Source: Gemmatimonadota bacterium
GTDB lineage: Bacteria; Gemmatimonadota; Gemmatimonadetes; Longimicrobiales; Gaopeijiaceae
Direction: 5' to 3'
NCBI GenBank assembly: GCA_028873845.1
Contig: JAPPNO010000062.1
Location: 1-32,731 of the forward strand
DNA length: 32,731 bases
Shown: positions 1 through 32,731 of the stretch, one piece after another
Position numbering within the stretch: position 1 is the first letter of the stretch
Layout of the letters: each line of letters opens with the position of its first letter
Notes under the pieces: model-generated
The model's input: the letters and a program-made list of their open reading frames with translations, nothing else
What the model was told of the DNA's origin: nothing
Database searches by the model: none
Made by a program: the position numbers and the translations under genes

Positions 1-1
1 A

Positions 2-235
2 ACCGGTGTCCACACCATCGCCATCAGCAACTATCCGGCGGATGCGCGCTTCGACCGAACCTCCGCCACCGTGAGCATCGACACCGAAGGACGGGCGGCC
101 ACCGTCAACTTCTCCGGTTCGCACATCCACAGGCCTCGCATCGCAAGGCCGGTCGTGGTGGCCGAAGGCACCGGGAAGCACTCGACACCTTTGGCTCTGC
201 GGGACGCCGCCGAGCGCGCCGCAATCGAAATGTAG
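2..235 (+). CDS. 3' end of an Ig-like/carboxypeptidase-regulatory-like surface protein (partial)
   Basis: An open frame enters from the left edge and ends at TAG (233-235), giving the last 77 residues. The segment HTIAISNYPADARF...TVSIDTEG...VNFSGSHI has the alternating hydrophobic pattern of a beta-sandwich repeat. It resembles the repeats of secreted Ig-like or carboxypeptidase-regulatory-like proteins, in which a strand of the type TVxISxxPADAxFD is followed by a VNFSG strand. The final 30 residues (HRPRIARPVVVAEGTGKHSTPLALRDAAERAAIEM) do not look like a domain and form a charged tail. The start and any signal peptide lie outside the window. The reading frame is clear; the family call is by pattern only, and another beta-sandwich surface protein is possible. 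Confidence 0.6.
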   Translation, partial: TGVHTIAISNYPADARFDRTSATVSIDTEGRAATVNFSGSHIHRPRIARPVVVAEGTGKHSTPLALRDAAERAAIEM

Positions 236-246
236 GATCCGACAAG

Positions 247-288
247 CCGGACACACGTTCGCTCGGCTATCGGATGAGCCGTGTCCGG
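247..288 (+). terminator. Hairpin 3' of the partial surface-protein gene
   Basis: CCGGACAC (247-254) pairs with GTGTCCGG (281-288), and GGCT (265-268) pairs with AGCC (277-280) directly inside it, leaving a 10-nt bulge on the left arm. It starts 12 nt after the stop at 235. A second GC-rich dyad (CCCGGG CGT CCCGGG) follows at about 291-305. No T-run follows, so this is a terminator-like structure rather than a textbook intrinsic terminator. The rest of 236-397 shows nothing else beyond a weak ACAACG/CGTTGT dyad at 375-391. Confidence 0.4.
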
Positions 289-397
289 GTCCCGGGCGTC
301 CCGGGAGGTCTGCGGAGGCCTATTGCATTCCCGTTCGGGAAGTGGGATGGGATGAGGGGATGAAAGCATCCTCTACAACGTAAATCGTTGTGATAAT

Positions 398-2785
398 TTA
401 GGTTACGTTCCACGAAAACATGAACGTCACCGTGATCGTCGCATCTCCGAGCGATACCGCGGTGACCTTCACGTAGGGAGCGAGCAGGTCGTCCCCTATG
501 ATTGCGGTTGCCACCGATTCGTCCGAAGTGGCCACCGTGAAGGTCATCGAGTCGCCGATATCGTCGTCTGCGAAGAGCCCGACATCACGGAAGAACAGGA
601 ACGGCAGAAGGAAGAAAACATGGTCCTCGCCTTCCGCGCGACTAACGGTGTCGGCCGGGGTGTATTTCGTGTAGGGGGGGTTGTTGCCGACCGTGTGCAC
701 CACCGACGTATTGGCCGAGAGACCACCCGGGTCGGTGACGGTGAGCGTGATGGTCGCCTGCCCCTCCTTGTTCTTCGCCCTCACATAGAATCCCCTGAAG
801 CGGGGCCTGTGGTCATCGGGGTTCACGCGCACCACCCTAAACACGGAATTGTCGGATGACGACACTGCGTAGTCGAGGTCGGCGAAGTCGTCGTCCGGAT
901 CCTTGATATAGAACCAGGGGAGGTCTCCGGATCCCTCGCCCTTCAGGAACGTCATGGGTTCCATTTCATAGGCCACGTATGGCGGCTTGTTCTCGTCCGG
1001 CGCCGGTGCGACGGTAGCCTGGAATTCGGTGCTGGCCGAGAGTCCATCCGGGTCCTCGGCGGTTACCGTGACGGTGGCGGAGCCCTCGGCCACTGCCACC
1101 AGCGCGAGGTCGTTGCCGGTTACCGTGGCCGTGAGCACGTCCGTGTCGGAGCTCTCGGCGGAAAACGTCAGTTCGTCCAGATCCGGATCGCCGAAGTACG
1201 TGGAAGCGTCGAGTGTCCTCGTGATGCCCACCTTCATGCTCTGCGCGGGGATCGGGCCTGCCGCCGGCGGTCGGTTCGGGGTCTCGGACTTGGCGACCGT
1301 CACGGTGAAGTTCAGCTCCACGTCGAGACCGGCCGGGTCCTCGGCGGATACGGCAACGGTCGCGGTGCCGTGACCCGTCGCCTGCAGTGAAATCACGGAT
1401 CCTGAGGCCGTGGCCGTCAGCACCTCGACATCGGAACTCTCGGCGGAGTACGTCAGGTCGTCACCGTCGGGGTCCGTGAAATATGTGGACGCGTTCAGCG
1501 TGGACGATTCGTCCTCTTCGAAGGTCTTGTCGGCGATGGTGCCGAGCGTGACCGGTGCACGGTTCCCTTGCGTGGGCTCCTCGACGGCAACGCCGAAGGC
1601 CGTCGAGGCCGCGAGCCCCTCCGCGTCCTGCGCAGTGACGGTCACGGTGGCGGTGCCCGTGGTCACGACCTCCAACTCGATCTCGGAACCGGAGGTCGTC
1701 GCCCTGACGACTTCGGTATCGGAACTCTCGGCCGAGAACTCGAGCGCGTCATCGTCGGGGTCGCTGAAGTAGGAAGAGGCGTCGACCCTGCGCCTGTCGC
1801 CCTCTTCCAGCTTCTGTTCGTGGATATCGCCGACCACCTCCGGCGGCTGGTTCGGATCGGAGCCTCCCGATCCGTCTCCGTCGATGCGCACGCCGAACTG
1901 CTGGGTCGCGTCCAGTCCTTCGGAGTCCTCCGCGGTGATCGTCACCGTGGCAGCGCCCTTGGCGATCGGCCCCACGGTCAGGTCCGCCCCCGATATCGAG
2001 ACCACCACCACGGTGGCGTCGGAAGAGGAGGCCTTGTAGGCGAGCGCGTCCCCGTCGGGGTCGGAGAAGTACTCCGCGACGTCCATCGCCGCGCTGGCGC
2101 CCACCTCGATGGTCTGCTCCGGCATCGAACCCTCGGCCGCCGGCGCCCGGTTCGGCACGGTGGCCCGGAAGCTCTGCGTCGCGGCGAGGCCGCCCGGATC
2201 GGTGGCGGTCACCGTCACGGTCGCGTTCCCCTTGGCCAGCGCCGCGATGGTCACCACGGGGCCATCCGCGGAAATCGACACGATGCTCTCGTCCGACACC
2301 GAGAAGGCGAAACGCAACTCCTGCCCGTCCGGCTCCGCGAAGTGACCCGAGACATCCACATCGGCCGACTCCCCGGCCGGCAGTTCCCGTGCGTCGATCG
2401 CGCCGAGAACAATGGGTGCGCGGTTGGGTACCAGCACCCGGAACTGCTGGTTACCGCTCAGGCCGGTGACATCGGTTGCGGTCACCGTCATGAACGCGGT
2501 ACCTGGGGCCACGGCGGTCACCGTCACCGTGCTGCCCGAGGCCCTGACCGTCGCGGTTCCCGGATCGGAGGTGGACACGCCGAAGCTCAGCATGTCGCCA
2601 TTCGCATCGTCGAAACAGGCACTCACGGTGGCGGTCTCCCCGACCACCACCGTCTGTTCCGGGATCGTCCCGCAAAGACCCGGCGGCTGCGGATTCTCGC
2701 ATGCCGCGACGAGCATCGATCCGATCAATGCCGCCCCGCCGACGCTGGGCAGGAAGCCCCGACTTGCTTCACTTGTCCGACTCAT
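398..2785 (-). CDS. Cadherin/Ig-like repeat lipoprotein (paralog A)
   Basis: A 795-residue predicted surface lipoprotein. The N-terminus is a signal peptide ending in the lipobox LVAAC, with Cys29 as the lipidation site. It is followed by about eight repeats of 85-95 residues. Each has a linker of the type NRxP, a strand near 'IPEQTVEVGE', a DPDGD-type acidic loop that could bind calcium, and a closing 'ATVTVTAxDxxGL...F.V.V' strand. Repeat 1 has two extra cysteines (LCGT and SACF) that could form a disulfide. A Gly/Ser linker (DGDGSGGSDPNQ) sits between repeats 3 and 4. I chose the ATG at 2785 because AAGGAG lies about 8 nt upstream; the longer in-frame start at 2818 lacks this. The last repeat stops after its F-like strand (ATITVTFMFSWNVT), without the usual G-like strand. 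Likely roles are adhesion or substrate binding at the cell surface (inference). It is clearly paralogous to the lipoprotein at 10116-14132. Confidence 0.85.
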   Translation of the reverse strand: MSRTSEASRGFLPSVGGAALIGSMLVAACENPQPPGLCGTIPEQTVVVGETATVSACFDDANGDMLSFGVSTSDPGTATVRASGSTVTVTAVAPGTAFMTVTATDVTGLSGNQQFRVLVPNRAPIVLGAIDARELPAGESADVDVSGHFAEPDGQELRFAFSVSDESIVSISADGPVVTIAALAKGNATVTVTATDPGGLAATQSFRATVPNRAPAAEGSMPEQTIEVGASAAMDVAEYFSDPDGDALAYKASSSDATVVVVSISGADLTVGPIAKGAATVTITAEDSEGLDATQQFGVRIDGDGSGGSDPNQPPEVVGDIHEQKLEEGDRRRVDASSYFSDPDDDALEFSAESSDTEVVRATTSGSEIELEVVTTGTATVTVTAQDAEGLAASTAFGVAVEEPTQGNRAPVTLGTIADKTFEEDESSTLNASTYFTDPDGDDLTYSAESSDVEVLTATASGSVISLQATGHGTATVAVSAEDPAGLDVELNFTVTVAKSETPNRPPAAGPIPAQSMKVGITRTLDASTYFGDPDLDELTFSAESSDTDVLTATVTGNDLALVAVAEGSATVTVTAEDPDGLSASTEFQATVAPAPDENKPPYVAYEMEPMTFLKGEGSGDLPWFYIKDPDDDFADLDYAVSSSDNSVFRVVRVNPDDHRPRFRGFYVRAKNKEGQATITLTVTDPGGLSANTSVVHTVGNNPPYTKYTPADTVSRAEGEDHVFFLLPFLFFRDVGLFADDDIGDSMTFTVATSDESVATAIIGDDLLAPYVKVTAVSLGDATITVTFMFSWNVT

Positions 2786-2835
2786 GGTCCTGCTCCTTTC
2801 GGAGTGCAAGGCACCCATGTCACATCGCGCGCAAA

Positions 2836-2864
2836 ATTATCGCGATGCACAGTGGGTGAATCGA
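2836..2864 (-). promoter_or_regulatory. Weak candidate promoter for lipoprotein A
   Basis: On the minus strand GATAAT (2841-2836) lies 17 nt downstream of TCGATT (2864-2859), about 50 nt before the ATG at 2785. The -10 is good and the -35 is poor (3 of 6 consensus bases). The segment is AT-rich relative to its surroundings. Confidence 0.3.
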
Positions 2865-2991
2865 TTAGCTATTCCAGGTTACGCCACCGCTTGCGCCAGT
2901 TGCAAGTCATGGGGGTGAAAAGTCGGTGGCCGACGCCACCGGAGCCGCGCCGTTTGGTGGCAACAGGCGATGGCGAGGCGCTCGCATGACG

Positions 2992-3021
2992 ACAATAAAC
3001 TACAATAGACTATAATAAGCT
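2992..3021. repeat. Three tandem 10-bp AT-rich direct repeats
   Basis: ACAATAAACT (2992-3001), ACAATAGACT (3002-3011) and ATAATAAGCT (3012-3021) lie end to end with a 10-bp period, about one helical turn. They are in the 296-bp gap between the decarboxylase stop and the start of lipoprotein A, about 210-240 bp upstream of that start. The surrounding DNA is strongly GC-rich, so the AT composition and regular phase stand out. A tandem binding site for a regulator of lipoprotein A is the simplest reading. Confidence 0.55.
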
Positions 3022-3045
3022 GTTTTTTGTTATCATTCCGGGTTT

Positions 3046-3059
3046 CCCGTAGCTACGGG
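3046..3059. repeat. 14-bp perfect palindrome downstream of the decarboxylase
   Basis: CCCGTAGCTACGGG lies 23-36 nt past the decarboxylase stop. As RNA it could form a 5-bp stem with an AGCT loop. On the gene's strand no T-run follows, so it could be a 3'-end stem or a protein site. The short T-run nearby (3022-3027) lies on the other strand. Confidence 0.4.
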
Positions 3060-3081
3060 ACAGCGGGGGACCGACAACACA

Positions 3082-4566
3082 TCACCCCGACTCGGCCTCC
3101 AGCTTCCGCACCCCCGCCCGCAGCACCTCGAGCGCCAGGTCGATCGTGTCGAGGTGCGTGCGGAACGCCAGCGCCGCCATCCTGAGCTGGAACTTCCCGT
3201 CGACCATCGTCGAGGACAGGAACACCCGCCCGTCGCGGTGCGTCTCCTTGACGAGCGCCCGGTTGAAGGCGTTCGCGTCGCCCGACCGCGGCACCCACCG
3301 GTACGTCACCACGGTGAGTTCCGGCTCCGGCCCCACCTCGAAGCCGAGCGCCGCGACCTCCCGGTGGAAGTACTTCGCCAACTCCACCTTTTCGCGCAGG
3401 CAGGCCCGAAACGGCTCCTCGCCGTGCAGCAGCAGCGGCAGCCAGACGCGCAGCCCGCGAAAATGCTTGGTGAGCTCCGGCGACACGGCGGCGGGCGACC
3501 GTCCCCCGGCCTCTGCCTCGACGGTGTCCTGCATGTAGGCGGCGTAGTAGGCGTGCGCGTGCTGGAGCGCATGACGGTTCCGGACCAGGACGGCGCCGGT
3601 GCCGTAGGGGAGGAACATCCCCTTGTGCGGGTCGAGGACGATCGAATCCGCGCGCTCCATGCCGGAGAGCGCCGGGCGGAACTCGGGCAACATCGCGAAG
3701 AAGCCCCCGTAGGCGGCGTCGACGTGGTACCACAGGCCGTCGCGCCGTGCGATGTCGGCGATTCTCGCGAGCGGATCGATCGCGCCCGTATCCGCGGTGC
3801 CCGCCGAGGCGAGCACGAGCCAGGGCCGGAGACCGCGCGCACGGTCCGCCGCGATGGCTTCGGAGAGCGATGCGGGGCACAGGCGCCGGTTTTCGTCCAC
3901 CGCGACATCCCGGCGTACGGATTCACCGAGGCCGGCCACCCGCAGCGCCTTGTGGAGACACTGGTGAATGTGGGGCGAGGCGTACACGACGGCCCGGTGG
4001 AAGTCGCGGGCCCGCAGTCCCGCCGCTTCACGCGCGGCCACGACCGCGATCAGGCTCGCGATGGATCCGCCCGAGGAGAGGTTGCCGTCGGCGGTCTCGG
4101 GAAACCCGACGAGCTTCGCCATCCAGTCGAGGATCAGGTCCTCCATTTCGACGGCGCCGGGGCCCGCGAACCGCACGCCTGCGTACTCGTTCGTCACCGC
4201 GGCGAGGTAGTCGGCGAGCGACGAGGCGTAGATCCCGCCGCCGGGGATGTAGGCCAGGTGCCCGGCGTGCGAGGGGATGAGGCCCGGGCGCACGACGGAC
4301 TCGTCGATCCGGTCGATGAGCTGGTCCATCGGTCGGGGTCCGGGCCCGGCGGCGAGGTTCCGGAGTCCGAGGGCGCCCGACTTGTCATGGTTGTAGGCGG
4401 GCGTCTCCGCGAGTCCGTCGAGGAAGCGCTGGGCGTATCTGTGTGCCGCCGTCAGGAGCCGGTCCCGCTCGGCCGCATCGGGGTCGAGCGGCCGGGCGGC
4501 CCGTTCAAGCTGGAGAATGCGGGAGCGTTGCGGCGTCGGGTCCTGGCGGTTCGCGCGCGTTCTCAC
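3082..4566 (-). CDS. PLP-dependent group II amino-acid decarboxylase
   Basis: A 494-residue cytoplasmic enzyme of the aromatic-L-amino-acid/tyrosine/diaminobutyrate decarboxylase family (usual length about 480), which removes CO2 from an amino acid to give an amine. Visible motifs are the cofactor-binding stretch NLSSGGSIAS, the HVDAAYGG motif with Asp283 positioned to contact the pyridine nitrogen, and SIVLDPHKG with Lys315 as the Schiff-base lysine. No signal peptide is present. The GTG at 4566 overlaps the stop of the upstream LanC-like gene as GTGA, giving a full-length domain by translational coupling. The much longer open frame extending to 5274 is only the LanC-like gene read in another frame. 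The substrate cannot be told from the sequence; tryptophan/tyrosine/DOPA, glutamate or diaminobutyrate are all possible. It is the last gene of a three-gene operon. Confidence 0.88.
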   Translation of the reverse strand: MRTRANRQDPTPQRSRILQLERAARPLDPDAAERDRLLTAAHRYAQRFLDGLAETPAYNHDKSGALGLRNLAAGPGPRPMDQLIDRIDESVVRPGLIPSHAGHLAYIPGGGIYASSLADYLAAVTNEYAGVRFAGPGAVEMEDLILDWMAKLVGFPETADGNLSSGGSIASLIAVVAAREAAGLRARDFHRAVVYASPHIHQCLHKALRVAGLGESVRRDVAVDENRRLCPASLSEAIAADRARGLRPWLVLASAGTADTGAIDPLARIADIARRDGLWYHVDAAYGGFFAMLPEFRPALSGMERADSIVLDPHKGMFLPYGTGAVLVRNRHALQHAHAYYAAYMQDTVEAEAGGRSPAAVSPELTKHFRGLRVWLPLLLHGEEPFRACLREKVELAKYFHREVAALGFEVGPEPELTVVTYRWVPRSGDANAFNRALVKETHRDGRVFLSSTMVDGKFQLRMAALAFRTHLDTIDLALEVLRAGVRKLEAESG

Positions 4567-6032
4567 CACGGATCGTCCGGCAGCACCACCCGCGGCCCCT
4601 CGCCGCGCTCCTCCACGGCGTCCATGTGCAGGAAGTACTTCCCGACGCCCGCCGCGCCCTGCATGTGCCCCGTCTGGGCCACGAGCAGGTCGGGCTGCAC
4701 GCGATGCTCGGCCTGGGTCCACTTGCGGCCCGCCCCGGCCGCAGTGTCGACGATCGAGGCGCGGCCCAGCAGGTCCGCGTTCAGGCGGTCGACGAAGGCG
4801 CGGTACCCGGCGTCGCCGGTGGTGCGGTAGAGGGTCAGGAAATGGTCGGCCGCGCCCGCGGTTCCGCAGCACTGGCTGATGTTCTCCCAGAAGCCGGGGG
4901 TGCGGGTTTCGGGGATGCCGGTGGCGATGACTCCGCGGGCGCCCCGGGCCACCCAGTCGTGCCACTGGTCGTCGCCGGTGGCTTCGGCGAGCTGGCGGAA
5001 GAGGCGGTTGGTGCCGACGGGGCCGTGGCACCACGAGAGGTAGTAGAGGTCCTCGCCGCCGGGGCGGGAGTGGAAGATGCGGTACGCGGGTTGGCGGCCG
5101 GCATCGTCGGGGGGTTGGTCGAGGGTGGCCTGGGATACCAGGTAGTCGGCGCCGGCCAGGGCGGCGTCCAGGCAGTCGCCGGACCCGGTGGCGCGGTGCA
5201 GAGTGGCCAGGAAGTACGCGATGCCGGCGGTTCCGTGGGAGAAGTTGGGCATCTCGCGGGCGTAGCCGGGCCACATGTCCCAGCGCAGGCCGGTGTCGGC
5301 CTCGGCGGCGCGTTCGAGGAGGCGTGCGCCGGCTGCTTCGGCAGCGTGGAGAGCGCCGGCGGTGCCGAGGACGCGGTGAAGATGGAGGAGCGCGAGCCCT
5401 GTGCCCGCGGTGCCGCTGACGATGTCGTTGGATTCCCGGGTGTCGTCGCTCCGGGGCATGGGCCAGGGTACGGGCCAGGCGATCCCGTCGCCCACCGGGC
5501 TGGCGTTCTCAAGAAGAAGGCGGGCGGCGCGTTCGGCGTCGTCCCGGTGCTCGTCCCGCCGTGTCGCCCGCCAGGTCTCGGCCAGCACGAAGGCGATGCC
5601 CGCGAGACCGGTGTAGAGGCCGGCGCCCGCGACCTCGTCCAGCGTGGCGGCGAGGTGGGCTGCGGCGGCTGATGCGGCGTCCAGGTACCGCTGGTCGCCG
5701 GTGGCGTGGAAGAGCTCCAGGGCGAAGGGGAGGACGCCGGGTGAATGTGTGTATAGTGTGTATCCGGTCGAGGCGGGGTCAGTGGGGTCGGCGGGCCAGG
5801 TGATGCCGTGGGGTGTCTCGATCCGGTGTGCGTCGAGCCAGTTCCAGGCCTCGACGGCGATCTGGAGGTGGGGACGGGGGAGGGGCGCTGCCGAGCGCCG
5901 CTCAGGGTCCAGTGGAGCCAGGGCGCGGAGGAGGGCGGGGGACAGCGCGAAGGCGGCGGCGGTTCCCGCGGTGCCGGTTACGAAGGAGCGACGGGTCCAG
6001 TGTGTATGGTGTGTATTACGCGTGCCGCACAT
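4563..6032 (-). CDS. Tat-exported LanC-like protein
   Basis: A 489-residue protein with an alpha/alpha-toroid of the LanC-like family. The repeated GTAG/HG motifs are TGLAGIA, VSGTAGTG, FSHGTAGIAYFL (His266), YLSWCHGPVG (Cys335), SQCCGTAGAADHFL (Cys388, Cys389) and TGHMQGAAGVGKYFL (His456). In classical LanC cyclases the zinc is held by Cys in WCxG and by the Cys-His pair of a CHG motif. Here the CHG position reads CCG, so the site would be three cysteines. The N-terminus carries a twin-arginine signal (THWTRRSFVTG, Arg14-Arg15) followed by a hydrophobic Ala-rich stretch, predicting export of the folded metalloprotein. No LanA, LanB or LanM partner is visible, so lantibiotic synthesis is not supported. 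ATG 6032 has GGGAGG about 10 nt upstream and lies 1 bp after the amidohydrolase stop. The substrate is unknown. Confidence 0.82.
   Translation of the reverse strand: MCGTRNTHHTHWTRRSFVTGTAGTAAAFALSPALLRALAPLDPERRSAAPLPRPHLQIAVEAWNWLDAHRIETPHGITWPADPTDPASTGYTLYTHSPGVLPFALELFHATGDQRYLDAASAAAAHLAATLDEVAGAGLYTGLAGIAFVLAETWRATRRDEHRDDAERAARLLLENASPVGDGIAWPVPWPMPRSDDTRESNDIVSGTAGTGLALLHLHRVLGTAGALHAAEAAGARLLERAAEADTGLRWDMWPGYAREMPNFSHGTAGIAYFLATLHRATGSGDCLDAALAGADYLVSQATLDQPPDDAGRQPAYRIFHSRPGGEDLYYLSWCHGPVGTNRLFRQLAEATGDDQWHDWVARGARGVIATGIPETRTPGFWENISQCCGTAGAADHFLTLYRTTGDAGYRAFVDRLNADLLGRASIVDTAAGAGRKWTQAEHRVQPDLLVAQTGHMQGAAGVGKYFLHMDAVEERGEGPRVVLPDDPW
5747..5763. repeat. 17-bp ATACACAC tandem motif, copy 1
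   Basis: GTGTGTATAGTGTGTAT on the plus strand; on the gene strand this is two ATACACAC half-sites separated by one base. It lies inside the LanC-like gene, read there as YTLYTH. It matches the copy at 6000-6016 at 16 of 17 bases although the two are in different codon phases. Confidence 0.6.
6000..6016. repeat. 17-bp ATACACAC tandem motif, copy 2
   Basis: GTGTGTATGGTGTGTAT on the plus strand, covering codons 6-11 of the LanC-like gene (NTHHTH). It is 253 bp from copy 1 and has the same half-site spacing. AT-rich relative to the surrounding coding sequence. Confidence 0.6.
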
Positions 6033-6033
6033 T

Positions 6034-9000
6034 TCAGGAGCCTCCCTCGTTGGCGCTCCGCGGCGAGTCCCCGCGCGGTCCCGGGTCCCCGTTTCCGGCG
6101 CCCACCCCCGGCACCCCCTCCGGTTCGTCGTCCCACCACCAGAGCGGCGCCACCTCCCGGTCCCCCGGGTACTGCTCTGCCAGCGTGTCGCCGTCGTAGA
6201 GGCGCCCGTTCACCATCACCATGTGAATTCGGTTCGTGTTGCGCAGGTCATCCAGCGGGTTCGCGTCGAGGATGACCAGGTCGGCCAGCTTCCCGGCCTC
6301 GATCGCGCCCAGGTCCTCGTCGAGCCCGATCGCCTCGGCGCCCAGGATCGTCGCCATGCGCAGCGCGTCGAGCTCACCGATGCCCCCGGCCGCCATCGCC
6401 CACAGCTCCCAGTGGAACCCCAGCCCCTGCAGCTGTCCGTGGCTGCCCACCCCCGCCCGTCCCCCCGCCTCGACCAGGTCCTTCACGAAGAGCGCGTGGT
6501 CCGCGAAGACGTGCTCCTCGTCGCGGAACCACTGTGCGCGGCGCAGCGTCCCACCGTCGATCACCGAGTGGGGCACGAAGCGGCGCAGCTTGGCGTCGCC
6601 GTGCGGGTTCTCGCGGCTGAAGAAGTAGTTCTCCGCCCACGGTCCCCCATACGAGACCAGCAGCGTGGGGCTGTAGGCGCGTCGCGTCGCCACGAAGAGC
6701 TGCACGTAGTCGTCGTAGACCGGGTAGATCGGGATCGAGTGCTCCAGCCCCGGGTACCCGTCGATCGTCTCGTTCAGGTTCTGGCGGAGGTTGAGCGATC
6801 CCTCGGTGGTGGGCATGAGGCCGAGTTCGCGCGCCGCCATGATGATCCACTGGCGCTGCTGCCGGTTCCCCGCCACGTACATCTTGATCGTCTTGGTGTC
6901 GAAGTACTTCGAGTACCTGGAGAGGATGTCGCGCGCCTCGTCCTCCGAGCCGATCATGTGCTGCCAGAAGACGCCGGGGCCGGTCGAGTAGACGCGCGGG
7001 CCGACCAGCTCGCCGGTGCGGACCCGGTCGGCGTAGCTGAGCACGTCGGTGGTGCCGGTCTGCGGATCGCGCGTGGTGGTGACGCCGTAGGCCACGTTGG
7101 CCAGATAGGGCCACACGTCGGAGCGGTGGAGGTTGTTGGCTGGGCGCATGTGGGCGTGAGTGTCGACGAACCCGGGAACGATGGTCTTGCCGGCGAGGTC
7201 GAAGACGCGGGCGTCGGCGGGGACGTCGAGGGAGCCGGAGGGGCCGACGGCGGCGATGCGGTTGTTGCGGATCAGGATATCGGCGCGGTCGATGACGCCC
7301 GCTTCGGCCACTGTGATGACGCGCGCGCCGGTGAGCAGGGCGGTGCCGCGCGGGATGTCGCGGGTGGCCTGGATGTCGATCCATACTTCGGTGGGCTGAT
7401 ACTCTTCGTCTTCCTCGTCTTCGCCTGCCTCTCCGGCTTCCCCGGGCTCCGCTTCGGCCTCCGCCGCTTCCTCGTTCGCCTCCGCCTCCTCGAAGGCCTC
7501 GGCCGCGTCCAGATCGTAGGTGAAGAAGGCGCGGCCCAGCGACCAGTGCACCGCCCGCCCGCTCGCGGCCCACGCGGGGAACTCCGCGCCGATGTCGGTG
7601 AGCCGGCGGGCCGGCATCTGGGCGCTGCCGGGATTGCCGACGTTGATCAGCGGGGCCTCGCCCCCCACCCTCGGCACGGTGGCCGTGTAGACCTGCTGCT
7701 GGATGAGCGCCATGACCAGGTCGCCGCGCGGGGCCATGCGGAGCACCGACGGGGTGAGCGCGGCCTGGCTTCCGGGCGGTGTGCGGCCGCGGAGGCGCAC
7801 ATGCTCCTGCTCGTCGGTGCCGTCCCAGCGGATCGAGACGAGCATGTCGCCCCGCTGCAGGTGGATGCGGTCGGCGTTCGGGCCGCTGCCCTCCGTCCCC
7901 TCGGCGAAGTGGGGGCCGCGGCGGCCTTGCACCGGCGCGATCAGGGTGGCCGCGCCGGGACTGTCCCCGTCGGCCACCCACACGATCTCGCCCGGTTGGG
8001 GCGCGCCCGATCCGAACCCGCCGGCCGATTCCTGGAAGTCGCGCGCGAAGCTGCGGAGTGCGACTAGCCGGTCGCCCGCAGGCGACCACGCGGGGGTGAT
8101 GTAGACCGCGCCGCGCTCGGTCAGCCGCACGGGGGACCCGCGGCCGTCGGCGCGGACCTTGTAGAGGTGGCCCGCCTCGCCGTCCCAGGTGGCGTAGGCG
8201 ATCCAGTCGCCGCCGGGGGACCATGCCGGATAGTGCTCCGAGTGGTCCGCTTCGGTCAGGCGGCGGGGATCGGTGCCGTCGGCGTTCGCGACCCAGAGGC
8301 GGTCGAGCGCGGTGAAGGCGACGCGCGCGCCGTCGGGGGAGGGCACCGCGTCGCGGATCTGGCGGACGGTGAAGGTGGGGGTGTCCTCGATCGGGTAGTC
8401 GAATTCGACGAGCGGGCCGAGTTCGAGGTCGTACTGGACGCGGAAGGGGATCTCCTCCGCGCCGCCGTCGATCACGTCCAGCTTCCAGATCTTCCCGCCG
8501 TAGCTGGCGACGAGATGGCGCGAATCGGGGGTGAAGGACATCCCCGGCAGCACGTCGAGGGTGGCGCGCGATTCCTGGTCGTCGTGCTGGACGGGGTAGG
8601 CGAGCCAGCGCTCGTCGCCGGACTCGAGGTCGCGGACGCGCAGCCCCGTGTGGAAGTCGTGCCGGGTGCCGTAGACGAGCCAGCGCCCGTCGGGCGATAG
8701 GGTGGGGCGGACGCCGGAGCCGTAGCGCGAGGTGCGGGTGTAGTTCTCGCCGGTCTCGCGGTCGTAGACGGCCAGCTGGTACTGGGGGAACTGGGCGTTG
8801 TAGGTCCAGTCGCTGGTGCGGCGCGCATACCAGATGTAGCGGCCGCTCGGGTCGAAGGCCGCGCCGAGGGTCTTGAGGTTGTCGGGCTCGCTGATCAGCT
8901 GGATGCCCGATCCGCCGTCCACGTGATAGAGCGAGAGCCTGGGGAGGCCGCCGCCGCGAAATCCCCCCTTCGAGGCGACGATGTAGTCTCCGTCGGGGGA

Positions 9001-9408
9001 CCAGTCGGGCGATTCGGTGCGGTTGCTCGCGCCCTTCGTGATCTGCGTGGTGTCGGAGCCGTCCAGCGACATGATCCACACGTTCTGGCCGCCGCTCCGG
9101 TCCGAGGTGAAGACGATGCGGGTGCCGTCGGGGGAGAAGCGCGGCTGCGCGTCGAAGGCCATGCCGGAGGTGAGCTGCGTGGCGTCGCCCCCGGTGATGG
9201 GGACGGTGAAGAGATTGCCCAGGTGGTCGAAGACGAGGGTCTGCCCGTCGGGACTCACGTCCAGGGAGATCCACGACCCGACCGTCATGTCGATCGCGAG
9301 GGTGCGGTCGGGGGGGAGGGGGAGGGGGGACTTCCGGTTGTCTTCCGAATCCTGGGCGAGGGCGCCGGCGGGCAGCAGCAGGGCGGCGGCGAAGATGAGA
9401 TTCCGCAT
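6034..9408 (-). CDS. Secreted TolB-propeller/amidohydrolase fusion
   Basis: A 1124-residue two-part enzyme. The signal peptide MRNLIFAAALLLPAGALAQ is followed by a TolB/PD40-type beta-propeller to about residue 630, with repeated SPDGxxIVFTSDRSG and SPDGDYIV blades. Then comes an acidic low-complexity linker of Glu/Ala (about 634-674). The amidohydrolase domain has FVDTHAHM (HxH near residue 750), TIKMYV (Lys near 841), GLEHSIP (His near 888) and VGSHGQLQGLG...HWE (near 992), and ends with the typical AGKLADLVILDANPL strand. These are the metal-binding positions of the imidazolonepropionase-like branch, which hydrolyses C-N bonds in cyclic amides or acyl-dipeptides. The ATG at 9408 fits the signal peptide and has AAGGAG 11 nt upstream; the longer start at 9546 would add a non-signal extension. 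First gene of the operon with the LanC-like and decarboxylase genes. The substrate is not deducible. Confidence 0.88.
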   Translation of the reverse strand: MRNLIFAAALLLPAGALAQDSEDNRKSPLPLPPDRTLAIDMTVGSWISLDVSPDGQTLVFDHLGNLFTVPITGGDATQLTSGMAFDAQPRFSPDGTRIVFTSDRSGGQNVWIMSLDGSDTTQITKGASNRTESPDWSPDGDYIVASKGGFRGGGLPRLSLYHVDGGSGIQLISEPDNLKTLGAAFDPSGRYIWYARRTSDWTYNAQFPQYQLAVYDRETGENYTRTSRYGSGVRPTLSPDGRWLVYGTRHDFHTGLRVRDLESGDERWLAYPVQHDDQESRATLDVLPGMSFTPDSRHLVASYGGKIWKLDVIDGGAEEIPFRVQYDLELGPLVEFDYPIEDTPTFTVRQIRDAVPSPDGARVAFTALDRLWVANADGTDPRRLTEADHSEHYPAWSPGGDWIAYATWDGEAGHLYKVRADGRGSPVRLTERGAVYITPAWSPAGDRLVALRSFARDFQESAGGFGSGAPQPGEIVWVADGDSPGAATLIAPVQGRRGPHFAEGTEGSGPNADRIHLQRGDMLVSIRWDGTDEQEHVRLRGRTPPGSQAALTPSVLRMAPRGDLVMALIQQQVYTATVPRVGGEAPLINVGNPGSAQMPARRLTDIGAEFPAWAASGRAVHWSLGRAFFTYDLDAAEAFEEAEANEEAAEAEAEPGEAGEAGEDEEDEEYQPTEVWIDIQATRDIPRGTALLTGARVITVAEAGVIDRADILIRNNRIAAVGPSGSLDVPADARVFDLAGKTIVPGFVDTHAHMRPANNLHRSDVWPYLANVAYGVTTTRDPQTGTTDVLSYADRVRTGELVGPRVYSTGPGVFWQHMIGSEDEARDILSRYSKYFDTKTIKMYVAGNRQQRQWIIMAARELGLMPTTEGSLNLRQNLNETIDGYPGLEHSIPIYPVYDDYVQLFVATRRAYSPTLLVSYGGPWAENYFFSRENPHGDAKLRRFVPHSVIDGGTLRRAQWFRDEEHVFADHALFVKDLVEAGGRAGVGSHGQLQGLGFHWELWAMAAGGIGELDALRMATILGAEAIGLDEDLGAIEAGKLADLVILDANPLDDLRNTNRIHMVMVNGRLYDGDTLAEQYPGDREVAPLWWWDDEPEGVPGVGAGNGDPGPRGDSPRSANEGGS

Positions 9409-9489
9409 CGTGGGTGCAACTCCTTGGCTTCGCGTTGTCTGGGGAAGCGGACGGCGCGCTGGGCGGCAAGGGGCAATATGCGGGTGTGG

Positions 9490-9528
9490 GTGGCCGCGCG
9501 GCCACATCGGTTGCCCGGCAACGCCGAT
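9490..9528. promoter_or_regulatory. Palindrome pair upstream of the amidohydrolase operon
   Basis: GTGGCCGCGCGGCCAC (9490-9505) is a perfect 16-bp palindrome. It is followed at once by ATCGGTTGCC (9506-9515) pairing with GGCAA (9517-9521) and CCGAT (9524-9528) around a 2-nt bulge. They lie 80-120 bp upstream of the operon start codon on the minus strand. They could be operators or a structured 5' leader. Confidence 0.45.
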
Positions 9529-9545
9529 CAGGGGGTGGAAGCGCA

Positions 9546-9568
9546 AACCCTGACGTAACGTTAGGGTT
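9546..9568. promoter_or_regulatory. 23-bp near-perfect dyad in the divergent intergenic region
   Basis: AACCCTGACGT (9546-9556) and ACGTTAGGGTT (9558-9568) form an inverted repeat around one central base, with 10 of 11 positions matching. The size and symmetry fit an operator for a dimeric regulator. It lies between the amidohydrolase operon and the DUF2784 gene and could serve either. Confidence 0.55.
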
Positions 9569-9597
9569 CCGGCCAGGTTCCGGGCAGGTTCCGGGCA
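9565..9597. repeat. Three tandem 11-bp direct repeats
   Basis: GGTTCCGGCCA (9565-9575), GGTTCCGGGCA (9576-9586) and GGTTCCGGGCA (9587-9597) follow each other without spacing. The first overlaps the right arm of the dyad by 4 bp. They sit 65-100 bp upstream of the DUF2784 start, and the 11-bp period places each copy on the same face of the helix. Confidence 0.6.
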
Positions 9598-9662
9598 GGG
9601 CTCTTGCGGCTGTGGATGCGCCCGTCGACCTTGTCTCCCGGTCCCGCAGAGGGAGGTCCGTC

Positions 9663-10067
9663 GTGTCCGACCAGACGCTGTACGTCATCCTCGACGTGCT
9701 TCTCGTCGCCTTTCACACGTTGCTCGTCGGATTCAACACGCTCGGCTGGGTGTGGCGCAGAACGCGGCGGCTCCATCTGTTCACGATTTCGGCCACCCTG
9801 CTCTCCTGGTTCGGCCTCGGGGTGATCTACGGATGGGGATACTGTCCCCTGACCGATTGGCACTGGCAGGTGAAGCGGGCGCTGGGGGAGACCCACCTGC
9901 CGGCCTCGTGCATGAAGTACTACCTGGACCGGATCACGGGGGTCGATTGGAGCGCGGCGGTGGTCGATGCGCTGGTCATCGGGGCGGCGCTGGCCGCGCT
10001 GGTGGTCTCGGTGGTGCTGAACGTGCGGGACATGCGGCGCGCCGGGTCGGCGGGACGTGACGGCTGA
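9663..10067 (+). CDS. DUF2784-like small membrane protein
   Basis: A 134-residue integral membrane protein. Hydrophobic segments are ILDVLLVAFHTLLVGFNTL, LHLFTISATLLSWFGLGVIY and AAVVDALVIGAALAALVVSVVL. The motif GYCPLTDWHWQVKRALG around Cys61 matches the CPLT-then-amphipathic-helix signature of DUF2784 proteins, whose function is not known. The GTG at 9663 is chosen because GGGAGG lies about 6 nt upstream and the first membrane helix begins a few residues later. The open frame extending left to 9414 is non-coding in character and overlaps the regulatory repeats. It is divergent from the amidohydrolase operon and convergent with the second repeat lipoprotein. Confidence 0.75.
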   Translation: MSDQTLYVILDVLLVAFHTLLVGFNTLGWVWRRTRRLHLFTISATLLSWFGLGVIYGWGYCPLTDWHWQVKRALGETHLPASCMKYYLDRITGVDWSAAVVDALVIGAALAALVVSVVLNVRDMRRAGSAGRDG

Positions 10068-10070
10068 CGG

Positions 10071-10104
10071 AGCCCGCGCCGGGTTGCCGACCCCGGCGCG
10101 GGCT
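10071..10104. terminator. Bidirectional 13-bp hairpin between convergent genes
   Basis: AGCCCGCGCCGGG (10071-10083) and CCCGGCGCGGGCT (10092-10104) are perfect complements around an 8-nt loop. The hairpin lies 4 nt after the DUF2784 stop and 12 nt past the stop of the convergent lipoprotein. No T-run follows on either strand, as is common in GC-rich genomes. Confidence 0.75.
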
Positions 10105-10115
10105 GCCGGATCGGG

Positions 10116-13100
10116 TTATTGGCCTCGAGTGGAGTACGCCCGGGGCCGGCCGGGTGGCCAGAGGGCGGTCCGGAGCCGTGTTCGTGGAAACTGCCGCAAA
10201 ACACGGAGGGGTTGGTAGGAGGGGAGACCGGTGAACGCTGCGGCGACATGTTCAACCGCGGATGGCGACTCACCAGCTTCGATCAGGAGGGACGCTTGTG
10301 AAAGTGAAGTCGAGTCGGCGGGAATCGCCAGCACCCAGAATATATCGTCGACGTAACGCCCCTCCCAATCAGTGGCGGTCACAGTCAAGATCCCCATCCC
10401 TTCCTCGTTGTACGTAACCCACATTGTATCCGCCGATACCTCGTGGTTCACCGGCACCGTCGAGGTCGCCGAGTAGGTCAGGTCGTCTCCGTCCGGATCG
10501 TCGAAGTAATCGGACAGCAGGTACGTGAGGGTGTCGCCCTCGGTGACGCCGGAATGCCTGAATTTCGTCGTGAGCGTCGGTGGCCGGTTGTCGGAAACCG
10601 TGACCGGGATTTCATAGTCGACCTCCAGCCCCGCCAAGTCAATGGCGGTAGCAGTGATCGTCGCTTCGCCGTGGGACCGCCCCGTGACTTGGAGGTACCA
10701 TCCGTACAGGCCGCTCCCCTGGATACTGGCTCTTACCACTTGCGGGTCCGAAACCGACGCGGAAAACCTCAATTTGTCATCGTCACCCACGTCGTTGTCC
10801 TCGAAAATCGTCCCCATGGTCAGCGTATCGACTTCGCCCGGTGAGGTAAACAACGGAATTCCACAATGCGGGTTCCCCGTAGTGCAAGGTCCCCCTGGGT
10901 AGCCCAAAGTAAACTCATCCTTCCCCGGCTGGCGGTCGGGTCCGTCATAGAGCGTGGGAGGGTTGTTGCCGATGGTATGCACCATCGAGAAACTTGCCGA
11001 CAGGCCCCCCGGGTCCGTAGCTGTGATCGTGATGGTCGCCTCTCCGTCCCCCGTCGCGGTTATATCGACGTTGCCCGACGGGTAGATGTGCACCTTCATT
11101 CTGGTTGAATCCGAAGATTCCGCCGAGATGCGCAGGTTCTGAATAACGTCGTCTGGATCCCTGAAATGCTTCGCCTTCGCAATCGTTCTCTCGCCGCCTA
11201 CTATGAAGTTCCTGGAATCGTAGGTGCGGGTGACGTACGGCGGCTGGTTCTCCTTTGGAAGTCCGACGGTGACCTGGAACTCCCCGCTGGCCGAAAGTCC
11301 CTCCGGGTCTTCGGCGGTAACCGTGACGGTGGTCTTGCCCTTGGTCAGTGCCGCCACCTCGAGTTCGTTGCCGGATATCGTGGCCGTGGCCACCGTGGTG
11401 TCGGAGCTCTCGGCGGACAGCGCCAGGTCGTCACCGTCGGGGTCTTCAAAGCGCCCGGCGGCGTCCACGGTCGTCGACTTGCCGACCTTCAGCTTCAGAG
11501 GCGGCATGTGGTAGGCGACCGGCGGCCGGTTGGGACCCTCGGGCTCCAGAACCGTCACGCCGAAGTCCGTCTGCGCTGTGAGGCCGCCCGTATCCTCGGC
11601 GGTGATGAACACGGTCGCCGTGCCGGGACCCGTCGCCTGCAATGCAATGTCGGACCCCGAGACGGTAACGGTCACCACTTCGACATCATAAACCCATGCC
11701 GAGTACTCGAGCGGGTCGTTGTCGGGGTCGGTGAAGTAGCTGGACACGTCCACCGTGGTTTCTCCGTCCGATTCCAGCGTCTGCGCGGCGATCGTGCCCA
11801 CGAGTGCAGGCGCGCGGTTCTCGTCACTGGCTTCGGCGACCGTCACGCCAAAGGCCTGGGTGGTGTGGAGTCCGCCGGCATCCTGCGCCTTGACCTCCAC
11901 CGTCGCGGTGCCCGTGCCGGTCACCGTCAGTTCGACCGCGCTGCCGGAGACGCTCGCCTCGACCACTCCGAGGTCGGAGCTCCGGGCAGAGAACTCCAGC
12001 TTGTCGTCGTCGGGATCGTCGAAGTAGGACGTGGCGTCCAACATTCTCTCGTCGCCTTCTTCCAGGTGCTGGGTGCGAATCTGGCCGGTGGCGACCGGAG
12101 GCTCATTGGCGTCGGAACCGGATCCCGACCCGGACGAGCCCTTCACGCGCACGCCGAATACCTGGTCCGCGGTCAGGCCTTCCGGATCCTCGGCGATGAG
12201 GGTCACCGTCGCGGTTCCTCCCCCGACGCCCCGGACCACGACCCCGTTCGTGGCCACCCATGCCCTCGCGACCGTCAGATTCGAACTCTCGGCCCGGAAC
12301 ACCAGTTCGTCGCCGTCGGGATCGGTGAAACGCGGCCGGGGATCCAGCCTTCTGATCCCACCCTGGCTGATGCGCTGCTGTGAAACCTTCCCGACTGCCT
12401 CCGGGGTACGGTTGGGGACGGCGACGAAAAACTCCTGCCCGACCGTCATGTCCTCGGGGTCGGTGGCCACGACGAAGACCTGTGCCAGACCCTTCCGGAG
12501 CGCTTTGATCGTCATGGTTCCGCCGGAGAGGGAAACGGCGAGGACCGATGGTTCGCTGGTGGCCCATGTATAGACCAGTTCGTCGCCGTCGGGGTCCTCG
12601 AAGTAGCCGGGGAGCTCCATGGCGACGCTCTCGTCCACATGGACGGTCTGCGCCTCGATCGATCCGACCGCGTGCGGCGGGCGGTTGGCCACCGAGACCG
12701 TGAAGGCCTGGGTCGCCGTGAGGCCCTCCGGATCGGTGGCTGTGACGGTGACGACCGCACCGCCCTTGGCCAGCGCTGCAACGGTCGCGGCCGCGCCTTC
12801 GGACGAGACGCCGATCAGCGTCGCGTCGGACGAGGAGACGGTGTAGACCAGGTCGTCGCCATCGGGGTCCTCGAAGTAGCCGGCAAGCTCCACTGTCGTG
12901 TTGTCTCCGAGGTCGAGGGCCAGCGCCTCGATCGTACCGACCGCCAGCGGGGGCCGATTCGGCACGGTCACGGGGAAGGCCTGGGTGGCCGTGAGACCCT
13001 CGGTGTCGGTGGCAGTGATCGTCACGGTCGCTTCGCCCTTGGCCACGGCCGTCACCGTCACCGCGCCGCCCTCGACGGAGGCGCCGATCACCGCGGTGTC

Positions 13101-14132
13101 GGATGGAGCCGCCGTGTAGACAAGGTTGTCGCCGTCGGGGTCGCTGAAGTGGCCGGAGAGCTCGATAGTGCCCGTCTCACCCACCTCGATCGTCCGCCCT
13201 TCGATCGCACCCGTTGCGAGAGGAGGGCGGTTCGGCACGGTCACGGGGAAGGCCTGCGTGGCCGTGAGGCCCTCGGTGTCCGTTGCCGTCACCGTCACCT
13301 CGCCCTTGGCCAGGGCGGTCACCGTAAGGTCGCCGCCCGAAATCGAAACCGCCGCGACCGCTGGATCCGAGGATGTGGCCGTGTAGACCAGGTCGTCCCC
13401 GTCCGGGTCGGCGAAGTAGCCGGAGACATCGATGCCGGCGGCCCCGTCCACCTCGACCGTCTGCGGCTCCATCGAACCCACCGCCCCCGGGGTCCGGTTC
13501 GGCACCGTGACCACGAAGCTCTGCACCGCCGTCAGGCCACCGGGGTCGGTCGCCGTCGCCGTCACCGTGGCGAATCCCTTCGCCCGGGCCTCGAACGTCA
13601 CGGCCGCGCCGGCCGCGGAGATGGCCAGAACGCTCTCGTCGGACACCGACATCGCGTAAGTGAGCGTTTGCCCATCGGGCTCACTGAAATAGGATGAGAC
13701 GTTCACCGACCCGGACTCCCCGGCCCGCAACTCACGCGACTCGATCTCGCCCACCGCCAGCGGCGCCCGGTTCGGCACCATCACGCGGAACGCTTGCTGC
13801 CCCGTCAGGTCCGTCACGTCGGTCGCGGTGATCGTGACCACCCCTGTCCCCGGAGAGACGCCCGTTACGGTCACCATGCTTCCGGCAATCGAGACCGTAG
13901 CGACCCCAAGGTCCGAACTCGACGCCGAAAAGGTCAGCAGGTCGCCGTTCGCATCCTCGAAACAGGCGTTTACCGTGGCGGTCTCTCCGACCGTCAGCGT
14001 CTGCTCCGGGATCGCGCCGCACATCGCCGGCGCCTCCGGGTTCTCGCAGGCTGCGAGGAATGGCACGAGCACGGTCGCACACAAGGCTCGGACAGGGTGC
14101 AGCCTCCGAATCAATCCATTGAATCTGTCCAT
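10116..14132 (-). CDS. Large cadherin/Ig-like repeat lipoprotein (paralog B)
   Basis: A 1338-residue predicted surface lipoprotein. The signal peptide ends in FLAAC (Cys29, the same position as in paralog A). About 13 repeats follow, each close to 90 residues (DNA period 267-273 bp), with NRPP linkers, DPDGD acidic loops that could bind calcium, and ATVTxTATDxEGLTATQAF closing strands. A Gly/Ser linker (KGSSGSGSGSD) separates repeats 7 and 8, mirroring paralog A. Repeat 1 again has two spare cysteines. The ATG at 14132 is chosen for GGGGAGG 5 nt upstream. The last 60 or so residues (after WVLAIPADSTSL) are Pro/Arg/Leu-rich and do not resemble a domain, so the natural stop may have been lost. 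Likely adhesion or matrix binding (inference). The family call is secure at the level of repeat architecture; the ligand is unknown. Confidence 0.87.
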   Translation of the reverse strand: MDRFNGLIRRLHPVRALCATVLVPFLAACENPEAPAMCGAIPEQTLTVGETATVNACFEDANGDLLTFSASSSDLGVATVSIAGSMVTVTGVSPGTGVVTITATDVTDLTGQQAFRVMVPNRAPLAVGEIESRELRAGESGSVNVSSYFSEPDGQTLTYAMSVSDESVLAISAAGAAVTFEARAKGFATVTATATDPGGLTAVQSFVVTVPNRTPGAVGSMEPQTVEVDGAAGIDVSGYFADPDGDDLVYTATSSDPAVAAVSISGGDLTVTALAKGEVTVTATDTEGLTATQAFPVTVPNRPPLATGAIEGRTIEVGETGTIELSGHFSDPDGDNLVYTAAPSDTAVIGASVEGGAVTVTAVAKGEATVTITATDTEGLTATQAFPVTVPNRPPLAVGTIEALALDLGDNTTVELAGYFEDPDGDDLVYTVSSSDATLIGVSSEGAAATVAALAKGGAVVTVTATDPEGLTATQAFTVSVANRPPHAVGSIEAQTVHVDESVAMELPGYFEDPDGDELVYTWATSEPSVLAVSLSGGTMTIKALRKGLAQVFVVATDPEDMTVGQEFFVAVPNRTPEAVGKVSQQRISQGGIRRLDPRPRFTDPDGDELVFRAESSNLTVARAWVATNGVVVRGVGGGTATVTLIAEDPEGLTADQVFGVRVKGSSGSGSGSDANEPPVATGQIRTQHLEEGDERMLDATSYFDDPDDDKLEFSARSSDLGVVEASVSGSAVELTVTGTGTATVEVKAQDAGGLHTTQAFGVTVAEASDENRAPALVGTIAAQTLESDGETTVDVSSYFTDPDNDPLEYSAWVYDVEVVTVTVSGSDIALQATGPGTATVFITAEDTGGLTAQTDFGVTVLEPEGPNRPPVAYHMPPLKLKVGKSTTVDAAGRFEDPDGDDLALSAESSDTTVATATISGNELEVAALTKGKTTVTVTAEDPEGLSASGEFQVTVGLPKENQPPYVTRTYDSRNFIVGGERTIAKAKHFRDPDDVIQNLRISAESSDSTRMKVHIYPSGNVDITATGDGEATITITATDPGGLSASFSMVHTIGNNPPTLYDGPDRQPGKDEFTLGYPGGPCTTGNPHCGIPLFTSPGEVDTLTMGTIFEDNDVGDDDKLRFSASVSDPQVVRASIQGSGLYGWYLQVTGRSHGEATITATAIDLAGLEVDYEIPVTVSDNRPPTLTTKFRHSGVTEGDTLTYLLSDYFDDPDGDDLTYSATSTVPVNHEVSADTMWVTYNEEGMGILTVTATDWEGRYVDDIFWVLAIPADSTSLSQASLLIEAGESPSAVEHVAAAFTGLPSYQPLRVLRQFPRTRLRTALWPPGRPRAYSTRGQ

Positions 14133-14163
14133 TCCGACCTCCCCGGCCATGGGCGAAAACGTT

Positions 14164-14196
14164 CCGGTTCAGTCACTTCCGGTCCGCCTGAACCGG
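14164..14196. promoter_or_regulatory. 9-bp inverted repeat upstream of lipoprotein B
   Basis: CCGGTTCAG (14164-14172) and CTGAACCGG (14188-14196) are perfect complements around 15 nt. They lie 32-64 nt upstream of the lipoprotein B start codon. This could be an operator or a hairpin in the leader RNA. Confidence 0.45.
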
Positions 14197-14664
14197 TCCT
14201 CCACACAACAAACATCGGAGCCGTGGAGCGAGGGCAGCAAGGGGCTGTCGCAAAGGAGCACGGGGGCTAAGGCAGCCCGTCCCCCCGGATGTCCCGAAGA
14301 CACGGAAATCTCCTTGTTTGCGTTGGCTGGGAGAGGTTGCGACCGAGAGTTTATGGCCTGCGCGTGTTATCGTGGGTGGCCAAATCCACAACCCCAGAAT
14401 CCAATCATCCGCCAAGGGGCTCAATGCACGCCTTGGGGCGGATCACCGCCGGCACCAACGCGCACCAACACCAACGCGCAAACATTGTCCATCGTGGGTG
14501 GCCGAACTCGGGCCCCGCTGGCCAGCGCCCATCCTCATCGGGTCCCCGCGACCGGAGCGTGCCGACCCCGTCGACCGGTCCACCCTGTCTGGCGGCCCGC
14601 ATGCCGGCGGGGCCAGATTGGGCACTCACGAATCCTGTTGACAACCACGCATGGAGGATCCCAG
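14197..14664. other. Non-coding gap with a repeated 13-mer and a stem-loop
   Basis: No convincing gene lies here; the open frames are short and atypical. Two features stand out. ATCGTGGGTGGCC occurs at 14369-14381 and again at 14491-14503, followed by AAA or GAA. ATCCGCCAAGG (14407-14417) pairs with CCTTGGGGCGGAT (14431-14443) with a 2-nt bulge, forming a stem of about 11 bp. I looked for a cobalamin riboswitch because of the BtuF-like gene downstream and did not find its conserved box. Promoters for lipoprotein B (minus) and for the plus-strand genes must lie here, but none is clear. Confidence 0.4.
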
Positions 14665-14877
14665 GTGCAACCGACCCGGCTGCTGTGTGCCGGCAGCACA
14701 TCCTTCCCCGGACTGCTCGTGGCCGCCACGATGACAACCGCCGGTGTTCAGGCCCAGGAAGGCGAGTCATCCCGAGGCCTCCCGGGGTGGGACGGCGGGC
14801 GGGGCGAAGCCGATGTCGGAGCAGGAGTCCCGGGGAACCACGGAGCGCCCCCATGTACCACCGCATCGTCTGCCTGA
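14665..14877 (+). pseudogene. Possible gene remnant: signal peptide without a domain
   Basis: GTG 14665 is preceded by GGAGG 6 nt upstream. It opens VQPTRLLCAGSTSFPGLLVAATMTTAGVQAQEGE, which reads as a signal peptide with an AQA-type cleavage site. The frame then runs through 35 residues of Gly/Arg/Pro-rich sequence with no recognisable domain and stops at 14877, overlapping the start of the next gene in another frame. The simplest reading is a secreted-protein gene deleted after its signal sequence. A genuine short secreted peptide of about 70 residues cannot be excluded. Confidence 0.4.
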
Positions 14878-15674
14878 CCGAAGAGCCGACCGAGATCCTC
14901 TACCGCATCGGCGAGGACCGCCGGATCGTGGGCATCTCCGGGTTCACCGTGCGGCCGCCCCGCGCCCGCAAGGAGAAGCCGAAGGTCTCCGCGTTCCTCA
15001 CCGCGAAGATTGACCGCATCCTCGAGCTGGAGCCCGATCTCGCCCTCGGCTTCTCGGATATCCAGGCCGACATCGCGGCGCAGCTGATCCGCCACGGCGT
15101 CGAGGTCCACATCTTCAACCACCGGTCGGTGGCCGGGATCCTGCGCACGGTCAAGGCGGTCGCGGCGCTGGTCGGTTCCGCGCCGAAGGGCGAGCGTCTC
15201 GCGGCCGAGCTGGAGGCCGGGCTGGACCGGATCCGCGAGCGCGCCGCCGAACTCCCGCACCGCCCGCGCGTCTACTTCGAGGAGTGGTACGACCCGCTGA
15301 TCTCCGGGATCCGCTGGGTATCGGAACTGATCGAAATCGCCGGTGGCGAAGACTGCTTCCCGGAGTACCGTGACGCGTCGCTTGCGAAGGACCGCATCAT
15401 CGCGGATCCGGACGAGGTGGTCCACCGGGCGCCCGACCTGATCATCGGATCGTGGTGCGGGCGCAAGTTCCGCCCCGAGCGGGTGGCTGCCCGCGAGGGC
15501 TGGTCGGCGATTCCAGCCGTTGCGCACGGCCAGGTCCATGAGGTGAAATCATCGCTGATCCTGCAGCCCGGCCCCGCCGCCCTCACCGACGGGGTCGGGG
15601 CGCTGCAGCGGATCATCACAGACTGGGCGTGCGCTTCGCCGGCAACGCGGACGACCGCACTCCCGGCGGGTTGA
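14853..15674 (+). CDS. BtuF-like periplasmic-binding-protein-fold protein
   Basis: A 273-residue protein of the cobalamin/iron-siderophore binding family. The opening RIVCLTEEPTEILYRIGEDRRIVGISGF is the characteristic first strand and helix, followed by ILELEPDLALGFSDIQADIAAQLIRHGVEVHIFNHRSVAGIL and later RAPDLIIGSWCG. No signal peptide is visible from the ATG at 14853 (GGAG about 9 nt upstream). The protein is therefore either cytoplasmic, as in a known subgroup of cobalamin-binding proteins, or has lost its export signal; a signal-peptide-like reading frame lies immediately upstream in another frame. No permease or ATPase gene is adjacent. A short GCGGGT/ACCCGC dyad overlaps the stop codon, and only 27 bp separate it from the convergent peptidase gene. 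Confidence 0.78.
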   Translation: MYHRIVCLTEEPTEILYRIGEDRRIVGISGFTVRPPRARKEKPKVSAFLTAKIDRILELEPDLALGFSDIQADIAAQLIRHGVEVHIFNHRSVAGILRTVKAVAALVGSAPKGERLAAELEAGLDRIRERAAELPHRPRVYFEEWYDPLISGIRWVSELIEIAGGEDCFPEYRDASLAKDRIIADPDEVVHRAPDLIIGSWCGRKFRPERVAAREGWSAIPAVAHGQVHEVKSSLILQPGPAALTDGVGALQRIITDWACASPATRTTALPAG

Positions 15675-15701
15675 CCCGCGGCGTGACGGACGGCCGGTCG
15701 G

Positions 15702-18554
15702 CTACCCCCTGGAGCCCGTTCCCTTCGCCACCCGCTTCTTCTCCTTCTCCAACTGCTCTACCGGCACCCCCTCGGTAATCCACGCGGGCGCCGGCTCCCC
15801 CTTCAGGTAGTGCCCGAACCACTCGAGGATCCGCCGGTGGTAGTCCTTCTGGTTGGCCTCCTGTGCGAAGCCGTGGTCCTCGCCCTCGTAGACGAGCAGC
15901 ACCATCTGTTTCCCGGCCCGGCGCGCGAAGTTGAAGAACTCGGTGCCCTGGTCCCAGTCCACCACGCCGTCGTCGTTCCCGAAGGCCATGAGCAGCGGCG
16001 TCTCCATGTTGTGGACCTCGTGGATCGGTGAATTGCGGCGGTGCGCCTCGGGGTCCTCCCAGAAGGGAACCTCCATGCGGGCCTGGCCCGTCTCCCAGTG
16101 GCTCAGCTCCGCGATCCCCGGGCCCCAGTGGAGCTGGCCCATGAAGCTCACGAAGTCGGTGAGCGGCGCGCCCGCCACCGAGGCCGCGAAGATGTCGGTG
16201 CGGGTGGGCAGGTAGGTGGCCTGGTAGCCGCCCCACGAGTGCCCGATCAGGCCCACCGCGTCGGGGTCGGTGACGCCCATCTCGACCGCCTTGGCCACCG
16301 CGGCGCGCACGGACTCCAGCGCGCTGACCCCCGGTTCCCGCGCCGTGTAGACGATGTCCGGCAGCAGCACCGCATAGCCGTTCTGGGTCCACGCCGGGTA
16401 GTTGTAGTAGTCGCGCTCGGAAGGGATGCGGAAGAAGTGCATCGAGCGCGTGAGGATCTCGTAGGTGTAGACGATGGTGGGGACCGCCGTCCCCGGGACG
16501 TGGTTCGCCGGGTACAGCAGCGCGAACTGCAGCTCGCGCCCGCCTTCGCTCACGAAGTCGACCAGCTCCGCCCGGCCCCATGCGACCTCGGAGATGAAGG
16601 GATTGATCTCGGAGACCTGCGCCGCGCCCGCCAAGTCGGGCCCCGCCACGAAGAGGTCGGGCGGGTCGTCGAAGGCCTGCGACCGGTACGTCATGACGTC
16701 GGCGCTGTCCGCGCGGGCCAGTCCGGAGATGTTGGCGTCCGCCAGGATCAGGGTCTCGGCCGATTCCCAGCCGCGGTCGAACCGCGCGTACCCGCGTTGC
16801 TCGGTCGCGTCGTTGTGGAGCGACAGGTAGAGGCGGGTGCGCGGGTCGATCCCGGGCTCGTCGTCGTCGGGGAGGACGCGGGCCAGGCGGTGGATGACGC
16901 CGGGTTCGGCGCCGCGCGTCAGCCTGACGGGGTTCGAACCGTCGGGCTCGATCCGCCAGATGTCGTGCTTGTCGTAGAGGAGGAGCGCGTCGTCGTCCTC
17001 CAGCCAGGCGGCGGGGCCGAAGCCGCGGGGCGGCGTGACGTCGGTGGGCGTGTCGTACTCCGAGTCGGCGAAATCGGCATCCACCCCGGAGGTGAGGTCG
17101 TACCGCTCGCCGGTCGACAGGTTCAGGCTGTGGTACGCCGACCCGTCCCAGGTGACCATCCATTCGCCCCCGGTGCTCGGCCACGCATAGCGAACCCGCT
17201 CGAAGATACGGCGACGTTCGCCGGTCCCCACATCGACCAACCAGTAGTCGCGGTAGGGACGGCCGAACATCGCGCCCCAGGGGTACGGCCTGTCGGTGGA
17301 TTCGAGGGCGAGATTCCAGCCCTGCAGGAGACTCGTGCTCGCATCGAGATCCGAGCCGAGCACGACCAGCCGGTTCGCGTCCAGGTGCCACACGGCCAAC
17401 AGGGTTCGACTCGCGTTCCGGCCTTCCGCGAGCTTCTGAGCCGGGAACAGGTCGACATCCTTCGTGTGCCAGAGCTGCAGGGTCGGGAGTTCGGGCTCCT
17501 CCTCCGGCTCGGGCGCGGCCTCCTCTTCCTCGTCTCCCTCACCCTCACCCTCTCCCTCTTCTTCGCCCCCGCCCTCCCCCTCGCCTTCCCCCTCGTCCCC
17601 CTCCCCCTCCACCCCCCGCACCCCCACCGCGATCATCTCCCCGTCATCGGACCACACCGGCCCGTAGTGCCTCACCACCTCGAGCGAATCCGGCAGCCCC
17701 GCCACCTCCCCGCCCAGCACCGTCACCTCGATCCCCCGGTCCAGCCCGCGCCACGCGAGCACATCGTAGGCGCTGCCGTCCTCCGACGCGTCCCCACGCG
17801 AACGCATCACCGCCAGGTCGGCCGAATCGTCGCGCCAGCGCAGGCCGCGGTACCCGGATCCCGACCCGTCGGCGGAGCGCAGCGTCCCGGCCGCGGCGTC
17901 GTACAGCTGCACCCCGTTGCCGATGTCGCTCCCCGTGGCGACCACCATCGCCAGCAGCGTCCCGGACGGGCTCCACGCCGTCTCTCCGACATTCCCCTGC
18001 GTGGCGGCCTCCCCCGTAACCAGATCCACCACACGCAGATCCGCCCCCTTGCCGCGCGGCTCCGAGGGCGGGTAGCCGCGCAGCGCCACGTAGCGCCCCG
18101 TAGCGTTGAAGGCGAAACCCGCCACCGCCTCGAACTCGCGGATGTCGCCCGTCCGCAGGTCCATCACCGAGGCCGTGCGCCGAACCGGCTCGTCGCGTCC
18201 CCTGAGCGCCTCCTCCTCGTCGGGGGACATGCCCGCCGTCCACGCGAGCCAGCGGCCGTCGGGGGAGAAGCGCGGCCCGGAGGCCCACGGGAAGACCCGC
18301 GTCGAGTCCTCGTCCAGACTGCGAACGCGCAGCTCGGATGTCTCGTCCACGCGGGACACCGTGTACGCGATCCAGTCGCCGAAGGGTGAAAGCGCCGAGC
18401 CACCCAGGCGCTCCCAGCGCCCGTAGTCGTCCGGTGTGACGAGGGGGCGTTCCTGGGCGATGGCGGGGCCGGAGACGGCGAGGATGAGGGCCAAGGCCAC
18501 CCCGGCCGGAGCCGGATGGCCGTGAAGGGCTGAAATCGCGCGGATCGGTGTCAT
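15702..18554 (-). CDS. Secreted S9 prolyl-oligopeptidase-family peptidase
   Basis: A 950-residue secreted serine peptidase. The signal peptide is VALALILAVSGPAIAQ, then a beta-propeller with SPFGDWIAYTVSR and FSPDGRWLAW blades, and a C-terminal alpha/beta-hydrolase. The catalytic triad is visible: GHSWGG (Ser773), GNDDGVV (Asp861 or Asp862) and GEDHGFA (His894). Family members cut short peptides, often after proline, with the propeller limiting substrate size. A striking acidic Glu/Gly insert lies in the propeller at about residues 315-358; in DNA it is a pyrimidine-rich tract on the plus strand around 17518-17610. ATG 18554 gives the signal peptide at the N-terminus and has GGAG 11 nt upstream; the start at 18620 would bury it. 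The AT-rich 18555-18620 region probably holds the promoter, and a GATTAGTAATC palindrome sits between ribosome site and start. Confidence 0.9.
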   Translation of the reverse strand: MTPIRAISALHGHPAPAGVALALILAVSGPAIAQERPLVTPDDYGRWERLGGSALSPFGDWIAYTVSRVDETSELRVRSLDEDSTRVFPWASGPRFSPDGRWLAWTAGMSPDEEEALRGRDEPVRRTASVMDLRTGDIREFEAVAGFAFNATGRYVALRGYPPSEPRGKGADLRVVDLVTGEAATQGNVGETAWSPSGTLLAMVVATGSDIGNGVQLYDAAAGTLRSADGSGSGYRGLRWRDDSADLAVMRSRGDASEDGSAYDVLAWRGLDRGIEVTVLGGEVAGLPDSLEVVRHYGPVWSDDGEMIAVGVRGVEGEGDEGEGEGEGGGEEEGEGEGEGDEEEEAAPEPEEEPELPTLQLWHTKDVDLFPAQKLAEGRNASRTLLAVWHLDANRLVVLGSDLDASTSLLQGWNLALESTDRPYPWGAMFGRPYRDYWLVDVGTGERRRIFERVRYAWPSTGGEWMVTWDGSAYHSLNLSTGERYDLTSGVDADFADSEYDTPTDVTPPRGFGPAAWLEDDDALLLYDKHDIWRIEPDGSNPVRLTRGAEPGVIHRLARVLPDDDEPGIDPRTRLYLSLHNDATEQRGYARFDRGWESAETLILADANISGLARADSADVMTYRSQAFDDPPDLFVAGPDLAGAAQVSEINPFISEVAWGRAELVDFVSEGGRELQFALLYPANHVPGTAVPTIVYTYEILTRSMHFFRIPSERDYYNYPAWTQNGYAVLLPDIVYTAREPGVSALESVRAAVAKAVEMGVTDPDAVGLIGHSWGGYQATYLPTRTDIFAASVAGAPLTDFVSFMGQLHWGPGIAELSHWETGQARMEVPFWEDPEAHRRNSPIHEVHNMETPLLMAFGNDDGVVDWDQGTEFFNFARRAGKQMVLLVYEGEDHGFAQEANQKDYHRRILEWFGHYLKGEPAPAWITEGVPVEQLEKEKKRVAKGTGSRG

Positions 18555-18653
18555 GATTAGTAATCTCCAGTTCACATTATGGAAAGTATGGTTGTCATTT
18601 TTCCGCTGTTCCGCCTTCATGCGCGGTCCACACGCGCGGCCGCGCCACAGCCA

Positions 18654-18688
18654 GCGGCCGGCCGCCGGGCAAGCCCCCGCGGATCCGC
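18654..18688 (-). terminator. GC-rich palindromes 3' of the kinase/phospholyase fusion
   Basis: GCGGCCGGCCGC (18654-18665) and GCGGATCCGC (18679-18688) are perfect palindromes 26-60 nt past the stop of the fusion gene. They could form stems that end or process the transcript. No T-run follows, so the call is tentative. Confidence 0.3.
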
Positions 18689-18713
18689 CGCGACCGCAGC
18701 CCGCGACGCCCCG

Positions 18714-21700
18714 CTAACCGCACAGCGCACTCTCCCCCAGTATCGCGTTCAGCGTCTCCACGAGCCACTCCGCGTCGTCCTCGCCGAACACCATCGGCGG
18801 CTTCACCTTGAGCACGTTGTGGCCGGGCCCGTCGGCGCTCAGCAGCACCCCCATCGCGCGGGCCCGGTTCACAATGTACGCGCACGCCTCCGGGTACGGC
18901 TCCCTCGTCTCCCGGTCGCGCACGATCTCGATCCCGAGAAACAGCCCCCGCCCCCGCACGTCCCCCACCAGCGGATGCCGCGCGGCCAGCTCCCCCAGCC
19001 TCTCCAGCAACCCCGCCCCCACGCGCCTGGCGTGCTCCACCAGCCCCCGCTCCCCGATCTCCGCCAGCACCGCCCGCGCCGCCGCGCACGACACGGGATT
19101 GCCCCCGAAGGTGCTGAAGTACTCCATCCCGTTGGCGAAGGCGTCGGCGATCTCGCGCGTCGTCACCACCGCCGCGACCGGGTGGCCGTTGCCCATCGGT
19201 TTGCCCAGGGTCACGATATCGGGCACGACACCCTGCAGTTCGAATCCCCAGAAGGCGTCGCCCACGCGGCCGAACCCCACCTGCACCTCGTCCGCCACGC
19301 ACACCCCGCCCGCCGCCCGCACGTGACGGTACGCGGCCTCCAGGTAGCCGGGCGGCGGCTCGATCTGGCCTCCGCAGCTCAGGATCGGCTCGGCCACGAA
19401 GGCCGCCACGCCGTGCCCGCGGTCCCCCAGCACCCTCGCGGCATCCCCCACCTCCGCGGCATACCGGACACCCAGCTCCCCGTCCGGAATCCCGCGGCCC
19501 CGCCGCAGCCTCCCCCGGTACACGTCCGGCATCGCCGCCGCCACCACCCGGTCGCTCGCTCCCGTGCCCCCCGGCCCGGCGAACTTGTAGTGGCTGATCT
19601 CGACCAGCCCCCCCGTATTGCCGTGGTAGCCCCCCTCCACGCAGACCACGCCGTCGTGGCCGGTGCGGCAGCGCGCCATGCGCAGTGCCAGCTCATTTGC
19701 CTCGCTCCCCGAGCACACCAGGAACATCACCTCGAGCGGGGCGGGAAAGTGCGCCAGCAGCTCCTCGCCCAGCGCGACGATTTCTGTGTGCAGGTATCGC
19801 GTGTTGGTGTTGAGCACACGGCTCTGGCGGGCGATCGCCTCGGCGACGCGCGGGTTTCCGTGTCCCACGTGCGGGACGTTGTTGACCGTGTCCAGGTAGC
19901 GGCGCCCCGTGTCGTCGTAGAGGTACGCGCCCACCCCGCGCACGACATGGATCGGGTCGGCGTAAGACAGACTGAGCGACGAACCGAGAATCGTCTTGCG
20001 CTTTTCGCTTAGAACGCGTTTCCGCAAGACAGGCTCCGTTTCGGGCGCGATCGCGGTGCGCGTCCCGGAGGGCAGACCCGCCAGCGGAGCGGGGTCGGGG
20101 AGGATCGACTCCCACACCGCGCGCAGCCGGTGCAGCACGACCCCCGTGTAGTTCCCGCGATCCTCCGGGGGTGTGCCCTCGTCGAAGAGCGGATCCATGG
20201 CGATGACCTGGAGGTGAAGGTGGGGCGGCCATCCCCCGTTGACCGAGGCGTCGCCGAGCCAGCCGATGACATCCCCGGGCGCGACCCGGTCGCCCGGGGA
20301 GAGGTGGCCGAGGGTGGCGCGGTCGAGGTGGCCGTAGAGGGTGTGGAAGCCGGCGCCGTCCGGCGTGGCGTGGCGAAGGATGACGGTGGGGCCGTAGTCG
20401 AGGGGCCGGTCGTTGTGGGCGACGGCGAGCACGAAACCGGCGATGGGGGCGCGAACGGGGGTGCCGGCGGGCGCGAAGAGGTCCAGGCCGAGGTGGACGG
20501 TGCGGGACTCGGGGCCGTTGTCGCCGCGCGCCTGGAAGGCCGGAGTGTCGTAGAGAAGACGGGCTTCGCCGTAGCGCCCGACGGCGACGGTGGCCGCGGC
20601 GTCCGCAATCTCGCGCTCGATCCAGGCCTCCGCGGCGCCGGGTCGGGCGGCGTCGTCGGGGTGGGGGAGATCCGGGCTCTCCACCGACAGGTCCAGCACG
20701 CGCGGACGCGCCAGCACCCACCGCGGCATGACCGGCGCGCGGGCACCGGCACTCCGCATCCACGCCGCCACCGGCGCCACGCCGGGATTGGGGTCCAGCC
20801 CGCACGCGTGGCGGATCCTGGACTCCCCGATCCGCCAGTCGGTCCGGGCCAGCAGGTCCAGCAGCCGCCACGCAGCCTCCTGGCTGACCGCCAGGTACTC
20901 GTTGCCGGGCTGTTCGCGCATCTGCCGCGCCTGCACCGACACGGACTGGCAGAGCCGGAGCGCCACCATCGGGAGGATCGCGCGGCACTCCTCGGCCGTG
21001 AGCGGCGCCACTCCGGCATACCCCCGCGCGATCGCACACGCCGCGCCCAGCGGGTCGGCGCCGCCCATCATCGCGTATGCCGCGGCGATGGCCACCTCGG
21101 CCGCCCTCCACCCTCGCGCCACGTCCCCGAAGTCGATCAGGCCCGCCAGGCGCGCTCCCTCGAGGGAGGGCCGCACCAGCACGTTGAAGTCGTTGCCGTC
21201 GTTGTGGATCACGGCGCGGGGCAGCTCGTCCGCGACCGCATCCAGGCGGGGCGCGGCGCGGTCGAGGGTGCGCTCAACGAGGTCCTGTCCGTGCCCCAGC
21301 CGGTCGAGATGGCCGCGAATGGTGGCCGCCGCGGACTCCATCCTCCAGGCGAAGTCACGTTCCAGTTCGGGGTGATCGAAGTCGGCCAGCGCCGTGTCGA
21401 GTTCGGCAAGGAGTGCGCCGAGATCTTCCAGCACGGCCGGCGAGCGGGGTCGCAGCTCGGCCAGCGGGATCCCGTGCAGCCAGGTGACGGCGCAGGCCAC
21501 GTGCGGTGCGCCCTCGAAGGTGACGTGCGCGACGCGGGTGGAGGCGGCCGTTCCCACGGGTGCGACCACGCGTGGAACGCGTCCGGGGAACTTCCCGGCC
21601 GCCAGGTGGTACAGGCAGGACGTGACGAGATCGAATACGGGCAGGCGGGAGACCCGGCCGAGCTTCAGAACGATGTCGCCGCCGGCATCCGAAACGCGGA

Positions 21701-21797
21701 AGTTCAGATCCACTTCGCCGGGCAGGGGACGGGCTTCACCCCCGACGCCGAAGTGGTCCCGGGCGACGGCGGCGGCCCGGTGAATGCGGCTGTTCAA
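18714..21797 (-). CDS. Kinase / M23 peptidase / class-III PLP phospholyase fusion
   Basis: A 1027-residue three-domain cytoplasmic protein. Residues 1 to about 340 are an aminoglycoside-phosphotransferase/hydroxylysine-kinase-type fold, with the catalytic loop VIHNDGNDFNVLV (His198, Asp200, Asn205) and the Mg-binding GLIDFGD (Asp222). Residues about 420-560 are an M23/LytM domain with all expected zinc positions: HLGLD (His435, Asp439) and HLHL (His526, His528). Residues about 600-1027 are a class-III aminotransferase fold with GSEANELALRMAR, FVAEPI, VADEVQVGFGR and TLGKPMGNGHP (Lys866 for PLP). The C-terminal part is closest in character to ethanolamine-phosphate and 5-phosphohydroxylysine phospho-lyases. 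In animals the kinase and lyase act in sequence on hydroxylysine. Here they would phosphorylate a hydroxyamine or hydroxyamino acid and eliminate ammonia and phosphate (inference). The role of the M23 domain is unexplained. The start is TTG 21797 after GAGG; no ATG fits. Confidence 0.87.
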   Translation of the reverse strand: MNSRIHRAAAVARDHFGVGGEARPLPGEVDLNFRVSDAGGDIVLKLGRVSRLPVFDLVTSCLYHLAAGKFPGRVPRVVAPVGTAASTRVAHVTFEGAPHVACAVTWLHGIPLAELRPRSPAVLEDLGALLAELDTALADFDHPELERDFAWRMESAAATIRGHLDRLGHGQDLVERTLDRAAPRLDAVADELPRAVIHNDGNDFNVLVRPSLEGARLAGLIDFGDVARGWRAAEVAIAAAYAMMGGADPLGAACAIARGYAGVAPLTAEECRAILPMVALRLCQSVSVQARQMREQPGNEYLAVSQEAAWRLLDLLARTDWRIGESRIRHACGLDPNPGVAPVAAWMRSAGARAPVMPRWVLARPRVLDLSVESPDLPHPDDAARPGAAEAWIEREIADAAATVAVGRYGEARLLYDTPAFQARGDNGPESRTVHLGLDLFAPAGTPVRAPIAGFVLAVAHNDRPLDYGPTVILRHATPDGAGFHTLYGHLDRATLGHLSPGDRVAPGDVIGWLGDASVNGGWPPHLHLQVIAMDPLFDEGTPPEDRGNYTGVVLHRLRAVWESILPDPAPLAGLPSGTRTAIAPETEPVLRKRVLSEKRKTILGSSLSLSYADPIHVVRGVGAYLYDDTGRRYLDTVNNVPHVGHGNPRVAEAIARQSRVLNTNTRYLHTEIVALGEELLAHFPAPLEVMFLVCSGSEANELALRMARCRTGHDGVVCVEGGYHGNTGGLVEISHYKFAGPGGTGASDRVVAAAMPDVYRGRLRRGRGIPDGELGVRYAAEVGDAARVLGDRGHGVAAFVAEPILSCGGQIEPPPGYLEAAYRHVRAAGGVCVADEVQVGFGRVGDAFWGFELQGVVPDIVTLGKPMGNGHPVAAVVTTREIADAFANGMEYFSTFGGNPVSCAAARAVLAEIGERGLVEHARRVGAGLLERLGELAARHPLVGDVRGRGLFLGIEIVRDRETREPYPEACAYIVNRARAMGVLLSADGPGHNVLKVKPPMVFGEDDAEWLVETLNAILGESALCG

Positions 21798-21889
21798 TCT
21801 GAATCCTCGGCTTGGGGAAAATCCCGGTGAGCGTCACCCGCGATGGCCGGGCAGACTAGCCGGGGCCGGTAATCGGCGTCAACGCGTGG

Positions 21890-21903
21890 CGTACACCGTA
21901 CAC
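21890..21903 (+). repeat. Tandem CGTACAC heptamers upstream of the susC promoter
   Basis: CGTACAC occurs twice in direct succession (21890-21896 and 21897-21903), 22 bp upstream of the candidate -35 element. The placement suits a regulator binding site for the SusC/D operon. Confidence 0.4.
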
Positions 21904-21925
21904 AAGAACGACGAATAGAAAAGTC

Positions 21926-21955
21926 TTGCGCTCGCGCGTGGGCGCCGCGCATAAT
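21926..21955 (+). promoter_or_regulatory. Candidate promoter of the SusC/SusD operon
   Basis: TTGCGC (21926-21931) and CATAAT (21950-21955) are spaced by 18 bp, and the -10 is the only AT-rich hexamer in the neighbourhood. The predicted transcript would start near 21962, giving a leader of about 140 nt. The remainder of 21798-22099 shows no other gene or strong structure. Confidence 0.5.
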
Positions 21956-22088
21956 ATGGGAGGCAACACAACCGCGGATTGGCGTCGGATCGGCCGGAAT
22001 GCCCGGCCGTCCGCGCACGGTTTCAGGGAGATGCTCCGTGCACCCTCTGGTCACGGCTCCCCGGACCGCTCCGATCCGCACTGATCAC

Positions 22089-22097
22089 AGGAGGTGA
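22089..22097 (+). promoter_or_regulatory. Full-length Shine-Dalgarno of susC-like gene
   Basis: AGGAGGTGA is a full match to the 16S anti-Shine-Dalgarno core. AGGAGG sits 5 nt before ATG 22100. This fixes the start at 22100 rather than the in-frame GTG at 22094, which lies within the ribosome site, and suggests high expression. Confidence 0.8.
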
Positions 22098-22099
22098 CC

Positions 22100-25000
22100 A
22101 TGAGTGTATTGCTACCGCGACGGTCCCGACGACTCGGGGCCGGAACAGTACGGGGGCTGTTGCTGATACCGGCAGCGGCCCTCGGGTGCCTGCTCGCCAC
22201 CCAGGGGGCGGCGGGCCAGGAAACGGGCACCGTCACGGGGGTCGTTAGGGATATCGCGACCGGGCAGCCGCTGGAATCGGCGATCGTCAGGCTCGACGAC
22301 GCGACCGGCGGCGTGCTGACCACCCCCGCCGGGCGCTATGTCGTCCTCAACGTGCCGGCCGGAGCCCACCAGCTGACCTTCCGGATCCTGGGGTATGACG
22401 AGCTGACGCTGGACGTCGACGTCGTCGCCGGCGAGACGACCGAACTGAACGCCGAACTTCAGAGCGGCGCTCTCGAACTGCAGGGGCTTGTGGTGACCGG
22501 GCTGTCGCGCGCGACGCCGAAGGTCAAGGTGCCGTTCACCATCGAGAAGCTCGACGTCGCCAACATCCCCGTCCCGGCGATCTCGGCCGAGTCCTTCCTG
22601 ACCGGGAAGGCTCCGGGGATCAAGGTGGTGCGGGGAGGCGGGCAGCCGGGCTCAACCGGCGACATCATGCTCCGCGGTGCGACCTCGATCTCCGGCGGGC
22701 AGGCTCCGTTGATCATCGTGGACGGCATCATCACGACGAACGCCTTCGACGACCTGGCGACTCTGGACATCGAATCCATCGAGGTCGTCAAGGGGGCGGC
22801 TGGTGCTTCCCTCTACGGATCGCGGGCCGCCAACGGAGTCATCCAGATCCGCACCAAGCGCGGCACGGGATTCGGGGGACGGGACTACAGCCGGCTGCTG
22901 ATGCTCAACGAATTGGGCCAGGACCAGCTCCAGGGGAGCATCCAGCTGTCGCAGAACCATCCGTGGCTGACCGACGCCAGCGGCAATCTGGTCGATGTGA
23001 ACGGCAACGTCATTCCGGACATCACCGACCCCGACTTGGAGAACCCGGCGCTCAACGGGAACAGCGTCTTCACGTCCTTCCAGGACGGCCTGTGGCCCAG
23101 CAACCTGGAGACCTTCGACCACGTTGCGCGGATCTACCAGCCGGGCACCTTCACGCGGACCTACGGGGCGATCGAAGGCCGTAACGGGGACACCAACTAC
23201 CGGACATCGTTCGAGTGGCAGAGGGAAGGCGGAGTGCTGCCCCAGTACAACGACGGCTTCGACCGCAGGGGCTTCCGCATCAACCTGGATCACAAGGTAC
23301 GCGACAACCTCAACGTCTCGCTGACCACCGCCTACACCCAGAGCGAGCAGGAGGACCTGGGGAGCTCACCGTTCTACGACCTCACCTTCATGGGGCCGTA
23401 TGTCGACCTGCTCAAGCGGGATCCCTCCACGATCGGCCAGCGGCACTGCCCCGCGAACGGCTGCCTGTTCGTGAACCCGGATCCGCTTTCGAACCAGGAC
23501 AACCCGCTCTACCACTTCGAGCTGATCGACAACCGCGACTGGCTGCATGACGTGAAGGCCGCCGCCAGCGCCATCTGGACGCCTTTCTCGTGGATGGACG
23601 TGGAGGGGCTTTTCGGTCTCGACCGCAACAGCTCACGCCAGACGAACTACTCGCCCCCGGGACGGATTACCGCCGAAGGCACGGTCGTTACCGGATCCCT
23701 CGGCAAGACCCAGTCGCACCGGCAGGCCGTCAACGGCGAGTTGACCGCCTCGATCACAAAGGCGTTCGGAGACATTGCGACCCGGACCCGGCTTCGCTAC
23801 CTGCAGAGGAGTTCGCACTATGAGGCCTTCGCCGCAAGCGGGTCGGACTTCATCGCGGTGGACATCCCGCGCCTCAACAACCTCAACCCGGACTCCTACA
23901 ACGCGAGCTCGTCCATCAGCGACGTTCGCGAGGAGGGATACTTCCTGATCTCGGTGCTCGAATACCGGGACAAGTACATCCTGGACGGGCTGGCGCGCCG
24001 CGATGGGTCGAGCCTGTTCGGCGCGGACCAGAGGTGGCACAACTACTACCGGGGCGCGCTGGCTTGGAGGCTTTCGCGCGAGGACTGGTGGCCTCTGGCT
24101 TCCGTGTTCAACGAGTTCAAGCTGCGCGGCTCGATCGGCACCGCGGGCAGACGCCCCGGGTTCGCGGCGCAGTACGAGACCTACAGCGTGAGCGGCGGCA
24201 CGATCACGCCGGTGTCGCTCGGCAACAAGGATCTCAGGCCGCAGCGATCCACCGAACGGGAGTTCGGGGTGGACATGGTGGTGATGAACAAGGCCAGCAT
24301 GACGATCACCTACGCGAACACGGTGAGCAGGGACCAGATTCTCACGGTTCCGCTGCCCAAGGCGGGCGGGTTCTCCTCCCAGGTCCAGAACGCCGGCACC
24401 CTCGAGTCCAACACTTTGGAGTTCCACACCGAGGTACCGCTGCTCGACACCGAGGACATGTCCTGGAACGTTCGCCTGAACCTGGACCGCAGTCGCTCCA
24501 ACATCACGGAGCTGGGACGGCCGCCGTTCCGCAGCGGTTTCTTCTACTACCGGGACGACGAAGTCTTCGGTGCCTTCTACGGCGCCAAGTGGGTCAAGGG
24601 CTGCGATGAACTCCCGTCGGGATCGGATTGCGGCCAGTTCCAGATGAACGACGACGGACTCCTGGTCTGGACGGGTGGCGCCGCCTACACCGCCGGGATC
24701 GCCAACAGCCTGTGGGGGACCGACAGCCAGGGCCAGACGGGCGACGATGTCTTCCAGTGGGGCATGCCGATCCGCGCCTGGGGCGAGTGCGAGACCCGGC
24801 GCCAGGGCGACGCGGGGTGCAAGGACTTCCTCTACCTCGGCAACACCACGCCGGACGTCAACATCAGCTTCCGCAGCAGCTTCCGCTGGAAGGACCTCTC
24901 GCTGTACGCCCTCTTCGACGGCGACATGGGCGCCTTCATCTACAACCGGACGCGACAGTGGGCCTATCGCGAGAACCGGTCGGGCGACCAGGACCAGTAC

Positions 25001-25345
25001 GGCAAGGAAGACGGGCTCAAGAAGCCGGTCGCGTACTACCAGCGGCTGTACAACACCAACGCCATGAACGGCTGGTTCGTCGAGAAGGGCGATTTCATCA
25101 AGCTGCGTGAACTCTCGATCCGGTATTCGCTGAATCCCGAGTGGCTGGACGCGATCTTCCGCGGCCGGGTCACGGGGGCCGACATCAACCTCATCGGCCG
25201 GAATCTGTACACCTTCACCGACTACACCGGATACGATCCGGAGGTGGCCAACGGAAACGGCGGCTCCGACGTGATCGGGCGCATCGATTCCTACCAGTAC
25301 CCGAACTACCGCACCATCAGCGCCAGCCTGCAGCTGATCTTCTAG
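22100..25345 (+). CDS. SusC/RagA-type TonB-dependent outer-membrane receptor
   Basis: A 1081-residue outer-membrane transporter that, with its SusD partner, takes up large substrates using TonB energy. In order: a signal peptide (LLLIPAAALGCLLATQGAAGQE); a carboxypeptidase-regulatory-like beta-sandwich (GTVTGVVRDIATGQPLESAIVRL...GRYVVLNVPAGAHQLTFRILGY); the linker ELQGLVVTGLSR; a plug domain with APGIKVVRGGGQPGSTGDIMLRG, PLIIVDGI and IESIEVVKGAAGASLYGSRAANGVIQIRTKRG; and a long barrel ending in YRTISASLQLIF with the terminal Phe used for barrel assembly. Length is normal for the family. Three pairs of closely spaced cysteines (near residues 449, 834 and 896) lie in probable external loops. 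First gene of an operon with the SusD-like gene 33 bp downstream. The substrate class, sugar or peptide, cannot be decided from the sequence; no glycoside hydrolase is nearby, whereas peptidases are. Confidence 0.93.
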   Translation: MSVLLPRRSRRLGAGTVRGLLLIPAAALGCLLATQGAAGQETGTVTGVVRDIATGQPLESAIVRLDDATGGVLTTPAGRYVVLNVPAGAHQLTFRILGYDELTLDVDVVAGETTELNAELQSGALELQGLVVTGLSRATPKVKVPFTIEKLDVANIPVPAISAESFLTGKAPGIKVVRGGGQPGSTGDIMLRGATSISGGQAPLIIVDGIITTNAFDDLATLDIESIEVVKGAAGASLYGSRAANGVIQIRTKRGTGFGGRDYSRLLMLNELGQDQLQGSIQLSQNHPWLTDASGNLVDVNGNVIPDITDPDLENPALNGNSVFTSFQDGLWPSNLETFDHVARIYQPGTFTRTYGAIEGRNGDTNYRTSFEWQREGGVLPQYNDGFDRRGFRINLDHKVRDNLNVSLTTAYTQSEQEDLGSSPFYDLTFMGPYVDLLKRDPSTIGQRHCPANGCLFVNPDPLSNQDNPLYHFELIDNRDWLHDVKAAASAIWTPFSWMDVEGLFGLDRNSSRQTNYSPPGRITAEGTVVTGSLGKTQSHRQAVNGELTASITKAFGDIATRTRLRYLQRSSHYEAFAASGSDFIAVDIPRLNNLNPDSYNASSSISDVREEGYFLISVLEYRDKYILDGLARRDGSSLFGADQRWHNYYRGALAWRLSREDWWPLASVFNEFKLRGSIGTAGRRPGFAAQYETYSVSGGTITPVSLGNKDLRPQRSTEREFGVDMVVMNKASMTITYANTVSRDQILTVPLPKAGGFSSQVQNAGTLESNTLEFHTEVPLLDTEDMSWNVRLNLDRSRSNITELGRPPFRSGFFYYRDDEVFGAFYGAKWVKGCDELPSGSDCGQFQMNDDGLLVWTGGAAYTAGIANSLWGTDSQGQTGDDVFQWGMPIRAWGECETRRQGDAGCKDFLYLGNTTPDVNISFRSSFRWKDLSLYALFDGDMGAFIYNRTRQWAYRENRSGDQDQYGKEDGLKKPVAYYQRLYNTNAMNGWFVEKGDFIKLRELSIRYSLNPEWLDAIFRGRVTGADINLIGRNLYTFTDYTGYDPEVANGNGGSDVIGRIDSYQYPNYRTISASLQLIF

Positions 25346-25378
25346 CGAAGAACTCTCGAAAAGGAAAGGAGAAAGGCC

Positions 25379-27058
25379 ATGAAGAACCCAAGGCTCAACT
25401 GGAAGGTCGGCATCTGCACCGCAGTGATTGCTCTGGCGGGCGCGTGCGTAGATCTCGAGGTCACCAACTTCAACGATCCCGACAGGGAACGTGCACTCTC
25501 CAGCGCTTCGGACGTCGAGGCGCTGATCTCGGGCGGCTTCCAGGCTTGGTGGGCCACGGCCCACTACAGCTATCCCGCCGCGGCCATGAGCACCGCCGCC
25601 GACGCCCACTCCTCCTCATGGGGGAACTGGGGCATGCGCGACTCGGGCTGGGAGCCCCGCAAGGCGTACAACAACGACCCCGCCTACAGCTACAACAACC
25701 TGGCCGAGACCCCGTGGGCGGAGTCCTACCAGGCGCTCGCCGCGGTAAGGGACGGGCTGTTGACCATCGAGGACGGGGTGAGGATCCAGGAGGGCGACGG
25801 CCCGGACAACACCGAGCGACTGCAGGTCTTCGCCAAGTTCATTCAGGCCATGTCGCTGGCCAATCTGGCCGCCGTCTTCGACCAGGCGTTCATCGTCGAC
25901 GAGACCGTCGACGACATCGCCGGCCTGGAGATGCAGTCGTACACCGCGGTCTGGGCCGCGGCCGAACAGAAGTTCAACGAAGTCATCCAGATGGCGGACG
26001 GCGCGGCCTACACGATCCCGTCGCAGTGGGTCGCCTTCAACGGCGACTGGTCGGGCACGTACATGGCCGAGGTGGCGCGGGCCTACAAGGCTCGCTACGC
26101 CACCCAGGTGCCGCGGACACCCGAGGAGCGCGACGCGCTCAACTGGTCCGCGATCCTCTCGGACGCGTCCGCCGGCATTTCGAAGGACTTCTCCGGGTAC
26201 TACGAGGAAGGCGGGAACTGGGCCTGGATGAGGGCGAAGCTGCACACGGCCACCTACACCGGCTGGGCCCGGATCGACTACCGGACCATCGGTCCCTCGG
26301 ATGCTTCGGGGGCGTGGGAGACGTGGATCAACGCATCGCCCAACGACAAGCGGCCCTTCAACATCGACACCGACGACAGCCGGATCACCGCCCCCGGCGA
26401 CCCCCAGGCGAACGGGAAGTACATCCGCTACATGGGCAACAGCCCCTTCCCGGCGGACCGCGGGATCTACCACTACTCGAACTACATCGACTGGCGCTGG
26501 TACTACATCCGGCAGGCCAACTTCGTGACCGAGTGGCCGGACATGACGGACTGGGAGCTGCAGTTCATCGCGGCCGAAGCGAACTACCGGCTGGGGAACA
26601 GGGACGCCACGATGGCCCACGTCAACATGAGCCGGGCCAGGGGAGACCTGCCCCCGTTCACCGACCCCAACGGCGTGGCGCCGGGAGGCGACCGCTGCGT
26701 GCCGCAGATGCCCGACGGGTCATGCGGGGATCTCTGGGAGGCGTACAAGTACGAAAAGCGGATCGAACTCTTCCACTACGGATTCGCCACCGAGTACTTC
26801 GACGACCGCGGCTGGGGCGACCTGGTGCAGTGGACCTGGGAACAGGTTCCGGTGCCCGGGAGCGAACTCGAGCTCCTGCTGATGGAGGTCTACACCTTCG
26901 GCGGTCCCGGCGGCAACAGTTCGGCAGGTGACGCCGCCGGCTTCAGGAACTTCCTCAACGATGTCAGCCCGCCCACTCTGAGGGCAAAGGTGTGGGGAAT
27001 CGAAGCCTGGATCGCCGCGAACAGGGAGAAGATTGACCATGTGGTCGGCAGGCACTAG
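25379..27058 (+). CDS. SusD/RagB-type surface lipoprotein
   Basis: A 559-residue lipoprotein with lipobox ALAGAC (Cys23). The family pattern is visible: an early NFNDPDRERAL...ALISGGFQAWW stretch, tetratricopeptide-like helices in the first half (SYQALAAVRDGLLTIED, AKFIQAMSLANLAAVFDQAF, AEVARAYKARYATQVPR), and the C-terminal W-x-x-x-F-I-A-A-E-A-x-Y-R-L-G-N motif followed by ARGDLPPF and the closing KYEKRIELFHYG, where SusD proteins have ExxxER(F/L)ELxxEG. It caps the SusC barrel and captures substrate. A CVPQMPDGSC loop around residues 440-450 could be disulfide-bonded. ATG 25379 follows GGAAAGGAGAAAGG. Its stop lies 20 nt inside the next gene. Confidence 0.9.
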   Translation: MKNPRLNWKVGICTAVIALAGACVDLEVTNFNDPDRERALSSASDVEALISGGFQAWWATAHYSYPAAAMSTAADAHSSSWGNWGMRDSGWEPRKAYNNDPAYSYNNLAETPWAESYQALAAVRDGLLTIEDGVRIQEGDGPDNTERLQVFAKFIQAMSLANLAAVFDQAFIVDETVDDIAGLEMQSYTAVWAAAEQKFNEVIQMADGAAYTIPSQWVAFNGDWSGTYMAEVARAYKARYATQVPRTPEERDALNWSAILSDASAGISKDFSGYYEEGGNWAWMRAKLHTATYTGWARIDYRTIGPSDASGAWETWINASPNDKRPFNIDTDDSRITAPGDPQANGKYIRYMGNSPFPADRGIYHYSNYIDWRWYYIRQANFVTEWPDMTDWELQFIAAEANYRLGNRDATMAHVNMSRARGDLPPFTDPNGVAPGGDRCVPQMPDGSCGDLWEAYKYEKRIELFHYGFATEYFDDRGWGDLVQWTWEQVPVPGSELELLLMEVYTFGGPGGNSSAGDAAGFRNFLNDVSPPTLRAKVWGIEAWIAANREKIDHVVGRH

Positions 27059-27581
27059 CGCGATGCCCGGCCGTACGACCCCGAGCCACCCACGCAATGT
27101 GCTTGCGTGGGTGGCCGCGGTCACCGTCTACGGCGGGTTCGGCGCCGGCTGTGCCTCGGGCGGCGTACAGGGCTACACCGAGACGCTCTGGCGCGAGGAC
27201 ATGGGGCGGATCACCCAGGGGACGATGGATGACGGTCTCGACAAGATGATCCGAAAGTACGCCCTGCAGCTCAACCGCAGGGAAGTCAGAGGTCGCGACC
27301 TGTACTACGAGTTCGCCTGGCAGCCGCGTGACCTCTTCGCGGAGGAAGAGACCACCGGGATCACGAAGGCGCGCAACCGCATCGTGATCCGCGGCCGCAT
27401 GCTCGAGGCATCGTTCGACGGCAGCGGCGTCTTCCGCTTCACCTGGGAGGTCGAAAACGAGGTGACGTCGGCGGACACGCCCGAGTGGCATGCCAGCGTG
27501 ATGCCGTCCGAGGTGGTGGAGCAGTACCGCCCCATCTACTCGGACCTGTCGCTGGAGGTGCGATCGGGGGTGCGCAGGTAG
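27039..27581 (+). CDS. Unrecognised lipoprotein, third gene of the SusC/D operon
   Basis: A 180-residue protein that I do not recognise. From ATG 27039 (GGGAGAAG about 7 nt upstream) the N-terminus reads through a hydrophobic stretch NVLAWVAAVTVYGGFGAGC, giving a lipobox with Cys38; from the alternative ATG 27063 it would be Cys30. The mature part is charged and appears mixed alpha/beta: a helical TETLWREDMGRITQGTMDDGLDKMIRKYALQL, then beta-rich segments GRDLYYEFAWQPR, RNRIVIRGRMLEASFDGSGVFRFTWEVENEV. The last part includes ASVMPSEVVEQYRPIYSDLSLEV. It overlaps susD by 20 nt, so co-translation is expected. The position fits an accessory surface lipoprotein of the uptake complex, comparable in location, not in sequence, to SusE or SusF. 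A strong RNA hairpin falls within its signal-peptide codons. Confidence 0.75.
   Translation: MWSAGTSAMPGRTTPSHPRNVLAWVAAVTVYGGFGAGCASGGVQGYTETLWREDMGRITQGTMDDGLDKMIRKYALQLNRREVRGRDLYYEFAWQPRDLFAEEETTGITKARNRIVIRGRMLEASFDGSGVFRFTWEVENEVTSADTPEWHASVMPSEVVEQYRPIYSDLSLEVRSGVRR
27085..27115 (+). promoter_or_regulatory. 13-bp perfect hairpin in the 5' coding region of the third operon gene
   Basis: GCCACCCACGCAA (27085-27097) and TTGCGTGGGTGGC (27103-27115) are perfect complements around the loop TGTGC. The stem begins 27 nt after the susD stop and encodes residues 16-26 of the downstream lipoprotein. It could slow translation, partly terminate, or protect the upstream susC/susD message. No T-run follows. 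Confidence 0.6.
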
Positions 27582-27605
27582 CGCAGAGGCCTGCGGTCGC
27601 GTCCC

Positions 27606-29492
27606 TCAGTTCGCGAGGAGATGTATGGGGGTCACCCGGGTCCGGGTGGCCCCCGTTGCCTTGTCGACAATCTCCAGCACCAGGCGCAGATTCCCGGGCC
27701 GTTCATTCCGGAGATCGAGACCGAAGAAGTGTTCGCCTTCGGGCGCGGTCGACTCCAGCGTCACGGTGATGACGGCCCGCCCCTCGATCGGCTGGTCCGG
27801 AAGAACCGGCCCGGTCAGGCGCTGTATGCTGATGCGCACGTCGAACTCGCCGGTCTCGCCCTCGGGGACGGCGGACGGCTGGTAGATCTCGAAGTAGACC
27901 CGCATCAGGTCGTTGCGCCAGAACCTGGTGGCGGGCAGAAGCGGAACCGGCACCCCATCGAGCGACAGCTCCGGCCGGGGCGCGAGGCCCACGATCAGGT
28001 CGCTGACCTCGAACTCGGTCTCGCCGCGGCGCAGGGGGGAACCGACCACGTAGTGGCGCTGTCCGGGCAGCACGCCGATATCGGCGTCACCTTCGTCCGC
28101 GCCCTCATCCTCGACCCTGTGTTCTGCGGTGACCGAGAGGTGGCCGATGGCGTCCGGGTGGCGCAGGACCACGGTGGAGATGTCGTCCTGTCCGTCGACG
28201 GGGACCATGCCGGCACGCGCCATCTCGTTCATCCCGCGGTCGCGGACCACCACGGTGTGCCGGGCCACAAAGGGGGCCAGCACGAGGCTGTCGCCCAGCG
28301 CCCCCTTTTCGATTCGCGGCCTCCAGATCGGCGACGAGACCGCCAGCAGGAGGATCCGGGGCTCATCGCCCGCGAGGACCCTGGCAGCCTGAGCCGAAAG
28401 CGCGCTCCGGGGCGCGTCGTCCATCTCCGACGCCGCGGGGGGACGGGGTTCCCGTGCCAGCCACCGGTCGTCTTCGATGAACTGCTGCGAGGCCGCCTCG
28501 AGGAACCCCTCGCTCGGTGCCCGCGACCCGCCCCAGAGCCTCTCCAGTTCGGCCAGCCGCAGGCCGTAGGGGCCGCCGATACGGGCGAGGTCGACGTAGT
28601 AGAACCGTTCCAGGTAGTACTGGAAACGAACGTCGTTGTGCTTGTACACGCGCGCGTTGGACGGCAGCAGCCGGTGCAGGCCCTCCACCAGCTGGAACCG
28701 CCCCACCCCTTCGACGTTGCCGAATAGATAGTAGTAGAAGTCGCGCTCGTCCGGCTTTGCGTAGCGCCAGATCTCGTACTGCGGCTGGCGGTCGAACCGG
28801 GCCCAGTCCTCGTCCGAGATGCCCGCGCTCCTGCGTTCGGCCGAGTTGATGCCCAGGTGCCCCTTGATGATCCGGTCCGGCGTGCCGTACTTCACGTAGT
28901 AGATGCCGCGGTCGTCGGTCCGGTACGGTGAACTGTGGTTGTACACATAATTGCGCCGGGCGTGAAGGATGCGCTGCCAGTGCTCCACCAGGCGCTCGTT
29001 GACGGGGGTGGTCGGGGTGGGGTCGCGCTCGATCCAGAACATCTTGATCGCGAGAGCCAGCGCTTCGGGGTTCTCCCGGCCCGCTCCGATCCAGTAGTCC
29101 GCGACCTCCGAATCGGTAAGCGCGAAGGTGCGCCGGCCCTCGGCCAGGATCTCGTCGCGAATCTCCTCGCCGAACGGCCCCTGCGCCGACATCCCCCAGT
29201 AGAACATCTCCGTCGCCGCTTCCGTGAGCCGGCCCAGGCCGTGCTCCGCCACCGCCTCGATGAACTGGGTCCCGATGCGCGGGTCGTGGGCTCCCGCCGC
29301 CGTGAGGCTGTCGCGCGCGTCGGTCCAGAGCAGCAGCCCGCCCTCGACATCTCCGGCGTCGATCAGGGCGCGTCCGCGCTGCCACGGGTCGTTCGCGGCT
29401 TCCTGCGCGGGGGGCCCGGACGGCGGCCCGGCCGGGGGCTGTGCCACGCCGGGTGCCATTGCGAGCAGAAGTAGAACGCCGTGGGTGTTCAT
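27606..29492 (-). CDS. GWxTD-domain secreted protein
   Basis: A 628-residue exported protein. The signal peptide MNTHGVLLLLAMAPGVAQ is followed by a Pro/Gly spacer and helical repeat-like sequence (NDPWQRGRALIDAGDVEGGLLLWTDARDSL). A GWxTD-type region lies near residues 185-260: YRTDDRGIYYVKYGTPDRI and later QYEIWRYAKPDERDFYYYLFG, where the family typically has GWxTDRGxIYIxYGxPD and PYExWxY. The C-terminal half is beta-rich (FWRNDLMRVYFEIYQ, EFDVRISIQRL, GNLRLVLEIVDKATG). The function of this family is not known. Start ATG 29492 places the signal peptide at the N-terminus; the frame to 29912 is shadow. It lies 8 nt after the beta-barrel gene, so the two are probably one operon, and is convergent with the SusC/D operon. 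Confidence 0.82.
   Translation of the reverse strand: MNTHGVLLLLAMAPGVAQPPAGPPSGPPAQEAANDPWQRGRALIDAGDVEGGLLLWTDARDSLTAAGAHDPRIGTQFIEAVAEHGLGRLTEAATEMFYWGMSAQGPFGEEIRDEILAEGRRTFALTDSEVADYWIGAGRENPEALALAIKMFWIERDPTPTTPVNERLVEHWQRILHARRNYVYNHSSPYRTDDRGIYYVKYGTPDRIIKGHLGINSAERRSAGISDEDWARFDRQPQYEIWRYAKPDERDFYYYLFGNVEGVGRFQLVEGLHRLLPSNARVYKHNDVRFQYYLERFYYVDLARIGGPYGLRLAELERLWGGSRAPSEGFLEAASQQFIEDDRWLAREPRPPAASEMDDAPRSALSAQAARVLAGDEPRILLLAVSSPIWRPRIEKGALGDSLVLAPFVARHTVVVRDRGMNEMARAGMVPVDGQDDISTVVLRHPDAIGHLSVTAEHRVEDEGADEGDADIGVLPGQRHYVVGSPLRRGETEFEVSDLIVGLAPRPELSLDGVPVPLLPATRFWRNDLMRVYFEIYQPSAVPEGETGEFDVRISIQRLTGPVLPDQPIEGRAVITVTLESTAPEGEHFFGLDLRNERPGNLRLVLEIVDKATGATRTRVTPIHLLAN
27627..27654 (+). 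terminator. Hairpin at the end of the SusC/D operon, inside the convergent gene
   Basis: GGGGGTCACCCGG (27627-27639) pairs with CCGGGTGGCCCCC (27642-27654) at 12 of 13 positions plus one T-G pair. It lies 45 nt past the lipoprotein stop at 27581. It is within the last codons of the convergent GWxTD gene, so it would act as a terminator only for plus-strand transcripts. Confidence 0.45.
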
Positions 29493-29500
29493 GGCCGGGG

Positions 29501-30328
29501 TCAGAAGATGTGCGCGCTGGTCGACAGCTCGAAGCGAAGCACGTGGTACCAGTTGCCGTCGGTGCGCGCGGATCCGCCCGTGTAACGTCCGGTCGCCCCG
29601 TTGACACCCAGTTCGAACACCAGTCGCTGCAGTTCGGTCTGCACCCCGGCCCCGGCAAGAAGGATCGAATGCGGCTTCGGATCCTCGTAGAGGTCGAGAA
29701 TCGCCTCGCACACCCTGTAGGAGTCGCCGTCCGAGGCAGGGGGACATTGCGGAAGCGTAAAAGCGAATCCCCGCATGCCCACACCGGCCGAGATGACCGG
29801 CCGGACCAGTCTCTCCGGTCCGCCCGAAACCAGGCGGACGACTGCGGAAACGGTCCAGATGTCGGCCGGAATATACCTCTTTTCGCACAGCGGCCCCTCG
29901 AAGAGCTCGCAAACGGCGATCTGCCCCGTGACTTCGCCGTCACTCAACGTCTCCCACCCGACGCGCGCCGTGAAATCACGGGCGGGCACGCGCACCTCGA
30001 AGCCCCCGCCGTAGAGCGCGGCGGAGCTCAGTTCGCTGACGGTTTCAAGCAGTCGCAGGCCCGGTGCGTCGCTCGCCGCGTTGTTGGCCATCCGGGCGCC
30101 GGAGATCTGGTATCCGCCCTTCATCCACAGGGCCAGCTGCCAGGAGCGGCCCTGAGCTTCCTGCTCTTCCTGGGCGACTGCGCCCGGAGCGGGCAGGAGG
30201 ACGAGGGCCAGGGCTGCGAGCAGTCCGCGGACCAGGCCGGCCGAGCGTGGAGAGCGGCGGCGCGGCCGGCCGGCATGGCGCGCCGGGATGTGAATGACAG
30301 GGCTATCGGGGGTGGTCGTTTTCGCCAC
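29501..30328 (-). CDS. Outer-membrane beta-barrel-like protein
   Basis: A 275-residue exported protein. A basic N-region is followed by the hydrophobic GLLAALALVLLPAPGAVAQE signal peptide. The mature part has many short amphipathic strands (WQLALWMKGGYQISGARM, SAALYGGGFEVRVPARDFTARVGWETL, DIWTVSAVVRLV, LVRPVISAGVGMRGFAF, HSILLAGAGVQTELQRLVFELGVNGATGRY) and ends WYHVLRFELSTSAHIF. A terminal Phe is typical of outer-membrane barrels. Four cysteines (AVCELFEGPLCE and PQCPPASDGDSYRVCE) lie in probable loops. The start is GTG 30328 with AAAGGA about 6 nt upstream. It is immediately upstream of the GWxTD gene. Function unknown beyond an envelope role. Confidence 0.72.
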   Translation of the reverse strand: MAKTTTPDSPVIHIPARHAGRPRRRSPRSAGLVRGLLAALALVLLPAPGAVAQEEQEAQGRSWQLALWMKGGYQISGARMANNAASDAPGLRLLETVSELSSAALYGGGFEVRVPARDFTARVGWETLSDGEVTGQIAVCELFEGPLCEKRYIPADIWTVSAVVRLVSGGPERLVRPVISAGVGMRGFAFTLPQCPPASDGDSYRVCEAILDLYEDPKPHSILLAGAGVQTELQRLVFELGVNGATGRYTGGSARTDGNWYHVLRFELSTSAHIF

Positions 30329-30392
30329 TTTCAGTCCTTTCCGGGGGAAGTTGGCGGCCGTGATGCCGCCCGCGTCCCGCGCAGTTCCGCCG

Positions 30393-30432
30393 CACTTCGA
30401 AAGCTGCCGCCGGCGCTGTGCGGCGGCAAGTG
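30393..30432 (-). terminator. Stem-loop downstream of the DPP-IV-type gene
   Basis: TGCCGCC (30405-30411) pairs with GGCGGCA (30422-30428), with CACTT (30393-30397) and AAGTG (30428-30432) as a possible outer stem. It is in the 139-bp gap between the peptidase stop and the start of the beta-barrel gene. No T-run follows. Confidence 0.4.
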
Positions 30433-30467
30433 GGCGCCGGTGGCTCCGATGGGTGCGGAGGCGGCCG

Positions 30468-32731
30468 TCAGCTCACCGGCCTTCCCCCCGCTCCGATCTC
30501 GTACTGCGGGGGTTCCACCCCGAGCAGATGCCGGACGAAATAGTCCCACCGGCGCCGCATCATATACGGCTCGTTGCCGAATCCATGTCCGCGGTTGGGC
30601 AGCATGATCAGGTCGAAGTCCTTGTTGGCGGCGATCAGCGCGTCCACGACGAGCAGGGTGTTGTACGCGGGCACGTTCGTGTCCATGGTCCCGTGGGCCA
30701 GGAGCAGCTTCCCCTTCAGGTTCTCCGCGATCAGCTGGTTGGCCTGGTTGTCGTAGTTGGTGGTGCCGTCGGCGTAGGTCTCGAGCAGGCCCTGCCACTT
30801 TTCGCCCCAGTCGTCCTCGTAGTTGCGGTTGTCGTGATTCCCCGCCTGCGAGACCGCCACCTTGTAGAAGTCGGGGTAACGCAGAATCCCGGCCGTGCTG
30901 GCAAAGCCGCCGCCCGAGTGCCCCCAGATGCCCACCCGGTTCAGGTCCATCCAGGGGTGGCGCGCCCCGAGCTGCCGGATCATGGCCACCTGATCGGGCA
31001 GCCCGTTGTCGCCCATGTTGCCGTAGTACGCGTCGTGGAACGCCTTCGACCGTCCCGGCGTCCCCATCGCGTCGACCTCGACCACGATGAACCCCAGTTC
31101 GGCGATCGCCTGCTTGTCCCCGCGCGACGGCCGGAAGGTACGCGACCCCACGCTTCCCGACTGCGGCCCCGGGTACAGGTAGTTGACCACCGGATAGGAG
31201 CGCGACGGGTCGAAGCGGGTGGGCCTGTACATGAGGCCGTGCAGGTCGGTCTCGCCGTCGCGCGCCTTGACGGTGAACGGCTCGGGGGGCTGCCAGCCGC
31301 TCTCGACCAGCCGCGAGATGTCGGCGCGCTCCAGCTCCATCACGACCTCGCCGTCCAGGTCGCGCACGACGGTGACGGGGGGCGTGACCGGAGTGGAGTA
31401 GCTGTCCACGAAGAACCTGCCGTCGGGTGAGAGGGTGACCGAATGGTTGGCGCTGTCGGGGGTGAGGAGTTCGAGCCCGCCCCCGTCCATGCCGATGCGG
31501 TACAGGTACTGGAAGTACGGGTCGCCCGGCTCGCGGCCCGCGCCCGTGAAGTAGAGCGTGCGCGACTCCTCATCTACCCGGAGGAGCTGCTGCACGTTCC
31601 AGTCGCCCGTCGTGATGCGGCCCAGCAGCCCGCCCGTGGACAGGTCGTAGCGGTACAGGTGCCCCCAGTCGTGCCGCTTCGAGAACCAGATGACCTCGTT
31701 CGACGCCTCCAGCACGCGCCAGTTGGCGGTGCGCGCACCAGACTCGAAAAAGTTCTCCTCGGTCTCGTCGAGGACGTCCCGCGCAACGCCCGTCTCCGGA
31801 TCGGCCACCCTGAGCGCCGCGTGCTTGTGGTCGCGCGAGTTCGACAGGAAGGCCAGCTGCGAACCGTCGTCGCTCCACTCCACGTCCAAGAAGACGCCCC
31901 CCGCGCCCGCCACGTGGTCCGTGGTCGACGAACGGTGGGGGTCGGGTGGCATCCGCAGCCGCACCACGCGGGGACCGTCCAGGTGGATCACCACCCGGCT
32001 GATGCGGAAGATCAGGCTGTCGCCCACCAGCGGGTACTTCCACGCCGACAGCTCGGGGTGGCCGACGTTCGTGGTGGCCATGTACATCATGCCCACCCCG
32101 CGGCCGTCGTGCTGGAAGGTCGCGATCATGTCCGACCCCGGCGACCACAGCAGCACCGGCGAGTCGCGCTTGACCCAGCCGGCGTTGTTGGTCGCGTAGC
32201 CATAGTCCTCGACGCCGTCGGTGGTGAGCGGGGTCTCGGCGCCGGTATCGAGGTCGCGCAGCCAGAGGTTGTGGTTGCGGATGAAGGCGGCCTTCGTGCC
32301 GTCGGGGGAGGTGATGGCGTCGGGGTCGCGTGATGGGGCGGGTGGGGCGGGGGAACAGGTGTAGGCGCGGAGGTCGCAGCGGAGGCGGCCGTCGCGGACG
32401 CGCGCGCTGAGGGCGTCGCCGGACGGATCGAGGTCGAAGGTGCGGAAGGGGAGGGCGAGGGGCGTGTAGGTGGTGTCGGTTGCCGTGCCGAGGGCGGTGG
32501 CGAGGCGCTGGTGGTCGAAGGCGGGTGCGCGTGAGCGGGCGGAGGGGTCGACGAGGATGAACTCGGCGCCGCCCGGGACGGTGTTGCGGTACCAGAAACG
32601 GCCGCCGGGCAGCCAGTTGGGCTGGACGGAGGCGCCGAAGAGGAGGGGTGAGGTGGCGGCCGCGAGGAACGATTCGGCACGCGCGTAGTCCTCGGCCGTG
32701 ACGGGGGTGGGGGGTGGTTGGGCGGGGAGGG
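30468..32731 (-). CDS. DPP-IV-type S9 peptidase (5' end outside window)
   Basis: The last 753 residues of a dipeptidyl-peptidase-IV-like enzyme, which removes X-Pro dipeptides from peptide N-termini. The frame stays open through the right edge: sequence upstream of the GTG at 32156 still reads as the family's N-terminal propeller (TAEDYARAESFL, FWYRNTVPGGAEFILVDP, SPDGTKAAFIRNHNLWLRDL), so 32156 is not the start. Propeller blades continue, then an alpha/beta-hydrolase with the triad GHSGGG (Ser codon 30915-30917), HGTMDTNVP (Asp codon 30681-30683) and NRGHGFG (His codon 30595-30597). The C-terminus MRRRWDYFVRHLLGVEPPQYEIG is normal. Signal peptide, start and promoter lie outside the window. 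It follows the same strand as the beta-barrel and GWxTD genes, with a stem-loop in between. Confidence 0.9.
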   Translation of the reverse strand, partial: LPAQPPPTPVTAEDYARAESFLAAATSPLLFGASVQPNWLPGGRFWYRNTVPGGAEFILVDPSARSRAPAFDHQRLATALGTATDTTYTPLALPFRTFDLDPSGDALSARVRDGRLRCDLRAYTCSPAPPAPSRDPDAITSPDGTKAAFIRNHNLWLRDLDTGAETPLTTDGVEDYGYATNNAGWVKRDSPVLLWSPGSDMIATFQHDGRGVGMMYMATTNVGHPELSAWKYPLVGDSLIFRISRVVIHLDGPRVVRLRMPPDPHRSSTTDHVAGAGGVFLDVEWSDDGSQLAFLSNSRDHKHAALRVADPETGVARDVLDETEENFFESGARTANWRVLEASNEVIWFSKRHDWGHLYRYDLSTGGLLGRITTGDWNVQQLLRVDEESRTLYFTGAGREPGDPYFQYLYRIGMDGGGLELLTPDSANHSVTLSPDGRFFVDSYSTPVTPPVTVVRDLDGEVVMELERADISRLVESGWQPPEPFTVKARDGETDLHGLMYRPTRFDPSRSYPVVNYLYPGPQSGSVGSRTFRPSRGDKQAIAELGFIVVEVDAMGTPGRSKAFHDAYYGNMGDNGLPDQVAMIRQLGARHPWMDLNRVGIWGHSGGGFASTAGILRYPDFYKVAVSQAGNHDNRNYEDDWGEKWQGLLETYADGTTNYDNQANQLIAENLKGKLLLAHGTMDTNVPAYNTLLVVDALIAANKDFDLIMLPNRGHGFGNEPYMMRRRWDYFVRHLLGVEPPQYEIGAGGRPVS

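Follow-up and report, generated by a model that had tools for sequence, protein, structure and literature searches.

Three genes on the minus strand make up a compact unit within the analysed window, that is, the whole stretch of 32,731 nucleotides taken from a marine Gemmatimonadota genome of 4.05 Mb (Table 1). They encode P0003, P0001 and P0002, in this order. P0003 and P0001 are separated by a single base (6033), and the following joint is a GTGA overlap, so that the coordinates and joints given in the initial annotation hold. The overlapping joint between a LanC gene and a decarboxylase gene is also seen at four other loci (L064, L004, L006, L010). The closest named relative found for the source genome is Candidatus Palauibacter poriticola. 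P0001 is the only PF05147 protein encoded in this genome. A search with Rfam gave no match anywhere in the window.

Table 1. Coordinates of the genes, domains and sequence motifs of the three-gene unit.
Feature	Position	Strand	Remarks
P0003	6034..9408	-	PD40 TolB-like beta-propeller and C-terminal amidohydrolase domain, secreted
Amidohydrolase-superfamily domain of P0003, about residues 688-1073	6190..7347	-	PF01979/PF07969
P0001, LanC-like protein with Tat signal, 489 aa	4563..6032	-	PF05147, 3e-32; AlphaFold model
Predicted Tat signal region of P0001, residues 1-39	5916..6032	-	RR in 40/40 members
Twin-arginine motif TRRSF of P0001	5982-5996	-	
His266 of P0001 (PNFSHG)	5235..5237	-	putative catalytic acid, LanCL1 His219 by alignment; conserved 41/41
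Cys335-His336 of P0001 (SWCHG)	5025..5030	-	aligned with zinc-ligand Cys and His277 of LanCL1; 41/41
Cys388-Cys389 of P0001 (QCCG)	4866..4871	-	putative second and third zinc ligands, CCC not CCH
GTGA overlap	4563..4566	-	P0001 stop and P0002 GTG start (GTG at 4566)
P0002, group II PLP-dependent decarboxylase (Pyridoxal_deC), 494 aa	3082..4566	-	PF00282

P0001 matches the LANC_like family (PF05147) with 112 bits (cutoff 23.2). The N-terminal motif THWTRRSFVTG, which the initial annotation had read as a Tat motif, is present, with a hydrophobic stretch directly behind it, and the genome encodes TatC. With the twin arginines, the hydrophobic region and the translocase in place, P0001 is very probably exported via the predicted Tat signal. 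A loss of the twin arginines in close relatives had been named as an argument against this view, yet the motif was found in every member. A 41-row family alignment, with members down to about 40% identity, has the RR pair at the same place in 40/40 sequences, and PNFSHG and SWCHG are invariant (41/41 each). Cys388 (40/40), Cys389 (39/40) and a C-terminal AQTGxMQG (39/39) are similarly conserved. In an alignment of the family profile to human LanCL2, PNFSHG coincided with the catalytic-His motif, SWCHG with WCHG, and QCCG with CHG. Therefore, P0001 appears to contain the full LanC catalytic set, with cysteine as the third ligand. For LanCL1 it has been described that a zinc-bound thiolate attacks Dha or Dhb, that His219 protonates the enolate, and that His277, the residue after a zinc-binding cysteine, stabilizes it; the position of His277 is occupied by Tyr in bacterial LanCs and by His in ProcM and HalM2 (PMC9934072). 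According to the CCC/CCH scheme, CCC cyclases are a minority that includes ProcM and is described as more reactive (PMC11251773). P0001 is likely to perform zinc/thiol chemistry of the LanC type, and the conserved residues, together with the established LanC mechanism, suggest zinc occupancy and thia-Michael activity.

The fold of P0001 was modeled with AlphaFold using 31 family sequences (pLDDT 86.7, pTM 0.86), and this model superseded an earlier one on a 9-sequence alignment, which had a pLDDT of only 73.7. The best 20 VIA-align matches of the model are all LanC proteins, LanCL proteins or LanC domains (Z 37.9-24.8). CuvL is at the top (Z 37.9), followed by GCR2 (35.7), LanCL2 (34.9), NisC (33.8) and LanCL1 (33.5), while the first glycosidase toroid has a Z of 23.4. 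A structural comparison with LanC, LanCL and glycosidase toroids had been proposed at the outset, and it clearly favors LanC and LanCL.

Comparison with characterized systems reveals a mixture of shared and deviating features. The best match in sequence as well as in fold is CuvL, the cyclase domain of a class IV LanL (PDB 8CAR/8CAV), and both proteins have a QCCG motif. However, CuvL is a kinase-lyase-cyclase fusion that acts on a lanthipeptide (PMC7268733), whereas P0001 is a lone cyclase fold with a Tat signal. NisC and the class I LanCs have the fold, the zinc-binding cysteine pair and the catalytic His in common with P0001, but NisC contains Tyr285 in place of His336, has a CCH site and works with LanB and LanA partners, none of which was found beside P0001. 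Like P0001, LanCL1 and LanCL2 are standalone proteins without a dehydratase partner, they share the catalytic His and WCHG, and their folds match with Z 33-35. Neither of them is known to be exported. They have a CCH zinc site and add the thiol of glutathione to Dha/Dhb (PMC9934072), in contrast to P0001 with its Tat signal and its CCC site, in which the third ligand is Cys389 and not His. The Cys-Cys-Cys triad and the His at the His277 position are both found in class II LanMs of the ProcM type (PMC9934072, PMC11251773), but ProcM is a cytoplasmic dehydratase-cyclase fusion.

The two other proteins of the unit can be assigned to large enzyme superfamilies. P0003 starts with a Sec-type signal (MRNLIFAAALLLPAGALAQ) and matches PF01979 (Amidohydro_1, 3e-18), PF07969 (Amidohydro_3, 1e-14) and PD40 repeats. 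It contains FVDTHAHM, which fits the metal-binding HxH of the amidohydrolase superfamily, and the closest solved structures of its amidohydrolase domain are prolidase-like amidohydrolases. P0002 is a group II decarboxylase (PF00282, 202 bits with a cutoff of 27, 2e-59) with the motifs HVDAAYGG and DPHKG (PLP-Lys), and no signal peptide was seen in its sequence.

Within the genus, the LanC gene is present in 14 of 23 genomes, and the order amidohydrolase-LanC-decarboxylase is kept in most of them (L003-L006, L008-L010, L012-L015). The dN/dS values are 0.24-0.31 for LanC, indicating purifying selection, and about 0.2 for the decarboxylase. The conserved gene order in most genus relatives and the selection on LanC indicate that the trio is more than a chance arrangement. 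The decarboxylase has been retained in six of the nine genomes that lack LanC and thus does not depend on it; in one of these genomes (G012) LanC has been deleted, and a 21-residue C-terminal remnant lies just upstream of the surviving decarboxylase. An orthologue of the amidohydrolase occurs in 12 of the 14 genomes with LanC and in none of the nine without, a co-occurrence that is in part due to physical linkage and that was corrected neither for linkage nor for kinship. The two exceptions are G013, which has a CARDB/Ig-like protein in place of the amidohydrolase, and G019. In most genus relatives a Xan_ur permease gene follows the decarboxylase gene, with an M19 dipeptidase gene further down. 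The exact trio is specific to this one genus, and LanC homologues without the decarboxylase or the amidohydrolase were found as well (L016, which lacks both, L087, L093, L103 and L105). The initial annotation had regarded such scattered homologues as an argument against its proposal, and they do occur in part. An obligate three-gene pathway was rejected because partners are lost or replaced in relatives.

Full relatives of P0001 with 43-90% identity were found in 38 of 395 sampled Gemmatimonadota genomes, about a tenth, in addition to one degenerate and one weak match. Two family-level searches added three further genera. The N-terminus of each new member contains the twin-arginine motif and, after it, a hydrophobic, alanine-rich stretch.

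The neighborhood search that had been suggested in the initial annotation revealed that similar partner types recur in other genera. A group II decarboxylase gene is next after LanC in L091 and L094 and two genes away in L115. The decarboxylases of L091 and L094 are only 36% identical to P0002; orthology was therefore rejected for them, and the association of LanC with a decarboxylase seems to have arisen more than once. In one genus, genes for a threonine ammonia-lyase, a D-aminoacylase-type amidohydrolase and LanC follow each other in this order (L096, L097, L102, L107). Elsewhere, LanC is accompanied by a diaminopropionate ammonia-lyase and an M20 dipeptidase (L088), by an M19 dipeptidase and an Fe-S serine ammonia-lyase (L086), or by a tryptophanase (L117, L118). 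An M19 dipeptidase gene faces LanC in L089 and L090, and other neighbors include an amidohydrolase (L085, L101), a penicillin amidase (L098), a prolyl oligopeptidase (L106) and an M14-like peptidase that was named by eye (L060). The identities of the partners were checked with curated models, and the threonine ammonia-lyase is just under its cutoff. No single neighbor type is obligatory across the LanC loci, and such partners are missing from roughly one third of the genera (g99, g126, g146, g148, g89), at least one of which has its LanC gene close to the end of a contig.

The frequency of these partners is above background. In a first count at loci outside the genus, the two classes named beforehand by the initial annotation, amidohydrolases and group II decarboxylases, made up nine of the 48 genes directly adjacent to LanC versus three of 161 genes farther away (p 1e-4). 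An initial set of 24 distal windows was not large enough for a control. The background consists of 214 windows in twenty 20-kb loci picked at random from these genomes. Five of 17 other genera, which are not fully independent and for which the gene calls are our own, contain a member of these two classes at a distance of at most two genes, versus 4.7% of the random windows (p 9e-4). For the wider set of amino-acid lyases and decarboxylases, which was chosen after inspection, the values in the same genera are 6/17 versus 2.8% (binomial p 5e-6).

Threonine, serine and diaminopropionate ammonia-lyases as well as tryptophanase generate 2-aminoacrylate-type intermediates. As free amino acids, these correspond to Dha and Dhb, which is suggestive only. 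Because an exported enzyme is present in about a tenth of the genomes, often beside genes for breaking down peptides and amino acids, LanC chemistry probably has a further use outside the cell that differs from the making of lanthipeptide antibiotics. P0001 would be a folded enzyme of the LanC family that depends on zinc, leaves the cytoplasm through the Tat system and is active outside. Its Cys3 zinc site would activate a thiol or thiolate, with His266 as the general acid and His336 as the stabilizer of the enolate, and a thiol would be added to a dehydroalanine or dehydrobutyrine unit of a peptide, or the reverse retro-Michael reaction would take place. The material could be cut by a secreted or membrane-side amide or peptide hydrolase, in this case P0003, and a released amino acid could be disposed of in the cytoplasm by a degrading enzyme, in this case P0002; elsewhere, the latter role might be filled by one of the ammonia-lyases or tryptophanase. 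We give an even chance to this general scheme, in which a thia-Michael enzyme outside the cytoplasm takes part in peptide catabolism by acting on peptides with dehydroamino acids or thioethers. The catabolic role itself, to which the neighbors point, could equally well hold or fail. Prediction and conservation give good support to the operon, the export signal, the fold, the active-site residues and the recurrent neighbor types; the substrate, the direction of the reaction and one pathway shared by the neighbors are inferred. Of the pathway put forward in the initial annotation, the link to a hydrolase and an amino-acid-degrading enzyme recurs outside the genus with non-orthologous partners, but neither a specific cyclic amide or acyl-peptide substrate, nor a single fixed pathway, nor an obligate step in which the released amino acid is decarboxylated is supported.

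In a more specific and less probable version, the exported LanC would act on environmental peptides, e.g., lanthipeptides or damaged proteins, and form or cleave thioethers at their dehydroamino-acid residues, and the paired hydrolases and lyases or decarboxylases would consume the products. Alternatively, P0001 might serve periplasmic repair or detoxification, with a small thiol capping Dha or Dhb in exported proteins or damaged peptides as LanCL1 does with glutathione, and with neighbors that take part in general peptide turnover. This is in agreement with the presence of all catalytic residues of LanCL1, among them the His that corresponds to His277, with the rank of the LanCL1 and LanCL2 structures among the best matches and with the lack of a dehydratase. 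However, a repair enzyme would not need the recurrent pairing with amino-acid lyases or decarboxylases, the third zinc ligand is His in LanCL and Cys in P0001, and we regard this role as rather improbable. We are similarly doubtful that P0001 shares no pathway with its partners and that a chance operon has simply been conserved in one genus. Gemmatimonadota are rich in secreted amidohydrolases and peptidases, with about eight strong amidohydrolase paralogues per genome, and the survival of the decarboxylase after LanC loss, the missing amidohydrolase in G013 and G019 and the absence of both partners in L016 would fit such a chance origin. It is opposed by the enrichment over random loci of the same genomes and over distal genes of the same loci, and by the fact that unrelated enzyme families fill the same two roles.

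A third alternative, a cyclase for an unrecognized exported lanthipeptide or other RiPP with a so far unrecognized dehydrating enzyme, is quite unlikely. The LanC fold, the intact active site and the class IV cyclase domain as the best structural match would be compatible with it, and a number of the 1392 unclassified LanC proteins in RefSeq, which were set aside in a survey, have been suggested to mark new RiPP classes (PMC7268733). However, the LanM domain (PF13575) is absent from the window genome, and among the 23 genomes of the genus G019 alone has it, on a different contig, a match that also confirms that the search works. LanB (PF04738) gave no match in the 23 genus genomes, in a search without a positive control, and none was among the window neighbors that were read. 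The 1-bp gap and the 4-bp overlap leave no space for a precursor gene within the operon, and a cyclase exported by its Tat signal would be separated from dehydratases in the cytoplasm. P0001 itself has no DUF4135 dehydratase domain as in class II LanM, and it is a single-domain protein that lacks the fused kinase and lyase domains of classes III and IV and reaches 136 bits versus a LanL cutoff of 650. P0001 probably does not belong to a biosynthetic cluster for lanthipeptides, and the description as a standalone LanC-like protein with a conserved Tat signal, an intact active site and no LanA, LanB or LanM partner nearby is upheld; a LanM gene close by had been named as a counterargument, and none adjoins P0001. 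It is highly improbable that P0001 is a toroid that has lost LanC chemistry and has become a binding protein or a sugar-active enzyme. P0001 has a weak Pfam match to GH127 (3e-5, under the cutoff), (alpha/alpha) glycosidases turn up among the fold matches with Z about 23, and the degenerate relative (L061 in G026) has lost the motifs, but the zinc ligands and the catalytic His are nearly invariant in the main family, and LanC structures are far above all listed glycosidases (Z 37.9 versus 23.4). A glycosidase function was therefore rejected.

The known LanC enzymes either cyclize lanthipeptides during biosynthesis in the cytoplasm or, in the eukaryotic case, use glutathione to cap dehydroamino acids. 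If the extracytoplasmic scheme is true, LanC chemistry gains a third setting, possibly the scavenging or disarming of thioether or dehydro peptides. If, more specifically, environmental peptides are the substrates, LanC chemistry would be used for nutrition or for disarming lantibiotics, and not for biosynthesis. The superfamily as such is known, and what is unusual is the location and gene context of this enzyme. A description of an exported or Tat-dependent LanC was not found in the open-access literature, which is no proof of novelty. The exported family offers a tractable handle on the large set of unclassified LanC proteins (1392, PMC7268733), and exported LanC genes of the P0001 type should not be annotated as lanthionine biosynthesis genes. 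Beyond the phylum, standalone proteins annotated as "lanthionine synthetase LanC family protein" in plasmid records of Streptomyces, Nonomuraea, Mesobacillus and Georgenia share the CCG motif and have 32-33% identity to P0001 over most of the length. Unlike P0001, those that were read have no Tat signal and start directly with the toroid, and they have other neighbors. In a tree of the Tat family with cytoplasmic relatives, the branches are long.

Remnants of the C-terminus of the LanC gene, spanning 21-26 codons, were found at two loci of related genomes, L051 (genome G012) and L017, and both host genomes have lost the gene. In L051 the remnant is located immediately upstream of the decarboxylase gene, which this genome has kept.

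In genome G026 the LanC-like protein of locus L061 has lost both the catalytic histidine and the SWCHG motif, and is a degenerate relative, which may be devoid of enzymatic function. The LanC of L041 (G001) lacks roughly 50 internal residues, deleted after position 146, but retains intact Tat and zinc motifs. Most LanC proteins of the genus have a conserved MC or MCxxC start ahead of the Tat region (e.g., L027, L029, and L030).

The sole DUF4135 match in the genus is a LanM-type protein in L045 (G019:C10); G019 encodes a Tat-LanC as well.

The gene set clustered in locus L086, in which the 5-oxoprolinase-like identity of the PxpABC genes was assigned by eye, resembles a glutathione or peptide salvage neighborhood.

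In the window the operon is bracketed by the two Ig/PKD-like repeat proteins. In G013 (L064) a similar repeat protein separates the decarboxylase from the permease, and the amidohydrolase position is filled by a CARDB/Ig protein. In L007 (11424-18480) LanC and the decarboxylase are separated by an insertion of several kb, which includes a ParA/MinD-like ATPase and other genes.

Features in the window and at loci of related genomes
Feature	Location	Strand
LanC C-terminal remnant	L051 (G012) 8141-8204	
LanC C-terminal remnant	L017 4790-4864	
PxpABC genes (5-oxoprolinase-like), LanC, M19 dipeptidase, Fe-S serine ammonia-lyase	L086 2613-5085 and 7985-12584	
LanC-like protein with Tat signal and lipobox	L061 (G026) 7376-8758	-
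Two long repeat proteins, Ig/PKD-like domains, apparently exported	Window 398-2818 and 10116-14150	-
1027-aa fusion of APH-type phosphotransferase, M23 peptidase domain, and class III aminotransferase	Window 18714-21797	-
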